Shown: positions 1 through 64,000 of the stretch, piece after piece | Position numbering within the stretch: the first letter of the stretch is position 1 | Layout: each line of letters starts with the position of its first letter | Assembly (NCBI RefSeq): GCF_031598375.1 | Contig: NZ_CP123872.1 | Location: 1,779,001-1,843,000, forward strand | From: Temperatibacter marinus | Lineage (GTDB): Bacteria > Pseudomonadota > Alphaproteobacteria > Sphingomonadales > Kordiimonadaceae | DNA length: 64,000 nt | Direction: 5' to 3' | Notes under the pieces: generated by a model | What the model saw: the letters and a program-made list of their open reading frames with translations, nothing else | The model's database searches: none | What the model was told of the DNA's origin: nothing | Position numbers and translations under genes: made by a program

Positions 1-2
1 TT

Positions 3-995
3 ATGGATGTTTTGAATGATCAAGGCACAATGGCCTTTGCCTTAGGCGCTTTATTTGTTGTGAGCGTATATTCAATGAGCATTCTCGGGGGGCTCATATT
101 CTATACGCTTTATTTGGCTTTGTTTTACCTTGTTGTCTCTAGTCAAGGGCCGTTCAATTACTTCGCCGAATATATTGCACTGATTGGATTAACTCTTCTA
201 CTTTCTGTCGTGATGGAAGTGAACAGACAGCGTCAATTTCGAGATCGACTACTCATTAGAAAACAAGTCAGAGAATTACGTGAAAAAAATGATCAGCTAG
301 AAGATGCCATGCAGCTGAAAGATAAGTTTATCTCTCAAATTAGCCATGATTTTAAAACGCCTCTGAATGCTATTCTCGGTTTTTCTGGGTTTTTAAAAGA
401 GACGACAGTAAACAAGTTGGACTATGCTACCATCGAGGAATACGGACGCTATATAAATGATAGTGGTAATCACCTTTTAAGCTTAATAAATAATCTCCTT
501 CTCCTCAATAAAAACAAGGCTGGGAAACTGAATCCCAAGATTTCAAAAGTTGAAATGACTGAGGTGATCAACCACTGCGTGTCCGTGGTGAATATACAAG
601 CGACGGCTAAGTCACAAATTTTAGCAGTGAGAATATCAGATACCATACCTACTGTGCAGACGGATAAGCTCATGCTGTCTCAAATTCTGCTGAATATTGT
701 CTCAAACGCTGTAAAATATACGCCAGATGGAGGAACCATTTATTTGTCGTGCGACCATCTTGGCGAACGCCTCGTCTTTAAATGTATGGATAGCGGTGTG
801 GGTATGGATGATGAAGAAGTGAAACATGCCTTACAACCTTTCAATCAGATTGAAAGTCATCTCTCAGATGGATCAGAGGGCACGGGATTAGGGTTGCCAA
901 TCGTTGTGGAACTATGTGATTTGCTCGCTATTGATTTTACAGTTTATTCAAACAAGGATGAGGGAACAACCGTGACTTTGGAATTCCCGATTTAA
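3..995 (+). CDS. membrane sensor histidine kinase, 5'-truncated by window edge
   Basis: Sensor kinase that should autophosphorylate a histidine and pass the phosphate to a response regulator not seen here. The first ~75 residues form hydrophobic membrane segments, followed by a short charged linker and a HisKA domain with the H-box around SHDFKTPLN (His about residue 115 of the visible part). The HATPase domain follows, with N-box (NIVSNAVKYTPDGG), G1 (DSGVGM) and G2 (GTGLGLPIV). The ATG at position 3 may be internal, because the reading frame runs off the window start. Signal and partner are unknown. It converges on the FAD protein at 1008. Confidence 0.85.
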   Translation: MDVLNDQGTMAFALGALFVVSVYSMSILGGLIFYTLYLALFYLVVSSQGPFNYFAEYIALIGLTLLLSVVMEVNRQRQFRDRLLIRKQVRELREKNDQLEDAMQLKDKFISQISHDFKTPLNAILGFSGFLKETTVNKLDYATIEEYGRYINDSGNHLLSLINNLLLLNKNKAGKLNPKISKVEMTEVINHCVSVVNIQATAKSQILAVRISDTIPTVQTDKLMLSQILLNIVSNAVKYTPDGGTIYLSCDHLGERLVFKCMDSGVGMDDEEVKHALQPFNQIESHLSDGSEGTGLGLPIVVELCDLLAIDFTVYSNKDEGTTVTLEFPI

Positions 996-1004
996 TCGGG
1001 AATT
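982..1004. terminator. hairpin between convergent genes
   Basis: A perfect 10-bp stem (AATTCCCGAT / ATCGGGAATT) with a 3-nt loop lies across the stop codon of the histidine kinase and just before the end of the opposing gene. Neither strand has a good T-run, so it may block or stabilise convergent transcripts rather than act as a classical intrinsic terminator. Confidence 0.5.
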
Positions 1005-1007
1005 GTA

Positions 1008-2213
1008 TCATTTGAGATAGTGGATGATGCCTTCTGCAGCAGCTTTACCCGTAGCCCAACATGCAGTTAAAAGATATCCTCCAGTAGGTGCATCCCAGTC
1101 AAGCATTTCTCCTGCAGCAAAACAGCCATCCAAGGATGTGATCATCCAGTTTTTATTCAGGGCCTCCATAGGCAGTCCGCCTGATGTACTGATGGCTTGG
1201 TCAAGGGGTTGGGGTCCGATTATATCGAGTGATAAGCTCTTTATGGTTTGAGCAAGAACAGTTGGATTGTTCATTTCTTCGGCGGCTAAAACCTCACGCA
1301 GAAGGGCCAGCTTAACACCTTTGATATTCACCCTTTTTCTTAAAAAATTGGACAGGCTCTCTTTCCCTCTGGGCTTTGAGAGTTGTTCCACTAGATGGGC
1401 ATAAGATCGCTGAGGCGATAAATCAATCTGGAGGTTTTTTGTTTCAAGCAGGGCATTAGAAAGACTATAGATAGCGCTGCCCTCGATGCCTGATCGGGTG
1501 ATGACAAATTCAGCTGAGGATCTTTGCGATCCTGAGCCAAGCTGACATGCTTTGACAGGTATTCCTGCCCATTTGTCAACCATGAAGGTGCTCCAGTTTA
1601 CCTGGAAGCCACAGTTTGAGGGCCGAAATGGGTCGCACGGGACGGAATTTTTTTCCAATATTGTTGACCAGTTGCCATCACTGCCTAGACGCGCCCAGCT
1701 TCCCCCACCACAGGCAAATAAAATAACATCAGCTTGAACAGTACTTTCTTTACCCTGAGCTAGAATTGTGAGCGTCTTATCTTGGCTGAGGCCTGTGACT
1801 TTATGACGGGTTTTTATGGTGATGCCTCGTTCAGATAAATCTGTGAGCCAGGCACGCAGAAAAGGCGCTGTCTTCATAACTTCAGGAAATACTCTCCCCG
1901 AACTGCCTGTGAATGTCTTTAAGTCATAGCGATGAAATAACTCCATGGCTGAGGTATTGGGGAAGCCATTCAGCGCTTCTTTCAGCATATGAAGACGATT
2001 GCCTCTATATCTCTCGAGGAAAGAATTTTGAGGTTCACTGTGGGTTAAATTCAGGCCGCTTTTTCCAGCCATTAGAAATTTACGTCCAGCTGTCGGCATG
2101 GCTTCATAGAGCGTGATTGAGGCTTTATTCCCGTAGTGACGAGAGAGAATGTCAGCCGCCATAAGTCCTGCAGGGCCAGCGCCAATTATCGCAATTGTGT
2201 GTGACATCACCAT
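1008..2213 (-). CDS. HI0933/YhiN-family FAD-dependent flavoprotein
   Basis: Flavoprotein of the HI0933/YhiN (BaiN-like) family, probably the TIGR03862-type branch; the physiological substrate of this branch is not established. The N-terminal dinucleotide motif is AIIGAGPAGLMAA. A family-typical GRKFLMAGKSGLNLT stretch follows near residue 42, and the C-terminal FAD-contact region reads GCFAAGEMLDWDAPTGGYLL. At 401 aa it has the usual length. Its ATG directly follows the alanine racemase TAG, so the two genes are probably translationally coupled; an in-frame ATG two codons further in is the alternative start. The neighbourhood hints at a role near amino-acid metabolism, which is inference only. 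Confidence 0.82.
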   Translation of the reverse strand: MVMSHTIAIIGAGPAGLMAADILSRHYGNKASITLYEAMPTAGRKFLMAGKSGLNLTHSEPQNSFLERYRGNRLHMLKEALNGFPNTSAMELFHRYDLKTFTGSSGRVFPEVMKTAPFLRAWLTDLSERGITIKTRHKVTGLSQDKTLTILAQGKESTVQADVILFACGGGSWARLGSDGNWSTILEKNSVPCDPFRPSNCGFQVNWSTFMVDKWAGIPVKACQLGSGSQRSSAEFVITRSGIEGSAIYSLSNALLETKNLQIDLSPQRSYAHLVEQLSKPRGKESLSNFLRKRVNIKGVKLALLREVLAAEEMNNPTVLAQTIKSLSLDIIGPQPLDQAISTSGGLPMEALNKNWMITSLDGCFAAGEMLDWDAPTGGYLLTACWATGKAAAEGIIHYLK

Positions 2214-3293
2214 CTACAAACCTTCATAGGATCGGGGAACGCGCGCCGTAACTTTCGTTAAAAGTTCATAGCCAATGGTATTATTCGCAGCTGCAATCTC
2301 GTTAACACAGATGTTTTTTCCCCACAGTTCTACTTTTGACCCAAGGCCAACATGATGTACATCCGTCACGTCAATTGTAATCATATCCATCGAAACATTC
2401 CCTACGATCGGAGCGCGTTGGTTATTTATCCATACCTCTGTACCTGCGTTGATCGCTCGGGGGTAACCATCGGCGTACCCAATAGCAAGTGTTGCAATTA
2501 GAGAAGGCCGCTGTGCTGACCAGTTCCTGCCATAGCCTACGCATTCACCAACAGCGATCTCCCTCAGGGCGATAACAGGGGCTTCCAAACTCATGACAGC
2601 CTTGAGCTGATCGCCTAGGGGATGGGAGGTCTCAAAAGGTGTGGCGCCATAGAGCATAATTCCCGCCCTGTTCCACGTTGCCCTTGATTGGGGCCACCCG
2701 AGAATTCCAGCACTATTGGCCATTGCAATGCCCAAATCATGACGTTCAGCAAGGGCCAGAATTTTGTTAATTTGACTTTGTGTATTGCTCTTGTCTAATT
2801 CATCACTGCAAGAAAAATGTGTGGTTAAACTCAACTCTTTAATGCGATCATTCTGCTTCAGTTCTGTGATAAGCGCGTCAGCCTCGTCGGGCATAAGACC
2901 AAGTCGGTGCATGCCAGTATCAACTTTAAGCGTAACATGTTCAAGTTCTGGGCCTTGATAGTTCCTTAATATGTCCACTTGATAAGGATGGTGAATGACC
3001 GTCCAAAAGCCGTTTAATCCGACACATTCAAGCTCTTCATCCGTGGTGAATCCCTCAAGGAGAAGAAGGGGTTTTAAAACGCCGTTTTCCATCAGGGACA
3101 CGGCCTCATCCAAAAAGGCGACTGCAAAAGCATCGCAGATGGTGTTTAAAGCTTGAGCTGCTTGAACAGCCCCGTGTCCATACGCATCGGCTTTGATGAC
3201 TCCGATGAGTAAACTCTCTGGTGCGGATTCTTTCGCTAATCGTGCATTATGCTGCATAGCGTCTAGATGGATCACTGCTTTTGTTGAACGCAT
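2214..3293 (-). CDS. alr: alanine racemase
   Basis: PLP enzyme interconverting L- and D-alanine, supplying D-Ala for peptidoglycan or feeding D-Ala into catabolism. The PLP lysine lies in IKADAYGHGA (Lys34 from the chosen start). The second-domain motif VGNVSMDMITIDVT is typical, and the length (about 359 aa) is normal. I chose the ATG at 3293 because it has a purine-rich AGAGA upstream and the protein then begins with RSTKAVIHLDA as in the family; an upstream ATG at 3314 adds seven residues. It is divergent from dgcN and lies upstream of the FAD gene in one operon. Confidence 0.9.
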   Translation of the reverse strand: MRSTKAVIHLDAMQHNARLAKESAPESLLIGVIKADAYGHGAVQAAQALNTICDAFAVAFLDEAVSLMENGVLKPLLLLEGFTTDEELECVGLNGFWTVIHHPYQVDILRNYQGPELEHVTLKVDTGMHRLGLMPDEADALITELKQNDRIKELSLTTHFSCSDELDKSNTQSQINKILALAERHDLGIAMANSAGILGWPQSRATWNRAGIMLYGATPFETSHPLGDQLKAVMSLEAPVIALREIAVGECVGYGRNWSAQRPSLIATLAIGYADGYPRAINAGTEVWINNQRAPIVGNVSMDMITIDVTDVHHVGLGSKVELWGKNICVNEIAAANNTIGYELLTKVTARVPRSYEGL

Positions 3294-3390
3294 GGCTATT
3301 CTCTTTTGAATCATAAGATATTATGTTGTAGATAGTTCTACCCAGAAGATAAAGTGTTATAGAGGCGAAATTTAATAAAAGGATAAGGCA

Positions 3391-4395
3391 ATGTATCAAA
3401 TTCAAACTCCCTACCTCTTGTTTTTAGGCGATGCTCCTGATCAATTGGCTGCTAAAACTGCGCGTGGCATTAACGATTGGCGCCCTGAAAAAGTTGTGGG
3501 CCAGATGAGCCTTGAGAATTGTAAGGCAGATCTAGGGCTACCAGAACTTGGTCTGCAGGAAGCATATGATAAAGGGGCTCGTACATTGGTGCTTGGGACA
3601 GCCAATCGCGGCGGGGTTATTTCTGCTGTTTGGATGGACGTTTTGAAAGAAGCCCTTCACATTGGATATGATATCGCCAACGGTCTTCATAATAAAGTCA
3701 ATGATATCGTTGACGTTGCGGGTCTTGCGACACAACTGGATAAGAATATATATGATGTGCGTCACCCGACAGAACAGTTCCCTATCGGAACAGGTGAAAA
3801 GCGCAGTGGTAAACGCCTCTTGCCTGTGGGGACGGATTGCTCCTGTGGTAAAATGTACACCTCTCTTGCACTCGAGAAAGAGATGCTCTCTCGAGGTATG
3901 AATGCCACATTTAGAGCGACAGGGCAGACGGGCATTCTAGTCTCAGGTTCAGGGGCGTCCATTGACGCCGTTGTAGCAGATTTTATGGCTGGGGCAGTCG
4001 AAACCATCGCCCCAGCAAATGAGGATCCAAACCACTGGGATATTATCGAAGGACAGGGCAGTCTTGCTCACCCCTCTTATAGTGGTGTTACAATGGCCCT
4101 AATTCATGGTGGGCAACCTGACGCGATGGTTTTGTGCCATGAGCCTACGCGATCTCATATGCGCGGCCTCCCTCATCAGAAAGTACCAGCAATCAAAGAG
4201 GTGCTCAGCTTAGCAACGACCCTTGCTCAGATTGTCAATAATGATGCAAAATTTATTGGAATATGTGTGAATACCAGCCAAATGGTTGCACGAGACATTG
4301 AAGGCTATCTAAAAAAGCTTGAAGACGAGCATGGTCTGCCTGCGTGTGATCCCTATTCTCAAGGCACGGCTAAAATCGTAGACATGGTATCATGA
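3391..4395 (+). CDS. dgcN: DgcN-type D-glutamate N-acetyltransferase (DUF1611)
   Basis: DUF1611 protein of 334 aa. Relatives (DgcN) N-acetylate D-glutamate in the DgcN-DgcA D-glutamate pathway described in marine bacteria. A P-loop-like segment GTDCSCGKMYTSLAL lies near residue 148, with conserved GTANRGG and ATGQTGILVSGSG motifs. The stop codon overlaps the start of dgcA (ATGA), so the pair is translationally coupled, as expected for the two-step pathway. It diverges from alr across 77-97 bp. Assignment rests on family resemblance plus the enolase-superfamily partner. Confidence 0.82.
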   Translation: MYQIQTPYLLFLGDAPDQLAAKTARGINDWRPEKVVGQMSLENCKADLGLPELGLQEAYDKGARTLVLGTANRGGVISAVWMDVLKEALHIGYDIANGLHNKVNDIVDVAGLATQLDKNIYDVRHPTEQFPIGTGEKRSGKRLLPVGTDCSCGKMYTSLALEKEMLSRGMNATFRATGQTGILVSGSGASIDAVVADFMAGAVETIAPANEDPNHWDIIEGQGSLAHPSYSGVTMALIHGGQPDAMVLCHEPTRSHMRGLPHQKVPAIKEVLSLATTLAQIVNNDAKFIGICVNTSQMVARDIEGYLKKLEDEHGLPACDPYSQGTAKIVDMVS

Positions 4396-5378
4396 CCATT
4401 ATCAAAGGCAGAGTGCAGGCAGACTCGTTCCAGATTGACGGGATTTTTCGAATTGCACGCGGATCCAAAACCGCAGCCGAAGTGGTCACTGTAACGTTGT
4501 CAGATGGGACTTATTCTGGCAGGGGGGAATGTGTGCCTTATGCGAGATACGGCGAGTCCTTGACATCCGTTTGTGAACAGATCCAAGCCATTTTAAAAGA
4601 AATTGAAGCCGGCCTCACAAGAGAGAAGTTGCAATCTGTCATGCCAGCGGGAGCGGCTAGAAATGCAGTGGATTGTGCTTTGTGGGATCTTGAAGCTAAA
4701 CGAGAGGGCTCAAGAGTGTGGGAATTGCTTGGATTGCCTCAACCTGACGATTTGGTGACAGCCTATACGATCAGTTATGATGATCCTATTATCATGGAAC
4801 AAAAGGCGAGAGACGCTGCCGCGAGGCCTCTTCTAAAAGTCAAATTGGCCTCATCGGATGATGTGCCCCGGATCGCTGCAGTTCGAAGAGGAGCACCGCA
4901 ATCTGAGATTATGCTTGATGCAAATGAAGGATGGTCTGCTCAGGATTATGCTTCAATTATGCAAGGGCTTGAACCCTATAATATCCTTGCAATTGAACAG
5001 CCACTTCCTGCTTCGCATGATCAGGCGTTGAAATCTCTCCCACACCCAATCCCCTTAATCGCGGATGAGAGTGCCCATACCAGTGATCGCTTACCAGATC
5101 TCATTGGTCTTTATGACATGATTAATATTAAGCTGGATAAGACAGGGGGCTTAACGGAAGCTTTGAAGTTGAAACAAAAAGCAGAAGAGGCCGGTATGGA
5201 CATTATGGTAGGGTGTATGGTTGGCTCTTCTCTTGCAATGGCCCCCGCCATGGTGCTGGCACATGACGCAAAGCTTGTTGACCTTGATGGACCTCTTTTG
5301 CTCTCTGAAGATCGAAACACCCCTCTCACTTTTGATGGGTCTCTCATGAAAACACCGTCTGTTGCACTTTGGGGGTAA
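4392..5378 (+). CDS. dgcA: enolase-superfamily N-acetyl-D-glutamate racemase (DgcA-type)
   Basis: Enolase-superfamily protein of 328 aa, close to the dipeptide epimerase group. Next to a DUF1611 gene it most likely racemises N-acetyl-D-glutamate to N-acetyl-L-glutamate. Visible catalytic elements: KVK (Lys149/Lys151), metal ligands Asp176 (MLDANEGW), Glu202 (IEQP) and Asp225 (ADESA), and the second-base lysine region NIKLDKTGG (Lys247). It overlaps dgcN by 4 nt. L-Ala-D/L-Glu epimerase is the main alternative, and the substrate cannot be decided from sequence alone. Confidence 0.8.
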   Translation: MTIIKGRVQADSFQIDGIFRIARGSKTAAEVVTVTLSDGTYSGRGECVPYARYGESLTSVCEQIQAILKEIEAGLTREKLQSVMPAGAARNAVDCALWDLEAKREGSRVWELLGLPQPDDLVTAYTISYDDPIIMEQKARDAAARPLLKVKLASSDDVPRIAAVRRGAPQSEIMLDANEGWSAQDYASIMQGLEPYNILAIEQPLPASHDQALKSLPHPIPLIADESAHTSDRLPDLIGLYDMINIKLDKTGGLTEALKLKQKAEEAGMDIMVGCMVGSSLAMAPAMVLAHDAKLVDLDGPLLLSEDRNTPLTFDGSLMKTPSVALWG

Positions 5379-5466
5379 ATTCTAGTCCAGAGAGCTTTTA
5401 TTTTGAGGGAATGCCTTTATACTTTATATCTACTAAGAATGTTTATGGAAGGAAGAGGAGTTGAGT

Positions 5467-6306
5467 ATGGACGAAGAAGTTAAAGCAATGGGCGATAAAG
5501 CTCAGGAGTTGTATGATGCGGCCATGACCACTGTTACAACATACGGTCTCGATGTTGTTGCAGCTATTGTGACACTAATAATCGGTTTTTGGATTGCAAG
5601 ACGGGTGCAGAATTTTGTAGCTGCGCTGCCTAAGAGGTCTGAGAAATTTGACCAGACAGTAGCGAATTTCTTAGCGTCCATAGCTCGGTATGCCGTTATT
5701 GCAGTGACTTTGCTCGCGGTTCTTGAGAGGTTTGGTGTTCAGACAACAAGTCTTGTTGCCTTACTGGGTGCCGCAGGTTTGGCAATTGGCCTCGCATTGC
5801 AGGGGACACTGTCAAATATCGCAGCAGGCGTGATGTTATTGATTTTCCGCCCATTCAAAGTCGGACAATTTGTTGATATTGCAGGCCATACGGGCGTGGT
5901 TAAGGAGATTAGCCTCTTCACCACAGACCTAGATACAGGGGATAATGTACGGATCATCATTCCTAATGGTTCTGTCTGGGGCAGCTCAATTCAGAATTTC
6001 AATTATCATAACACTCGTCGCATTCAACTTGTATACGGTATTGATTACGGGGATGATATTGATAAAGCCATAGAAATTATTTCGAGGGTCGTTAGTGCAG
6101 ATGAGCGCAGTTTAAAAGATCCTGACAAAGTGGTCGCTGTAACGAACCTTGGAGACAGCAGTGTGGATATTATGGTGCGAGTTTGGTGTCAAAGTGGTGA
6201 TTTTTGGGCGTTGCAGTGGGATTTGTTAAAGGCAGTGAAAGAAGCCTTTGATAAAGAAGGAATTAACATTCCTTATCCTACTACAACAGTCCTTAAGGCC
6301 GATTAA
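5467..6306 (+). CDS. small-conductance mechanosensitive channel (MscS family)
   Basis: MscS channel of about 279 aa that opens under membrane tension to release solutes in hypo-osmotic shock. There are three N-terminal membrane helices. The pore helix is rich in Gly/Ala (LGAAGLAIGLALQGTLSNIAAGVMLL), followed by the beta domain (RPFKVGQFVDIAG) and the C-terminal cage (INIPYPTTTV). I chose the ATG at 5467 because GGAG ends 6 nt upstream; a TTG at 5461 is the other option. It stands alone between the D-amino-acid genes and ends at a strong terminator. Confidence 0.9.
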   Translation: MDEEVKAMGDKAQELYDAAMTTVTTYGLDVVAAIVTLIIGFWIARRVQNFVAALPKRSEKFDQTVANFLASIARYAVIAVTLLAVLERFGVQTTSLVALLGAAGLAIGLALQGTLSNIAAGVMLLIFRPFKVGQFVDIAGHTGVVKEISLFTTDLDTGDNVRIIIPNGSVWGSSIQNFNYHNTRRIQLVYGIDYGDDIDKAIEIISRVVSADERSLKDPDKVVAVTNLGDSSVDIMVRVWCQSGDFWALQWDLLKAVKEAFDKEGINIPYPTTTVLKAD

Positions 6307-6311
6307 AGTTT

Positions 6312-6339
6312 AAAAGGAGAGGCATGCCTCTCCTTTTTT
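6312..6339. terminator. bidirectional intrinsic terminator
   Basis: A perfect 26-nt palindrome centred on GCATGC (arms AAAAGGAGAG / CTCTCCTTTT), with T-runs on both strands. It lies between the convergent mscS-type gene and the D-amino-acid aminotransferase gene and should stop both transcripts. Confidence 0.88.
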
Positions 6340-6357
6340 GATCATTCCCTTAAAGGG

Positions 6358-7209
6358 TCACTCTAAAGTCTCTAGAGCTTGTTTTATATAAATCTCTCTT
6401 AATCTTTTTGAGATAGGCCCTGGAGAGCCTTTACCGATTGAGGTGTGCTCAATTTCTACCACTGGAAAAACGAATGTACTTGCACTTGTGATAAAGGCTT
6501 CATCGGCTTCTTGCGCCTCTTGCGGAGTGAAGCTACGTTCAATCACCTTAAGCCCCACCTCTTCTGCAAGGGAGAGGACGGCTTTTCTCGTAATGCCGTG
6601 TAGAATATCGTTCGAGAGTTTTCTGGTGATGATCTGATCATCTTTCACAATATACGCATTGTTCGATGACCCTTCTGTGACAAGGCCGTCCATAACAAGC
6701 CATGCATCGTCTTTCTCTGCTTCACTGGCGGCTTGTTTTGCGAGAACCGGAGCCAACAGCTGAATGGTTTTGATGTCACGCCGCCCCCACCGTATGTCAT
6801 CTACAAAAATTACTTTAATGCCCTTTTCGGCAGCAGGACTGTTCAGAAGAGATTTTGCCTGTGTGAACATCACAAGAGAAGGGTTTACATCCTTTGGGAA
6901 ACCAAAATCCCTATCAGCGGCTCCGCGGGTTACCTGAAGATAGACAAGCCCCTCTTGCAATCCGTTGAGGGCAATCAATTTTTGCATGATCGCTGTAATT
7001 TCAGCACCTGACGCAGGGGCCTCCATCTTCAGTTCGTTAAGAGAACGCTCCAGGCGAAGAAGATGGGCAGTATTATCGACAAGTTTACCCTCAAGAACAG
7101 AAGAGACTTCATAGACGCCATCAGCAAAGACAAATCCTCTATCAAAAATTGATATTTTTGCATCTTCCTCTGGTAGAAAGTCTCCGTTTACATAGACAGT
7201 ACGGCTCAT
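6358..7209 (-). CDS. dat: D-amino-acid aminotransferase (class IV PLP transaminase)
   Basis: Fold-type IV PLP aminotransferase of 283 aa, likely moving amino groups between D-amino acids and 2-oxo acids (for example D-Ala + 2-oxoglutarate to pyruvate + D-Glu). The N-terminus VNGDFLPEEDAKISIFDRGF is typical of D-alanine transaminases. The PLP lysine is Lys147 in DIKTIQLLAPVLAKQ, and Glu179 lies in VTEGSSNN. Branched-chain aminotransferase is less likely given this N-terminus and length. It is 21 bp downstream of the tricorn-like protease on the same strand, so probably cotranscribed. Together with alr and dgcNA it makes a D-amino-acid neighbourhood. Confidence 0.85.
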   Translation of the reverse strand: MSRTVYVNGDFLPEEDAKISIFDRGFVFADGVYEVSSVLEGKLVDNTAHLLRLERSLNELKMEAPASGAEITAIMQKLIALNGLQEGLVYLQVTRGAADRDFGFPKDVNPSLVMFTQAKSLLNSPAAEKGIKVIFVDDIRWGRRDIKTIQLLAPVLAKQAASEAEKDDAWLVMDGLVTEGSSNNAYIVKDDQIITRKLSNDILHGITRKAVLSLAEEVGLKVIERSFTPQEAQEADEAFITSASTFVFPVVEIEHTSIGKGSPGPISKRLREIYIKQALETLE

Positions 7210-7230
7210 TATGAATACTCCTGAAAAAGC

Positions 7231-10200
7231 TTACTTTGTGCCTTTATCTAATTGTTCAAGCATTAATTCAACTGCTTTTTTTAATTGCTCATCGTTGCCG
7301 CTTAAAACATCCTCCGGGCGAAGGTCTACACGGACATCAGGGTCTAGATGGTCATTCTCCATGATTGTTTTTCCGTCAGGTCCTAAGATTGCTAAGTTTG
7401 GTACACCAAAGATCACATCGCCAGAGACAGTACGTTCCCACCAGACATAACTGCAGGTTCCAGGGACTTGCTTACCAACTGTCTTTCCGACATTAATTCC
7501 GCTATAAGCGGCAGGGAAGCAGTGGCCGTCTGAATAATTCCCTTCATTCATGAGAAGGATAGATGGTTTTGTCCAGCGCGTAAGAGGCTCCCCCTGAGCT
7601 TTCATCCCAAAAGGCATATTCGTCATATAGCGTTTCCCAGTGAGAAAGACGATCAGATCATTGGTCAAGTCACCGCCGCGGTTCCATCGACTGTCGACGA
7701 CGACTGCTTCTTTCGTGAAATGTTTGCCCATTAATTTGCTGTAAGTATTTCTATAGACGCTGTCAGCCATGAAGGGGAGGTGCACATAGGCCAGTCTGTT
7801 CCCTGAGAGTTTTTGAACCATTGCTTCCATACGGTCTACCCATCGCTCATAGCGCCAAGAAAATTCTGCTCCAAGAGAAACTGGTTTCATTACAATATCG
7901 CGTACTTCGGGTAGGGCTTCTCCGACAGCTGGTTTCTGAATAGTAAGTCGAACACGGTGTCCTGTTTTATTATTCAGAAGACCCCAAGGGTTTACATGGG
8001 CTGTTAGAACCGTGCCATTGATGGCGGTGATTGTATCATTCACACTGATGTTCAAGTCAGCTTTAGCCAGCGGTCCTTCAGCAAATATATGTTTAATAAT
8101 AAGGCCTTTTGATTTGTCAGGGTCAAATAAAGCCCCAAGTGACGGTGTGCTATCTCCGCTGAGAGGCCCTCTGTAGCGTGCACCTGTGTGAGAAGCGTTT
8201 AATTCACCGAGCATTTCACTCATTAATTCTGCAAAGTCACGGTTGTTGTTGAGAGACTGGATTTTAGGGGCGTAGGCAGCCTTCATCAAATCCCAATTAG
8301 CCCCGTGAAGCGGCTTGACACTCTTCAGGAATTTATCCGCAACCTGTTGCCAAATATGCTCAAACATTTCAGCGCGCTCTTGAGCAGGGTGCAGCAAGAA
8401 AGTCGCTTGAACAGGGACAGCCTTTGGTTTTTTGCTTGAAAGGTTGACCATTGAGAGGCGGCCATTGGCCATCACGAGTAAAGACTTTCCATCAGAGCTT
8501 AATTCCATAGATGCGCTGCGAGCCTTGAGTGGGAGCATTATGGAAGTGCTGTTTTTCTTGAGATCGTGAGACCATAGATCATACCCATTCGCGCCGCGCA
8601 TAAGATAGTATAGAACCGTTGCCTTCTTATTTAGAAGGGCAGAGCTGAGAGAACCAGAATGAATGGTCAGGCGGGCTTGGCGTTTCTCAAAATTCTCCCA
8701 CTGGATATCTATCTTTGGCGTTTCCTCTTTTTCTGTATCTTCTTTCTTCTTATTGTCAGAGTTTGACTCTTTCTCCTTCATATCTTTTTCACGGTCTTCA
8801 GCCAGTTCAGTATCTTCTTTACTCGCTTTGAAAGCATCAAACGACTCTTGATCAAGGAATTGTGCAATTATGTCAAAATCAGCTCCGTGACTCCCATGGT
8901 CACGGCGGCCAAATCGAGCTGTAGCCCAAGTAATGATTGATCCACTCGAATGCCATCTTGGACTATATTCTGAGTAGCCAGATTGTGTTATGTCTGCCAT
9001 GTCACCACTACCATCAGCCTTGACAAGAGCGATGTTTGGGAAAAAGAGACGTCCGTTATTTTGAACCTCAATCGCAATCCACTGGCTATCAGGTGACCAA
9101 GAGAAGTCAATGTTCCCATCTGTATAATGGAAGGTGTTTTCCCTCGGGATGACAGTCTTGATTTCTTTGGATTCATCATCGAAAATCATCAGAGTGTCTC
9201 GGTCTCCAATGAAAGCGACTTTCTTACCATCAGGCGATACAACAGGTCGGAAGGCATGACCTGGGCCGACCTCGTTTTCTGGACGATCAATCAGAACTCT
9301 TTCAGTTGTCCCCGTTGAGGCGAAAAAATATTTCTCCTCTTCAAAAGTTAAACGGCTCTCATAGATACGCCATTTTCCGCCTCGTTCTGAAGAGTAGAGC
9401 AGGGTTTTCCCGTCTTCGCCCCAGCTTAAGCTGCGCTCTTGGGCCCCAGTTTGTGTGATTCTGCGTGACGTGGCATAGTCGGTACTTGTCACATAAACAT
9501 CACCACGAGCAATAAAGGCAATTTCTTTACCATTTGGCGAAAGCGCGAAACTTGACATCATTCCTGCGGCTGGAATTTTTACTTCTTCGCTTCCAGCGAT
9601 GTCAGCAGCAATTTTAACGGAAACATATTTGGGCTTTCCGCCGTCTTTAAGGGTAAACAGACTGCCCAAGTGATCGTAGGCCATTAAGCCTGATTTTGAG
9701 CGGGATAAATTTCGCACGGCATGGTTTTCATGAGAGGACAAGCGCTTCTTTTTACCGTCTAAGTCTTGTTTCCAAATGTTAAAGGTGCCGTCCTTAGCAC
9801 TCGTATAATAGAAATTTTTGCTGTTCTTCCCCCAAACAGGATCCTGATCCCCAACGGCTTCTTCTGTGAGGCGCTTGTGACTACCATCAGCCTTGCTGTA
9901 AAGCCAAATATCGCGGGTAAAGCTGCTTGTGTCATGTTTCCTGTAAGGGTCCTCAAGCCCTGTTTCTCCGCGGTAAAGAATATGACTATCGTCTTTGCTA
10001 TATTTAGCATCGGAGGCCGGAGTTGTAAGGACCATGGTTGGCGCACCGCCAGAAACAGAGATTTCATAGAGTTCCGAAGCTCTGGTAAAGCCCATGACAG
10101 ATTTTGGAGCATCTTGACGAGTGCTAGAAAAGAGTATTTTTTGATTATCTGAAGAGAAATCTGAAGGGATGTCATTGGCACTATGATGGGTTATGCGCTT

Positions 10201-10506
10201 TGCAGTACCTCCGTTCGCGGGCATGATGAAAACATCCATATTACCGAATCTATCACTGGCAAAGGCGATGCTTTTGCCGTCTTTTGACCAGACGGGGTGG
10301 CCATCCCATGCTTTATGTAATGTCATGGGGACGGCTGTCCCCCCTTTGCTTGCTACTTTGAAGATATCGCCTTTATATTGGAACAAGATTGACTTGCCAT
10401 CTGGGGAAATAGCGGCGCCTCTATACCAGTCACTATTAGTGTCTGCACTCATGGTTGTTGTTGTCAGTATTGCAGCAAGTGATAGTGATGTTAGAATTTT
10501 CTTCAT
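7231..10506 (-). CDS. secreted tricorn-like S41 protease with beta-propeller and PDZ
   Basis: Large exported protease (1091 aa) related to tricorn, which cuts oligopeptides into short peptides. Order: signal peptide (about residues 1-20), WD40/TolB-like propeller repeats through roughly residue 540, a Lys/Glu-rich spacer near 550-600, a second propeller-like part, a PDZ-like domain (LAKADLNISVNDTITAINGT) and a C-terminal S41 domain. The likely nucleophile is Ser992 in NYSDGHCFP. Expected location is the periplasm. It leads a transcript that continues into dat. The propeller names it tricorn-like rather than a simple carboxyl-terminal protease. Confidence 0.88.
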   Translation of the reverse strand: MKKILTSLSLAAILTTTTMSADTNSDWYRGAAISPDGKSILFQYKGDIFKVASKGGTAVPMTLHKAWDGHPVWSKDGKSIAFASDRFGNMDVFIMPANGGTAKRITHHSANDIPSDFSSDNQKILFSSTRQDAPKSVMGFTRASELYEISVSGGAPTMVLTTPASDAKYSKDDSHILYRGETGLEDPYRKHDTSSFTRDIWLYSKADGSHKRLTEEAVGDQDPVWGKNSKNFYYTSAKDGTFNIWKQDLDGKKKRLSSHENHAVRNLSRSKSGLMAYDHLGSLFTLKDGGKPKYVSVKIAADIAGSEEVKIPAAGMMSSFALSPNGKEIAFIARGDVYVTSTDYATSRRITQTGAQERSLSWGEDGKTLLYSSERGGKWRIYESRLTFEEEKYFFASTGTTERVLIDRPENEVGPGHAFRPVVSPDGKKVAFIGDRDTLMIFDDESKEIKTVIPRENTFHYTDGNIDFSWSPDSQWIAIEVQNNGRLFFPNIALVKADGSGDMADITQSGYSEYSPRWHSSGSIITWATARFGRRDHGSHGADFDIIAQFLDQESFDAFKASKEDTELAEDREKDMKEKESNSDNKKKEDTEKEETPKIDIQWENFEKRQARLTIHSGSLSSALLNKKATVLYYLMRGANGYDLWSHDLKKNSTSIMLPLKARSASMELSSDGKSLLVMANGRLSMVNLSSKKPKAVPVQATFLLHPAQERAEMFEHIWQQVADKFLKSVKPLHGANWDLMKAAYAPKIQSLNNNRDFAELMSEMLGELNASHTGARYRGPLSGDSTPSLGALFDPDKSKGLIIKHIFAEGPLAKADLNISVNDTITAINGTVLTAHVNPWGLLNNKTGHRVRLTIQKPAVGEALPEVRDIVMKPVSLGAEFSWRYERWVDRMEAMVQKLSGNRLAYVHLPFMADSVYRNTYSKLMGKHFTKEAVVVDSRWNRGGDLTNDLIVFLTGKRYMTNMPFGMKAQGEPLTRWTKPSILLMNEGNYSDGHCFPAAYSGINVGKTVGKQVPGTCSYVWWERTVSGDVIFGVPNLAILGPDGKTIMENDHLDPDVRVDLRPEDVLSGNDEQLKKAVELMLEQLDKGTK

Positions 10507-10661
10507 TTAGCCCTCCCAAAATTAGATAAAAACACCCTAAGTGTTTATTCACATCATAGCAAACCTATTTATAGGTAAGAGCGTGGACTGTTTTTTCTTG
10601 ATGAGGGATATATTTATAGTAGCATGCGGTCTACCCCTTTTTCGCTGAGAGTTGTACCGCA

Positions 10662-11309
10662 ATGACCGCACTATTATCTCTATATGTAAGAGAGATTGAA
10701 ACGGAGACCCTCGATCTCACAGTCTTGTCAGAAGACGAAATGTCTCGCTTTGGCAGAATGAGTGCTGAATCAGGTGCCGCTTTTGCCCTAGGGAGAATGA
10801 TTTTACGTCGGTCTCTCAGCAAAATTCTTAGATGCTCTGCAGAAAATGTCCCTTTGGTCAAACAAAAGGATGGGTCAGTGAGATTAGAAGGGGCCTTAGC
10901 CCCCGCCTTTTCGCTCTCTCACAGCGGTGCTTATGTTGCTGTTGCACTATGCGAACAATCTATGAAGTTAGGTCTTGATCTGGAAGATATGAAGCTTCAA
11001 CGCGGGGATTTCAGAAAGATCAGCAACAGATACTTTAACAAATCAGAACAAAACTATTTGGCCAGCTGTGAAAACCCACGGAATTCTTTTTATCAGTTGT
11101 GGACGGCGAAAGAGGCACTGGTCAAATTGGATAGAGGCGCAATTGCGCAGTATTTAGGAGGGGCAGAACTTTGTGTAAAGGGCCACATCCTCCACTTGAT
11201 CGGGGTTACGCCGAAAGGCACGGAAAACCCTATTTTGAAGTCAGACGTTATGGATGATTTGATTTGGACCATTGCTGCTGACAGACCTTTTGACGTGGTC
11301 TATAAATAA
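10662..11309 (+). CDS. 4'-phosphopantetheinyl transferase (Sfp/AcpT-like)
   Basis: Transfers the phosphopantetheine arm of CoA to a serine on a carrier protein. Family motifs are visible: LGLDLEDMK (Mg-binding Asp-x-Glu, about residue 105), then YFNKSEQNYL and WTAKEALVKL, the third conserved motif. Length 215 aa is normal for the Sfp group. No polyketide, NRPS or carrier-protein gene lies nearby, so the target is unknown. It diverges from the tricorn-like gene across about 155 bp and stands alone. Confidence 0.85.
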   Translation: MTALLSLYVREIETETLDLTVLSEDEMSRFGRMSAESGAAFALGRMILRRSLSKILRCSAENVPLVKQKDGSVRLEGALAPAFSLSHSGAYVAVALCEQSMKLGLDLEDMKLQRGDFRKISNRYFNKSEQNYLASCENPRNSFYQLWTAKEALVKLDRGAIAQYLGGAELCVKGHILHLIGVTPKGTENPILKSDVMDDLIWTIAADRPFDVVYK

Positions 11310-11341
11310 AAAGCCCCACTGCACTGCGCTGCACTGGGGCT
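11306..11341 (-). terminator. intrinsic terminator of bfr
   Basis: On the minus strand, AGCCCCA pairs with TGGGGCT around a GC-rich inner part with further imperfect pairing, followed by TTTTTATTTAT. It lies just beyond the bacterioferritin stop codon; the opposite strand has no T-run after the stem. Confidence 0.75.
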
Positions 11342-11367
11342 GATGGTCGTCTGAAGAATAAAAAGAT

Positions 11368-11847
11368 CTAGCTTTCTATATCTCCCATCATACTCTGGCA
11401 ATAATTTTGCTCGCCAACACGTTCGATGAGGCTCAGCTGTGTTTCAAGCCAGTCAATATGCTCTTCTTCACTTTCAAGAATTTCTACACAGAGTTCACGG
11501 CTTGCAAAGTCTTCCACTTTTTCACAGTGTTTGATGGCTTCTTTCAAATCTACATGGGCGCGGTGTTCCATATCCAGGTCGCTTGAAAGCATTTCACTGA
11601 CTGTTTCACCAATATTTAATTTCCCGAGATCCTGATAGTTTGGAATGCCTTGAAGGAATAGGATACGCTCTGTGAGTTTGTCAGCATGCTTCATCTCATC
11701 AATGCTTTCCTCAACTTCTTTATCGCCGAGTTTGTCGAGACCCCAATCCTTTAGGATCTTCCCGTGAAGGAAATATTGATTAATTGCGGTCAATTCATTG
11801 TACAAAATTTTGTTTAAGTGCTGAATAACACCTTTATCGCCCTTCAT
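11368..11847 (-). CDS. bfr: bacterioferritin
   Basis: Iron-storage subunit of 159 aa forming a 24-mer shell that oxidises and stores Fe(II). All ferroxidase ligands are present at the family positions: Glu18, Glu51, His54, Glu94, Glu127 and His130. The haem-binding Met52 is also present, so this is a haem-type bacterioferritin rather than ferritin. The ferredoxin partner Bfd is encoded upstream on the same strand, separated by 267 bp that contain a Fur-like box about 95 bp before the bfr start. Confidence 0.95.
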
Positions 11848-11940
11848 GGCTGTCTCCTATATTTGTTTGAAAAGAATATAGCCTGATCGGGTGAGTTTTT
11901 CAAGAGGGAATTTGGAAAAAGTCGTTTAAAATCAATAACT

Positions 11941-11959
11941 AATAATGATTATGAGAGTT
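11941..11959. promoter_or_regulatory. Fur-like box upstream of bfr
   Basis: AATAATGATTATGAGAGTT matches 13 of 19 positions of the classical Fur consensus, with an unbroken 11-base match (ATAATGATTAT). It lies 94 bp before bfr. Some alphaproteobacteria use Irr or RirA instead, so the regulator is uncertain. Confidence 0.35.
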
Positions 11960-12114
11960 AGTCTTAAAAGAGAGATCGTGAAGTGGGTCGGCCGACAGCT
12001 AGATAAGAATGCGGCTAAGAATGACTATAAGTTTCTCGAAAGAAGCAAAATGTAGGGCGTGCCTGAAAAAGTTATTTTTCAAGTTGAAATATGCTTAAAA
12101 GGGTAGGGGAGATT

Positions 12115-12294
12115 TTATTGTTTAGAATGGTGGGCTTGATGACCGCGGATCATATCTTTGATCTGACAAGTACATTTTCCGCACTGTGCTTTGCAATCAT
12201 GAGATCGATAGACACGGGACACGCTATTTGCCCCGCTTTGAATTGCCGACTTTACATCTCTATCAGTAATACCATTACACAAACATACGTACAT
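12115..12294 (-). CDS. bfd: bacterioferritin-associated ferredoxin
   Basis: Small [2Fe-2S] protein that passes electrons to bacterioferritin so stored iron can be released. It starts MYVCLCNGIT and carries the CxC plus CxxC cysteine set (CLC and CGKC, with an additional Cys in DCKAQC) at family spacing. I chose the ATG at 12294 because relatives start at MYVCLC; a GTG at 12309 would add five residues. It has a basic, His-rich tail after the Fe-S domain. It lies upstream of bfr on the same strand with a separate candidate iron box. Confidence 0.9.
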   Translation of the reverse strand: MYVCLCNGITDRDVKSAIQSGANSVSRVYRSHDCKAQCGKCTCQIKDMIRGHQAHHSKQ

Positions 12295-12331
12295 AGCTTC
12301 TTCATCCACTCTTAAAGAATCGCTTGATAGT

Positions 12332-12350
12332 GCGAATGATTATTAAGTAC
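12332..12350. promoter_or_regulatory. Fur-like box upstream of bfd
   Basis: GCGAATGATTATTAAGTAC matches 12 of 19 Fur consensus positions and shares AATGATTAT with the site before bfr. It lies 23-40 bp before the candidate starts of bfd, where a repressor would block transcription. Confidence 0.33.
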
Positions 12351-12362
12351 AATAGTGAGCCG

Positions 12363-12420
12363 AGACCGTCAAGCTATTAATAATGGTTCTTACTATTATT
12401 ATTAACGAGTAAGACGGTCT
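12363..12420. repeat. nested inverted repeats downstream of CPBP gene
   Basis: An outer perfect 8-bp inverted repeat (AGACCGTC at 12363-12370, GACGGTCT at 12413-12420) encloses an inner perfect 8-bp inverted repeat (TTAATAAT at 12377-12384, ATTATTAA at 12398-12405). It lies between the 3' end of the CPBP protease gene and bfd. No T-run follows on either strand. Confidence 0.6.
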
Positions 12421-12438
12421 GGCTAGAAAATAAAGAGA

Positions 12439-13320
12439 TTACATCCCTTCACGTTTTGCTCGCCGCCAGAAATAGAGGGCAGCCATAACGACAACGATTG
12501 GCATCATGACACCAAATTCATCGACATAGAGGTGGGTTTCAGCCCCTTTCTGTGTGAGGGGTGTGAATATGCCTTGGATGAATAAGTTGTGACTGGCATG
12601 CAGGATCGCTGCAGGCCATAGGCTTTTTGATTTAAATGTGAGATAGGCATAAATAGGGCCCATCGCTGAAATGCTTACGGTGAAAAGTGCGAGTTGAAGA
12701 TAAAAATTTCCTTCGCCGTTGTTGTAATCTGTAAAGAGGATTGCTGGCCAGTGCCACATACCCCAGATCAGGCCACTTAAAACAGCCAGTTGTCCAAAGG
12801 ACATGACTTTTCGCATTTCCCAAATCATAAAGCCGCGCCAGCCAATCTCTTCACCCAGTGCTCGAGAGAGTGAAGCGATAACACCGAAACTCGCGAGCAA
12901 CAGCACAAAAAAGAGAGTTGCAACGATATTTGTCTCTCCAGTCCCAATTACATTGCTGGACCAATCAGCGAGTGTCTTAGGGTTAGGAAAGCTACTGTCC
13001 CCTAGTTGAAAGAGCCAGATCGGGGCATAAATGAGTGTCCCATATACAATCGGCAACCACCATGCCATCCAGTTCCATTTCCATTCACCCCAGCCCCATG
13101 GCAGGTCGCTAATTTTTCGCTTGATAATGAGACAAGTGAGAAGAGCGGCAATCCCCGGTGCCCACATCACACCAGCCACAAGCATGCGTGACATTTGCCC
13201 CATATTGATCATCAATAAGTTATAGACGGCACTGAGACCGATCATGATAAGCATAAAAATTACGAGATTGCGCCAAGCTTCTTGGCGTTCAGTGCTATTA
13301 TCTGTTGGTACATCAACCAT
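12439..13320 (-). CDS. CPBP-family intramembrane metalloprotease (CAAX protease/Abi)
   Basis: Multi-pass membrane protein (about 293 aa) of the CPBP/Abi family, whose members are intramembrane glutamate proteases/metalloproteases. Motif 1 EEIGWRGF (EExxxR), the later WHWPAIL histidine and HASHNLF give the expected active-site set. Substrate is unknown. I chose the ATG at 13320 because an intrinsic terminator of the upstream nfeD lies immediately before it and would fall inside the longer reading frame starting at 13377. Oddly, the 3' arm of that terminator doubles as the Shine-Dalgarno of this gene. Confidence 0.85.
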   Translation of the reverse strand: MVDVPTDNSTERQEAWRNLVIFMLIMIGLSAVYNLLMINMGQMSRMLVAGVMWAPGIAALLTCLIIKRKISDLPWGWGEWKWNWMAWWLPIVYGTLIYAPIWLFQLGDSSFPNPKTLADWSSNVIGTGETNIVATLFFVLLLASFGVIASLSRALGEEIGWRGFMIWEMRKVMSFGQLAVLSGLIWGMWHWPAILFTDYNNGEGNFYLQLALFTVSISAMGPIYAYLTFKSKSLWPAAILHASHNLFIQGIFTPLTQKGAETHLYVDEFGVMMPIVVVMAALYFWRRAKREGM

Positions 13321-13349
13321 AAAAAATCCCTCCCCAGAGTGAGGAGGGA
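13321..13349 (-). terminator. intrinsic terminator of nfeD overlapping an SD
   Basis: Minus strand: TCCCTCC pairs with GGAGGGA (9-nt loop), then TTTTTT, then ATG of the CPBP gene. The 3' arm (GGGGAGGGA) is also the only SD-like sequence for that ATG, so folding would both end the transcript and hide the ribosome site. Confidence 0.8.
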
Positions 13350-13383
13350 CTGTAACTGAGCTAGGACGGTTGGTCAAATTGGC

Positions 13384-13833
13384 TTATTCTACAGCCAGTT
13401 CTGTGCCGTTTACGTCAGCAACGGTAACACTGTCACCTTTTTTCTTATCAGGCCCTGTTGCGAGCCAGAGACTGTCACCGACTTTAACTTTTCCCTTGCC
13501 ATTCTCAATAGGAACAACAACAGTCACTGTGCGACCAATCATACTATTGCCGCGTTGGTTCAGGGTCTCATTTTCAGAGGGGATATCGCCTTGTTCCTTA
13601 ATAACACGGCGCCCGACCATCACAGAGGCGACGGCAAGGAGTGTGAAAATGAAAGTTTGCATCTCCCAACTTAAATCGCTGAGCACAAAAACTAGTCCTG
13701 CCATGGCACCTGCAGCGATACCAAGCCAAAGAAAAGCGATACCTGGCGCCAACATTTCCAAAAACAGAAAGAGGAAGAGGGCGACCAGCCACATCCAGTG
13801 AGTGAAACTTAATTCTAAAACAAGTTGTTCCAT
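13384..13833 (-). CDS. NfeD-family membrane protein
   Basis: NfeD-like protein of about 149 aa: hydrophobic N-terminal half with membrane helices, then a C-terminal OB-fold-like domain (IGRTVTVVVPIENGKGKVKVGDSLWLA). NfeD proteins usually pair with SPFH proteins in membrane microdomain organisation, and an SPFH gene lies directly upstream. I chose the ATG at 13833, about 9 nt after AGGAGG; an ATG at 13842 abuts the SD and is unlikely. It is followed by a terminator. Confidence 0.88.
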   Translation of the reverse strand: MEQLVLELSFTHWMWLVALFLFLFLEMLAPGIAFLWLGIAAGAMAGLVFVLSDLSWEMQTFIFTLLAVASVMVGRRVIKEQGDIPSENETLNQRGNSMIGRTVTVVVPIENGKGKVKVGDSLWLATGPDKKKGDSVTVADVNGTELAVE

Positions 13834-13846
13834 GGGGTCCATCCTC

Positions 13847-14806
13847 CTAAGTCCTTGGAATGCCGCTAGAGCTTGTCTCGGCTTTTTTGTCAGATCCTAT
13901 ATCTTTTAAGAGTTCCCCGATGCCACCTATTGATCCGATCACACTGCTGGCTTCAAGAGGCATAAAGACAAGTTTTTGATTGTTGCTCTCTGCAAATTTC
14001 CCTAGGGTTTCCACATATTTCTGGGCAACGAAATAGTTGATCGCTTGACTGTCGCCTGAAGAAATGGCGTCGTTGACCATGCGGGTTGCATTGGCCTCCG
14101 CTTCTGCTTCTCTTTCGCGGGCTTCAGCATCTCTAAAGGCCGCTTCTTTTCTGCCTTCAGCTTCCAGGATAGCAGCTTTCTTTTCGCCCTCTGCTCTTAG
14201 AATTTCAGATTGCCTCTGCCCTTCAGATTCCAGAATAGCTGCACGTTTGTCACGTTCTGATTTTAGCTGGCGCGCCATTGCATTGACGATATCCACGGGA
14301 GGTTCGATATCTTTCACTTCAACACGTGTCACTTTAACACCCCATGGATTGGTAGCCTCGTCAACGACAATCAGAAGTTTTCCGCTGATTTCATCTCGTT
14401 TTGAGAGAAGATCGTCCAGGTCCATGCCGCCGACAACTGTTCTCAAATTTGTTGTCGATAAATTCATTATAGCCAATTCTAGGTCGTTTACTTCATACGT
14501 GGCCATTGAGCTATCTAAGATTTGGAAGAAAACAACTCCGTCTATGCGGACCATTGCATTATCTTTGGTAATCACTTCTTGGGATGGAATGTCTAAAACA
14601 CGTTCCATGACGTTAACCTTAGCGCCTATGCGATCAATGAAAGGAATAATAATATGAAAACCAGGCTTTAAGGTGCGGGTGAATTTACCCATCCGTTCAA
14701 TAGTATATTCATAGCCCTGTGTTACAACGGTTGCAGCCATGAATATGGTAATGACCCCGACAAATAATAGGGTAAGTGCTAAGGCTGAAAAACCACCAAA
14801 ATCCAT
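13847..14806 (-). CDS. SPFH/Band 7 stomatin-like protein (QmcA-type)
   Basis: Stomatin/prohibitin-family membrane-anchored scaffold of 319 aa. One N-terminal membrane helix (about residues 7-27), an SPFH domain (GYEYTIERMGKFTRTLKPGFH; VIIPFIDRIG), then a long charged coiled coil rich in Ala/Glu/Arg (about residues 180-240) typical of flotillin/stomatin oligomers. It is first in an operon with nfeD, a conserved pairing. A strong SD (AGGAGGAGG) precedes the start. Confidence 0.92.
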   Translation of the reverse strand: MDFGGFSALALTLLFVGVITIFMAATVVTQGYEYTIERMGKFTRTLKPGFHIIIPFIDRIGAKVNVMERVLDIPSQEVITKDNAMVRIDGVVFFQILDSSMATYEVNDLELAIMNLSTTNLRTVVGGMDLDDLLSKRDEISGKLLIVVDEATNPWGVKVTRVEVKDIEPPVDIVNAMARQLKSERDKRAAILESEGQRQSEILRAEGEKKAAILEAEGRKEAAFRDAEAREREAEAEANATRMVNDAISSGDSQAINYFVAQKYVETLGKFAESNNQKLVFMPLEASSVIGSIGGIGELLKDIGSDKKAETSSSGIPRT

Positions 14807-14946
14807 AAAAACCTCCTCCTGATTTTATTATTTTTGCGTCCGAACTTAAGAAAGTTCAGATCTGTTATAAACTTTAGATGGGGATTGTGATGGTTTTTTT
14901 CAAGTCAAAGGAAAATATCTATAGGGAACAGATAAAAGAGAATGTT

Positions 14947-15861
14947 TTATTTTTTCTTATTGTAAAAGGCGGGATAGGCGCTTTGCATTAAGGCAATATC
15001 CTCTGGGGTGGACCAATATTCCATAATCTTTTGAAACTCTGGCTTTGTGCGATGTTCAGACAAAAGCTTATTGATCTCATGGATTGTTTTTTTTCCCCAC
15101 TCAGATTTTGTACAAGCGACATACCCACTAACAAAGAGAGGGAGTTCTTTGATCGGCAGGCCAACTAAATCATGACTGCTCTGCTGCACTTCGTTGACAT
15201 ATTTTTGGATTGAGGGGTATTCAATGGTGTAATCAATGCGCTTCTTTTTCATCATCATAAAGATGCCTTCTACTGCGCCAGCCCCGTATCGATAAAAGAT
15301 TTTCTCTTTATGTTGATCTAACACTTTATCTAAAAGCGGATGGAAGGCCCGCTGCGCGACTAAGCCAGCCTTTAGGGTATCAGAATGGGAGAGAAGATCT
15401 TCTAATGAGATACTGGCACCAAGTTTATAGCCGAGTATGTTTTCAATTCGAGCGATATTTTCTCTAACGAAGAAAAGCCGGTGGTGTGCATTGAGAATTG
15501 CAGGCATAGAAAAATAAAGAGATTCGGTACGTTTTGTATTTTTCAACATTACAGAACAGACAGGTCTGCCGTTTGTCATGTCATTCAATATACGTGAGAT
15601 GTTAGCCTCATAACTCTCGTGACTGTATGTAGGAAGATGTTTTTCAAGGTAGCTAATAAATTGATCTACTGTGCCCCGACCTTTATGAGTTCCTCGAAGG
15701 ATGAAAACAGGGGGGATATGGAATTTCCCCCAGATAATTGTATTGGTTTTCAGAGAAGTATCTGATGGCGATTGCTCAAAAGCCTTTCCATTTTGGGCTA
15801 GTCCCAAACAGAGACTAAGTCCAATAAAGGCAAGGAGAATATACTTACAACCACACATCAT
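14947..15861 (-). CDS. TIGR02285-like periplasmic binding protein, orphan
   Basis: Exported 304-aa protein resembling family-3 solute-binding proteins of the TIGR02285 type; ligand unknown. An N-terminal signal peptide (about residues 1-28) is followed by IIWGKFHIPPVFI and a cysteine-containing VCSVMLKNTKRTE region. Later FYRYGAGAVEGIFMMMKKKRIDYTIEY resembles the ligand-lobe crossover of this fold. No permease or ATPase gene is adjacent, so it may be a sensor domain or scavenging protein rather than part of a transporter. Confidence 0.7.
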   Translation of the reverse strand: MMCGCKYILLAFIGLSLCLGLAQNGKAFEQSPSDTSLKTNTIIWGKFHIPPVFILRGTHKGRGTVDQFISYLEKHLPTYSHESYEANISRILNDMTNGRPVCSVMLKNTKRTESLYFSMPAILNAHHRLFFVRENIARIENILGYKLGASISLEDLLSHSDTLKAGLVAQRAFHPLLDKVLDQHKEKIFYRYGAGAVEGIFMMMKKKRIDYTIEYPSIQKYVNEVQQSSHDLVGLPIKELPLFVSGYVACTKSEWGKKTIHEINKLLSEHRTKPEFQKIMEYWSTPEDIALMQSAYPAFYNKKK

Positions 15862-15927
15862 GAGGGAATCAGACCACTATTTCCTCGATTAATCAAGTCT
15901 TTTGTGCCGGGAGATGGTCCTATCATT

Positions 15928-16815
15928 TCAACCCCACAACAAGGTTTTTTCTTGTTTAAACAAAGTTTGGAGATAGCTATAGACGGATTCCACACGGGCA
16001 AGCGGTCTAACGTCTTCGTGAACAAGCATCCAAATATCCCTTTCTAAATAAATCTCTTCTGGAAAGAGTGCTGTAAGGCCGGAAATTTTATCTGCTATAA
16101 ATGCAGGGAGAAGAGCAAAGCCAAGGCCGCTGGCGGCGGCTTGCGCTTGGCCCGTTACATTGGTACATCTGAAGATCACCTCAGGATTTGGAACGCGGTC
16201 TTCCAGTAGTTTTAATTCTGGATAAGATTGTAGATCGTTCACGTAGGCGATAAAGGGGTGCCCTTTAAGGTCATTGGATGTAATGATAGGGGCTTGTTTG
16301 GAAAGATAGCTATTGGCTGCATATAGTTTCAAACGATAGGAAGCTATTTTTGAAATGAGCATTTTCCCCTGTCTAGGGCGCGAGAGAGTTATTGCAATAT
16401 CAGCTTCTCTCTTTGAAAGGGAGACTGTGCGTGATTCAGCGACGAGTTCGAGTTCAATTTTCGGATATCGGGCAAAAAAGCTATGCAGTCGTGGACTGAT
16501 GAATTGACTGCCAATGCCTTCGGGCGTTGCTAGTCTTACCGTTCCTGACATGACCGTATCCTGACCGGCTATTTCTGCTTGAAGCGCCAGGCTTTCACTT
16601 TCCATTTTTTCAGCATAGGGCATGAGTTTTTCCCCAGCTTGAGTGAGAAGGTAGCCTTTTGGCAATCGAACAAAGAGTTGTTCTTCTAGTTCTTTTTCTA
16701 AGCTGGTAATGCGGCGCGAGACTGTTGTATGGTCTACACCTAATCGCTTAGCTGCGTTGTTGAGTTTACCTGTTCGTGCTACAGCCAAAAAAAACCTAAG
16801 ATTATTCCAATTCAT
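15928..16815 (-). CDS. LysR-family regulator divergent from mmsA
   Basis: LysR-type transcription factor (about 295 aa): N-terminal winged helix (NNLRFFLAVARTGKLNNAAKRL, then HTTVSRRITSLE) and a C-terminal ligand-binding domain. The ATG at 16815 has GAGGCGAG upstream and gives the family-typical start MNWNNLRFF; a frame reaching 16863 adds 16 unlikely residues. It diverges from mmsA, and the shared region holds repeated TGCA palindromes, so it most likely controls valine degradation in response to a pathway intermediate (inference). Confidence 0.9.
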   Translation of the reverse strand: MNWNNLRFFLAVARTGKLNNAAKRLGVDHTTVSRRITSLEKELEEQLFVRLPKGYLLTQAGEKLMPYAEKMESESLALQAEIAGQDTVMSGTVRLATPEGIGSQFISPRLHSFFARYPKIELELVAESRTVSLSKREADIAITLSRPRQGKMLISKIASYRLKLYAANSYLSKQAPIITSNDLKGHPFIAYVNDLQSYPELKLLEDRVPNPEVIFRCTNVTGQAQAAASGLGFALLPAFIADKISGLTALFPEEIYLERDIWMLVHEDVRPLARVESVYSYLQTLFKQEKTLLWG

Positions 16816-16837
16816 AAAGCTCGCCTCAATAGTTGTG

Positions 16838-16890
16838 TGCATATATGCAGAATAAGTATGCAAATTATCTTAATGACATGCATTAATGCA
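16838..16890. promoter_or_regulatory. operator array for the divergent LysR regulator
   Basis: Two perfect 12-bp palindromes, TGCATATATGCA (16838-16849) and TGCATTAATGCA (16879-16890), with a single TGCA half-site at 16859 between them. The starts are 21 and 20 bp apart, placing the sites on the same DNA face. The second palindrome lies between a candidate -35 (ATGACA, 16873) and -10 (TATAAC, 16897) for mmsA. Confidence 0.65.
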
Positions 16891-16942
16891 ATACTATATA
16901 ACATTTTCAAATACAATATTTCGATATTTAGGAGAATCCGTC

Positions 16943-18448
16943 ATGTATGAAGTTCACCATTATGTTAACGGGACTGTTGTTCAAGGAAAGAGCAATCGTT
17001 TTGGCCCGATTTTCAATCCATCAATCGGAGAACAAATTGGCAAAGTTGCTCTAGCATCAAAGGAAGAAGTTGAAAATGTTATTGCAGCGGCAGAGGCTGC
17101 TCAACCTGCTTGGGCCGCCCAGTCTGTGGTGAGGAGGGCGCGCATTCTACAAAATCTTGTGACTATTCTTTACCGTGAGAAGGATAACCTTGCCAAGGCT
17201 CTGTCTCGTGAGCACGGCAAAGTCTTTTCCGATGCCCAAGGTGATGTACAACGCGGCCTTGAGGTTGCTGAATTTGCTGCTGGTATGCCGCATCTTCTGA
17301 AAGGCGAGTTTTCTCAGAATGTTGGCGGTAATATTGACATGTATAATGTGAGAAGCCCTCTTGGAGTTGTTGCAGGTATTACCCCCTTTAATTTTCCAGC
17401 GATGATTCCCCTTTGGATGAGCTGCATTGCAATCGCCACAGGCAATGCTTTCGTCATGAAGCCTTCAGAAAAAGATCCAAGTGTTCCAATGCTTTTAGCT
17501 GACTGTTGGAAAGAAGCCGGTTTACCAGACGGAATTTTTAATGTTGTACACGGCGATAAAGAAGCTGTTGATACAGTATGTACAGACCCGCGTGTCAAAG
17601 CGGTTTCCTTTGTTGGCTCTACCTCTATTGCTAAATATGTTTACGAAACAGCGAATGCTCACGGAAAGCGATGCCAAGCAATGGGCGGTGCCAAAAATCA
17701 TATGGCTATTCTGCCTGATGCAGACTTGGAAAAGGTTGCGGATGCTCTTATCGGGTCAGCTTATGGGTCTGCGGGAGAGCGTTGTATGGCAATTTCTGTT
17801 GCTGTCTGTGTTGGCGACGATGTCGCTGATAAACTTGTCGGAATGCTTAAGCCACGCGTTGAGAGTTTGCATGTTGGCCATTCAATGGACCCTAAGGCTG
17901 AAATGGCTGCGCTGGTTACTTCTGAGCACCGCGCAAAAGTAAAAGGCTACCTGGATCTTGCAGAAGAAGAAGGAGCAACTCTCGTCGTTGATGGTCGCGG
18001 TTTTAAGATGACCGAAGAAGGTTTTGAGAATGGCTACTACCTTGGGGCTACATTAATTGATAATGTGACCGCAGAAATGAAGTCTTATAAAGATGAGATC
18101 TTTGGGCCGACTCTACAAATTGTCCGTGTAAATACACTTGAAGAAGCCATTGCGCTTCCGAGTCAGCATGAATATGGCAATGGTACATCAATATTTACAG
18201 CGAGTGGAAATGCGGCGCGAGAATATGCAAATCGTGTGGAAGTTGGTATGGTTGGTGTTAATGTGCCAATTCCTGTACCCCTTGCTTTCCATAGCTTTGG
18301 CGGCTGGAAAAATTCTGCGTTCGGTGATATTAACCAGCATGGAATGGAAGGTATTCGTTTTTACACAAAGACAAAAACAATCTCTCAACGTTGGTTAAAT
18401 GACATTACTGCAGGCGCAGAATTTGCAATTCCGACTTTGAATAATTAA
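16943..18448 (+). CDS. mmsA: CoA-acylating methylmalonate-semialdehyde dehydrogenase
   Basis: Oxidises methylmalonate semialdehyde to propionyl-CoA (and malonate semialdehyde to acetyl-CoA), the last step of valine degradation. Aldehyde dehydrogenase fold of 501 aa with the catalytic cysteine in GERCMAIS (Cys281), PFNFPAMIPLW and VGSTSIAKYV nucleotide-binding segments, and the MMSDH-typical replacement of the general base region. The ATG at 16943 follows AGGAG by 8 nt; the frame extends further upstream but without support. Its partners acyl-CoA dehydrogenase, hydrolase and mmsB lie downstream after the M16 gene. Confidence 0.93.
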   Translation: MYEVHHYVNGTVVQGKSNRFGPIFNPSIGEQIGKVALASKEEVENVIAAAEAAQPAWAAQSVVRRARILQNLVTILYREKDNLAKALSREHGKVFSDAQGDVQRGLEVAEFAAGMPHLLKGEFSQNVGGNIDMYNVRSPLGVVAGITPFNFPAMIPLWMSCIAIATGNAFVMKPSEKDPSVPMLLADCWKEAGLPDGIFNVVHGDKEAVDTVCTDPRVKAVSFVGSTSIAKYVYETANAHGKRCQAMGGAKNHMAILPDADLEKVADALIGSAYGSAGERCMAISVAVCVGDDVADKLVGMLKPRVESLHVGHSMDPKAEMAALVTSEHRAKVKGYLDLAEEEGATLVVDGRGFKMTEEGFENGYYLGATLIDNVTAEMKSYKDEIFGPTLQIVRVNTLEEAIALPSQHEYGNGTSIFTASGNAAREYANRVEVGMVGVNVPIPVPLAFHSFGGWKNSAFGDINQHGMEGIRFYTKTKTISQRWLNDITAGAEFAIPTLNN

Positions 18449-18454
18449 GCTACT

Positions 18455-18480
18455 AAGGGCGAGGAGGAATTCTCGCCTTA
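18455..18480 (+). terminator. possible terminator after mmsA
   Basis: GGCGAG and CTCGCC form a stem around GAGGAATT, with flanking AAG/CTT pairing, followed by TTATATTAATAT. The T-tract is interrupted, so termination may be partial. Confidence 0.4.
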
Positions 18481-18514
18481 TATTAATATCATTACACCCA
18501 GCGAGGAGGGAAGA

Positions 18515-21301
18515 ATGAAGCTTAAAGCTATTCTACTAGGGACTGTTGCAGCTGTCACATTGTCAGCATGTACACCAGAAAATACAGAACAGACGAAAGA
18601 CACACCCGTTGTAAAATCTGCTGTTTCTGATATTGAAATCCATATTCCATATAAAAAGTTCACTTTAGACAATGGTCTGCGTGTGATTGTGCATGAAGAC
18701 CGGAAAGCTCCGATTGTGAATGTTTCTGTATGGTATCATGTGGGATCAAAGGATGAGCCAAAGGGCAAAACTGGTTTTGCTCATTTATTTGAGCATCTCA
18801 TGTTTAATGGATCCGAAAATTATAACGATGAATATTTCAAGCCTTTTGAAGATGTCGGCGCTACTGAAATGAACGGAACAACTTGGTTTGACAGAACCAA
18901 TTATTTTCAAAATGTTCCAACGCCGGCTCTTGATATGGCCTTGTGGATGGAAAGTGACCGGATGGGTCACTTGCTTGGTGCGGTCACTAAAGAGAAATTA
19001 GATAATCAACGCGGCGTTGTTCAGAATGAGAAGCGTCAAGGCGACAATGCGCCGTTTGGCAAGACAGAGTATCATCAGCTTGAGGGTATGTTTCCTTTGG
19101 GGCACCCTTACCGTCATAGCACCATAGGATCCATGGAAGATCTAGATGCAGCATCGCTAGAAGATGTAAAAATGTGGTTCAAAGAATATTACGGTGCCGC
19201 TAATACAGTGATTGTTTTAGCCGGTGATATTGATGAGGCAACTGCACGGGAGAAAGTGCAAAAATATTTTGGTGATATTCCAGCAGGCCCTGCTTTAAGA
19301 AAGCATAAACAGTGGGTACCGACCCATAGTCATAACACCATTGAACAAATTACAGATAAAGGAGCACCGAATACACGGATTAACCGTGCTTGGGCTATAT
19401 CTGGTCGCACGAGCAAGGATGCGCAACTCATGCGCGTTGCAGCTAGTGTTCTTGGTGGAGGGAAAAATAGCCGCCTCTATCAAGCGCTTGTTTATAAGAA
19501 CCAGCTTGCTTCTGATGTTTCTGTTTCTATGCAGCCTTTCGAACTAACCAGTTTGTTTGAAGTCCAAGTTGACATTAAGCCTGGAGTGGAGGCATCTGCA
19601 GTAGAAGAAATTTTAAATGCTGAGCTACAAAAATTTCTTGAAGAGGGGCCAACAGCAGAAGAAGTTGTCCGTTCCAAAACCAAAATTATTGCAGGCGCTG
19701 TTAGAGGTCTCGAGAAAATTGGTGGTTTTGGGGGTAAGGCGACAGCCCTTGCACAGGGAGAACTCTATGCGGGTACTCCGTCCTTTGCGACTGATAGTTT
19801 AAGGTGGATTGCTGTTACCACGCCTAAAGCAATTAAAGATATTGCAAATAAAGAGATTGGTGGTGGATATTATCAGCTGACGACTGTCCCTGAGAAGAAA
19901 TATTCTGTGGCTTCTGAGGGGGCTGACCGCTCTGCGCTGCCGTCTGTTGGTAAAATGCCTTCTCTGGCATTCCCTGAGATTCAAGAAACGACCTTATCGA
20001 ATGGCATGAAAGTGATGCTTGCTAAAAGATCGACTGTTCCTGTTGTGAATATGAGCTTACAGTTTGATGCTGGATATGCAGCAGATTTCGGTAACAAACT
20101 TGGAACAGCTAGCTTCACCTTAGCGATGCTTGATGAAGGGACTGCAACAAAAACAGCGCTGGAGATTTCAGCAGAAGCAGAATCTTTGGGAGCAAACATC
20201 AATAGCGGCTCTAACTTGGATATGACATCTGTTAGTCTTTCCACGTTGAAAGTTACGATGGATCAATCGCTTGCTCTTTATTCAGATGTGGTTAGAAACC
20301 CGAAATTCGATCAGACCGAGATGGATCGTCTTCGCAAGCGTTGGCTTGTTGGGATCACTCAGGAAAAAGCAAATCCTGTTCAACTTGGGCTGCGTACATT
20401 GCCAGGTCTTCTATACGGTGATAACCATGCATATTCCTTGCCCTACACAGGGTCCGGCACGGAAGAGTCGATTACTTCCCTCACACGGGAAGATATGATG
20501 GCTTTCCATTCTAATTGGCTACGTCCTGATAACGCAACAATGGTTGTTGTAGGGGATGTCACCATGGAAGAATTGAAACCTGCTCTTGAAAAAGCTTTCG
20601 GCGATTGGTCGGTTCCTGCGAGCCCTCTGCCAACAAAAAATGTGGCAAAAGTGGCAGAGCAAAGTAAAGGCCGAGTGATTATCATGGATAAGCCCGGCAG
20701 CCCTCAGTCTCTCGTTCTTGCGGGCCATCTTATTCCTGGAAAAGGAGATGCTGAAGCGTTGAACGTAGAAATGGCAAACGACATTCTCGGCGGTGAATTT
20801 ACGGCGCGTGTCAATATGAATTTGCGCGAAGATAAAGGATGGGCCTACGGTGCTTACACCATTACATTCGATGCAAGAGGCGAGCGCATGTGGTTGGTTT
20901 ATGCTCCTGTTCAAACCGATAAGACCAAAGACGCTTTGGCTGAACTCAAGAAAGAAATTATTGAGTATAAGACATCACGTCCAGCGACTGAAGCTGAACT
21001 TAATCGCTTTGTAACAAGTAAAATCAACAAACTGCCAGGCCAATATGAAGGTGGAGGTGCTGTATTAGGTTCTTTGACATCTAACCTTAGGTTTGGTCGT
21101 GCGATGGATTATGTAACGACGCTACCACAGCGGTATCAATCAATGGATATCAGCTCGATTAAAGCTGCCAGCCAGGCTTTTGATCCAAGCAAATTAGTTT
21201 GGTTGATTGTTGGGGATCGAGCGAAGATCGAAGCAGAAGTGAAAGCGCTTGGTTTTGGCGATGTTGAAATCTGGGATACGAACGGTAATAAACTGAACTA
21301 A
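18515..21301 (+). CDS. M16-family zinc protease, lipoprotein, two M16 units
   Basis: Exported metalloprotease of 928 aa. The lipoprotein signal ends in LSAC (Cys19), so it should be anchored in a membrane facing the periplasm. The first M16 unit has the inverted zinc motif HLFEH (His90, Glu93, His94). The second unit, from about residue 490 (LSNGMKVMLAKRSTVPVVNMSL), lacks HxxEH at the matching place (SFTLAMLDEGT) and is probably structural. Tandem M16 units are normal for periplasmic peptide-degrading enzymes. It lies between mmsA and the other valine genes but is functionally unrelated. Confidence 0.92.
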   Translation: MKLKAILLGTVAAVTLSACTPENTEQTKDTPVVKSAVSDIEIHIPYKKFTLDNGLRVIVHEDRKAPIVNVSVWYHVGSKDEPKGKTGFAHLFEHLMFNGSENYNDEYFKPFEDVGATEMNGTTWFDRTNYFQNVPTPALDMALWMESDRMGHLLGAVTKEKLDNQRGVVQNEKRQGDNAPFGKTEYHQLEGMFPLGHPYRHSTIGSMEDLDAASLEDVKMWFKEYYGAANTVIVLAGDIDEATAREKVQKYFGDIPAGPALRKHKQWVPTHSHNTIEQITDKGAPNTRINRAWAISGRTSKDAQLMRVAASVLGGGKNSRLYQALVYKNQLASDVSVSMQPFELTSLFEVQVDIKPGVEASAVEEILNAELQKFLEEGPTAEEVVRSKTKIIAGAVRGLEKIGGFGGKATALAQGELYAGTPSFATDSLRWIAVTTPKAIKDIANKEIGGGYYQLTTVPEKKYSVASEGADRSALPSVGKMPSLAFPEIQETTLSNGMKVMLAKRSTVPVVNMSLQFDAGYAADFGNKLGTASFTLAMLDEGTATKTALEISAEAESLGANINSGSNLDMTSVSLSTLKVTMDQSLALYSDVVRNPKFDQTEMDRLRKRWLVGITQEKANPVQLGLRTLPGLLYGDNHAYSLPYTGSGTEESITSLTREDMMAFHSNWLRPDNATMVVVGDVTMEELKPALEKAFGDWSVPASPLPTKNVAKVAEQSKGRVIIMDKPGSPQSLVLAGHLIPGKGDAEALNVEMANDILGGEFTARVNMNLREDKGWAYGAYTITFDARGERMWLVYAPVQTDKTKDALAELKKEIIEYKTSRPATEAELNRFVTSKINKLPGQYEGGGAVLGSLTSNLRFGRAMDYVTTLPQRYQSMDISSIKAASQAFDPSKLVWLIVGDRAKIEAEVKALGFGDVEIWDTNGNKLN

Positions 21302-21332
21302 ATCCCAACACTATAGGTCTCAAAAATCTAGT

Positions 21333-21363
21333 GGCGCGCTGACAAGAGCTGGCGCGCCTCTTT
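21333..21363 (+). terminator. terminator after the M16 protease gene
   Basis: GGCGCGC (21333-21339) pairs with GCGCGCC (21352-21358), followed by TCTTTG. It separates the M16 gene from the acyl-CoA dehydrogenase, implying that the latter has its own promoter or depends on read-through. Confidence 0.6.
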
Positions 21364-21381
21364 GTATCATAGGAAGAGAAT

Positions 21382-22521
21382 ATGGATTTTAATCTGAATG
21401 AAGATCAACGTGCGATCCAGGACATGGCACGTCAATTTGCCGAAGACGTCTTTTATCCAAATGCTGCTGAGTGGGATGAAAAGAAGCTATGGCCTAGCGA
21501 TGTTGTCAAGCAAGCTGGTGAACTTGGTTTTGGCTCGATTTATGTTTCTGAGGAAATGGGCGGATGTGCACTCTCTCGTGTTGAAAGCGCTCTTATTTTT
21601 GAACAGCTCTCAAAAGGGTGCCCTTCCACAGCAGCAATGATTTCCATTCATAATATGGCTACTTATATGATCGATAGTTTCGGAAATGAAACGGTTCGGA
21701 AAAAATATGTGCCAGCTCTTTCTACTCTTGAGACGTTGGCAAGTTATTGCCTAACGGAGCCTGGGGCTGGTTCTGATGCTGCGAGCATCAAGACAAAAGC
21801 CGAGAGAGATGGGGATGACTATATTTTGAACGGTACAAAGGCATTTATTTCTGGTGGTGGAGTATCGGATGTTTACGTAGTGATGGCCAAGACCAGTGAT
21901 CAAGGCGCAGCAGGGATTAGCTGTTTCGTTGTAGAAAAGGACACGCCAGGCCTTTCGTTCGGCGCCCAGGAAAAGAAAATGGGCTGGCGCAGTCAACCAA
22001 CTTCAATGGTGATGTTTGATGAGTGTAGGATCCCAGCTGAGAATTTAGTAGGCGATGAAGGTCAAGGCTTTAAAATTGCCATGCAGGGCTTAGACGGCGG
22101 CCGCTTAAACATTGCTGCCTGCTCCATTGGCGGAGCTCAACGTGCTCTGGATGAGGCTATCGTTTATACTAAAGAAAGGAAGCAATTTGGAAAAACAATT
22201 GCTGCTTTTCAAGCGACACAATTTAAGTTAGCGGACATGCAAACTGACTTAGAAGCGGCTCGCTTAATGCTTTATAGTGCTGCGCAAAAAGTCTCTAACA
22301 ACACATCAGATGCAACCGCTTCAGCAGCTATGGCAAAGCGATTTGCTACAGATGTAGGCTTTGACATAGTTAACGATGCGCTGCAACTGCACGGTGGCTA
22401 TGGTTATATTCAAGAATACCCTATAGAGCGCATCTTAAGAGACCTAAGAGTGCACCAAATTCTTGAGGGAACCAATGAAATTATGCGGGTCATTATTGGC
22501 CGCGATTTGCTGAAGGACTAG
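21382..22521 (+). CDS. acyl-CoA dehydrogenase, likely isobutyryl-CoA dehydrogenase
   Basis: FAD enzyme of 379 aa introducing a 2,3-double bond into an acyl-CoA. The conserved YCLTEPGAGSDAASI and QLHGGYGYIQEYPIERILRD signatures are present, and the catalytic-base region is ILEGTNEIMR near the C-terminus. Its position directly before 3-hydroxyisobutyryl-CoA hydrolase and mmsB points to isobutyryl-CoA of valine degradation. 2-methylbutyryl- or butyryl-CoA dehydrogenase remains possible from sequence alone. It is separated by 2 nt from the next gene. Confidence 0.88.
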   Translation: MDFNLNEDQRAIQDMARQFAEDVFYPNAAEWDEKKLWPSDVVKQAGELGFGSIYVSEEMGGCALSRVESALIFEQLSKGCPSTAAMISIHNMATYMIDSFGNETVRKKYVPALSTLETLASYCLTEPGAGSDAASIKTKAERDGDDYILNGTKAFISGGGVSDVYVVMAKTSDQGAAGISCFVVEKDTPGLSFGAQEKKMGWRSQPTSMVMFDECRIPAENLVGDEGQGFKIAMQGLDGGRLNIAACSIGGAQRALDEAIVYTKERKQFGKTIAAFQATQFKLADMQTDLEAARLMLYSAAQKVSNNTSDATASAAMAKRFATDVGFDIVNDALQLHGGYGYIQEYPIERILRDLRVHQILEGTNEIMRVIIGRDLLKD

Positions 22522-22523
22522 CT

Positions 22524-23576
22524 ATGACAGATGAAGTCTTATTTTCTGTAAGAAATGGCATTGGGTTTATTACATTAAATCGCCCAAAAGCGTTGAATAG
22601 TCTAACGCATGTTATGGCAAAATCTATTTTAGATCAGCTGGCTTTATGGAAAAGTAACACTAGTGTAACTGCTGTGGTGGTCACAGGGACAGGCGACAAA
22701 GCTTTTTGCGCGGGCGGCGATGTTGTAAAAATTGTTCAAGACTATCATGCGGGTGGTACGGGATGGCGTGAATTTTTCAGAGATGAATATCTGATGAATA
22801 TAGCAATCAATGAATTCCCCAAACCATACATTAGTTTTGTAGATGGGATTACCATGGGCGGCGGGGTTGGCGTATCTATTCCGGGCGAGTTCTGGGTGGC
22901 CTCTGAGAAAACAATGTTTGCTATGCCAGAAACGGGCATTGGTTTTTTTCCTGATGTTGGGGGCGGGTGGTTTTTACCAAGATTACCCGGTGCGGTAGGT
23001 AACTATTTAGGCCTCACTGGTGCTCGCTTGAAACAAGAAGATTTATACGCTCTAGGCCTGGCAACTCATGTTATCCCTTCAGAACATGTTGATGCAGTGA
23101 TAGCTGCGCTCGAAAAAACAGAAATTACTGGTAGCGCTGATGTGCAAGAAATTCTAGAGGGCTTTCATCAAAGTCCTGACTCAGCGCCTATCGCAGCAGT
23201 GATGGATGATATAGACCATGTGTTTGACGGATTTACGGTAGAAGATATTCTTGCGGGACTACGCGAACTTGGGACTGATTGGGCACAGAAACAGCTATCA
23301 ATTCTTGAAAGTAAATCCCCCCTAGCTTTGAAAGTGACATTCGAGCAGCTAAAGAGGGGAGCTGGGCTTTCTTCTTTCAGTGAGAATATGAAAATGGAAT
23401 ACCGCATGGTCGTCCGCTGGATGGCAAAGGGCAATTTCCATGAAGGGGTTCGTGCCCTTCTTATCGATAAAGACAACTTACCTGTTTGGTCTCCGGCAAA
23501 CCTCAAAGATATCGAAGAAGAGGATGTTTATTCATTTTTCGAGTCATTTGATGCCCGTGATGATGAATTATTTTAA
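22524..23576 (+). CDS. 3-hydroxyisobutyryl-CoA hydrolase
   Basis: Crotonase-fold thioesterase releasing 3-hydroxyisobutyrate in valine degradation. Crotonase motifs: ITLNRPKALNSL at the N-terminus, AFCAGGDVVKI oxyanion-hole region, GITMGGGVGVSI, then MPETGIGFFPDVGGGWFL, the signature that separates this hydrolase from ordinary enoyl-CoA hydratases. Length 350 aa also suits the hydrolase rather than the ~260-aa hydratases. It sits in the operon acyl-CoA dehydrogenase / hydrolase / mmsB, with short spacers. Confidence 0.9.
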   Translation: MTDEVLFSVRNGIGFITLNRPKALNSLTHVMAKSILDQLALWKSNTSVTAVVVTGTGDKAFCAGGDVVKIVQDYHAGGTGWREFFRDEYLMNIAINEFPKPYISFVDGITMGGGVGVSIPGEFWVASEKTMFAMPETGIGFFPDVGGGWFLPRLPGAVGNYLGLTGARLKQEDLYALGLATHVIPSEHVDAVIAALEKTEITGSADVQEILEGFHQSPDSAPIAAVMDDIDHVFDGFTVEDILAGLRELGTDWAQKQLSILESKSPLALKVTFEQLKRGAGLSSFSENMKMEYRMVVRWMAKGNFHEGVRALLIDKDNLPVWSPANLKDIEEEDVYSFFESFDARDDELF

Positions 23577-23593
23577 GGGAAGAAGGAAGAGAA

Positions 23594-24490
23594 ATGACAC
23601 AGACAATTGGATTTATTGGCCTTGGAAATATGGGGCTCCCCATGGCAAAAAACCTGTTAAAAGAAGGCTTTGCTGTGAGAGGGTTTGACCTTTCTGATGA
23701 AGCGCGAAACGGCCTTGAAGTAGCAGGCGGTTCAGCATTTACATCTGTTGCTGAAGCAGTGACCAATGTAGATGCTGTGGTAACAATGCTTCCCAATGGG
23801 GCCATTGTAAAAAATGTTTATCTAGGGAAAGAAGGTATTCTTGCCTCAATCGATGAGAAGACTTTACTTATAGATAGTTCCACCATTGATGTTCAATCTG
23901 CTCGCGATGTTATTGCGGCTGCAGATGAGAGAAATATTCAGATGATCGATGCACCAGTTTCCGGAGGAGTTGGGGGTGCAGCAGCTGGCACCTTAGCCTT
24001 TATGGTCGGAGGTAAGAAAGAGGCTTTTACGAGAGCTGAGGCTATTCTTGCGCCGATGGCAGGGAAAATTGTCCATGCAGGCGGTCCTGGAAATGGTCAG
24101 GCAGCAAAAATTTGTAATAACATGCTGTTGGCAATTACTATGATTGGCACTGGGGAAGCGTTCAATCTGGGCCGTGCTTTAGGGGTGGAAGATCAGGTCC
24201 TCTATGATATTATGTCTAATGCTTCTGGCCAAAGCTGGTCTTTAACGTCCTATTGTCCAGTTCCTGGGCCTGTCCCAACAAGTCCAGCAAATAATGCTTA
24301 TCAGCCTGGATTTGCTACCGATCTCATGTTGAAGGATCTTGGTCTGGCTGTAGAAGCAATAGAGACAGCAGGTACAGAAACTCCCTTAGGCAAACATTCT
24401 CATGATTTGTATAAAGCTATGGCCGCAGATGGAAATGGCGGTGTCGATTTTTCAGGGATGATCAGCTATCTTGCAGATCAACAGAGCTAA
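23594..24490 (+). CDS. mmsB: 3-hydroxyisobutyrate dehydrogenase
   Basis: NAD-dependent oxidation of 3-hydroxyisobutyrate to methylmalonate semialdehyde, the substrate of MmsA. Rossmann start IGFIGLGNMGLPMAKNLL, substrate-binding DAPVSGGVGGAAAGTLAFMVGG, and the catalytic lysine in NGQAAKICNNMLL (about residue 175). Length 298 aa is normal. It is last in the operon, and its stop overlaps the end of the convergent binding-protein-like gene by 4 nt. Confidence 0.94.
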   Translation: MTQTIGFIGLGNMGLPMAKNLLKEGFAVRGFDLSDEARNGLEVAGGSAFTSVAEAVTNVDAVVTMLPNGAIVKNVYLGKEGILASIDEKTLLIDSSTIDVQSARDVIAAADERNIQMIDAPVSGGVGGAAAGTLAFMVGGKKEAFTRAEAILAPMAGKIVHAGGPGNGQAAKICNNMLLAITMIGTGEAFNLGRALGVEDQVLYDIMSNASGQSWSLTSYCPVPGPVPTSPANNAYQPGFATDLMLKDLGLAVEAIETAGTETPLGKHSHDLYKAMAADGNGGVDFSGMISYLADQQS

Positions 24491-25227
24491 TATCTGAAAT
24501 AAGCATTACTAAGCAAAGTCTTGAGTGAGCCATCACGGATCATATGATTAAGTTTTAGATTAAGCTTTTGAAATTGATTTTCTGCGTCTTTATGGCAAAG
24601 GAATTTCTCTTCAGATTTCCAGATAGGGCCTTGCCTTAAATCGAGAGGCGGCATGTTTTTATATGCCTCTTGATCTAAGGATAAGTCGGGCATGTTGACA
24701 TAGCCTGCATGGATCCGCTTCTTTTTCAATAAATTCGCCAGTGATTTATAGGTTTTAATCTGCCGGATCGAATATTTCTCACCCACATACTCATAAAGTA
24801 AAGAGAAGCCAACTGTGCCCAATATTGGAAGAGAGTCATTATCAGCCAGCTCTAAGTCCGTTTTAATAATATAACCGGCGACTTGATTGAATGAGGTAGA
24901 GAGGAGAAACTTTGTTGGGTCCAGCTTGTAATTATCTATGAGATAATGGGAAGCAGGTGCGATACAGTCTGATTGTTTCCGAATAAATTCTTTATGGGCT
25001 CTTCTTTGAGAAGCTGTGCGCCATTCACCAATGATTTTTTCATCTTGCAGGTGTTTAAACAACTTTGCGTAAGCAGCATCTGCGTGGTCAGTAAGTTTGG
25101 GAAGATCAACAACAATGAGCCTAAGCCTTCTGTCATCCGCGAAAGTTTCTTCCGCACGACTTTCCATAAGACCGAAGAGAATGAGCATAAGGCTCGCAAG
25201 AAAATAGTGATATTGAATGATACGCAT
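24487..25227 (-). CDS. exported binding-protein-like paralogue 1
   Basis: Exported 246-aa protein of unknown function with an N-terminal signal peptide (about residues 1-25). It aligns by eye with the genes at 25328 and 28632: LIVVDLPKL start, RRAHKEF, an isolated Cys in DCIAP, STSFNQVAGYI, LPILGTVG, RIHAGYVNMPDL, FLCHK and SLKTLLSNAY. The layout recalls a degenerate family-3 solute-binding protein. No transporter genes lie nearby. It overlaps mmsB by 4 nt tail to tail. Confidence 0.7.
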   Translation of the reverse strand: MRIIQYHYFLASLMLILFGLMESRAEETFADDRRLRLIVVDLPKLTDHADAAYAKLFKHLQDEKIIGEWRTASQRRAHKEFIRKQSDCIAPASHYLIDNYKLDPTKFLLSTSFNQVAGYIIKTDLELADNDSLPILGTVGFSLLYEYVGEKYSIRQIKTYKSLANLLKKKRIHAGYVNMPDLSLDQEAYKNMPPLDLRQGPIWKSEEKFLCHKDAENQFQKLNLKLNHMIRDGSLKTLLSNAYFRY

Positions 25228-25327
25228 AAGGGTATTTTTACATTGAAATCGTTTAAGAAAGTTTAAAGTTCTTGATAGAATATGTTTTACAATGCCTGAA
25301 GCATAGATAATTCCCTTTATCGCCCAT

Positions 25328-26077
25328 CTATTGATTTAGGAATGAGGGGCCGATGGTTGGAACATTATAAGCATTCCCCAATAGGGTAGACAAACTACCA
25401 TTCTTGTGGCTTTGCGCAATGAAGGCGGAAATTTTGGCTATATTAACAGGCGCGTCTTTATGGCAGATAATCTGTTCTTTTCCTGTCCAAACTAAAGTAC
25501 GCGCGGAGGTCATTTTACGGGTAAGAGCTGCTGCTTTAGGGATGTTGATAATGTCGGGATAAATGATATAGGCTGCATCCAATCGGTTCTTTTGAACCAA
25601 TGTTAATAAGCGAAAATAATTTCGAATTGAAATTGCTTTATAGGTATCCTTTTGAATACCATATAGATTGCCGCTTCCAACAGTGCCAATGGTGGGCATA
25701 TCCTTTGTCAGATTCGTCATATACTGAGTAGATCTATACAGATAGCCAGAAGCCTCATTGAAGGCGGTTGAGATTGTATAGTCTGTTTCATCAAGATCAA
25801 ATTCATGAAAATGTTGCATGGATGTCGGGCCAAGGCAATGGGCCTTTTTATTCCAAAACATACGGCGTGCGCGGCGGATAGGAGCGACGACCCAAGATTT
25901 TAAGTGGCCTTCATTGACTAAGTGCTGAAAAAATTTGGCATAGGGTCCTTGTTGATCTTCGCCAATTAACCCTTCTAAATCGAGGATGACAAGGTCAGGA
26001 ATGTCATCATCCGAGAAAGCTCGAGGAGAGGGAAGGCTATGTATCAGGATAATAAAAATGATCGTTAGTCTGAACAT
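25328..26077 (-). CDS. exported binding-protein-like paralogue 2
   Basis: Exported 249-aa protein, signal peptide about residues 1-22, same family as the genes at 24487 and 28632. Shared landmarks: LVILDLEGL, APIRRARRMF, HCLGP, STAFNEASGYLY, MPTIGTVGSG, ISIRNYFRLL, RLDAAYIIYPDI, IICHK and GSLSTLLGNAY. The pattern is that of a family-3 solute-binding-like fold with an altered ligand pocket. It lies 100 bp upstream of paralogue 1 on the same strand and may share a transcript. Ligand unknown. Confidence 0.7.
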   Translation of the reverse strand: MFRLTIIFIILIHSLPSPRAFSDDDIPDLVILDLEGLIGEDQQGPYAKFFQHLVNEGHLKSWVVAPIRRARRMFWNKKAHCLGPTSMQHFHEFDLDETDYTISTAFNEASGYLYRSTQYMTNLTKDMPTIGTVGSGNLYGIQKDTYKAISIRNYFRLLTLVQKNRLDAAYIIYPDIINIPKAAALTRKMTSARTLVWTGKEQIICHKDAPVNIAKISAFIAQSHKNGSLSTLLGNAYNVPTIGPSFLNQ

Positions 26078-26147
26078 AAAGGACCTATAGTTATGGATAG
26101 TAGATCAAATATGGCTCAAAAATTTGTGGAATACTAGAAGAAAAAGT

Positions 26148-26180
26148 CTGCGGTATAAGGATCACTCTCTTACACCGCAG
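26148..26180 (-). terminator. terminator of the small transcript
   Basis: A 12-bp stem with one mismatch (CTGCGGTATAAG / CTTACACCGCAG, 9-nt loop); on the minus strand it is followed by ACTTTTTCTTCT. It ends the small gene at 26216-26335 and isolates it from paralogue 2. Confidence 0.75.
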
Positions 26181-26215
26181 TTATTCGGTCGATGCTTTTG
26201 CAGACTTCATAAGCA

Positions 26216-26335
26216 TTATGCTGCTGATTGAAAGCGTTTAACACGGCGCTGGCGACGGCGTGAATATTCGCCAGCAGTTACAGAATGGCCATTCAGTCTG
26301 GCATATGTATTTTTCTGAACAAGTTGTACAAACAT
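26216..26335 (-). CDS. 39-aa basic protein in its own transcription unit
   Basis: Short reading frame of 39 codons. The protein begins MFVQLVQKNTYARLNG and has an Arg-rich core, SRRRQRRVKRF, near the C-terminus, so it is strongly basic with no membrane segment; nucleic-acid or ribosome binding is a possible role but not shown. Support for reality: GAGGATA 8-12 nt before the ATG, a consensus-like promoter 84-112 bp upstream and an intrinsic terminator 36 bp after the stop. I do not recognise the family. The transcript could instead act as an RNA. Confidence 0.55.
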   Translation of the reverse strand: MFVQLVQKNTYARLNGHSVTAGEYSRRRQRRVKRFQSAA

Positions 26336-26418
26336 TTATCTATCCTCATTTTATTATAATTTACTGTCGTTATTGTTAAGGTGTAGCCCGTTCTTTTATT
26401 CGACTGACTTACCCTTTA

Positions 26419-26447
26419 AATATACAGCTGACTTTCCGGTATGACAA
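26419..26447 (-). promoter_or_regulatory. sigma70-like promoter of the 39-aa gene
   Basis: On the minus strand TTGTCA (26447-26442), exactly 17 bp, then TATATT (26424-26419). The start point would be near 26412, giving a leader of about 77 nt before the ATG at 26335. Confidence 0.6.
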
Positions 26448-26477
26448 GATCAGTCCATCGCAGATCACCCACAGATA

Positions 26478-26522
26478 ACCGCAGAAAGACTGCGGTAAAA
26501 CGTTCTGTCGTACATTTTACCG
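26478..26522. repeat. two overlapping, mutually exclusive hairpins
   Basis: ACCGCAG/CTGCGGT (26478-26496, 5-nt loop) and CGGTAAAA/TTTTACCG (26493-26522) share CGGT, so only one can form at once. They lie downstream of the S9 peptidase gene on its strand and could act in 3'-end formation of that transcript. Confidence 0.55.
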
Positions 26523-26557
26523 TTAGTCCTTTTCAGCACTGCGGCTGTCTTTAGAGG

Positions 26558-28483
26558 TTATTTCAGATGCTTCTTAAAGAATTTTTCCAGCTCAGTTAGA
26601 ACTGTCATTCTTGCATTCACTGTATCCATATGATGACCGCCGTCTTCTATAAGCACAAAGGTAGATTTTTTCCTAAGCTTCTTACTCAGCTGTCTTGTCC
26701 ACTGATAATTTATACGTGCGTCATCTTTCGATGAAATGAGAAGAACTGGGACTTGAATCTTCTTATATAAATGATAGGGCGAAACAGTTTTGTCATTGGC
26801 CCCTTCCAGTCCCATTGTTTTAATCCATGAACTACCGCCAATAAATTTTTTATCGTTTAATTTCATCTTGGGAATGTCCGTCACCCCGTTAATCGAGGCG
26901 GCACATTGATAGAGGGCTGAGTTTTGAATGATTCCCATTAGGGCTGCATAACCCCCATAAGAATATCCTGCGATGCATATTTTATCTTTTTGAGCAATTT
27001 TATTGTCAATAAGCCACTTGGTCGCATCGGTGACATCTTGCTGCATTAAGCCGCCCCACTGATTGTTCCCCATCCTTTGATAGCGATAGCCATATCCACT
27101 GGACCCTCTGAAATTTGGTTGAAGCACAGCATAACCTCGATTGGCCAAAAACTGAGCAGTAAATTCCCAGTGCGCTGTGTCCCTTGATTGAGGGCCCCCA
27201 TGGGGAAAGACAATTGTTTTGAGATTTTCAGTTTTCCCTCTCGGTAAGGTGAGGAAAGCTGGGATGGAAGATCCGTCCGAGACAGGGATCATCACTTCTT
27301 TCACAGATGCCATCTCTTCAGGTTTGATGTCGGGCCGAATGGGGCTGATCATACTCAGGTGCTTTGCAGGGCGATTATAGTAATAATAGACCCCTGGTTG
27401 ACGATCATTTGAGGCGAATAAAATATATATCTGTTGGCCTTGAACTTTATCAACAATGCGTATGTTGTCCATTTTTAAGGCTTTTTGAGCAATTTTTTGA
27501 ATGCGATTGAACTCTTTATCAAAATATACATATTGATTGAAATCTGTGGTGTAGGCATAGCCTACAGGTTTTCTCGTATAGGGATGCATAAGGAGGCTGT
27601 CGGCATCAACTGAGTTATGTTCAAAAAGTGTTTCTGTAATTTGGCCGGTAGCGATGTTAATTTTATAGAGGCCGGTTGTATCATTTTTTACATGCCCTGA
27701 CATATAAGCGTAGCTTGGGTCCTCATCGAAAACAATAAAGTCAAAACGCTCCAAATAGGTTTGTTTGCTAAGGTCAATCCAATTTCCATTGGGAAGACGA
27801 AGCTTAGAAATATATTTTCCCTTGAGGCGATCATATCCATATCCATAAGAGACCTCGTGGTCTGAATTAGTGGCCCAATATTGAATGCCCCTTACGCCAT
27901 CATTTACGATGGTATAGGCACCCGTATTGATGTTAATTTTACGCACCTCATCTTGAGCATCAAAATCACCATCAAGGGCGAGCAAAATAAAATTCGGATC
28001 TTTCGGTAAGAGATCAATAATATCTGTTTGAAATTGAGCAGGCGGATATTTCTTCCTATTCGCGATCCAGCTCCCTTCGCCCTTTTCATCAGCTGGGCGA
28101 ACAATCCATTTAGGGTTCTTCATATCATGATCGATAGCAAGAAGGCGTGTTTCTTGTCGCATGACACTGCTGCCTCTTACTTTGGTTGTCATTTCATAGC
28201 CGATTAGAAGCCGAGAATTGTTACCCCACCAAAAAATGGCGATATCCGATTTATCAATGGGAGGAACAATATTAAATTGGCCTGTTTCAATATTTCGAAC
28301 GACGAGAGATTTGCGGCCTTTAATTACAGAAATATAAGCAAAATTTTTACCGTCAGGGGCTAGCTTAAGGTTAGAAACTGTTGGAAGTTTTGCAAAGCTG
28401 GCGAGAGGTAGTTCTTTTGCTAAAGTTGGAATAGAGAGAGAGGCTATAAAAATAAGAAATGCAAATATTTTAAAATTTATCAT
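26558..28483 (-). CDS. secreted S9-family peptidase (acylaminoacyl/dipeptidyl type)
   Basis: Exported serine peptidase of 641 aa. Signal peptide (about residues 1-22), an N-terminal beta-propeller region (KLAPDGKNFAYISV and similar repeats), then an alpha/beta-hydrolase domain. The nucleophile is Ser508 in GYSYGGY, with Asp in SSKDDARIN and His in EDGGHHMD. It should release short peptides from the N-terminal side of oligopeptides in the periplasm. Upstream DNA is very AT-rich and holds a 14-bp palindrome. It sits among the binding-protein-like paralogues on the same strand. Confidence 0.9.
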   Translation of the reverse strand: MINFKIFAFLIFIASLSIPTLAKELPLASFAKLPTVSNLKLAPDGKNFAYISVIKGRKSLVVRNIETGQFNIVPPIDKSDIAIFWWGNNSRLLIGYEMTTKVRGSSVMRQETRLLAIDHDMKNPKWIVRPADEKGEGSWIANRKKYPPAQFQTDIIDLLPKDPNFILLALDGDFDAQDEVRKININTGAYTIVNDGVRGIQYWATNSDHEVSYGYGYDRLKGKYISKLRLPNGNWIDLSKQTYLERFDFIVFDEDPSYAYMSGHVKNDTTGLYKINIATGQITETLFEHNSVDADSLLMHPYTRKPVGYAYTTDFNQYVYFDKEFNRIQKIAQKALKMDNIRIVDKVQGQQIYILFASNDRQPGVYYYYNRPAKHLSMISPIRPDIKPEEMASVKEVMIPVSDGSSIPAFLTLPRGKTENLKTIVFPHGGPQSRDTAHWEFTAQFLANRGYAVLQPNFRGSSGYGYRYQRMGNNQWGGLMQQDVTDATKWLIDNKIAQKDKICIAGYSYGGYAALMGIIQNSALYQCAASINGVTDIPKMKLNDKKFIGGSSWIKTMGLEGANDKTVSPYHLYKKIQVPVLLISSKDDARINYQWTRQLSKKLRKKSTFVLIEDGGHHMDTVNARMTVLTELEKFFKKHLK

Positions 28484-28554
28484 ATAATCACCTATAAAAA
28501 ATAAACTAATGTTAAATATATCGGATGTAATAATATACGCAAGAGTTGATTATA

Positions 28555-28568
28555 TGAATATATATTCA
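28555..28568. repeat. 14-bp palindrome in the AT-rich spacer
   Basis: TGAATATATATTCA is a perfect palindrome in the 148-bp spacer upstream of the S9 peptidase gene. It could be an operator, but such AT-rich palindromes also occur by chance. Confidence 0.3.
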
Positions 28569-28631
28569 CTTAATTATAGAATAATATACCTATAAAGCGT
28601 AATATTAAAAGAAAGTTTCCGATGGGAAAGT

Positions 28632-29387
28632 CTATTTCTGCGCGGGATGGATGTATTTATTCTCAATGAGTTCATCCATAGCACCAGAGGTGATGAGAGC
28701 GTCTATTTCTTTTGAGAGAGCCACAACAGCCTCGCCTGCTTGCTTGTGACAAATTATCCGTTCGGCTCCTTGCCAAGCGGCTTCTCTAAAAGGCGAGAGC
28801 TTCAGAACAAGTTCATAAGCCTTGCCGTGCTCTAATATGTCAGGAAATGTGACAAGAGCGGCATCTAGGCTACCGTGATTAACCATGGATAACAGGCGAA
28901 AATAGTTTGGTATCCTAACGTGCTCAAAATGCTCTCTGGTCCATTGTCCTTCAGCCATGACGCCAATACTGCCAATCTTGGGAACAGATTTTGTCATGGC
29001 TTGTTGATCTGTAAAATAGAGGTAAGCAACAGCATTGTTAAAAGCGCTTGTCATTGTGAAGTTTTGAGGATCTAATCCTCGATCTGTTATAAAGTCCAGA
29101 TCAACTGGAGCAATACAATCATATCCTTTTTCTAGAAAGATACGTTCTGCACGGCGTGTAGGCGCTACTGTCCAAGATGCAATCTTGTTCTTGCTTTGAA
29201 GGTAATTAAGAAAGCCAGAGTATGAGCCTGTCTTATTCTCATTCAATAAGGTTGGAATAGACAATACTATCAAGCTTGGCATCTCAGGTGCAGGCTCTTC
29301 GATGGCATCTAAGCCAGCATAGGCAAGCCCTGAAGGTAATGAGAAGAGGGTCACTAAGGCGATATACTGTCTGATTTTCAAAGCCAT
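28632..29387 (-). CDS. exported binding-protein-like paralogue 3
   Basis: Exported 251-aa protein, signal peptide about residues 1-24. It shares with the genes at 24487 and 25328: LIVLSIPTLL, APTRRAERIF, DCIAP, TSAFNNAVAYLY, VPKIGSIGV, RIPNYFRLL, SLDAALVTFPDI, IICHK and a terminal helix near AMDELIENKY. Function unknown; a family-3 solute-binding-like fold is inferred from length and motif order. It is divergent from the sdh operon and upstream of the S9 peptidase on the same strand, with an AT-rich gap between. Confidence 0.7.
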   Translation of the reverse strand: MALKIRQYIALVTLFSLPSGLAYAGLDAIEEPAPEMPSLIVLSIPTLLNENKTGSYSGFLNYLQSKNKIASWTVAPTRRAERIFLEKGYDCIAPVDLDFITDRGLDPQNFTMTSAFNNAVAYLYFTDQQAMTKSVPKIGSIGVMAEGQWTREHFEHVRIPNYFRLLSMVNHGSLDAALVTFPDILEHGKAYELVLKLSPFREAAWQGAERIICHKQAGEAVVALSKEIDALITSGAMDELIENKYIHPAQK

Positions 29388-29520
29388 GATGCTGTCATGT
29401 TGTTATTAAAAGCAGAGTTTATCATTAAACTATGGAATTACAATTTATTAAATCGCTCATAATAAGAGGAGGACGATTTAGAAGCGGCAATGCTTTTTCT
29501 TGGTGAAAAACGCAATTAGC

Positions 29521-29592
29521 CCCTTGCCTAGAATGATCTAAGGGTCTAAAACACTTAGCATAAATCCCTCGAACCTCGAGGGGAGGCTAACA
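29521..29592 (+). ncRNA. structured leader of the sdh operon, class unknown
   Basis: Before the terminator-like hairpin lie a CCCTT/AAGGG hairpin with inner TAGA/TCTA (29521-29544) and a two-helix element: TTAGC (29555) with GCTAA (29586), enclosing CCCTCGA/TCGAGGG (29566-29582). GAACC at 29571-29575 is complementary to GGTTC (29601-29605) in the following hairpin loop. The start point is not known; a weak promoter (TTGCCT-17-TAAAAC, 29525-29553) would leave out the first hairpin. Confidence 0.4.
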
Positions 29593-29632
29593 AGCGCTTT
29601 GGTTCCCAACACTCTGAAAAGCGCTCTTTTTT
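29593..29632 (+). terminator. terminator-like attenuator directly before sdhC
   Basis: AGCGCTTT (29593-29600) and AAAGCGCT (29618-29625) form a perfect 8-bp stem followed by CTTTTTT. It lies directly before the sdhC SD (GAGGA, 29633-29637). The upstream gene is on the other strand, so this can only act on the sdh leader transcript itself. Confidence 0.65.
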
Positions 29633-29644
29633 GAGGAATTGATA

Positions 29645-30031
29645 ATGGCAAAAGTTGATCGCCCACTATCGCCCCACCTCCAAGTCTATAAATGGCGTGT
29701 CCATATGTTCACGTCTATCATGCACCGTGCTACTGGATCAGCTCTAGCAGTGGGTGCTCTCATTATGACCTGGTTTTTGGTGGCTTTGGCTGAAGGCTCT
29801 GCTGCCTTTGATACTTTCATGACGTGCATGTCGTCACCCCTTGGTAAACTTGTTTTGATTGGAATGACATTCGCGTTGATGCAGCATTTAGCATCTGGCA
29901 TTCGCCACTTGATTATGGATACTGGCAAGCTCTATGAGCTTAAAGCCAACACATCCTCTGCCAATTTGACATATGTCTTTTCAATTCTGACCACAGCCTT
30001 GATTTGGTTGTTTGGTTATGGTTTGATTTAG
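29645..30031 (+). CDS. sdhC: succinate dehydrogenase cytochrome b556 subunit
   Basis: Membrane anchor of complex II, binding haem b and quinone. About 128 aa with three membrane helices; the N-terminal signature RPLSPHLQVYKW and SIMHRATGSAL, and the haem-ligand region HLASGIRHLIMDTG, are typical. The ATG at 29645 is 7 nt after GAGGA; a TTG two codons earlier is the alternative. First gene of sdhCDAB, behind the attenuator-like hairpin. Confidence 0.95.
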   Translation: MAKVDRPLSPHLQVYKWRVHMFTSIMHRATGSALAVGALIMTWFLVALAEGSAAFDTFMTCMSSPLGKLVLIGMTFALMQHLASGIRHLIMDTGKLYELKANTSSANLTYVFSILTTALIWLFGYGLI

Positions 30032-30040
30032 GAGGTTGCG

Positions 30041-30424
30041 ATGACAGATATGAAAGCACCACTTGCTAAAGTCCGCGGCCTTGGATCCGCAAAAAATGGG
30101 ACGCATCATTGGTGGATGCACCGTGTAACTGCGCTGGCTAACATTCCCTTAGTGATTTTTGTTGTCATTTCCTTTATGGGAAATTTACATAAAGGATATG
30201 CTGATTGGGTTGCATGGTTGCAACAGCCTGTCGCTGCTGTGGTTATGGTTCTCTTCGTGGCAAACATTTGCTATCACATGCGTCTCGGTCTTCAGGTGTT
30301 GATCGAAGATTATGTGACAAATAAAACCAATAAAGTTGCCGCTATGATGGCTGTGTCTTTCGGTATAATACTGATGGCAGGCCTTGGCATTTTTTCAATT
30401 CTTAAAATTGCATTTGGAGGCTAA
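30041..30424 (+). CDS. sdhD: succinate dehydrogenase membrane anchor subunit
   Basis: Second membrane anchor (127 aa, three helices) of succinate dehydrogenase, completing the quinone site with Sdh[17 protein letters not shown] at the N-terminus and the histidine in [16 protein letters not shown] (probable haem ligand region) fit the alphaproteobacterial SdhD family. Nine nt separate it from sdhC. The stop lies 2 nt before the start of sdhA. Confidence 0.94.
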
Positions 30425-30428
30425 TTCA

Positions 30429-32219
30429 ATGTCAGCAAGCTATCCAATTACAGAACATACCTATGACGCCGTTGTTGTTGGTGCAGGGGGTTCTGGATTA
30501 CGTGCGACTATGGGCTTAGCGGAGCAAGGCCTGAGAACTGCATGTATTACAAAAGTATTTCCAACTCGGTCCCATACTGTGGCTGCACAGGGCGGTATCG
30601 CTGCATCTCTTGGCAATATGCCAGGTGGTGATAAATGGGAATGGCATATGTTCGATACTGTCAAAGGGTCAGATTGGCTCGGTGATCAAGATGCTATTGA
30701 ATATATGGTGAAGCAGGCACCTGAAGCCGTCTATGAGCTTGAGCATTACGGTGTTCCTTTCTCTCGAACAGAAGAAGGTAAGATTTACCAGCGTGCTTTC
30801 GGGGGGATGACAACTGATTTTGGCGAAGGCCCTGCAGCGCAGCGGACATGTGCTGCCTCAGATCGTACAGGTCATGCGATGCTTCACGCCATGTATCAGC
30901 AGTCTCTCAAATACGATAGCGATTTCTTCATTGAATATTTTGCTATTGATCTCATTATGGAAAACGGGGAATGCCGCGGTGTGATTGCCATGAATATGGA
31001 AGATGGATCGATTCACGCTTTCCGCAGTCATGCGACAGTTCTAGCAACAGGCGGTTACGGTCGTTCTTACTTTTCTGCGACCTCTGCTCATACCTGTACA
31101 GGTGATGGAGGCGGTATGGCCATGCGTGCTGGGATTGCTCTTCAGGACCTTGAATTTGTCCAGTTCCATCCAACTGGTATTTACGGCGCGGGTGTTCTGA
31201 TTACTGAAGGGGCACGCGGTGAAGGCGGTATTTTACGTAACTCAGAAGGCGAGCGCTTTATGGAGCGCTATGCTCCATCGGCAAAAGATTTGGCCTCTCG
31301 CGACGTTGTGTCACGCTCGATGTCTAACGAAATTCGCGAAGGCCGGGGTGTTGGTACAGACGGCGATCATATTTTCTTGCACCTGGATCATCTTGATCCA
31401 GCAATTCTTGCGGATCGCCTGCCAGGCATTTCTGAATCAGCGAAAATTTTCGCAGGTGTTGACGTAACCAAAGAGCCAATACCAGTGATCCCTACAGTTC
31501 ACTATAACATGGGCGGTATTCCAACGAACTATCACGGCGAAGTCATTAATCCGACATCTGACAATCCTGACAATACTGTCAATGGTCTGTTTGCCGTTGG
31601 TGAGGCAGCTTGTGTCTCTGTTCACGGTGCAAACCGTCTTGGGTCTAACTCTTTGATTGATCTTGTGGTCTTCGGCAGAGCTGTGGGTCTGCGTGTTCCT
31701 GAGCTTGTGAAAGCAGGGACTTCTCATAAAGCACTTCCAAAAGGCTATGAAGATATGGCCCTTGGACGGTTAGACGCTGCACGATATGCTGATGGTGCCA
31801 TTTCTACAGCTGACCTTCGTTTAGAGATGCAACGGACAATGCAAACAAATTGTGCTGTATTCCGCACGGAAGAAGTTCTTTCTGAAGGCGTGAAGAAGAT
31901 TGATGAGACTGCTGCTAAAATTGGTGACGTTAAAACATCGGATAGATCTCTTGTTTGGAATTCTGATCTCATTGAAACTCTAGAGCTTCAAAACCTTATG
32001 GGTCAAGCTGTGATGACGATGCACAGTGCTGCAAACCGTAAGGAATCTCGTGGGGCTCATATGCATGAGGATTACCCAGATCGGGATGACAAGGAATGGA
32101 TGAAGCACACAGTGTCTTGGTTTGACGGCAAAGACGTTAAACTTGGATATCGCCCAGTTCATGAGTATACTCTCACTGAAGAGATTGAGTATATCAAACC
32201 TAAAGCTCGTGTATATTAA
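30429..32219 (+). CDS. sdhA: succinate dehydrogenase flavoprotein subunit
   Basis: Catalytic subunit with covalent FAD, oxidising succinate to fumarate. 596 aa. FAD motif [20 protein letters not shown], the flavinylated histidine in [10 protein letters not shown], substrate-site segments [10 protein letters not shown] and EGARGEGG, and the catalytic Arg region RLGSNSL. I chose the ATG at 30429, which gives the family start; the frame extends 45 nt into sdhD. Third gene of the operon. Confidence 0.97.
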
Positions 32220-32242
32220 ACCGGAATTGAAAGGATAATAAA

Positions 32243-33022
32243 ATGGCTGAATTTTCGTTACCTAAAAATTCCAAAGTGAAAAAAGGTGCTGAGTTTAAAG
32301 CACCTGCTGGTGCGACAAATGTAAAGAAGTTCCATGTTTACAGATGGAATCCAGATGATGGGAAAAACCCACACATGGATACATACGAAGTCGATATGGA
32401 CAGTTGTGGCCCTATGGTTCTAGACGCCTTGATCAAGATTAAGAATGAGATGGACAGTACACTTACTTTCCGCCGCTCTTGTCGTGAGGGTGTTTGTGGC
32501 TCCTGTGCGATGAATGTAGACGGTGAGAATGCACTTGCCTGTACAAAATCTATTGAAGAAGTGAAAGGCGATGTATCAATTACTCCGCTGCCCCACCAAG
32601 AAGTGATTAAAGACTTGGTGCCGGATCTCACAAATTTTTATGCTCAATATGCAAGCATTAAACCTTGGATGCAAACACAGTCAACGACCCCTACAAAAGA
32701 GAGACTTCAGTCTATTGAAGATCGTTCAAAGCTTGATGGTCTCTATGAGTGTATTCTGTGTGCCTGTTGTTCAACATCTTGCCCGTCTTACTGGTGGAAT
32801 GGAGATAAATATTTAGGACCTGCTATTCTGCTGCAAGCCTATCGCTGGTTAATTGATAGCCGCGATGAAGCAACAGGGGATCGTCTAGACAATCTTGAAG
32901 ACCCGTTCAGGTTATATCGATGTCATACGATTATGAATTGTTCTAACACATGTCCGAAAGGTCTTAACCCTGCGAAAGCCATTGCAGAAATTAAGAAGAT
33001 GATGGTTGAACGCCAACATTAA
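32243..33022 (+). CDS. sdhB: succinate dehydrogenase iron-sulfur subunit
   Basis: Electron-transfer subunit (259 aa) with three Fe-S clusters: [2Fe-2S] ligands in [10 protein letters not shown] and the later Cys of LACTKS, [4Fe-4S] in [16 protein letters not shown], and [3Fe-4S]/[4Fe-4S] completion in [14 protein letters not shown]. It hands electrons from SdhA to the quinone site. Last gene of sdhCDAB, followed by a strong terminator. Confidence 0.97.
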
Positions 33023-33041
33023 TCGGATACCGTATAAACCA

Positions 33042-33080
33042 AGAAAAAGGCTGGGATAATTCTCAGCCTTTTTCTTTTTA
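33042..33080 (+). terminator. terminator of the sdh operon
   Basis: Perfect 12-bp stem AGAAAAAGGCTG / CAGCCTTTTTCT (33042-33053, 33064-33075), 10-nt loop, then further T-rich sequence. Intrinsic terminator after sdhB. Confidence 0.88.
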
Positions 33081-33196
33081 CTGTGTTATGATTGTAGGGT
33101 TGTTTATGTGCAAATTGCATAAATATGAAGGGCGTGACAGAATTGATTATTTTTTACAAAGAATAAACTTATGCTATAGTCGTTACGGGGAAAGTA

Positions 33197-33922
33197 ATGC
33201 GTGTAGTTATTTTATATTTAGTGGGTTTTTTCATTGTTGGTCTGGGGCCAGCCGTTGAAGGACGGGCAGCAGAACAGAAACCTGATGACCCCCAGGAGAC
33301 AATACATGTTGCTGTAGGCTTGGCGACAGTTTATGCCCATGTGTTTGAAGAAATCCTGAGACAATCGAATGTACCTTTTGTCATGCAGAGGTATGATTAT
33401 AAGCAAATTCGGAAAAACTTTATTGAGGGAAAGGTTGGCATGACTTGTTGCTCTCATCCGATTTGGCGTAACCGACCCGAAGAAGTTAAAATACAGCATT
33501 TCACCAAGCCTATTTTTTATGCCATCAATAGCTATGCCTATCATAAAGATATTGATCCAAGTGTCGCTACCTTTAGCAATGCTAATTTAACATTCGCTGC
33601 AATTATAGGGTGGACCTATACCGATGATATTAAAACAAAAAAGTGGAAATATTTTAAGTCAACAAAAGAGGCTACAGAATATGTTCATGATAACGAAAAT
33701 GCTTTTACTGTCGTTAATAGGCAAGACTTTTTGAGGTTAGGCCTCGATCGAGAATTCGATGTGACGATCAGAGGAGTTTATGAGCGTAAAGCTATTCATA
33801 TTCGGGTCCGAGATACTTATAAACACTATATTCCTCGGATGAATGAAGTCATCAAAAAGATGCGTAAAACCCTTCAGATTGAGAGGATTATTGCCTCTGA
33901 AATTAGGAAGCAACCTGAATAA
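33197..33922 (+). CDS. orphan periplasmic solute-binding-like protein
   Basis: Exported 241-aa protein, signal peptide about residues 1-24 (cleavage near GRAAEQ). The body starts IHVAVGLATVYAHVFEEIL and has YDYKQIRKNFIEGKVGMTCC, as in ABC-type solute-binding proteins of family 3. It is distinct from the three paralogues at 24487-29387. No transporter genes adjoin it. Its 3' end overlaps rsmD, on the other strand, by 20 nt. Ligand unknown. Confidence 0.68.
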   Translation: MRVVILYLVGFFIVGLGPAVEGRAAEQKPDDPQETIHVAVGLATVYAHVFEEILRQSNVPFVMQRYDYKQIRKNFIEGKVGMTCCSHPIWRNRPEEVKIQHFTKPIFYAINSYAYHKDIDPSVATFSNANLTFAAIIGWTYTDDIKTKKWKYFKSTKEATEYVHDNENAFTVVNRQDFLRLGLDREFDVTIRGVYERKAIHIRVRDTYKHYIPRMNEVIKKMRKTLQIERIIASEIRKQPE

Positions 33923-34457
33923 AAAGAATTTTCTGTTTTCCTTGTTTTCTATCGTCGACAATAGAAAATCTATCATCGATCTCTGGCATTTCGCCACTGG
34001 CTACTTCCATAACGATGAGTGTCTTCTCTGAAATCCATCCTGATTCCTCTGCGGAATATAGTGCAGGGACAGCAAGGCCTTGATTATAAGGGGGGTCCAT
34101 GAAAATCAAATCGTAGGGGGCTGTAGCTTTTGGCAAGCTTGTGGCGCTAGTCTTTAAGACCGACGTCACTTGATTAGCCTCTAGAAGTGAAATATTCTGG
34201 CTTAGATTTTCAGTATGCTTCCCGCTTTTTTCAACAAAAGTAACGAATGCTGCCCCCCTTGAGAGGGCTTCCAGACCCAGAGCGCCTGTGCCAGCAAAAA
34301 GGTCAGCAACACGAGCTTGATAGAGCTCAGGGTAGCGCGGATGCGCGAGCATAGAAAAAATTCGCTCCCGCATTCGGTCCGTGGTTGGTCTAACGCCTAA
34401 GCCTTCTGGAACGGCGAGTTTCCGTCCTTTGTATTTTCCGGATATTAACCGTAACAT
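33903..34457 (-). CDS. rsmD: 16S rRNA (guanine(966)-N2)-methyltransferase
   Basis: Methylates G966 of 16S rRNA in the 30S subunit using SAM. 184 aa with LRLISGKYKGRKLAVP, the SAM-site motif VADLFAGTGALGLEALSRGA and the catalytic FMDPPYNQG (DPPY). Its ATG overlaps the rluB stop by one base (TAATG), so the two are coupled, a common pairing. The 3' end overlaps the convergent binding protein by 20 nt. Confidence 0.95.
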   Translation of the reverse strand: MLRLISGKYKGRKLAVPEGLGVRPTTDRMRERIFSMLAHPRYPELYQARVADLFAGTGALGLEALSRGAAFVTFVEKSGKHTENLSQNISLLEANQVTSVLKTSATSLPKATAPYDLIFMDPPYNQGLAVPALYSAEESGWISEKTLIVMEVASGEMPEIDDRFSIVDDRKQGKQKILFIQVAS

Positions 34458-35443
34458 TACTCAGGTTTCTTTTTTTCAGTAGGTTTTGCTGTGCCGTGTC
34501 CTTTAAAATGACGGGCGCCGCGGCTTACAACATTTTCAGATTGCCGGCGTTGTTCAGCTTTGAATTTATTACGCCTTTTTTGGCCTGGCTTCACTTTGTT
34601 TTTCGGTTTTGCCTTTGCCCATTTGCTGGTGTCACGGTCTTTTTTGACCGGAGCAGCAACGGATCCCTTTTGTTGGTTGTAGAATTCAGGCAATAAATCG
34701 CGTAATTGTTTGTCAGTTACTTGAAGGCTGGCTTCCTTAGGAAGGGTGCTGAGTGTGAAAGGACCATATGATACACGAATAAGACGGTTCACTTCTAAGC
34801 CTAGGTGGTCCATAATTTTACGAACTTCGCGGTTTTTCCCTTCCGAGATTGTGATTTTTATCCATTTGTTTGAGCCTGACTTTTTACCGTCTTCGCCTGC
34901 GACACGCTCTTCCATAACCGCATGGATTGCCCCATAATGAATGCCGTCAATGGTGACGCCATTCTTCAATGCTTCTAACTTTTTGAGATCAACCCAACCA
35001 TAAACTCTTACACGATATGTGCGTTCCATTTGATTATCAGGAAGTTCTAAATAACGGGCTAATTCACCATCGTTTGTTAGGAGCAAAAGGCCTTCAGTAT
35101 TTAAATCCAAACGGCCTACAGAGATGACGCGCCCCATATGCGAGGGTAAATTATCAAATACTGTTGCTCTGCCTTCCGGGTCATAATAAGTACAGAGCGT
35201 CCCAACGCGTTTATGAAAACGCCAAAGTTTTGTTTCTGCTGGCGGAAGGACGGGCTTGTCGTCAACTTCTATGCCGTTGAGGCTATCAACAAGTGTTGCG
35301 GGGGTATCTAGAATTTTCCCGTGAAGTTTGACACGGCCATCTTCTATGAGCCTCTCTACGGCACGCCGTGAGGCTATGCCGGCACGGGCAAGCACTTTAG
35401 CGATGCGTTCTTGAGGCATTTCGTTTTTTTCAGACTCGGTCAT
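34457..35443 (-). CDS. rluB: 23S rRNA pseudouridine synthase, RsuA/RluB family
   Basis: Isomerises uridine to pseudouridine in rRNA, probably U2605 of 23S rRNA (RluB-like). N-terminal S4 domain (RIAKVLARAGIASRRAVERLIEDGRV), catalytic Asp in VGRLDLNTEGLLLLTNDG, and a long Lys/Arg-rich C-terminal tail (about residues 265-328) likely binding RNA. RsuA/RluE are alternatives, but the long basic tail favours RluB. Upstream of and coupled to rsmD; divergent from tadA. Confidence 0.9.
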   Translation of the reverse strand: MTESEKNEMPQERIAKVLARAGIASRRAVERLIEDGRVKLHGKILDTPATLVDSLNGIEVDDKPVLPPAETKLWRFHKRVGTLCTYYDPEGRATVFDNLPSHMGRVISVGRLDLNTEGLLLLTNDGELARYLELPDNQMERTYRVRVYGWVDLKKLEALKNGVTIDGIHYGAIHAVMEERVAGEDGKKSGSNKWIKITISEGKNREVRKIMDHLGLEVNRLIRVSYGPFTLSTLPKEASLQVTDKQLRDLLPEFYNQQKGSVAAPVKKDRDTSKWAKAKPKNKVKPGQKRRNKFKAEQRRQSENVVSRGARHFKGHGTAKPTEKKKPE

Positions 35444-35535
35444 AACAGTATCCTTTGGCGGCGCACCATAGTCCTATTCATCTCTTTTCGCAACAGAAGC
35501 TTGACGAGGCCCTTTAAATTCGCGACTGTGACAGA

Positions 35536-35997
35536 ATGATACAGGATTTTCCATATATGGAACAGGCGCTTGAGCAAGCGCGCTTGGCAGAGCAAAGGGG
35601 CGAAGTGCCGATTGGTGCTGTTTTGGTTTCATCGACGGGTGACCTTCTTGCAGCAGATGGCAATAGAATAGTTGAACTGAAAGATCCTACGGCGCATGCA
35701 GAAATGAATGTCATTCGAAGTGCGAGTAAAATTCTTCAAAATGAACGCCTTGATGGCTGTGATCTCTACATTACTCTAGAACCTTGTGCCATGTGCGCTC
35801 AGGCCATCAGCCTTGCCCGCATAAGGCGGGTCTATTTTGCAGCAGATGATCCTAAAGGAGGCGGTGTTCATTACGGATCGCGAGTATTTAGTCATCCTAC
35901 ATGCCACCACAAACCAGAGGTCTATGATGGGATCAAAGCAGATGAAGCGCAGGCCCTTTTAAAAGACTTTTTTGCAAAGAAGAGAAAAGCAGAGTAA
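35536..35997 (+). CDS. tadA: tRNA adenosine(34) deaminase
   Basis: Converts A34 to inosine in tRNA-Arg(ACG). 153 aa, zinc deaminase with the HAE motif (His54, Glu56) and PCxxC (Pro83, Cys84, Cys87), plus GEVPIGAVLV and the C-terminal FFAKKRK tail. Divergent from rluB with 92 bp between. It is followed by the MscS gene on the same strand, 27 bp away. Confidence 0.94.
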   Translation: MIQDFPYMEQALEQARLAEQRGEVPIGAVLVSSTGDLLAADGNRIVELKDPTAHAEMNVIRSASKILQNERLDGCDLYITLEPCAMCAQAISLARIRRVYFAADDPKGGGVHYGSRVFSHPTCHHKPEVYDGIKADEAQALLKDFFAKKRKAE

Positions 35998-36024
35998 GCT
36001 CCCTAAAGGGAATAGGAGACAGTC

Positions 36025-37302
36025 GTGGAAGCAAAGTTCCTAGAAATATGGACACAGCTGCAATCATGGGTCAGTGATTATATTACGGGCTGGCATGCAT
36101 TGATTGAAATTTCTGTCGTTATTCTTTCCTTATTACTGGGTCAGTTTGTCGCGAAATGGTTGAGATCAAAGATCAACCTTTTGGTTGAAGAATCAGATCG
36201 GCTTGCAAAAATAGAGCGCACTCTTGCTGTTCCAATCTTACAATCAGCTTTTGCTTTGATTTTGGTATGGACCGGCTATATCGGCCTAAAAACATACTAT
36301 GAAAAATTAATCATCCTCGACATCACCACAAGCCTGCTGACAGCCTGGTTTGTGATCCGTCTGGTAGCAGGAGTAATTGCGAACCGCGAAATTGCTCGGA
36401 TGGTCGCCCCCATAATTTGGATTGGTGCTGCGCTGAATATTCTAGGTCTTTTAGATCCTCTTCTTGAAGTACTGGAAGGGGCTAAAATTCCGCTCGGAGA
36501 AAGCAGCATTTCTGCTCTTGATGTGATTAGCGGTGTTTTCTCTCTTGCTTTATTTATGTGGGGCGCTCTTTTTGTTGCAAGCTTGCTTGAAAAGCGTTTG
36601 CGGTCCATGGCTTCTGTCCCGGCCTCTGCACGGGTTCTGATCACCAAAACCAGTCGCATTATCCTGATAATCATTGCTTTTCTTCTTGCTTTAAACGCGA
36701 CAGGAATAGATCTTACTGCTCTGGCTGTTTTCGGTGGTGCCCTGGGTGTGGGCATCGGTTTTGGTCTTCAAAAAGTTGTCGGTAATTTTATTTCCGGACT
36801 TATTCTATTGATGGATCGCTCTATTAAGCCCGGGGATGTTGTTGAAACTGGGGGTACCTACGGTATAATTAGTAAACTCGCAGCACGCTATACGTCGGTC
36901 GTAACAAGAGATGGTACTGAATATCTCATCCCCAATGAGGATATGATCACACAGCCTGTCATTAATTGGTCGCATACAGATACATATGTTCGGCGGAAAA
37001 TATCTGTCTTGATTGCCTATGAAGATGATCCACGGCAAGCCATGGACTTAATGATCGCCGCTGCTCTTGAAGATCCACGAGTTGTGAGGATAGAAAGTAA
37101 GAAGCCGCAATGCCGGCTCATGGATTTTGCTGATTCAGGGATACAAATTCAGTTGCGGTTTTGGATTACTGATGCCGAAAGCGGCGTTAATAATGTTGCC
37201 TCGAATGTCCGTCTAGCAATATGGGATAAATTTAAAGAGGCCGGGATTCATTTCCCTTATCCTCATCACGTCATAAAAATGGAAAAAGAAAGTAGTGAGT
37301 AA
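36025..37302 (+). CDS. mechanosensitive ion channel (MscS family, long form)
   Basis: Second MscS channel of the window, 425 aa. Several N-terminal membrane helices come before the MscS core: pore helix region AVFGGALGVGIGFGLQKVVGNFISGLILL, then beta domain IKPGDVVETGG and C-terminal IHFPYPHHVIKME. The start at 36025 is a GTG after AGGAGA. It acts in osmotic downshift at the inner membrane. It is longer than the gene at 5467 and belongs to a different subgroup. Confidence 0.9.
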   Translation: MEAKFLEIWTQLQSWVSDYITGWHALIEISVVILSLLLGQFVAKWLRSKINLLVEESDRLAKIERTLAVPILQSAFALILVWTGYIGLKTYYEKLIILDITTSLLTAWFVIRLVAGVIANREIARMVAPIIWIGAALNILGLLDPLLEVLEGAKIPLGESSISALDVISGVFSLALFMWGALFVASLLEKRLRSMASVPASARVLITKTSRIILIIIAFLLALNATGIDLTALAVFGGALGVGIGFGLQKVVGNFISGLILLMDRSIKPGDVVETGGTYGIISKLAARYTSVVTRDGTEYLIPNEDMITQPVINWSHTDTYVRRKISVLIAYEDDPRQAMDLMIAAALEDPRVVRIESKKPQCRLMDFADSGIQIQLRFWITDAESGVNNVASNVRLAIWDKFKEAGIHFPYPHHVIKMEKESSE

Positions 37303-37371
37303 TAACTTAAGGGTAGTTAGTAACAGGAGTTTCAATAGTCATTTCGCATTCACAATGGGAGGGAAAATACC

Positions 37372-37791
37372 ATGAATATGAAAAAATACGCACTAGATGT
37401 TATCATCGCTTACATCGTTTTCTTCGCACTCTGGTCAGGCTATGGCATGGTTTTTATGGATAAGTTTGAGCCAATGATGGCCGTCATGCACCCGATGGGG
37501 CATATGAATCAAAATGTTGTCATCGTACTTCATCTCATCCAAACCTTAGCTATGCTTTGGATTTGGCATAATGGTGTGGGTTCGAACGATGTTAAAAAAG
37601 GAGTAATGTTCGGCGTCGTCTACGGCATTCTTATCGGCGCAACTGATATGATCTGGTTCTATGGATTGATTGAGTTACCTCAAGATCCTAAAACTGTTCA
37701 ATTTGTAGGGCATGTCGTTATTTCAGCTGTAGTTGGGGCTGTCTTAGCTAAGCTCTACCAATCGCCTGATAAAGCAATTGACGATCTCTAA
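37372..37791 (+). CDS. small four-helix membrane protein, unknown
   Basis: 139-aa hydrophobic protein with about four membrane helices, unusually rich in Met and His near residues 20-55 (MVFMDKFEPMMAVMHPMGHM). I do not recognise the family. GGGAGG lies 8-13 nt before the ATG. It stands alone between the MscS gene and a strong terminator. The Met/His-rich segment could bind a metal such as copper, which is a guess. Confidence 0.7.
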   Translation: MNMKKYALDVIIAYIVFFALWSGYGMVFMDKFEPMMAVMHPMGHMNQNVVIVLHLIQTLAMLWIWHNGVGSNDVKKGVMFGVVYGILIGATDMIWFYGLIELPQDPKTVQFVGHVVISAVVGAVLAKLYQSPDKAIDDL

Positions 37792-37813
37792 AAATATTTT
37801 TAACGAAAAGTAG

Positions 37814-37836
37814 AGGGGCTTTGGCCCCTTTTTTTA
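37814..37836 (+). terminator. intrinsic terminator
   Basis: AGGGGC / GCCCCT stem with a 4-nt loop (TTTG), followed by seven T. It ends the small membrane protein gene. Confidence 0.88.
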
Positions 37837-37975
37837 TTCTTATTCAATGATTTTGTTTAGAATTTTTTTGATGGCATCGCCCTAGAGCTCTCTTCCAAAT
37901 CTATAATAAATCTTCACTTTTCATTTTATTCGACTGCCATATATTAAAGATAGAAAAAAATTGAGAGAGGGCTTT

Positions 37976-39205
37976 ATGGAAAAGTTTAAAAATTATGTGA
38001 CGCACCTTGAATGCGGGTTAACAGGCCAGGCCGATTATTTGCCGGGTGAGATCCATGGCTTATCTCAAGCTGGGCGCCCATTATTGGTGCGATATGCCCT
38101 AAAAGCCATGAAGCATGAATTAAATAAGAATGATATCTGGGCACGGCCTGGTGGTTTTTGGAAGTGGCGTGAACTTTTACCGCTGATGAATACTGAAAAC
38201 CTCTGTGCCTTAGGGGAGACGGACACCCCCTTGCAGCCTTGTCCTCGCCTTCAAAAAGATTTGAATGTAACCGGCGAGATTTTGATGAAAGATGAGGGGC
38301 GTTTACCAACGGGAAGCTTCAAAGCCAGAGGCTTGGGTGTTGCTGTAGCGATGGCGAAAGAGCTAGGTCTAAAGCGGTTAGCAATGCCAACAAATGGGAA
38401 TGCAGGAGCAGCCTTAGCAGCCTATGCCACAAAAGCAGGACTTGAAAGTTACATTTTTGCCCCAGACGATACACCCGATATCAATATCCGTGAGATAAGT
38501 CTTCAAGGGGGTAAGGTCTGGAGAGTTAACGGGTTGATTAATGATTGTGGGAAGATTGTTTTTGATGGCAAGGAGAAAATGGGTTGGTTTGATCTTTCTA
38601 CATTGAAGGAACCCTACAGAATTGAAGGTAAAAAGACCATGGGCCTAGAGCTTGCAGCACAACTGGGATGGTCAGTTCCTGACGCTATTTTTTACCCAAC
38701 AGGGGGCGGTACAGGATTAATCGGTATGTGGAAGGCGTTTGATGAACTTGAAAAGTTAGGATGGATCGGATCAAAGCGGCCAAAAATGTTTGCAGTGCAG
38801 GCCACAGGGTGTGCGCCGATCGTAAAAGCATTTAATGACGGTACAAAGCATGCTGATTTATGGGAAGACGCGCATACCTATGCTGCGGGCATTCGTGTGC
38901 CTGTGGCAGTGGGTGATCACTTAATTTTAGAGGCTGTGCGAGAAAGCAAAGGGGCGGCTCTTGCAGTCTCTGATGAAGACATAGAAATAGCGCGACAACA
39001 AATCGGTCAGAGAGAAGGATTCTTAGTGTGTCCTGAAGGCGCAGCGACATTTGCTGCTTACAAAAGAGCTTTAAAAGACGGCAGGATCGATGGCGCTGAT
39101 CAGGTTGTTCTGTTCAACTGTGGGAATGGATTGAAATATCCGATGGAAGAGCAAGCAGGAGTTCTTGATAGAAGACACCCAATTGACTATGATGCGCTTA
39201 AATAA
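37976..39205 (+). CDS. thrC: threonine synthase
   Basis: PLP enzyme making threonine from phosphohomoserine, about 409 aa. The N-terminus VTHLECGLTGQADYLPG is the threonine-synthase-type start. The PLP lysine lies in LPTGSFKARG (about residue 114), with the phosphate-binding PTGGGTGLIG later. I chose the ATG at 37976, 6 nt after GAGAGAGG; an upstream TTG at 37961 is less likely. No other threonine genes lie nearby; threonine dehydratase-like activity is the alternative. Confidence 0.8.
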   Translation: MEKFKNYVTHLECGLTGQADYLPGEIHGLSQAGRPLLVRYALKAMKHELNKNDIWARPGGFWKWRELLPLMNTENLCALGETDTPLQPCPRLQKDLNVTGEILMKDEGRLPTGSFKARGLGVAVAMAKELGLKRLAMPTNGNAGAALAAYATKAGLESYIFAPDDTPDINIREISLQGGKVWRVNGLINDCGKIVFDGKEKMGWFDLSTLKEPYRIEGKKTMGLELAAQLGWSVPDAIFYPTGGGTGLIGMWKAFDELEKLGWIGSKRPKMFAVQATGCAPIVKAFNDGTKHADLWEDAHTYAAGIRVPVAVGDHLILEAVRESKGAALAVSDEDIEIARQQIGQREGFLVCPEGAATFAAYKRALKDGRIDGADQVVLFNCGNGLKYPMEEQAGVLDRRHPIDYDALK

Positions 39206-39224
39206 TGATGTGGAGGAATTTTTA

Positions 39225-41816
39225 ATGAAAAAATATATAAGTGGTGCGCTTACGGCCTTACTAATGACAACAGCAGTACAAGCTGAAAAATTAGAGTATT
39301 TTCTAGAAAATGGGGTGACTTATGATCAATCCGTATTGAAGCCCGATGGATTTCTAGGGCATGGAATTGGGGAGCTTCCAACACGCCATGACGTTTTCGT
39401 TGATTACATTCGACGTGTAGCAGAGGCTAGTCCTCGTATGACAATTGAGACCATTGGATATAGTCATGAAAGGCGCCCAATTGTCACGCTCATAATAACA
39501 AGCCCAGAAAATCATAAACGTCTTGAAGAGATAAGAGCAAACCATTTACTCCGATCAAACCCTGAAACCGCTAAGCAAGCCAAAGATGACATGCCTGTCG
39601 TGACATGGCTAAACTATGGGGTCCACGGTGCCGAAGCCTCAGGAATGGAGGCTGCTTTGCCTTCGGTCTATCACCTTGCTGCCGCACAAGATGAAAAAAC
39701 TAAGAAATCTTTAGAAGATAGCGTGATTGTCTTAACAGCTGTTTTCAATCCAGACGGTCATAGTCGACGTGCTGGATGGGTGCTTCAATATTCTTCGAAG
39801 AAAGTTAACACCAACGGGGCGCACGAAATTCACAATCATGCGTGGCCTGGCGGGCGAACAAACCATTACCTTTTCGATTTGAATAGACAGTGGTTACTTC
39901 AGACACAGCCTGAAAGTGTTGCATGGCTTAAACAATGGCATAAATGGAAGCCACAGGTGTCAAGCGATTTTCATGAGATGGGCCGTCAATCGACCTATTA
40001 TTTCCACCCTGGAGTGCCTACTCGAAAATTCCCTCTCGTGCCTGATGAAGCTCGAGAAATAGCTTATGAAATAGCCGGATATCATGCACAAAAATTAGAT
40101 GGGCATAAGGAATTATATTTCACCGAAGAAGGGTTTGATAATTTTTACGTAGGGAAAGGCTCTACATATCCTCAAGTGAATGGAGGGATTGGCTTTCTTT
40201 TCGAAGCAGGGGCGCAGATGGGCTTAGCCGTTGAAAGCCGCCAAGGTGTAAAGACTTATGCGCGGAATATACGGACTCAGTTTAGAACAACACTCTCGAC
40301 TATTCATACTGCGGCTATGATGAAAGATAAACTGCATGACTATCAGGAGAATTTCTACCTTAATGCAGATCAAGAAGCGGCGAAAGATCCTATAAAGGGA
40401 TATGTCTTCAAAGCTCCGAAAGATCCTGCTCGGATGGATATGTTCCTAACACTTCTAAAACGTCATAAGATAATGGCTTACTCTGTTCAGAAAAACGTCA
40501 AGGCTGAGGGCAAAATCTATGAGGCTGGTCACTCTTATATTGTACCTCTGCGCCAAAGCCAATATCGCATGATCAAATCCATGTTCGGCAAATTTACGAA
40601 TTTCCCTGATAATGTGTTTTATGATGTATCTGGCTGGACAATGCCTCTTGCCTACGGATTAGAATTTGCAGAGGTTAAGAGTAGTCTAAGGTCTGTCATC
40701 GGCGAGCATGCTGAAAAAGCAAGTCAGAATGCTGCAGTGCCTGAAGTCGCGCCTTATGCTTATGTGTTCAGATGGTCAGATTATTATGCTCCGCGTGCGC
40801 TTAATAGAATTTTAGAAAAAGGCATCATGGCACGTGTGGCGAAAAATCCAATCCGTGTGAAAACAACAAAAGGTGTTGTCTCATTTGATCGCGGTGCGAT
40901 TATCGTCTCAATGGATCGTCAGACCGTTTCAGATGCTGACATTCATGCCGCGATGGTTGAAGTTGCAGCGGAAGATAATTTAACAGTTCATTCGGCTACA
41001 AGTGGTCGTACACTTGATGCTGGTACAGATCTTGGGGGTCGAGACACTGTTTCTGATCTCTCTTTGCCAAAACCACTTCTTATTGTCGGGTCGGGAGTAT
41101 CCGTTTATGATGCTGGTGAGGTTTGGCATCAGTTGGATCATCGTATGAAGATGAATGTTACCTTGGTGCGTCGTGATAATCTGCGCCGCGTGGATTGGCA
41201 TGACTTCACTCATGTTATCCTTGTTGGTGGTCGTGGGACCAGCTCGCCTTTCACAAAACCTCAGGAAGCAGCTCTGAAAGATTGGATCCGCCAAGGCGGG
41301 ACTGTTATTGCGCAGCGCGGCCATGCCCAGTGGGCAGCAAAAGAATTGCTTGGTCTTAAGCATAAAAAGTCCACAGAAAAGAAGGAAAATCGCCGACTAG
41401 CATATAGCGTTAAGGGGCAAGAAGATGCTAAACATGTTGTTGGAGGCGCTATTTTTAAAAGCGCTATAGATACAAGTCATCCTCTTGGATTTGGGCACGG
41501 TAACGGTGAAGTAAATTCGCACAGAAATACGGCTTATACACTGCCAGTACCGACGGATGCCTATGCGAAGGTCGCCGTTTATGCAAAAGCACCGTTGCAG
41601 TCAGGCTATACATCTGAAAAGCGTCTTAAGGAAATCGCCGGAACACCCATGATTGTTGCCCAACGTATGGGTGGTGGGTCTGTGATTTTATTTGCTGATA
41701 ACCCAAACTTTAGAGCAACTTTCATTGGAACGAATAAGCTCTTTATGAATGCGCTATTCTTCTCGAAAGCTTTTGCAGCCGAAGGCCGCAGAGGTGAAGA
41801 AGGTCATAGCCATTAA
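39225..41816 (+). CDS. secreted M14-family zinc carboxypeptidase-like protein
   Basis: Exported metallopeptidase of 863 aa. Signal peptide about residues 1-20 (ends AVQA), then an M14 domain with the zinc motif in YGVHGAEASGME and a further His in SSDFHEMGRQ. The C-terminal part (from about residue 600) has a glutamine-amidotransferase-like fold (LLIVGSGVSVYDAGEV), a known arrangement in this subgroup. I chose the ATG at 39225, after GGAGGA; the frame overlaps thrC upstream without support. Substrate unknown. Confidence 0.87.
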   Translation: MKKYISGALTALLMTTAVQAEKLEYFLENGVTYDQSVLKPDGFLGHGIGELPTRHDVFVDYIRRVAEASPRMTIETIGYSHERRPIVTLIITSPENHKRLEEIRANHLLRSNPETAKQAKDDMPVVTWLNYGVHGAEASGMEAALPSVYHLAAAQDEKTKKSLEDSVIVLTAVFNPDGHSRRAGWVLQYSSKKVNTNGAHEIHNHAWPGGRTNHYLFDLNRQWLLQTQPESVAWLKQWHKWKPQVSSDFHEMGRQSTYYFHPGVPTRKFPLVPDEAREIAYEIAGYHAQKLDGHKELYFTEEGFDNFYVGKGSTYPQVNGGIGFLFEAGAQMGLAVESRQGVKTYARNIRTQFRTTLSTIHTAAMMKDKLHDYQENFYLNADQEAAKDPIKGYVFKAPKDPARMDMFLTLLKRHKIMAYSVQKNVKAEGKIYEAGHSYIVPLRQSQYRMIKSMFGKFTNFPDNVFYDVSGWTMPLAYGLEFAEVKSSLRSVIGEHAEKASQNAAVPEVAPYAYVFRWSDYYAPRALNRILEKGIMARVAKNPIRVKTTKGVVSFDRGAIIVSMDRQTVSDADIHAAMVEVAAEDNLTVHSATSGRTLDAGTDLGGRDTVSDLSLPKPLLIVGSGVSVYDAGEVWHQLDHRMKMNVTLVRRDNLRRVDWHDFTHVILVGGRGTSSPFTKPQEAALKDWIRQGGTVIAQRGHAQWAAKELLGLKHKKSTEKKENRRLAYSVKGQEDAKHVVGGAIFKSAIDTSHPLGFGHGNGEVNSHRNTAYTLPVPTDAYAKVAVYAKAPLQSGYTSEKRLKEIAGTPMIVAQRMGGGSVILFADNPNFRATFIGTNKLFMNALFFSKAFAAEGRRGEEGHSH

Positions 41817-41820
41817 AATT

Positions 41821-41880
41821 TTAATCAAATCTTGATTAATCCCCCTCTATCTCTCTACAATTGGTAGAGAGATAGAGTTT
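41821..41880 (+). terminator. paired hairpins after the M14 gene
   Basis: TTAATCAA/TTGATTAA (8 bp, 41821-41839) is followed by a perfect 14-bp stem, arms 41845-41858 and 41864-41877, then TTT. Strong stem but short T-run, so read-through into the hybrid kinase gene is possible. Confidence 0.6.
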
Positions 41881-41894
41881 AGAGTGGATGTGTA

Positions 41895-43682
41895 ATGCAG
41901 TATGATCATGATGACCAATTCCTAGAACAGCAAGTTTCCATTGAACTTGTGATGCTGCTTTTTAAAAATATGGGCAGAGCACTTTTCATCAATGGTGTTT
42001 TAGTCATTGTATGCTCCTTTTATTTTATTTCAGAGGGCTATGGCCCAATCGTTGTTGGTTGGGCGCTAGCAATGGCTGCAATTATCACTTTCAGGCTCAT
42101 GACACGGATGATGTATCTGAACAGAGATGAGGATAATGATCTCTCGCGATGGGCTAAGCTTTATACGATTGGCACAGCCTTAATCGGTATTTATTGGGGG
42201 ATCTCAATCTTTCTCTTTGGGAATGCCAACAATGATGTTCATACACTTTTAATTACAATCGTGATTGTCAGCGTCATCTCTGGTGGGTCTACGCTGGCAA
42301 GCTATTATAAGCCCTCTGCCAACATAATGTTGACTTTAGCTCTGCTCCCTGTTGCGGCCTATTTTTTGGTTATTCGCGATAGTCTTGGGGATACAATCAT
42401 CGGCGTTTTTGCTCTTTTCTATCTAGTCATGATGCTATCCTTTGTAAAAACATTTAATGAATGGTTTGTCACATCTGCTATGCAGCGCTTGCGGAATGAA
42501 GCGCAGGCTGAAGCACTAGAACAAGCCATGGAGAAGGCCAAAAGAGCTCAGCAAACGCAATCTGATTTTCTTGCAAATGTAAGTCATGAAATTAGAACGC
42601 CGATGACAGGACTTTTGGGCACGCTTCAATTTATCAAAGATAAGCCGCATCACGCAAAAAATGAAGATTATGCTGACATTGCATATAAATCTGCAAAAAC
42701 ATTGCTTGAGTTAATGAATGATATTTTAGATATGTCAAAATTAAACTCGGGCAAATTTACCCTCACTCCAAGACAAGAGAGCCTTGCTTCGATAATTGAT
42801 CAGCCAGTACAATTGCTCAAGTCTGTTGCAGAAGAAAAGCAAATTGATCTTATCTATGAAGGAAAAGTTGATCCTAATATTAGAGTGATGGTGGACGGTG
42901 GACGGGTACGGCAAATTTTGATGAATCTTATAGGCAATGCTATTAAATTCACTCAATTTGGCAGTGTGACAATCAAAACCGAAACAAAAATCACACAGGA
43001 AACGGTTCTTTTGACAGTCAATGTGATTGATACAGGTCTTGGCATTTCTAAAGCAGCGCAGGAAACATTATTCGATCGATTTACGCAAGTCGATAATAGT
43101 CAGTCGCGACGTCATGCTGGCACTGGCCTAGGGCTGACCATCTGTAGAGAGCTTGTCGAAATGATGCATGGGGATATCTATGTGATTTCGAAAGAGGGAG
43201 AAGGCAGTGATTTTTGCGTCTCCTTGAAAATGGATAGGGAAGAATTTGTTGAGAAAGCTGAACAGGATAGCAAAGATACAGTGCTTGAGGGTGTAGGCGC
43301 ACATTCTTTAAATCTTCTTGTGGTGGATGACAATCCTATCAATGGGATGATTATTTCTAAAATGCTTACCGATACAGGGTGGAATCAAAAACATGTGGAT
43401 AGTGGCTATTTAGCAATTGATGAAATGACAGAATTTTCAGAAAAATACGATGCGATTTTGATGGATATTCAAATGCCTCATATGGACGGCAAAGAAACCA
43501 CAGCTCATATTCGGCAATTAAATTCACATAGCGCATCAATTCCAGTCATCGCTGTCACGGCTAATAGCTTTAATGACTTAGAGGGTGAGTTAGAGACAAT
43601 GGATATGCAGGGATATGTGTCTAAGCCCATTGACCAGAAATTACTGATACAAGAAATTCAAGCCGCGTTATTGAAAGCCTAA
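41895..43682 (+). CDS. membrane hybrid histidine kinase with receiver domain
   Basis: Sensor kinase of 595 aa: several membrane helices in residues 20-195, coiled linker, HisKA with His231 (NVSHEIRTPM), HATPase (MNLIGNAIKFTQFG, DTGLGIS, GTGLGLTI) and a C-terminal receiver domain with Asp524 (ILMDIQMPHMDGKE). The phosphate should move His to Asp, then probably to an Hpt protein elsewhere. No response regulator is adjacent. It converges on a LysR gene 6 nt away. Confidence 0.93.
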   Translation: MQYDHDDQFLEQQVSIELVMLLFKNMGRALFINGVLVIVCSFYFISEGYGPIVVGWALAMAAIITFRLMTRMMYLNRDEDNDLSRWAKLYTIGTALIGIYWGISIFLFGNANNDVHTLLITIVIVSVISGGSTLASYYKPSANIMLTLALLPVAAYFLVIRDSLGDTIIGVFALFYLVMMLSFVKTFNEWFVTSAMQRLRNEAQAEALEQAMEKAKRAQQTQSDFLANVSHEIRTPMTGLLGTLQFIKDKPHHAKNEDYADIAYKSAKTLLELMNDILDMSKLNSGKFTLTPRQESLASIIDQPVQLLKSVAEEKQIDLIYEGKVDPNIRVMVDGGRVRQILMNLIGNAIKFTQFGSVTIKTETKITQETVLLTVNVIDTGLGISKAAQETLFDRFTQVDNSQSRRHAGTGLGLTICRELVEMMHGDIYVISKEGEGSDFCVSLKMDREEFVEKAEQDSKDTVLEGVGAHSLNLLVVDDNPINGMIISKMLTDTGWNQKHVDSGYLAIDEMTEFSEKYDAILMDIQMPHMDGKETTAHIRQLNSHSASIPVIAVTANSFNDLEGELETMDMQGYVSKPIDQKLLIQEIQAALLKA

Positions 43683-43688
43683 GTCTCT

Positions 43689-44585
43689 TTAGCTTCTCTT
43701 CACTTCTATTCTGAGCCAGTCGATAAATTTTTGCACTTGAGGGCGCTGAAGATGTGTCTCTGGGCAGACGATATAGTGGGCAAAATTCACAGGCGTATCA
43801 TGGGATAGAGGTCTAACTAAGCGTCCGGCTTTTATATCTTCTTCTGCTATGGCTGACCGTGCTAAAGCCACACCGCGGCCAGACATCGCGGCATCAACGG
43901 CCATGAAATTAGTATTTAAATGCAAGGCAGAGTGACCACTGTGGCCCTCTATGCCCGTTGCTTTTAGCCACATGGCCCAGCTAGGAGCACTAAAGTCTTC
44001 ATTGAAGCTATCATCGTGGATTAGCGTGAACTTCATAAGATCTTCGGGGCTTTTTATCTGGTCTGCAATTTCTGGGCTACAGACAGGGAAGATTGTTTCC
44101 TTAAGAATTTCTTCTTCATAGAGACCCTCATAATTGCCGGCACCATATCGAATGGCTAAATCAACATCCTCTGATCTAAAGTCAGTTAAAGAGAGCGAGG
44201 CATCAATTCTAACAATAGAATCAGGATGCGTTTCATAGTAACTTGCCAATCGAGGGACAAGCCATTTTGAGGCAAAAGAGTGCGAGACAGAGATTTTAAG
44301 TTCGTTTGTCTCCTGGGCAGCTTGAATGGTTTCAACAGCCTGTTCAATTTTGGAAAAGGCTTCCTGAAGGGCAGGCAAAGCAAGCTGGGCTTGTTCTGTT
44401 AAAAGCAAAGCTCTGCTCGTTCTTTTGAACAGTTCAACACCTAACACTTCTTCGAGGGAACGAATTTGTTGACTGATTGCGGCTGGTGTCACAGAGAGCT
44501 CATTTGCAGCCTCTTTGAATGACAAATTTCTTGCCGCAGCGTCAAAAGCACGCAGGGCATTTAATGGGAGCAGTGACCGTTTCAT
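43689..44585 (-). CDS. LysR-family regulator (GcvA-like) at the end of the cys operon
   Basis: LysR-type regulator, about 298 aa: winged helix RSLLPLNALRAFDAAARNLSFKEAANELSVTPAAISQQI, with the GcvA-group pattern, then an effector-binding domain. The ATG at 44585 is preferred; a TTG at 44597 adds four residues. It lies 37 bp downstream of cysH on the same strand, so it may be cotranscribed with the sulfur genes; GcvA-like regulators control diverse amino-acid genes, so a sulfur role is only inferred. Confidence 0.88.
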   Translation of the reverse strand: MKRSLLPLNALRAFDAAARNLSFKEAANELSVTPAAISQQIRSLEEVLGVELFKRTSRALLLTEQAQLALPALQEAFSKIEQAVETIQAAQETNELKISVSHSFASKWLVPRLASYYETHPDSIVRIDASLSLTDFRSEDVDLAIRYGAGNYEGLYEEEILKETIFPVCSPEIADQIKSPEDLMKFTLIHDDSFNEDFSAPSWAMWLKATGIEGHSGHSALHLNTNFMAVDAAMSGRGVALARSAIAEEDIKAGRLVRPLSHDTPVNFAHYIVCPETHLQRPQVQKFIDWLRIEVKRS

Positions 44586-44621
44586 AACTTTATCCAATTT
44601 TCTTGGAAAGAGAGTGCCTGA

Positions 44622-45350
44622 TCAGTTTTGATTCATCAAGCGAATGTTTTCTGATAGGCTTAAATGAATACCACATTCTGTCTTTTCAGAGCCGGCCCAG
44701 CGACCTGATCGATCATCTTGGTCATTGGTAGGAAGATCTGTACACGTCATGCAGCCAATAGACTTGAAGCCATCGGCGACAAGGGGATGCTGCGGCAGAC
44801 GATGGGTCTCTATATATTGGTCTATCTGTTCTTTCGTCCAGCCAGCCAGTGGATTAACTTTAACTTTGCCGTCTTCTTCTTGAACAGATGGGAGAGAAGA
44901 TCGCTCTAGAGTTTGATAACGTTTTCGACCTGAAGCCCATGCTTTATAAGGAATGAGTGCCTCTCTAAAAGGGACAACCTTTCTTATGAAGCAACAGCGA
45001 TTATGGTTTTCATTCCACAAAATACCATGAGGGTCTTCGCTTTTAACTTGCTCGGATTCTGGTGTGATTGTGATCACTTTTTGAAGCCCAAGCCGCTCTA
45101 TAAGTGTATCTCTATAGCGCTTTGTTTCGCCGAAAAGTTTTCCTGTGTCTAAAAATAAGACAGGAATATTTTTGGCAACCTGAGATACAAGATGGAGCAA
45201 TACTACGGATTCAGATCCAAAACTGCTAACCACAGCGAATTCATTGCCATACCGAGAAAAGCTTTCACTCAGAAGGACAAGAGACTGGCTCACATGATCA
45301 AGTTCACGCCCAGAATCTAACGATGGCAATGTAACTTCTTGAATGCTCAT
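44622..45350 (-). CDS. cysH: assimilatory adenylyl-sulfate (APS) reductase
   Basis: Reduces activated sulfate to sulfite. 242 aa with the active-site Cys226 in ECGIHLS and the [4Fe-4S] ligands Cys119-Cys120 (RCCFIRK) and Cys200/Cys203 (GCMTCTDL). These CC...CxxC cysteines mark the APS-using type rather than the PAPS-using enzyme of enteric bacteria. The thioredoxin partner is encoded elsewhere. Its start overlaps the DUF934 stop by 4 nt, so they are translationally coupled. Confidence 0.93.
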   Translation of the reverse strand: MSIQEVTLPSLDSGRELDHVSQSLVLLSESFSRYGNEFAVVSSFGSESVVLLHLVSQVAKNIPVLFLDTGKLFGETKRYRDTLIERLGLQKVITITPESEQVKSEDPHGILWNENHNRCCFIRKVVPFREALIPYKAWASGRKRYQTLERSSLPSVQEEDGKVKVNPLAGWTKEQIDQYIETHRLPQHPLVADGFKSIGCMTCTDLPTNDQDDRSGRWAGSEKTECGIHLSLSENIRLMNQN

Positions 45351-45871
45351 GATGCAATCCGATCACCTTCTTTTGTTGCTTCTTTTCCTACATGCCGTTT
45401 AAAAGGAACTGCTGTGTCTGTATTTCCAGGACTCGTCTGATAAAACAGTTTGTAGCGCTTTAAGCAGTTTATGAAAGCCTCTTCACGCTCAGGCTTATCC
45501 AAAACGACAGTGTCAAAGCCTGTACGAGCAATGTGCCACGCTTGGTCCGGGATAAGGGGTCCTGTGGCGCGTAATTCACCCTTATAGCCTTTTCTGCGAA
45601 ATATAGCTGCTAGGCTAAATCCACGGCCATCTCCAAACGCTGGGAAGGCAATTTCGATAAGCTTGATACTTTCCAAGAGGGCGTCAAAAAGGTCTGGGTT
45701 TTCATCGCCCTTCACTCTGACACCAACAGGCGTGCCATTTTCTAAAGATGTTTGAAAAGCCTCGCTTGAAACCTCTTCTGCAGGGAAGAGTGTCGCGTCG
45801 CCGAGTTCGTTTTGTTCCGCATCATAGAGCGAGAACAATTGTGGCTCTATGCCTGATAGACTAATGATCAT
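45347..45871 (-). CDS. DUF934 protein of the sulfite-reductase operon
   Basis: 174-aa protein of the DUF934 family, regularly found between sulfite reductase and cysH in alphaproteobacteria; its biochemical role is unsettled. Features: GDENPDLFDALLESIKLIEIAFPAFGDGRGFSLA, a family hallmark. I chose the ATG at 45871, overlapping the cysI stop by 11 nt; a long upstream extension on the same frame runs antisense-free through cysI and is spurious. Also overlaps the cysH start by 4 nt. Confidence 0.88.
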   Translation of the reverse strand: MIISLSGIEPQLFSLYDAEQNELGDATLFPAEEVSSEAFQTSLENGTPVGVRVKGDENPDLFDALLESIKLIEIAFPAFGDGRGFSLAAIFRRKGYKGELRATGPLIPDQAWHIARTGFDTVVLDKPEREEAFINCLKRYKLFYQTSPGNTDTAVPFKRHVGKEATKEGDRIAS

Positions 45872-47513
45872 AGACTGCCTCCTTGAAAGGCTGTTCGCCA
45901 ATACGGCGATATGTATCGAGGAATCGCTCTCCGTCATTACGGGAACGCAGGTAAACGTCAATGACGCGCTCAAGGGCATCAACTGTCCCATCTTCATCAA
46001 AGCCACGGCCAAGGATTTTTGCTTTGCTGGCATCTTCACCCCCACTTCCTCCAAGAAGAAGTTGATAGTTTTCAACGCCTTTTTTATCAACACCCAGAAT
46101 GCCGATATGACCAGCATGGTGATGACCACAGCTATTGATACAGCCAGATATTTTCACTTTTAACTCACCAATATCTTGAAGACGTGCAATGTCATCAAAG
46201 CGTTTGGCTATCTTCTGAGATAGTGGAATTGATCGTGCATTTGCCAGCGAGCAATAGTCAAGGCCTGGGCAAACGATCATATCTGTCATAAGTCCAGCAT
46301 TCGCTGTACTAAGGCCTGCTGCATCTAATTTTTTAAAGATGGTCGGTAGATCTCTCAGGGCGACATGGGGAAGGATTAGATTTTGTTCGTGGCTAACCCG
46401 TAATTCGTTCTGTGAATAGTCCTTTGAAAGATCTGCAACTAAACGCATCTGCTCGCTGGTGGCATCCCCTGCAATCCCTCCGTGAGGTTTCAGACTGATG
46501 GTTACAATGCGATGGCCATCCACTTTGTGGGCATCAATATTGCGATCCAGCCAGACTGAAAACAATGGATTGGCTTTAGCAAGAGCGGCAACCTCTTCAT
46601 CATCTTCACTCAAAACTTCAAGGGTAGGCGGCAAGAAATAACGATAGAGACGTTCCAGTTCCGCTTTGGGCGCATCAATGTTAGATTTATCGAGAAGAGC
46701 ATATTCTTTCTCGACAGCATCTTTGTAAGCATCAAGGCCCATTTCATGAACCAGAATTTTAATGCGAGCCTTATATTTGTTATCCCGACGGCCCGCTTGA
46801 TTATACACTCGCAGCATGGCTTCAAGATAAGCGATCAGTTGATCTTCCGGAATAAAGTCACGGATGGTTTTAGCAATGAACGGCGACCGACCCATACCCC
46901 CACCAACATAGACCTCAAAGCCGCGCTCACCGCTCTCTTTAATGATAGCTTGTAAGGCGATATCGTGCCAGCGTAGTGCAGCTCTGTCGACGGTTGCTCC
47001 TGCCACAGCAATCTTAAATTTGCGAGGTAGAAAGCTGAATTCTGGATGAAATGTTGACCATTGACGGATAAGTTCGCCATGAGGACGAGTATCGAAGAGT
47101 TCGTCCTTTGCGGCTCCTGCAAAGTGATCAGTGGTCACGTTCCGAATGCAATTTCCAGAAGTCTGGATTGCATGCATTTCAACGCTTGCAAGATCGGCAA
47201 GAATATCGGGTGTTTCAACAAGTTTAGGCCAGTTATACTGGATGTTCTGTCTTGTTGTAAAATGCCCATAGCCCTTATCATATTTATCTGCAATATCCGC
47301 GAGGGTATGCAGTTGGGCGCTATTCAGAGTGCCATATGGAATAGCAACACGGAGCATATAAGCGTGTAGCTGTAGATAAAGTCCATTCATCAATCGCAGC
47401 GGTCTGAATTCTTCTTCAGTAAGTTCACCAGAGAGACGGCGGTTCACTTGATCTCTAAATTCTTCAACGCGCGCATTCACGAGGGCGTGGTCATAAGTGT
47501 CATAAGCATACAT
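45861..47513 (-). CDS. cysI: sulfite reductase hemoprotein (nitrite/sulfite reductase family)
   Basis: Reduces sulfite to sulfide using sirohaem and a [4Fe-4S] cluster. 550 aa with the two-repeat sulfite/nitrite reductase fold; cluster/sirohaem cysteines in CPGLDYCSLANARS and GCINSCGHHHAGHIG. The electron donor is not encoded nearby (no cysJ); ferredoxin is possible. Sits between the DUF2849 and DUF934 genes, downstream of the sirohaem synthase gene, so it is the core of the sulfate assimilation operon. Nitrite as substrate is the alternative but fits the context less. Confidence 0.92.
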   Translation of the reverse strand: MYAYDTYDHALVNARVEEFRDQVNRRLSGELTEEEFRPLRLMNGLYLQLHAYMLRVAIPYGTLNSAQLHTLADIADKYDKGYGHFTTRQNIQYNWPKLVETPDILADLASVEMHAIQTSGNCIRNVTTDHFAGAAKDELFDTRPHGELIRQWSTFHPEFSFLPRKFKIAVAGATVDRAALRWHDIALQAIIKESGERGFEVYVGGGMGRSPFIAKTIRDFIPEDQLIAYLEAMLRVYNQAGRRDNKYKARIKILVHEMGLDAYKDAVEKEYALLDKSNIDAPKAELERLYRYFLPPTLEVLSEDDEEVAALAKANPLFSVWLDRNIDAHKVDGHRIVTISLKPHGGIAGDATSEQMRLVADLSKDYSQNELRVSHEQNLILPHVALRDLPTIFKKLDAAGLSTANAGLMTDMIVCPGLDYCSLANARSIPLSQKIAKRFDDIARLQDIGELKVKISGCINSCGHHHAGHIGILGVDKKGVENYQLLLGGSGGEDASKAKILGRGFDEDGTVDALERVIDVYLRSRNDGERFLDTYRRIGEQPFKEAVYDH

Positions 47514-47527
47514 AACTCTGTCCTTAC

Positions 47528-47866
47528 TTAAGCAGTGCCAGCTTGCTTGATGTCAGCAGCCTGATAGCCAAGATCAGGACGGACTGTAGGGCCCTGACTT
47601 TGAATTTTATATTTAATGTGGCTGGGCTCGAAAAAAGCGCCACCACCTGATAAGGCGGCATCAATCGGCTCAGGAGAGACAATGATATTTGCGTCCACTG
47701 ATTTGACAGCTGTTTCAAGTAAAGCCTTAAGTTGCTCGGGGTTGTCAGCCTGAACAGCGTTGTTAAGAGTAACAGACCATCCACCAGCCTTGCTGAGGAA
47801 GACAACGCGTCCATCATCCAGACGGTTAGCTATTATGATTTGGGGGCCTTCTGATTTTTTTGCCAT
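47528..47866 (-). CDS. DUF2849 protein
   Basis: 112-aa protein of the DUF2849 family, typically found just before cysI in alphaproteobacteria; function unknown. It has IIIANRLDDGRVVFLSKAGGW near the start and a C-terminal TVRPDLGYQ. I chose the ATG at 47866, which gives the start MAKKSEGPQ; a frame starting at 47896 overlaps cysG. It lies in the operon cysG-DUF2849-cysI. Confidence 0.85.
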   Translation of the reverse strand: MAKKSEGPQIIIANRLDDGRVVFLSKAGGWSVTLNNAVQADNPEQLKALLETAVKSVDANIIVSPEPIDAALSGGGAFFEPSHIKYKIQSQGPTVRPDLGYQAADIKQAGTA

Positions 47867-47879
47867 TGGACCTATCCTT

Positions 47880-49298
47880 TTATGCTGTCGCCACACGGGC
47901 TTGATTTATCTCTGTATGGATATTTTGTAGAGCCGCGGCTTCACTCACCACATCTCCAATGATTAGTAGAGCAGGACTTTTTACATCCTCTCTCTCGACC
48001 ATGGTTGGAAGCTCTGAAAGGGTTGTGTAAAATTGACGCTCATTGGCGCGGGTTCCATTTTCTATGATAGCAACAGGCGTGGAGGATGAAACGCCGCCTT
48101 CTATGAGGCCTGAGGAAATTTCTGACGCTTTTTTGAGGCCCATGTATACAGCAAGCGTTTTACCCTCTCCAGCAAGGCTTTTCCAGTCCTGAGTACTGCC
48201 ATCTTTTAAGGTGCCTGTGATTAAGGATACGCTCGCAGAATGGTTGCGATCTGTCAGAGGGATTTGCGTCTTAGAAGCTATCCCAGAGAGGGCAGTGATG
48301 CCTGGAATGATTTGGACAGGGATTGAGTGAGCCCGCAGCTCAGCAAGCTCTTCACCGGCGCGCGCAAATGTCAGAGGATCACCGCCTTTGAGGCGCACAA
48401 CTGTCTTGCCAAGTAAAGCCTGTTCAACAAGGAGTTGATTAATCTTATCTTGACCAACGCCGTGATCTCCCTCTCTTTTACCAACAAAAATGATTTCAGC
48501 ATCTCTGCGAGCAAGAGACAGAACGTCTTGAGACACAAGCCTGTCATAGTAAATTATGTCTGCTTGTTGTACAGCTCTGTGAGCTTTCAGTGTGAGAAGT
48601 TCTGGATCCCCAGGGCCCGCACCAACCAATTGCACAAGGCCTGTACGAGAAGAAGTTTCTGCTTTTTCATTAGCAAGTGTCAGAAGCTTACGGTGGACTT
48701 CATCATTTTTAAGGCCTGAGAATTCATCGGCCTTGTCGTAGACTTCATCCCAAAACTTACGACGCTCTTCTACAGTGTTGAAGATTGTTTTTAGCTTTCC
48801 ACGGATGGACCCTGCAACAGATGATAGCGTTGAGAGCGAAGAGGGTAGGCTGCGCTCAAGCACGGCACGGATGCGACGGATGAAAACAGGGGCTGCGCCT
48901 CCAGAGGCTATTGCAATAGACACTTCACCTCGCTTCACAGCGGCAGGTGTGGTGAAATCTGAATCAGCTGGTTTGTCTACCACATTCACTGGTAATTTCC
49001 GTAAATTTGTCCAGGTCAGGATGCGTTCTTCCTCTAGGGGGTCGTTTTCTGCTATATAAACAAGTGTCTTGCCTAGGAGGTCGTCTGTCTTAAAGGCTCG
49101 GCTAAGCAGGTTTAATTGATCACCAAATAGATCTTGAAGGCCTGACTCTGCAACTACGTCAATCATCCCTTCACCAACCATGCAAACTTTAACACCTCTC
49201 TCAAGGAGAATAGAGGCTTTCGAAACGGCTGCAGAAGTTGCGCCGGCGATAAGGACATGCTGTTTGTCTGATCTTAAAAATAACGGGATGCTATTCAT
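47880..49298 (-). CDS. cysG: sirohaem synthase
   Basis: Trifunctional enzyme of 472 aa making sirohaem for CysI. N-terminal precorrin-2 dehydrogenase/ferrochelatase part (LIAGATSAAVSKASILLERG), then the uroporphyrinogen-III methyltransferase part, with VQLVGAGPGDPELLTLKAHRAVQ, YYDRLVS and VRLKGGDPLTFARAGEEL. First gene of the sulfur operon. The N-terminal glycine motif is slightly altered (GATSAAV rather than GGGxVA), which may or may not affect NAD binding. Confidence 0.92.
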   Translation of the reverse strand: MNSIPLFLRSDKQHVLIAGATSAAVSKASILLERGVKVCMVGEGMIDVVAESGLQDLFGDQLNLLSRAFKTDDLLGKTLVYIAENDPLEEERILTWTNLRKLPVNVVDKPADSDFTTPAAVKRGEVSIAIASGGAAPVFIRRIRAVLERSLPSSLSTLSSVAGSIRGKLKTIFNTVEERRKFWDEVYDKADEFSGLKNDEVHRKLLTLANEKAETSSRTGLVQLVGAGPGDPELLTLKAHRAVQQADIIYYDRLVSQDVLSLARRDAEIIFVGKREGDHGVGQDKINQLLVEQALLGKTVVRLKGGDPLTFARAGEELAELRAHSIPVQIIPGITALSGIASKTQIPLTDRNHSASVSLITGTLKDGSTQDWKSLAGEGKTLAVYMGLKKASEISSGLIEGGVSSSTPVAIIENGTRANERQFYTTLSELPTMVEREDVKSPALLIIGDVVSEAAALQNIHTEINQARVATA

Positions 49299-49348
49299 GG
49301 TCTTTTCCTATAGTTGAGGCATCAATGCTTTTCACTGAACCAGTCTTT

Positions 49349-49377
49349 TATTTAAGACGGTTGGATACAAGCCACAA
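49349..49377 (-). promoter_or_regulatory. possible promoter of the cys operon
   Basis: Minus strand TTGTGG, 17 bp, TAAATA, about 50 bp before the cysG ATG. Elements are only partial consensus matches. Confidence 0.3.
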
Positions 49378-49532
49378 ACTATAAGATTTTACCTTGCTGT
49401 AAAGAAAAACTTTTCTAATAAAAAGAATATATTGGACATATAATGTTTATTAATTCTAATATATTTATATTACATAGTAATATTTTCTAATAAATCGCAT
49501 TATTGAGAATTGTAAATTTATGAAGTGAGCTG

Positions 49533-49580
49533 AGTAAAAAAAATCCGCGATAGACACACTTTTTTGTGAACCGCGGATTT
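49533..49580 (-). terminator. intrinsic terminator of the S9A peptidase gene
   Basis: Minus strand: AAATCCGCG pairs with CGCGGATTT (9 bp, arms 49572-49580 and 49541-49549), with an inner CACA/TGTG pairing, followed by TTTTTAC. It lies 50 bp after the stop codon at 49630. Confidence 0.85.
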
Positions 49581-49629
49581 CGTTTCTATAAACCTAATTC
49601 AAATAATAAGAATCAGGTGATCTCAAGGT

Positions 49630-51729
49630 TTAGTCTTGCAATTTTTGCATGAGGTAGACTAACTGCAAGGCATCACTAAAGGCACGCTGCTTTAGATTCG
49701 AAGCCGCCGCATGCCCTCCTTCTGTATTCTCATAATATAGCACTGGCTTATCCATGCCAAACATCTTTGCTGCCATTTTACGGGCATGCCCTGGGTGAAC
49801 ACGATCATCTTTTGTAGATGTGTAGAAAAAGACTTCAGGGTAATCTTTGGCTGAATCCAGGTTTTGGTAAGGCGAGTATTTTTCAATATAAGCCCGTTCT
49901 TCTGGGATGTCAGGGTTGCCATATTCACCCATCCAGCTGGCACCGGCGAGCAATTTATGATAGCGCAGCATATCAAGTAGCGGCACGGCACAAATGACAC
50001 CGTTATAAAGATCGGGGCGCTGCGTGATCATAGCCCCCATTAATAAGCCCCCATTAGAACCACCACGGACAGCTAAATGCTTTGGACTTGTTAAGCCTGA
50101 GTTTATCAGTGCCTCACTGACAGCGATAAAGTCATCAAAAGCGCCTTGTCTATTCTCCTTTAGTACAGATTGGTGCCAAGACGGGCCGTATTCTCCGCCG
50201 CCGCGAATGTTTGCGACGACATAAGCGCCGCCATTCTCAATCCACTGCATATTCAGGCCGCCCAGATAGCCAGGCTTTATAGAGATTTCAAAGCCGCCAT
50301 AGCCATACTGTAGGGTTGGAGTTTTCCCATCCATTTTGGTGTCTTTGTGACGCACAACAAAGTAAGGCACTTTAGTCCCATCTTTGCTTGTCGTAAATTT
50401 TTGCTCTGTCACAAGGTCACGAGCATCAAAGCGAGCGGGAAGAGATTTAATAGCTTTAGTCTCACCAGCGGCATTGATATGATAAACGGTGTCTGGTTGT
50501 AGGAAGCTGTCATACCCAAGAAAGCCTTCATCTGTACTGTCATCATTTGATAGGATGCTGACGGTACCATTTGCTGGCAGGTTAATGTCTGAACTAATCC
50601 ACTCTGCCTCTTTCATGTGGAGAGCGATAATTTTACCTTTAACGTTATCAAGTACATTGACAAGAATGCGATCTTTCCCGATAGAGGTGCCATCAATGCT
50701 AGCCCCTTCAGCAGGTGCATAAACAGTTGCAAGACTATTCTCAACAGTATCAGCAGCTGCATCAGAAACTTTTACGGAAACAAGGGTGCCGGCTTTTGCT
50801 GTTTTAGAGCCGACAATCCAGTCTTTCCGCATGCTTAGGATCATTGTATCTCCCATATAACCTGTAAGTTCAGCGTGTTCACTGATTGCAAGTTTAGTGA
50901 GTTTTCCCTCTACCATAACATTAAATTCACGTGTGAAAAATGAGGGCCCATGCAGAACGCCTACATAAGTGCCATCATGACGACGGCTTGCTGTAGGGAA
51001 TGAAAAAGTATCTGTTTTTGGTGCTTCGAAGATCATTTCCGCTGTTGAAAGTTCTGTGCCCCGTTTCCATAGGCGCACTTGTCTAGGATAGCCACTATCA
51101 TTCATTGTTTCTGGGCCAAAGTCAGTGGCAATCATCAAGGTGTCTTGATCATACCAAGCAAGATATTGTTTGCTTTCAGGGGATGAAAATCCACCTTCGA
51201 CAAAGCTTTTTGTCTTCATGTCGAATTCACGAACAACGATGGCATCAGTGCCGCCCCTAGAAAGGCGAATAAGGCATCGACCTGTTTCACTATAGCAATC
51301 ACGGCCTTTGTAAACCCAGTTTTCTTTTTCGTCCGCGGCTAGTTTGTCAAAATCTAAGATGGTTTCCCATGTGTCCTTCCCGGCATTATACTCTTCTAGG
51401 TCTATCATGCGCCATAAACCGCGAGTATTCTTGCTATCCCGCCACACATTATAAACTTTATCTCCGCGAATGCTGCCATAAGCAATTTTGTCTTTAGCAT
51501 TATACACTTCTAAAGATCGTTCCATAAAGCCGTTAAAGCGAGAATCCTCTTTCAGGCGGGCATATGTTTCTGTATTTCTGTCTTCTACCCATGCAAGGGA
51601 TTCTTTCCCTTCGACTTCTTCAAGCCAGAGATAGGGATCTTCCATATTGGTTTCCTTAGGTTTATTGTCACAAGCAGTTAAGCTTGCAGCCAACATCGCT
51701 GTCCCGATCAGCGTTTTTATTTTCTTCAT
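49630..51729 (-). CDS. prolyl oligopeptidase family (S9A) lipoprotein
   Basis: Serine peptidase of 699 aa cutting after proline in short peptides. Lipoprotein signal ending LTAC (about residue 19), so membrane-anchored in the periplasm. N-terminal propeller (DPYLWLEEVEGKESLAWVEDRN is the prolyl oligopeptidase start), C-terminal hydrolase with Ser558 in GGSNGG, Asp in TSTKDDRVH and His in EGGHAA. Length is the normal 680-720. It stands alone before a terminator. Confidence 0.92.
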   Translation of the reverse strand: MKKIKTLIGTAMLAASLTACDNKPKETNMEDPYLWLEEVEGKESLAWVEDRNTETYARLKEDSRFNGFMERSLEVYNAKDKIAYGSIRGDKVYNVWRDSKNTRGLWRMIDLEEYNAGKDTWETILDFDKLAADEKENWVYKGRDCYSETGRCLIRLSRGGTDAIVVREFDMKTKSFVEGGFSSPESKQYLAWYDQDTLMIATDFGPETMNDSGYPRQVRLWKRGTELSTAEMIFEAPKTDTFSFPTASRRHDGTYVGVLHGPSFFTREFNVMVEGKLTKLAISEHAELTGYMGDTMILSMRKDWIVGSKTAKAGTLVSVKVSDAAADTVENSLATVYAPAEGASIDGTSIGKDRILVNVLDNVKGKIIALHMKEAEWISSDINLPANGTVSILSNDDSTDEGFLGYDSFLQPDTVYHINAAGETKAIKSLPARFDARDLVTEQKFTTSKDGTKVPYFVVRHKDTKMDGKTPTLQYGYGGFEISIKPGYLGGLNMQWIENGGAYVVANIRGGGEYGPSWHQSVLKENRQGAFDDFIAVSEALINSGLTSPKHLAVRGGSNGGLLMGAMITQRPDLYNGVICAVPLLDMLRYHKLLAGASWMGEYGNPDIPEERAYIEKYSPYQNLDSAKDYPEVFFYTSTKDDRVHPGHARKMAAKMFGMDKPVLYYENTEGGHAAASNLKQRAFSDALQLVYLMQKLQD

Positions 51730-51768
51730 GAATCTCTCCTCCCGTAGAAATAATATAATAGTAATTTT

Positions 51769-52533
51769 CTAGAAATTGTCTTTCATAGATCTTAACATAC
51801 CAAAGACCTCGGCGTCACTGGCATATTTCATGTCTAGCTTCTCTCGAATAGCCGCGCTGTTTGGTCTAAGAAAAGGGTTGGTGGCCTTATCTAATCCAAG
51901 CAGGAATGGAACCGTTGGTTTGTTTTCAGTGCGCAAGCGATCCACGTCTACCATCCGGTTGATCAGGTCTGTATTTTCCGGTTCCACTGTTAGGGCAAAG
52001 CGACCATTAGATTGTGTATATTCATGTGCGCAGTAGATCACTGTCTCATCAGGTAAGTTAATAAACTTAGCAAAGCTGGACCACATTTGCTGCGGCGTCC
52101 CTTCAAATAAACGTCCACAACCCATGGCGAATAATGTATCTCCTATAAAGAGGGCTTTCGAATTCTCAAAATAAAAAGCGATATGACCAGACGTATGGCC
52201 AGGAACTTCAAAGATTTGTGCATGATGACTGCCAAGTGAGATTTTATCCCCTTCCTTGACGGTGCGATCAATGCCAGGAATACGTTCAGCATCTCCTTCA
52301 AAGCCAATGATTTCACAGCCTGTCTCAGCTTTCAATGCTTTGTTGGCACCAGTATGATCCCAGTGATGATGCGTATTTAAAATATGCGTCAAAGTCCAAC
52401 CTTGTTTTTCGCATTCCTCAAGGACTGGGTCTTTTACGGCGGGATCTACGATGGCTGTTTGTAGGCTATGTTTGTCATGAATAAGGTATAAATAATTATC
52501 CTCCATGACAGGAATTTGAATTACCTCAAGCAC
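51769..52533 (-). CDS. gloB: hydroxyacylglutathione hydrolase (glyoxalase II)
   Basis: Hydrolyses S-lactoylglutathione to lactate and glutathione, detoxifying methylglyoxal. 254 aa metallo-beta-lactamase fold with THHHWDHTG (His55, His57, Asp59, His60), HTSGHIAF and CAHEY metal ligands, and C-terminal NPFLR. It starts with GTG at 52533, 6 nt after AAGGA; no better start lies nearby. Downstream of the unknown gene at 52536, two nt apart, so likely one operon. Confidence 0.94.
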   Translation of the reverse strand: MLEVIQIPVMEDNYLYLIHDKHSLQTAIVDPAVKDPVLEECEKQGWTLTHILNTHHHWDHTGANKALKAETGCEIIGFEGDAERIPGIDRTVKEGDKISLGSHHAQIFEVPGHTSGHIAFYFENSKALFIGDTLFAMGCGRLFEGTPQQMWSSFAKFINLPDETVIYCAHEYTQSNGRFALTVEPENTDLINRMVDVDRLRTENKPTVPFLLGLDKATNPFLRPNSAAIREKLDMKYASDAEVFGMLRSMKDNF

Positions 52534-52535
52534 GA

Positions 52536-53318
52536 TTAATCCTTTTCTTTAACGGGTGTCTCTGGTCTGTATGGAAACCTCCAAACCCCTACTTTTAACT
52601 GGGCTCGGATGTCTTTTCCAAGCTCGCCTGTGGGGCAAATATCCCAGTCCCACTCATTTTCAGGTGGGCCAAGAAGAGCACCTTCTTCGAGCAGGTCTGC
52701 TGGGAGGGTTGCATAGGTTTCACTCTGGTCGCCCTGTTTTACGATTTTCTTATAGTCACTGATCAAGAGTGCAGGCGCTGGACCGTATTTAAGCATTTTG
52801 ATGTGTTCTTCCACGATCATTCGCTGAATTATCAGGTCGTCTTCGTCTTGTGGCGGAAAATTTACAAAGGGTAAATAGATTTGTGAAAGCATATTGCAAC
52901 TTACAATGAGGCCAGGGCGACGTCTCAATTTTGGCATGCTCGCTTGTTTTTTACTATCATCTATAAAACCTGTGACATCATATAAAATGTAATCAATATT
53001 TGAATAGGGCCGTATTCTGCCGCGAATGGCCGGAAGGTTAACAGCATCTAAAAGATAGCCCCCAGCTCTATGTCGAACGAGACTTGAGAGAGGGATGTCA
53101 ATACATTCGCCGGCGCCAAGAACAAGAGCTGCTCTATTTTTAGGTGTCTCAGCCAGGGCTGACGTGATTGTAGATTTTGTCCGTTCAATGTGCGGTCGCC
53201 AATTTCTTTTGTGGCGCTCATAGCGCGCACGTATGGCGACCGCCTCATCAACTAAGCCTAATTTTTTTGCTCCGGGAATGCTTTTGGCGAAAAGGCTCGT
53301 AAGCCATTCACTGATCAT
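52536..53318 (-). CDS. unknown protein with Rossmann-like glycine motif
   Basis: 260-aa protein that I do not recognise. VLGAGECIDIPLSSLV near residue 66 resembles the glycine-rich motif of SAM-dependent methyltransferases, and LIVSCNMLSQIYLPF near residue 134 fits a motif IV position. The N-terminus is basic and helical (AIRARYERHKRNWRPHI). It directly precedes gloB on the same strand, two nt apart, and may act on the same metabolite, which is a guess. Confidence 0.72.
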   Translation of the reverse strand: MISEWLTSLFAKSIPGAKKLGLVDEAVAIRARYERHKRNWRPHIERTKSTITSALAETPKNRAALVLGAGECIDIPLSSLVRHRAGGYLLDAVNLPAIRGRIRPYSNIDYILYDVTGFIDDSKKQASMPKLRRRPGLIVSCNMLSQIYLPFVNFPPQDEDDLIIQRMIVEEHIKMLKYGPAPALLISDYKKIVKQGDQSETYATLPADLLEEGALLGPPENEWDWDICPTGELGKDIRAQLKVGVWRFPYRPETPVKEKD

Positions 53319-53377
53319 AATTGCCTATACTTTCTGTCTTATTCATCGTCTTAAACGCGATTTTATCCTCTTAAAGA

Positions 53378-54031
53378 TTATTTACCCTCTTTTGTGAGGG
53401 ATGCAAAGATAAAATATGCAAGGAATGCGCCGACTAATTGACAGGCAATAAAAGCGATAACATCTTCAGGGGCGATGCCGGCAAAAGTATTTGAAAATGA
53501 TCGGGCTATGGTCACGGCAGGATTAGCGAAACTCGTGCTTGATGTGAACCAGTAGCCAGCAGTAATATAGAGACCGACCATCATGGCCGTACTTTCTGGT
53601 TTGTATTTTACACTGCCAAGAATTGTAGCCAACAGTCCGAATGTCGCAACAAGTTCTCCGGTCCACTGACCAACGCCAGTGCGGGCTTTATACGACTCCT
53701 GAAGAATAGGAAGGTCGAACATAAGATGGGCGATGAGAACACCGCTGACGGCGGCTATGATTTGAACCACAATATAGGCCGCAGCTTCTTTTCTGGATAG
53801 CTCTCCGCGTGCTTTCATCACCAGCGTAACAGCAGGATTAAAATGTGCTCCAGAGATTGGGCCGAAGATTGTGATCAGAACCACAAGTATTGCACCCGTT
53901 GCAATGGTATTCCCAAGAAGAGCAATCGCATCATTGCCCTGAGCTAGAGCCTCACCCATTATGCCAGAACCAATGACTGTCATGAGTAAAAATAGGGTCC
54001 CAAGAAATTCTGCTGTTAATTTTTTTTGCAT
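53378..54031 (-). CDS. AqpS-like aquaglyceroporin
   Basis: Six-helix channel of the MIP family, 217 aa. Both half-helix motifs are intact: HFNPAVTL and [11 protein letters not shown] with the selectivity Arg. In Sinorhizobium, AqpS next to arsC lets arsenite flow out after arsenate reduction; here the gene lies 10 bp downstream of arsC on the same strand, so the same role is likely. No arsR or arsB in the window. Glycerol or water channel is the alternative. Confidence 0.85.
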
Positions 54032-54041
54032 GTGAAGTCCC

Positions 54042-54551
54042 TTATAGAGTTACGTCGGCTACCGTGATTGCATTCAGAGCCTCAGCCCATGTTTCTCTTG
54101 GCATGCTCTCAAGCGGAAGCGCTATAATAGCTGAGAAGGTTTTAACTTGCGCTTCATATACTTTCGCAAAGGCCTGATCGCGAATGCTATCGGTTTCGCC
54201 AAAATCCGCAGGATCGGGGAAACCCATATGAATGCGTACAGGCTGTTCTCCATTCTTCAGGGGCCATATGGGACAAGTTTCACCAGCTGCATTGCCGCAC
54301 ACTGTTATCACGATATCCATTTTAGCGGCATGAGTGTCTGTGAACTCATCCCAGCTTTTGCTCCTGTATTCTGATGTATCAAATCCTTTGCTGTCTAAAA
54401 GGCGAAGAGCAGCAGGGTTAACTTTACCCGTGGGATTAGATCCAGCGCTATAAGCTGAAATTCTTCCATTGCCCAATTTATTTAGAAGGGCTTCCCCTAA
54501 GACAGAGCGTGCACTATTTCCAGTGCATAATACAAGAATATTTATTGACAT
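54042..54551 (-). CDS. arsC: arsenate reductase (low-molecular-weight phosphatase type)
   Basis: 169-aa protein of the low-molecular-weight tyrosine phosphatase/arsenate reductase family, likely reducing arsenate to arsenite. CTGNSARS (Cys9-x5-Arg15) is the phosphate/arsenate loop; FPDPADFGE carries the general-acid region. Cys residues in VCGNAAGETC could take part in thiol relay. A protein phosphatase cannot be excluded, but pairing with the aquaporin 10 bp downstream favours arsenic resistance. Confidence 0.85.
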   Translation of the reverse strand: MSINILVLCTGNSARSVLGEALLNKLGNGRISAYSAGSNPTGKVNPAALRLLDSKGFDTSEYRSKSWDEFTDTHAAKMDIVITVCGNAAGETCPIWPLKNGEQPVRIHMGFPDPADFGETDSIRDQAFAKVYEAQVKTFSAIIALPLESMPRETWAEALNAITVADVTL

Positions 54552-54666
54552 AAATGTATCCTTTAATTGTGGTATGTGTCTTCAATAAACGAAAAAGCAG
54601 ATTTCGTTAACAGTTTTATGACAAAAAGAGCTTCACCTGTAGACAAATTGAGGTATAAGGCCGATT

Positions 54667-55500
54667 ATGAGCAGCGCTATGAGACATATGCCATTTAGAA
54701 AGATGCACGGACTTGGGAATGATTTTGTCATTTTCGATGCGCGCTCTTGCGAGTTCTCGATGAGCAACTGTAAAGCAAAGTCTCTTTGCCATCGCAAAAG
54801 AGGAATTGGCTGTGATCAATTAATCATTTTGCGTCAAAGTAAGACGGCTGATGTCTTCATGGAGATTTGGAATGCAGACGGAACACGTGTTGGGGCCTGT
54901 GGGAATGCGACACGGTGTATTGGACATCTCATCATAGAAGAAAAAGGGCAACGCCGCTGCACCATTGAAACGGATGCAGATATTCTAAAGGCAGAGAAGG
55001 CAAATGGTCTTATAAAAGTGACTATGGGCAAAGCTAAAATTTTAGCGCAGGATGTGCCTTTGGCAAAAGAGATGAATACACTTTCAGTGGATTTAGATTT
55101 GTATGGCTTGCCGGCAGCTGTTTGCACATCGATGGGCAATCCACATGTCACTTTCTTTATGGATTCAATTCCTGATGATCATTTTCTTGAGAAAATGGGC
55201 CCTAAAATTGAGACACACTCTCTGTTTCCTGAATATGTGAATGTCGCATTTGCTTTTTTGCAAGCGGATGGCAGTCTTCGTTTAAGAGTTTGGGAGCGAG
55301 GCGCTGGTGTGACCGAAGCCTGCGGTACTGCGGCTTGCGCAGCTGGCGTCGCCGCATATCGTCGACAAATAACCTCAAGACGTTCTGTCATAGAATTGGA
55401 CGGGGGTCGGCTTGAGATTGAGTATCAAAGTGATGGGACTGTCATGATGACAGGGCCGATCGCTTATTCTTTCAACGGAGAGGTGATGATAAATGACTAA
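54667..55500 (+). CDS. dapF: diaminopimelate epimerase
   Basis: Converts LL- to meso-diaminopimelate for lysine and peptidoglycan. 277 aa, two-domain fold, with both catalytic cysteines in GACGNATRCIG and TEACGTAACAAG, and FRKMHGLGNDF at the N-terminus. The ATG at 54667 follows AAGG by 6 nt. Its end overlaps mtaB by 8 nt; dapF-mtaB-ftsY is a conserved alphaproteobacterial order. Divergent from arsC. Confidence 0.96.
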   Translation: MSSAMRHMPFRKMHGLGNDFVIFDARSCEFSMSNCKAKSLCHRKRGIGCDQLIILRQSKTADVFMEIWNADGTRVGACGNATRCIGHLIIEEKGQRRCTIETDADILKAEKANGLIKVTMGKAKILAQDVPLAKEMNTLSVDLDLYGLPAAVCTSMGNPHVTFFMDSIPDDHFLEKMGPKIETHSLFPEYVNVAFAFLQADGSLRLRVWERGAGVTEACGTAACAAGVAAYRRQITSRRSVIELDGGRLEIEYQSDGTVMMTGPIAYSFNGEVMIND

Positions 55501-56794
55501 GTCTTCTCCGAAACGCGCAGAAGTGGTAACTTTTGGTTGTCGTTTGAACAGTTACGAATCCGAAGTGATGCAAAATCATGCGGACGCAGCTGGGCTGGAA
55601 GATGCTATCATCTTTAATACATGCGCAGTGACAGCAGAAGCAACACGACAGGCTAGACAATCCATTCGGAGAATGAAGCGGGAAAACCCTACAAAGACTG
55701 TGATAGTCACTGGCTGTGCAGCCCAAGTTGATCCTGAGCAATTTGCCCAAATGGATGAAGTTGATACAGTGATCGGGAATCACGAAAAGCTTGAGGCAAA
55801 AAGCTTTCTTAATTTAGATTTGAGCCAAGAAGAAAAAGTTCAGGTGAATGATATCTTCTCAGTGAAAGAGACTGCGGGTCATTTAATCGATGGAATGGCA
55901 GATCGAGCCCGGGCTTTTGTTCAGATTCAAAATGGCTGTGATCACCGTTGTACTTTTTGCATCATTCCTTACGGCCGTGGCAACAGTCGTTCTGTCCCCA
56001 TGGGTGAGGTGGTTGATCAAATTAAGCGGCTTGTGGGACGCGGCTTTCAAGAAGTTGTTTTCACCGGTGTAGATATTACGAGCTACGGTGCAGACTTGCC
56101 CGGACAGCCTACCTTAGGGGTGTTGGTCCAGAAGATTATGGAATTCGTGCCGGACCTTCCCCGTCTCCGCATCTCAAGCATTGATAGTATTGAGGTGGAT
56201 GAGCCTCTTTACGATGCATTAATCAGTGAACAAAGAGTGATGCCCCATCTGCATTTGTCCTTGCAAGCTGGCGACAATATGATTTTGAAACGGATGAAGC
56301 GACGCCATCTCAGAGAAGAGGCCATTGAATTTTGTACTCGCGTTAAAAAATACCGGCCAGATATGGTCTTCGGTGCTGATATTATTGCGGGCTTTCCGAC
56401 TGAAACTGAAGAAATGTTTCTGAATAGTTTGAAGCTTGTGGAGGAATGTGACCTAACTTGGTTACATGTTTTCCCTTATTCTGAGCGCGATGGCACCCCT
56501 GCGGCGAGGATGCCACAACTGGAGAAAGCCATTCGTAAAGAACGCGCCTCAAGATTGCGGATGCTCGGCGAGCAACAAGTCCAAAAGCTATTTAAGGCGA
56601 GCGATGGACGAAGTGACAGAGTGCTAATCGAGAAAATTTCTGAAAGCGGTCTTGCTACAGGACATAGTGAACAATTTATTCCTGTGACTCTTGAACTTGG
56701 GGCCTATGCAGGCAATATAGCAGAAGGGCAGATTGTTGATGTCATCCTTTCTGCTCATAGTGACAAAATCATGAAAGCGACATTTAAAGGGTAG
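55493..56794 (+). CDS. mtaB: tRNA t6A37 methylthiotransferase
   Basis: Radical-SAM enzyme turning t6A37 into ms2t6A in tRNA. 433 aa: N-terminal cluster domain with FGCRLNSYES, NTCAVT and VTGCAAQ cysteines, radical SAM CDHRCTFCIIPYGRG (CxxxCxxC), and a C-terminal TRAM domain. MiaB-like, but the FGCRLN start and order with dapF point to MtaB. Overlaps dapF by 8 nt; 3 nt before ftsY. Confidence 0.94.
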   Translation: MTKSSPKRAEVVTFGCRLNSYESEVMQNHADAAGLEDAIIFNTCAVTAEATRQARQSIRRMKRENPTKTVIVTGCAAQVDPEQFAQMDEVDTVIGNHEKLEAKSFLNLDLSQEEKVQVNDIFSVKETAGHLIDGMADRARAFVQIQNGCDHRCTFCIIPYGRGNSRSVPMGEVVDQIKRLVGRGFQEVVFTGVDITSYGADLPGQPTLGVLVQKIMEFVPDLPRLRISSIDSIEVDEPLYDALISEQRVMPHLHLSLQAGDNMILKRMKRRHLREEAIEFCTRVKKYRPDMVFGADIIAGFPTETEEMFLNSLKLVEECDLTWLHVFPYSERDGTPAARMPQLEKAIRKERASRLRMLGEQQVQKLFKASDGRSDRVLIEKISESGLATGHSEQFIPVTLELGAYAGNIAEGQIVDVILSAHSDKIMKATFKG

Positions 56795-56797
56795 GCT

Positions 56798-57823
56798 ATG
56801 GGCTGGTTCAGTAAAAATAAAGACAAAGACGAGTCTCAGGATCAGGTTGCAGAATCCCAGAAGGCCGACTTTAATGCGACCCCTGAGGAAGCGCCCCAAG
56901 AAAAGAAGAGCTGGTTCAAACGCCTGAAGGACGGGTTGAACCGTTCCTCAAGTGCTATTTCAGGGGGGATATCAAGTATTTTTACCCAGCGTAAGCTGGA
57001 TAGTGAAACTCTTGAAGAATTAGAAGATCTGTTGATCGCCTCTGATCTTGGTGTGTCAACCGCGATGAAATTAACAGAGAGTCTTGCTGAAGGGCGGTTC
57101 GATAAAGAAATCACGGATGAAGAGGTGAAGGCATTTTTGGCGACTGAAATTGAGAAAATCCTTTCTCCAGTTGCACAGCCGCTATCACTTAACTCTGAAA
57201 ACAAGCCTCACGTGATCTTAATGGCGGGCGTCAATGGGGCGGGCAAGACCACCACCATTGGCAAATTGGCAAAGAAATATCGGGATGAAGGCAAGTCTGT
57301 GATGCTGGCAGCAGGGGATACGTTTCGTGCAGCTGCCGTTGAACAGTTAACTGTATGGGGTGACCGCGTTGGGGTTCCTGTGATTACCAAGGAAATTGGC
57401 TCTGACGCTGCGGCGCTTGCCTATGAAGCTCTGGACCGTGCTATGGCAGAAGCTGTAGATGTTTTGTTGATTGATACAGCAGGCCGTCTTCAAAATAGAG
57501 AAGAATTGATGGCTGAACTGGCTAAAGTTGTCCGAGTCATCGGCAAGAAAATTGAGAATGCCCCTCACGATACAGTGATCGTCTTAGACGCAACTACAGG
57601 ACAAAATGCAGTTCATCAAGTTGAAGTTTTCCAAAAGCTTGCTCAAATCAGTGGCATTGTGATGACAAAGTTGGATGGCTCAGCGCGCGGCGGTGTTCTT
57701 GTCGCTTGCGCAGATAAATTCGGATTGCCAGTGCATGCCATTGGCGTCGGTGAAGGCATCGAAGACCTCGATGCTTTTGATCCGAAGCAATTTGCTGAAG
57801 CCTTGGTTGGGATAGAGGGTTAG
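56798..57823 (+). CDS. ftsY: signal recognition particle receptor FtsY
   Basis: GTPase that docks ribosome-SRP complexes at the membrane for co-translational insertion. 341 aa: acidic N-terminal region, then NG domain with GVNGAGKTTTIGKLA (P-loop), DTAGRLQNREEL (G3) and TKLDGSARGG (G4/G5). Last of dapF-mtaB-ftsY. Its stop overlaps the convergent beta-oxidation gene by 4 nt. Confidence 0.97.
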   Translation: MGWFSKNKDKDESQDQVAESQKADFNATPEEAPQEKKSWFKRLKDGLNRSSSAISGGISSIFTQRKLDSETLEELEDLLIASDLGVSTAMKLTESLAEGRFDKEITDEEVKAFLATEIEKILSPVAQPLSLNSENKPHVILMAGVNGAGKTTTIGKLAKKYRDEGKSVMLAAGDTFRAAAVEQLTVWGDRVGVPVITKEIGSDAAALAYEALDRAMAEAVDVLLIDTAGRLQNREELMAELAKVVRVIGKKIENAPHDTVIVLDATTGQNAVHQVEVFQKLAQISGIVMTKLDGSARGGVLVACADKFGLPVHAIGVGEGIEDLDAFDPKQFAEALVGIEG

Positions 57824-59856
57824 TCCTTTAGCCAGTCCGAGACTCGCCACCATCGATTACCAAATTTTTCTGCATAGCCCTCAATGCGAGCGCGAATGAT
57901 GGCTTTTCCGTGATGAGTGGCATAGTGCATAGGGCCGCCGCGCCAGCGCGGAAATCCATAGCCGTTGCAATATACAACATCGATGTCACTAGAACGCGCT
58001 GCAATGCCTTCAGATAATATTTCGCTACCAGAACAAATTAGAGCGTCAATTGTTCTTTCTACGATTTCAGCCTCTGAGACGGCGCGCCTTTCAATGCCAA
58101 GTTCCTGAGAAATTTCGCTCAACATATTTTCGACCATCGCAGAGGGCGAGCCTTGACGATCAGCATAGTCGTAAAACCCTGCACCAGTCTTTTGTCCTTT
58201 GCGGTCCATTTCGACCAACCGATCATGCAAGAGAAAGGCTTTGGCTTCATATTGATCATCACTTAGGCTTTGTCGAGTAAAGTATCCGATATCCAATCCT
58301 GCCAGATCCGCAACAGCACAGGGGCCCATGGGCATACCATATTTGGTGAGGGCTTGATCGATTTGCCACGGCGTTGCACCCTCGATCATGAGAAGGCCGA
58401 CTTCGCGCTGGTAGTGTTGGAACATTCGGTTGCCGATGAAGCCAAAACAAACCCCTGAAACCACACCGACTTTGCCAATTTTTTTGCAGAGTTGCAGAGC
58501 GGTATTCAATGTTTCAATAGAGGTTGCTTTGCCGCGGACAATCTCGAGCAATTTCATAATGTTGGCAGGGCTGAAAAAATGAAGGCCGATAACATTTTTT
58601 GGATTAGAGACAGACTCTGCAATTTCATTCACATCTAAATAACTTGTGTTTGTGGCAAGGATGCATGTCTTTTTAACAGCCTTATCTAACTCAGCAAAAA
58701 TAAGCTTTTTAATGTCCATCTTCTCAAAGGCGGCTTCTATGACAAGATCAACATCAGATAAATCACCATAGTCGATACTGCCTTTTAACAGCGCAAGGCG
58801 ACTGTCCTTCATGGCTTCGCTCAGCCGGCCTTTTTTGACTTGCTGTGCGTAATTCATTTCCACTCTATTTATTCCTGCTTTTAAGGCCTCTTCACTGACT
58901 TCTTTCAGAATGACAGGCATCCCTTTGTCTAAGAAAGCGATCGCTATGCCTGCTCCCATTGTGCCGGCCCCGATGATTGCAACTGATTTAATTGGATAGG
59001 CAGATGTTTCTCTTGGAACATCCTCAACTTTTAGGCTTTCTCTTTCGGCAAAAAACATGTGACGCTGAGCCGCAGATTGGGAGCTGTTTCGACACTCTAT
59101 GAACAGTTCTCTTTCGCGTTTCATACCGTCCATGAAAGAGAGTGTACTTGCTGCTTCTACGGCATTGATGCAGGCTTGCGGTGCCTCAAAGCCCTTTTTA
59201 CGCTTGCTAAGAAGTCTACGTGTGTCTTCGAAAAAAGTTTCAGAAGGGATGGCGGGCTTTTGGGCATAGGGCTTAGGAATTTCTTTCTCTTGAACAGAGT
59301 GAGCAAATTTAAGTGCAGCCTTTTTCAGAGCGCCTTCTACAACTGCATCAATTAACCCTAACGTAAGCGCTTTATCGGCTCTTATTGGTTTGCCTGAGGT
59401 GATGAGGTCAGTTGCGGCTTCTACGCCGATGAGGCGCGGTGTGCGCTGGGTTCCACCTGCGCCAGGGATTAAACCCAGATTGACTTCTGGTAATCCAAGT
59501 TGTGCACTTTCATCAGCAATCCGATAATGAGCTCCAAGTGCTATCTCTAGCCCCCCGCCCAGAGCGACGCCGTGGATGACAGCGATCACAGGCTTATTAC
59601 AGGCTTCAATGTGATGACATACATCGGGAAGATGAGGTTCTTGCGGTGGTTTTCCAAACTCTTTGATATCCGCTCCTGCCATAAAGCTGCGTCCTGCGCA
59701 GTGAATGACGATTGATTTAACTCTCTCATCTTTTTGTGCAGCAGTAATGCCGTCGGCCAGTCCTTGTCGTACACTATGGCTTATGGCATTTACCGGCGGA
59801 TTGTCGACCGTTAAAAAAGCTGTGAACTGTTCAACTGAATAGTGGACTGCAGACAT
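57820..59856 (-). CDS. bifunctional enoyl-CoA hydratase/3-hydroxyacyl-CoA dehydrogenase
   Basis: Multifunctional beta-oxidation enzyme of 678 aa. N-terminal crotonase domain with FMAGADIKEF, GVALGGGLEIALG and LPEVNLGLIPGAGGTQR (both catalytic Glu regions), then a NAD-binding domain (VAIIGAGTMGAGIAIAFLDKG) and C-terminal dehydrogenase domain (HFFSPANIMKLLEIV). Its promoter overlaps that of paaG across a shared operator, so it probably handles the hydroxyacyl-CoA steps of phenylacetate degradation (PaaF/PaaH roles), though it could be a general fatty-acid enzyme. Confidence 0.9.
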   Translation of the reverse strand: MSAVHYSVEQFTAFLTVDNPPVNAISHSVRQGLADGITAAQKDERVKSIVIHCAGRSFMAGADIKEFGKPPQEPHLPDVCHHIEACNKPVIAVIHGVALGGGLEIALGAHYRIADESAQLGLPEVNLGLIPGAGGTQRTPRLIGVEAATDLITSGKPIRADKALTLGLIDAVVEGALKKAALKFAHSVQEKEIPKPYAQKPAIPSETFFEDTRRLLSKRKKGFEAPQACINAVEAASTLSFMDGMKRERELFIECRNSSQSAAQRHMFFAERESLKVEDVPRETSAYPIKSVAIIGAGTMGAGIAIAFLDKGMPVILKEVSEEALKAGINRVEMNYAQQVKKGRLSEAMKDSRLALLKGSIDYGDLSDVDLVIEAAFEKMDIKKLIFAELDKAVKKTCILATNTSYLDVNEIAESVSNPKNVIGLHFFSPANIMKLLEIVRGKATSIETLNTALQLCKKIGKVGVVSGVCFGFIGNRMFQHYQREVGLLMIEGATPWQIDQALTKYGMPMGPCAVADLAGLDIGYFTRQSLSDDQYEAKAFLLHDRLVEMDRKGQKTGAGFYDYADRQGSPSAMVENMLSEISQELGIERRAVSEAEIVERTIDALICSGSEILSEGIAARSSDIDVVYCNGYGFPRWRGGPMHYATHHGKAIIRARIEGYAEKFGNRWWRVSDWLKD

Positions 59857-59892
59857 AAATATTTCCTTATTTCCTTTATAACTCTAAATCCT

Positions 59893-59934
59893 ATTATTGA
59901 CTTTCCTGACCGCACGGTCAATAAATTATATAGA
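59893..59934. promoter_or_regulatory. divergent promoters with shared palindromic operator
   Basis: TGACC-GCAC-GGTCA (59907-59920) is the operator-like palindrome. Rightward: CTGACC (59906), 17 bp, TATAGA (59929) for paaG. Leftward: TTGACC (59921-59916), 17 bp, AATAAT (59898-59893) for the bifunctional enzyme. The palindrome forms the -35 regions of both, so a bound repressor would close both. Confidence 0.65.
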
Positions 59935-59955
59935 ACGCGCATACGGGAGTGTATT

Positions 59956-60744
59956 ATGACATATGAGACAATTTTGTTTGAACCAAAGAACGGTGTAGCC
60001 TGGGTCACCTTAAATAGACCTGAAAAACTCAACGCCGTAACGTCTAAAATGATCACAGAACTAAAAGATGTTTTTGATGTTATAGAGGCAGATGCCTCTC
60101 TGCGGGTGTTGTGTCTAACAGGGTCTGGCCGTGCCTTTTGTCCCGGGCAAGACTTGAATGATAGAATGGGCGGCGGAGATAGCCGTCCTGACCTCGGTGA
60201 AACAGTGGAGACTGGGTGGAATCCCCTGATGAGACGCTTGTATAAACTCTCAGTACCTACTCTTGCTGCTGTGAATGGAGTAGCCGCTGGGGCCGGGGCG
60301 AATTTGGCTCTTGCCTGTGATATTGTTGTTGCGCTGGACACAGCGAAATTTGTGCAGGTATATGCCAATCTAGGCCTTATTCCCGATGCAGGCGGAAGTT
60401 ATATCCTACCCAAGCTTGTGGGATTAGCCCGTGCGCGCGAGCTTTGCATGACAGCCCGCCCAGTTATGGCCGAAGAGGCTGTCGAGATGGGAATGATTGC
60501 ATATTCTAAGCCAGAATCTGAATTTATACTTTTTGTCACAGAGACAGTTGAGCGGATGGCAGAACAGCCAACCTTTGGTCTTGTCTCGACTCGGTATGCT
60601 CTCAATCAGTCCTATAGTAATGATTTGGACAGCCAGCTTGATCTAGAGAGGGATGTTATGCAGAAGTGTGGTTTTAGTGATGATTATGCTGAAGGAGTAA
60701 AAGCTTTTTTAGAAAAAAGACAGCCAGTTTTTAAAGGGCGATAA
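59956..60744 (+). CDS. paaG: 1,2-epoxyphenylacetyl-CoA isomerase
   Basis: Crotonase-family enzyme (262 aa) isomerising ring 1,2-epoxyphenylacetyl-CoA to the oxepin form, and later double-bond isomerisation. VAWVTLNRPEKLNAV, AFCPGQDLNDR (PaaG-type, Gly-Gln-Asp), and NLGLIPDAGGSYILPKLVG are diagnostic. I chose the ATG at 59956 after GGGAG; the frame runs 114 nt further upstream across the promoter, which is spurious. Divergent from the bifunctional enzyme; upstream of paaABCDE. Confidence 0.94.
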   Translation: MTYETILFEPKNGVAWVTLNRPEKLNAVTSKMITELKDVFDVIEADASLRVLCLTGSGRAFCPGQDLNDRMGGGDSRPDLGETVETGWNPLMRRLYKLSVPTLAAVNGVAAGAGANLALACDIVVALDTAKFVQVYANLGLIPDAGGSYILPKLVGLARARELCMTARPVMAEEAVEMGMIAYSKPESEFILFVTETVERMAEQPTFGLVSTRYALNQSYSNDLDSQLDLERDVMQKCGFSDDYAEGVKAFLEKRQPVFKGR

Positions 60745-60780
60745 TAATTAATTGACCAATTGGTCAATTAATTATATATT
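60744..60780 (+). promoter_or_regulatory. paaA promoter with 32-bp palindromic operator
   Basis: A perfect 32-bp palindrome (60744-60775) is centred on TTGACCAATTGGTCAA. It includes the -35 TTGACC (60752-60757); 17 bp on is TATATT (60775-60780). The inner TGACC-N4-GGTCA and the following AATTATAT match the paaG operator at 59907. Confidence 0.7.
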
Positions 60781-60827
60781 CACATCAACTTTGGGTAAAG
60801 ATTTGGCCCAAACGAAGGGAGTGGCAT

Positions 60828-61823
60828 ATGTATGATACCGACTTAAGAACAGCAGAAGAGAAGGCGAAAGCTCAGCGAGGTCTCAAGCGAGATGACGCTG
60901 AAAATGAAGCACAATTTCAAGCACGTATTGACGCTGAAGAGTTTATTGAACCAAAAGACTGGATGCCTGAAGGCTATCGTAAAACTTTGGTGCGCCAGAT
61001 GTCTCAGCACGCCCATAGTGAAATTGTCGGTATGCTCCCTGAAGGGAATTGGGTTACACGTGCCCCGACGTTGAAGCGCAAAATGATTTTGGTTGCTAAG
61101 ATTCAAGATGAAGCAGGTCATGGGCTCTATATCTATAGCGGTGCAGAAACCTTAGGCACTTCTCGGGAACAAATGGTCGATGATTTGCACAGTGGAAAAG
61201 CAAAATATTCTACAATTTTCAATTATCCCACAATGACCTGGGCCGATGTAGGCGCTGTAGGATGGCTCGTCGATGGCGCAGCCATAACCAATCAAATTCC
61301 TCTTTGTCGCTGTTCTTATGGTCCTTATGCTCGTGCGATGATCCGGGTTTGTAAGGAAGAGAGCTTTCATCAAAGGCAAGGCTATGAAAGCTTATTGGCT
61401 ATGGTGAAGGGCACAGACGCACAGAAAAAGATGGTGCAGGATGCCTTCGATCGTTTGTTTTGGCCATCCTTGATGATGTTTGGTCCGCCTGATAGTGATC
61501 AGCCACCTAGTCAAAATATGAAATGGAAGATTAAGCGCTTTACCAATGATGAGCTTAGACAACGGTTTGTGGACGCTACGATACCACAGGCAGAGTTCTT
61601 AGGATTGAAAATACCTGAAGGAGTCGTTTGGAATGAAGACACAAACCATTATGATTTTCCAGAGCTCGATTGGGATGAATTTTGGGCTGTTGTTAAAGGC
61701 GATGGCGTTTGTAATGACGATCGCCTGAATTCGAGACGTAAGGCAATTGATGAAGGCGCTTGGGTACGTGAAGCAGCCGAAGCCTATGCAGAGAAACAAA
61801 AAATACAGCAAGCGGCGGAGTAG
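60828..61823 (+). CDS. paaA: phenylacetyl-CoA epoxidase subunit A
   Basis: Catalytic di-iron subunit of the phenylacetyl-CoA epoxidase, which puts O2-derived oxygen on the aromatic ring. 331 aa; ferritin-like fold with the metal motifs KIQDEAGHG and [11 protein letters not shown] (E...ExxH type). First of paaABCDE, 84 bp after paaG behind the operator-bearing promoter. Five-gene order is the usual one. Confidence 0.97.
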
Positions 61824-61827
61824 AAAG

Positions 61828-62109
61828 ATGAAAGATTGGGATTTATACGAAGTTTTTGTTCGCTCAAAACGCGGATTATCACACAAGCATTGTGGTAGTG
61901 TCCATGCTGCTGATGAAACCATGGCGATCGAGAATGCCCGTGATCTTTATACCCGCCGGAGCGAGGGCGAAAGTATATGGGTTGTGAAGGCGAAGGATAT
62001 CACGGCAAGTGATCCTGCCGAAGGTGATGCGCTCTTCGGGCCCGCGCAAGATAAAGTCTATCGTCATCCAACCTTCTATGACATTCCTGATGAAGTTGGG
62101 AAGATGTAG
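61828..62109 (+). CDS. paaB: phenylacetyl-CoA epoxidase subunit B
   Basis: Small subunit (93 aa) that stabilises the PaaAC complex. Starts KDWDLYEVFVRSKRGLSHKHCGSVHAAD, the family N-terminus, and contains YTRRSEGESIWVV. I chose the ATG at 61828, with GAAAG upstream; the frame extends 81 nt into paaA without support. Five nt after paaA. Confidence 0.96.
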   Translation: MKDWDLYEVFVRSKRGLSHKHCGSVHAADETMAIENARDLYTRRSEGESIWVVKAKDITASDPAEGDALFGPAQDKVYRHPTFYDIPDEVGKM

Positions 62110-62111
62110 TC

Positions 62112-62897
62112 ATGAATAGTCCTTATTACACAGAAGAAAATCCACACTATCAATATGTTTTGGGGCTTGGTGATGACGCCCTTATTCTTGGTCAACGCTG
62201 GGCAGAATGGCTTTCTAAGGGGCCTAATTTGGAACTGGATATCGCCAGTTCAAATCTATCATTAGACTTATTCGGGCAAGCCGATCTTTGGCTTACATAT
62301 GCCGCAGAACTTGAAGGTCAAGGCAAAGATTCTGATGACCTTGCCTTTCTTAGAGATACAGTTGACTTTCGCAATCACTGGCTAGTTGAACAACCAAATG
62401 GAGACTGGGGAATGACAACAGCTCGCATGGTAATGTTTAGCATTTATCAGTTTATTCGGTATGAGCGTTTGAGCAAATCTTCGGATGTCCGTATCGCTGA
62501 GATTGCATCCAAGGCTATTAAAGAAGTGACTTATCATAGACGCTTCTCTAGCGAATGGTGCATGCGATTAGGTCAGGGGACTGAAGAGAGTAATCGTCGG
62601 TTGCAAACTGGATTTAATGAGTTATGGCGTTTTGTTGCTGAATTGTTTGAAACACCAGCATGGGAACGCGCGCTTGCAGAGGATGGCCTTGCTGTTGCAA
62701 GTGAAGATCTTCGCGAAGAATGGGATCAAGCCATGCATGAAATCATGGATGCAGCCGGTGTTGTTCGGCCTGAGACGACAGGGCGGGTCATTGGCAGCCG
62801 ACATAATGGCCATCACAGCGAACATTTGGGACATCTTTTGTGTGAGATGCAGTTCTTGCAAAAAAGCTACCCTAAATCAAGCGGTGCGGTTTGGTAA
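62112..62897 (+). CDS. paaC: phenylacetyl-CoA epoxidase subunit C
   Basis: Structural ferritin-like partner (261 aa) of PaaA. Landmarks: YVLGLGDDALILGQRWAEW, FLRDTVDFRNHWLVEQPNGDWG and the C-terminal GHHSEHLGHLLCEMQFLQ. It has lost most metal ligands in the family. Separated by 2 nt from both neighbours, consistent with one operon. Confidence 0.96.
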   Translation: MNSPYYTEENPHYQYVLGLGDDALILGQRWAEWLSKGPNLELDIASSNLSLDLFGQADLWLTYAAELEGQGKDSDDLAFLRDTVDFRNHWLVEQPNGDWGMTTARMVMFSIYQFIRYERLSKSSDVRIAEIASKAIKEVTYHRRFSSEWCMRLGQGTEESNRRLQTGFNELWRFVAELFETPAWERALAEDGLAVASEDLREEWDQAMHEIMDAAGVVRPETTGRVIGSRHNGHHSEHLGHLLCEMQFLQKSYPKSSGAVW

Positions 62898-62899
62898 TA

Positions 62900-63391
62900 A
62901 TGGTTGATACAGGCTTGATTTGGAAACGTTTAGAAACTGTCATGGACCCAGAGGTGCCAGCACTATCAGTGTTGGATTTGGGGATTGTGAGAGATGTCAG
63001 GATCACACATGAAGGCCATGTGCAAGTCGATGTAACGCCCACTTATAGTGGATGTCCAGCGACAGAATTAATCCATACAATCATCCAGGCGGCTATCGAA
63101 ACTTCAGGGTATCCCCAAGTTGCCATAAATTCTGTGCTATCTCCTGCTTGGACCACTGATTGGATCACTGAAGAGGGTAGGGCTAAGTTAAAAGACTATG
63201 GCATCGCCGCGCCTGTAGGAATGGCTTCCAGCGGGAAAGCTGTCCTCTTTGGGGCTTCCCCGATTGTGGAATGCCCGCAATGCGACAGCAATCACACAGA
63301 GTGTGTTAGCGAGTTTGGTTCGACGGCCTGTAAATCTATGTATCGGTGCAAGGATTGCCTTGAACCCTTTGAATATTTTAAGTGTATATAA
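62900..63391 (+). CDS. paaD: PaaD, phenylacetate epoxidase maturation protein
   Basis: 163-aa protein needed for Fe-S/di-iron maturation of the epoxidase. N-terminal MIP18/DUF59-like domain (MDPEVPALSVLDLGIVRDV), middle TPTYSGCPATELI, and a C-terminal zinc-ribbon-like cysteine set CPQCDSNHTEC...CKDC. I chose the ATG at 62900, 2 nt after the paaC stop; upstream TTG at 62891 is unlikely. Followed by paaE after 19 nt. Confidence 0.94.
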   Translation: MVDTGLIWKRLETVMDPEVPALSVLDLGIVRDVRITHEGHVQVDVTPTYSGCPATELIHTIIQAAIETSGYPQVAINSVLSPAWTTDWITEEGRAKLKDYGIAAPVGMASSGKAVLFGASPIVECPQCDSNHTECVSEFGSTACKSMYRCKDCLEPFEYFKCI

Positions 63392-63410
63392 AGCTCTCTA
63401 GGAAAATAGC

Positions 63411-64000
63411 ATGTATCAAAAACATCCATTGAAAGTTGCTCATGTCATAAAAAATACACCAGAAACGGTGGTAGTAACCTTCCAGGTTCCGCCTCATTTG
63501 AAAGAAGCATATCGTTATGAGCAAGGGCAACATATTACACTTATTAAGTCTATTGATGGCTCTGAAATTCGCCGGTCTTATTCTATATGCTCAAGCGTTT
63601 CAGAAGAAGCCCTGACGGTGGCTATTCGAAAAGTGGAGGGGGGATTGTTTTCAACCTTTGCAAATGACCAGCTTGTTGCGGGGGACGAATTAGAGGTAAT
63701 GACTCCTTCTGGTAAATTTAATGTAGACTTAAATCCTACTGAGCAGCGGACTTATGTGGCTTTCGCTGCAGGCAGTGGCATTACACCGATAATGTCGATT
63801 ATTAAGACAACTCTTGAAATCGAGCCATGCGCGCGTTTTATGCTTTTTTATGGTAATAGAACGGGGCGAAGCACACTCTTTCGTGAGGAAATAGCACAAC
63901 TTAAAAATCGATTTATTGATCGCTTCAGTTATTGGCATTTTCTTTCACAAGAAGATTTGGAAATCCCCTTCTTTCAAGGACGGTTAGATTCTCAGAAAAT
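63411..64000 (+). CDS. paaE: phenylacetyl-CoA epoxidase reductase, 3'-truncated by window
   Basis: Reductase passing NADPH electrons to PaaA. Starts MYQKHPLKVAHVIKN; visible motifs are RRSYSICSS (FAD contact) and AAGSGITPIMS (NAD(P) contact), ferredoxin-NADP reductase fold; the C-terminal [2Fe-2S] part lies beyond the window. An A-rich stretch with GGA precedes the ATG at 63411. Fifth gene of paaABCDE. Confidence 0.95.
   Translation, partial: MYQKHPLKVAHVIKNTPETVVVTFQVPPHLKEAYRYEQGQHITLIKSIDGSEIRRSYSICSSVSEEALTVAIRKVEGGLFSTFANDQLVAGDELEVMTPSGKFNVDLNPTEQRTYVAFAAGSGITPIMSIIKTTLEIEPCARFMLFYGNRTGRSTLFREEIAQLKNRFIDRFSYWHFLSQEDLEIPFFQGRLDSQK

Follow-up and report, generated by a model that had tools for sequence, protein, structure and literature searches.

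Does the DNA ahead of the sdhCDAB operon of Temperatibacter marinus encode a leader that senses a metabolite and decides whether the operon is transcribed? Such a switch, composed of a two-helix RNA element and an attenuator-like hairpin, had been proposed from the letters alone (here called the sequence-only reading) for positions 29521 to 29645 of the window, i.e. the whole 64-kb stretch of DNA that was analyzed, which belongs to a single-contig genome of 3.18 Mb. Each of the four genes of the operon is backed by Pfam. The product of sdhC (29645..30031, plus strand, ATG at 29645) matches Sdh_cyt with an E value of 1.4e-28, and the products of sdhD, sdhA and sdhB (30041..33022, plus strand) match Sdh_cyt, FAD_binding_2 with Succ_DH_flav_C, and Fer2_3, respectively. 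The Shine-Dalgarno sequence of sdhC, GAGGA (29633..29637, plus strand), is located 7 nt before the ATG at 29645. The 5' neighbor, an ORF at 28632-29387 on the minus strand, is divergent to sdh, as had been stated, and gave no match in a Pfam search. It is also one of three secreted-looking ORFs of 241-251 aa around sdh (25328-26077 and 28632-29387 on the minus strand, 33197-33922 on the plus strand). Two of the three share an IICHK motif and resemble each other by eye; they perhaps encode solute-binding proteins.

The genomes compared comprised 296 of the order, including 29 of the family in nine genera, with one genome of the source genus. Upstream regions were taken from 97 sdh loci (L002-L098, L002 being the window's own), of which 93 were counted: L072 and L074 were dropped because they had no sdhC start by the authors' rule, and two distant loci, L032 and L033, were left out. 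Sixty extra loci had been hand-picked among the matches listed to spread the families, and the locus sets include near-identical species. The counts at gene ends, inside genes, in divergent regions and for other promoters rest on gene calls by a simple ORF rule of the authors. The reading favored here, with a probability of about 0.6, is that of an ordinary promoter and a leader with a 5' protecting hairpin and a second hairpin before the Shine-Dalgarno sequence, but with no metabolite switch.

Promoter and predicted transcription start

A predicted housekeeping (RpoD-type) promoter is located at positions 29523..29552 on the plus strand. It contains the elements CTTGCCT and TAAAAC, with a 17-nt spacer after TTGCCT, and its extended -10 element reads TCTAAAAC. 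Comparison by eye indicated that the pair CTTGC...CTAAAA is common to the regions 5' of sdhC in relatives. A position weight matrix was made from the sdh sites of relatives (74 of 92), without that of the window under study. With this matrix position 29523 scores 19.4 bits and ranks first over both strands of the 64-kb window, and in 400 kb of the same genome a score of at least 19.4 bits occurs at 3 of 798,400 control positions. Among the sdh upstream regions of the order (window included), 75 of 93 pass the promoter score, compared with 109 of 1,860 shuffled sequences. A generic scan for promoter and terminator patterns did not list the sdh promoter, which is not E. coli-like. The RpoD consensus of Caulobacter is given as TTGaCgS - GCtANAWC in an excerpt of PMC8144410. 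The sdh -10 sequence TCTAAAAC fits its GCtANAWC part at seven of eight bases, with N counted, whereas the sdh -35 sequence TTGCCTA fits TTGaCgS only at TTG and C and has C, T and A in place of the consensus bases a, g and S. Two further points of likeness to the promoters of that excerpt (PMC8144410) are the 14 bp between the sdh boxes and the presence of the site at sdh across the order. With a -35 and a -10 element at proper spacing that are conserved at orthologous genes, positions 29523-29552 look like a strong and conserved, yet ordinary housekeeping promoter.

A copy of the sdh-type promoter that scores 21.4 bits was found elsewhere in the same genome (L104, 2130-2235), where it precedes an unrelated ORF that reads by eye as a HAD-like hydrolase. 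The occurrence of the same promoter before an unrelated gene indicates general use rather than an operator or signal of sdh.

When T 29547 of the -10 element is taken as -12, transcription is predicted to start at 29557..29560 on the plus strand, best placed at about 29559. From the position of the -10 element, the sdh transcript thus probably starts near 29559. In the favored reading, the RpoD-type promoter would drive sdh, and the RNA beginning near 29559 would have a leader of about 86 nt. The region 29521-29645 had been taken as leader RNA over its whole length, which agrees with this prediction only downstream of the start, since 29521-29552 looks like the promoter. The predicted start lies upstream of position 29600, which agrees with the sequence-only reading as far as a prediction can tell.

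The hairpin at the predicted 5' end

The repeats described for the first element are present on direct reading: TTAGC (29555-29559) and GCTAA (29586-29590) flank CCCTCGA (29566-29572) and TCGAGGG (29576-29582). The inner repeats form the 5'-proximal hairpin of the predicted sdh mRNA (29566..29582, plus strand), which begins at about +8. Six of its seven pairs have a probability of 0.93-1.0 and the innermost one has 0.75, with starts from 29557 to 29560 and in every fold. The outer helix (29555..29590, plus strand) exists in the DNA but is mostly absent from the predicted RNA, with at most three pairs if the start is at 29557. For the leader up to the U-tract, its pair probability is 0.83-0.93 with a start at 29557, 0.66 at 29558 and about 0 at 29559; with the first sdhC codons added it is 0.23-0.26 (start at 29557). 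Since a start at about 29559 falls inside the outer helix, most of TTAGC/GCTAA would not be transcribed. The two-helix RNA element proposed earlier does not survive this placement: the larger part of the outer helix does not extend past the predicted start, and the RNA would carry a simple 5'-proximal hairpin instead.

The claim that the leader is structured holds. Folding of 29553-29592 gives a z score of -3.77 (0 of 200 shuffles fold as well), and folding of 29550-29632, which includes both hairpins, gives -3.20 (1 of 200). For 29512-29632 the z score is -2.50 (3 of 200) and for the 176-nt stretch 29495-29670 it is -1.13 (24 of 200). The 72 nt before the Shine-Dalgarno sequence of sdhC have a z score of -2.42. 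Six of the 94 divergent 5' regions of the genome (sdh included) reach -2.4 or lower, and the mean of these 94 regions at a fixed cut of 72 nt is -0.23. Among the sdh leaders of relatives the group means range from -2.7 to +0.3, with about -1.1 to -1.3 in the family of the window.

A stable hairpin at the predicted 5' end recurs in relatives. Leaders shorter than 45 nt were dropped from this count and from the leader z scores, which left 72 of the 93. A hairpin with a dG of -8 or lower that starts by +20 was found in 50 of these 72 leaders, related species among them not being independent, compared with a shuffled mean of 24.1 and a highest value of 29 in 20 rounds. When the promoter score was required as well, 46 of 62 leaders contained the hairpin, vs 23.6 on average after shuffling, with no more than 29 in any of 20 rounds. 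The two controls additionally required enough sequence, which was available for 52 and 22 loci. The DNA just upstream of the promoter showed no excess of hairpins at this dG (11 of 52 vs 10.8 shuffled), and the leader from +25 showed 10 of 22 vs 6.9 (highest 11). The hairpin is therefore position-specific at dG -8, whereas at dG -10 the control from +25 is above its shuffles too (8 of 22 vs 3.9, highest 7). Eleven other genes of the genome have a promoter score of at least 9. Four of their leaders reach dG -10, vs 0.9 (highest 3), and four reach dG -8, vs a shuffled 2.5 (highest 4). This excess indicates that the 5' hairpin may not be a trait special to sdh.

Alignments were made for two groups of relatives. 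In g9, 15 of the 19 leaders were aligned and analyzed for covariation; L011, L014, L025 and L037 were left out, and L018, whose promoter was probably mis-assigned in the start prediction, was corrected by hand for this alignment only. In the MAFFT alignment 74.7% of the cells pair in the helix named by the authors, a value reached by 22 of 500 shuffles. Covariation was not significant: its score was equaled or exceeded in 67 of 500 shuffles, and the count of pairs changed on both sides in 453 of 500. With RNAalifold, the g9 alignment folded without a 5' hairpin and gave only three pairs, over the Shine-Dalgarno sequence. The stems differ between species by eye and are not aligned by MAFFT, which makes the covariation test weak either way. 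For the 13 leaders of family f8 (L039-L045, L048, L051, L053, L055, L056 and L076) RNAalifold gave a 6-bp hairpin with changes on both sides in three of its six pairs. Most f8 leaders have a purine-rich arm in the 5' hairpin, e.g. GGGGAGG...CCTCC, which sits just 3' of the predicted start.

According to an excerpt of PMC3997798, a 5' hairpin can shield mRNA from decay that depends on the 5' end. Like the 5' stem-loops of E. coli ompA and papA in that excerpt (PMC3997798), the stable sdh hairpin lies within a few bases of where the long message is predicted to begin, and its sequence varies between species. Unlike these, it would be preceded by about seven unpaired bases if the start is at 29559. 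Positions 29566-29582 most likely form a hairpin that protects the 5' end. Located within the first 25 nt, it would guard the long sdhCDAB mRNA against decay that begins at this end.

The second hairpin and the proposed switch

The second hairpin with its C-T6 tract (29593..29632, plus strand) resembles a terminator, but an atypical one. AGCGCTTT at 29593-29600 pairs with AAAGCGCT at 29618-29625 in eight of eight Watson-Crick pairs, four of them GC, with a loop of 17 nt and a dG of -9.1. It is followed by C, T6 (29627-29632), GAGGA and the ATG at 29645. A perfect 8-bp stem with CTTTTTT directly before the Shine-Dalgarno sequence of sdhC can thus be read from the DNA as described. A TTG mini-ORF of 11 codons was also noticed by eye at this place; it extends from 29599 to the TGA at 29632-29634 and starts about 13 nt 3' of a GGAGG.

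The hairpin and U6 could be a true terminator, possibly leaky or under the control of a factor, that determines how much polymerase proceeds into sdhCDAB and whose short product may be a small RNA. This explanation is rather doubtful. In its favor, the perfect stem and U6 are at the right place. Of 20,000 leader shuffles, 8 contain a perfect stem of 8 bp or more that adjoins a run of five or more T, and 29 do so when 7 bp suffice. The pair probability of the second hairpin is about 0.6-1.0. Folded alone (29590-29635), its energy is not unusual, with a z score of -1.03 and 31 of 200 shuffles as good. Its loop argues against a typical terminator. Terminator-like hairpins were found at 29 of 178 gene ends of the genome, where one or more bidirectional terminators were counted twice, once from each side. 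Their loops are 3-6 nt long and their dG ranges from -8.4 to -22.6. None of the 29 has a loop of more than 6 nt, whereas that of the sdh hairpin has 17 nt and its dG is near the weak end. A pattern scan with a loop limit of 8 did not list the hairpin. An intrinsic terminator has a GC-rich stem, a short loop and at least six U directly 3' of it. The sdh element has the 8-bp stem and the U6, but half of its pairs are GC, its loop lies outside the range of this genome and its energy is among the weaker ones.

Counts over the genome and over the relatives point in different directions. By the energy criterion, 4 of the 94 divergent 5' regions sampled (sdh included) contain a hairpin with a T-tract, as do 46 of 1,880 shuffles; 4 vs 2.3 expected is no clear excess of terminator-like elements in such regions, which speaks against attenuation. 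Inside genes, such an element was found in 5 of 288 stretches. Among predicted sdh transcripts, 7 of 93 leaders contain a hairpin plus U-tract, vs a mean of 1.3 and a highest value of 4 in 30 rounds. In the family these are 5 of 29 leaders (L002, L003, L004, L015 and L020), vs a mean of 0.8 (highest 3), and represent three of nine genera (g1, g3 and g4), since L003 and L004 belong to one genus and L015 and L020 to another. Over 120 nt upstream the numbers are 9 of 93 vs 3.9 (highest 9) and 6 of 29 in the family vs 1.7 (highest 5). Both g3 species have the hairpin just before the U tract, with stem letters that differ in part by eye; MAFFT does not align the arms. Due to the excess over shuffles in the family, leaky or regulated termination is a live rival. 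The T share is also raised in the 12 nt before the Shine-Dalgarno sequence of the 29 family leaders (0.41 vs 0.28 over the leader, with at least 6 T of 12 in 11 of 29), and the T-tract may accordingly be part of the region bound by the ribosome. Transcription attenuators have an intrinsic terminator before the first gene, and the sdh hairpin and U-tract likewise lie between promoter and Shine-Dalgarno sequence. They differ from attenuators in the 17-nt loop, and no antiterminator, sensor or conservation at family range was found for sdh.

An attenuator also needs an alternative pairing that frees one arm of the terminator. The sequence-only reading had proposed that GAACC (29571-29575) pairs with GGTTC (29601-29605). 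Both sequences are present on direct reading, but a match of five bases is expected with a chance of 0.107 for random orders of the two 17-mers, i.e. about 1 in 9, and of 0.268 for the whole first element. Moreover, this pairing joins loops only and touches the loop of the terminator, not its arms, so the switch is not borne out. No segment of 29557-29675 outside the arms pairs with at least six bases of either arm. Within the same range the 5' arm has two partners of five bases, with one and two G-U pairs, and the 3' arm has none; only one five-base partner lies within the leader, and two of its pairs are G-U. The lack of an alternative partner of at least six pairs for either arm stands against an attenuator.

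That a riboswitch or another ligand-binding leader controls sdh is extremely improbable. The structure of the first element (z -3.77) favors it, but the pairing proposed for the switch is at chance level and the transcribed part of the element would be one short hairpin. One short hairpin is small for an aptamer. A search of the 64-kb window with Rfam 15 gave no matches. For 29300-29750 at E values up to 10 there were five matches, all far below the gathering scores; the one with the lowest E value was L20_leader on the other strand, with 17.9 bits vs a gathering score of 58.7. The statement that no known riboswitch class is recognizable is thus in line with Rfam. A DNA search with the leader in the 296 genomes of the order (E 0.001, best three candidates or fewer per genome) matched the own genome only. 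A lack of conserved helices in related sdh leaders would speak against the sequence-only reading, and the lack of any DNA match to the leader in the 295 other genomes of the order does so, but at family range only, with one genome of the genus compared. This result counts against both the riboswitch and the attenuator. Among the titles listed in literature searches, none deals with attenuation in an sdh leader. The analysis thus lends no support to a switch that senses a metabolite. In the favored reading the sdh leader would lack such a switch, and the second hairpin with the U-rich stretch would be a lineage-specific structure before the Shine-Dalgarno sequence that causes at most weak, constitutive termination.

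Other modes of control and meaning for the family

Translational control is a further alternative, in which CCUCGAA of the 5' hairpin pairs with UUUGAGG over the Shine-Dalgarno sequence, so that opening of the hairpin would hide this site. The bare leader shows this pairing in its fold of lowest energy (-21.9 kcal/mol), which is close to the fold with the two hairpins (-21.3 for 29559-29632). When the first sdhC codons are added, the 5' hairpin prevails, with probabilities of 0.93-0.99 for six of its pairs and 0.75 for the seventh, and this makes the mechanism quite unlikely; the Shine-Dalgarno sequence is still predicted to be largely paired, to other bases. Targeting of the sdhC leader, or of its ribosome-binding site, by a trans-acting small RNA is very unlikely. 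A precedent is known from Bacillus subtilis, where FsrA acts on the ribosome-binding site of sdhC (excerpt of PMC3574147), and excerpts of PMC3574147 and PMC5371410 describe small-RNA pairing and RNase III cleavage for sdhC in other bacteria.

The arms of the second hairpin also permit a reading at the level of DNA, by which a LacI-type regulator would bind, 3' of the start, to two AAGCGCT repeats with a distance of 27 bp. Such repeats are presumably a LacI-type operator motif, and the self-complementary AGCGCT is present in both arms. In 464 kb of the genome AAGCGCTT occurs 24 times, vs 21.9 expected, so it shows no enrichment. On the sense strand of the 200 nt upstream of sdh, neither AAGCGCTT nor AAAGCGCT occurs at any other of the 93 loci. 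Based on these motif counts, the LacI-like operator was rejected, and its chance is slight in the extreme.

Sequences like GAATCATTCTCAATTAAT were observed upstream of sdhC and downstream of the predicted start in L015 and L020, and also in L023 and L092. They resemble a Fur-type iron box, which suggests that sdh may be under iron control in some relatives. In the sdh region of the window no Fur-like box was seen by eye.

A more far-reaching view would combine the two hairpins. The sdh messages of the whole order would open with a hairpin that keeps its structure while its letters change freely, and in some genera of the family (g1, g3 and g4) the second hairpin with its U-tract before the Shine-Dalgarno sequence would add a regulated brake, independent of sequence, on transcription into the operon. 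This combination is unlikely. The arrangement of a promoter and a leader that opens with a hairpin is a recurring and ordinary one, and the tendency to form a 5' hairpin is its most interesting residue. If the favored reading of an ordinary promoter and a protected, switch-free leader is right, one riboswitch candidate would be removed, and the sdh promoter and start site would be placed for an alphaproteobacterial family that has been little studied. The 5' hairpin, position-specific in sdh leaders of the order, would then be a small, testable hint that protection of the mRNA end may be selected on a central respiratory operon.
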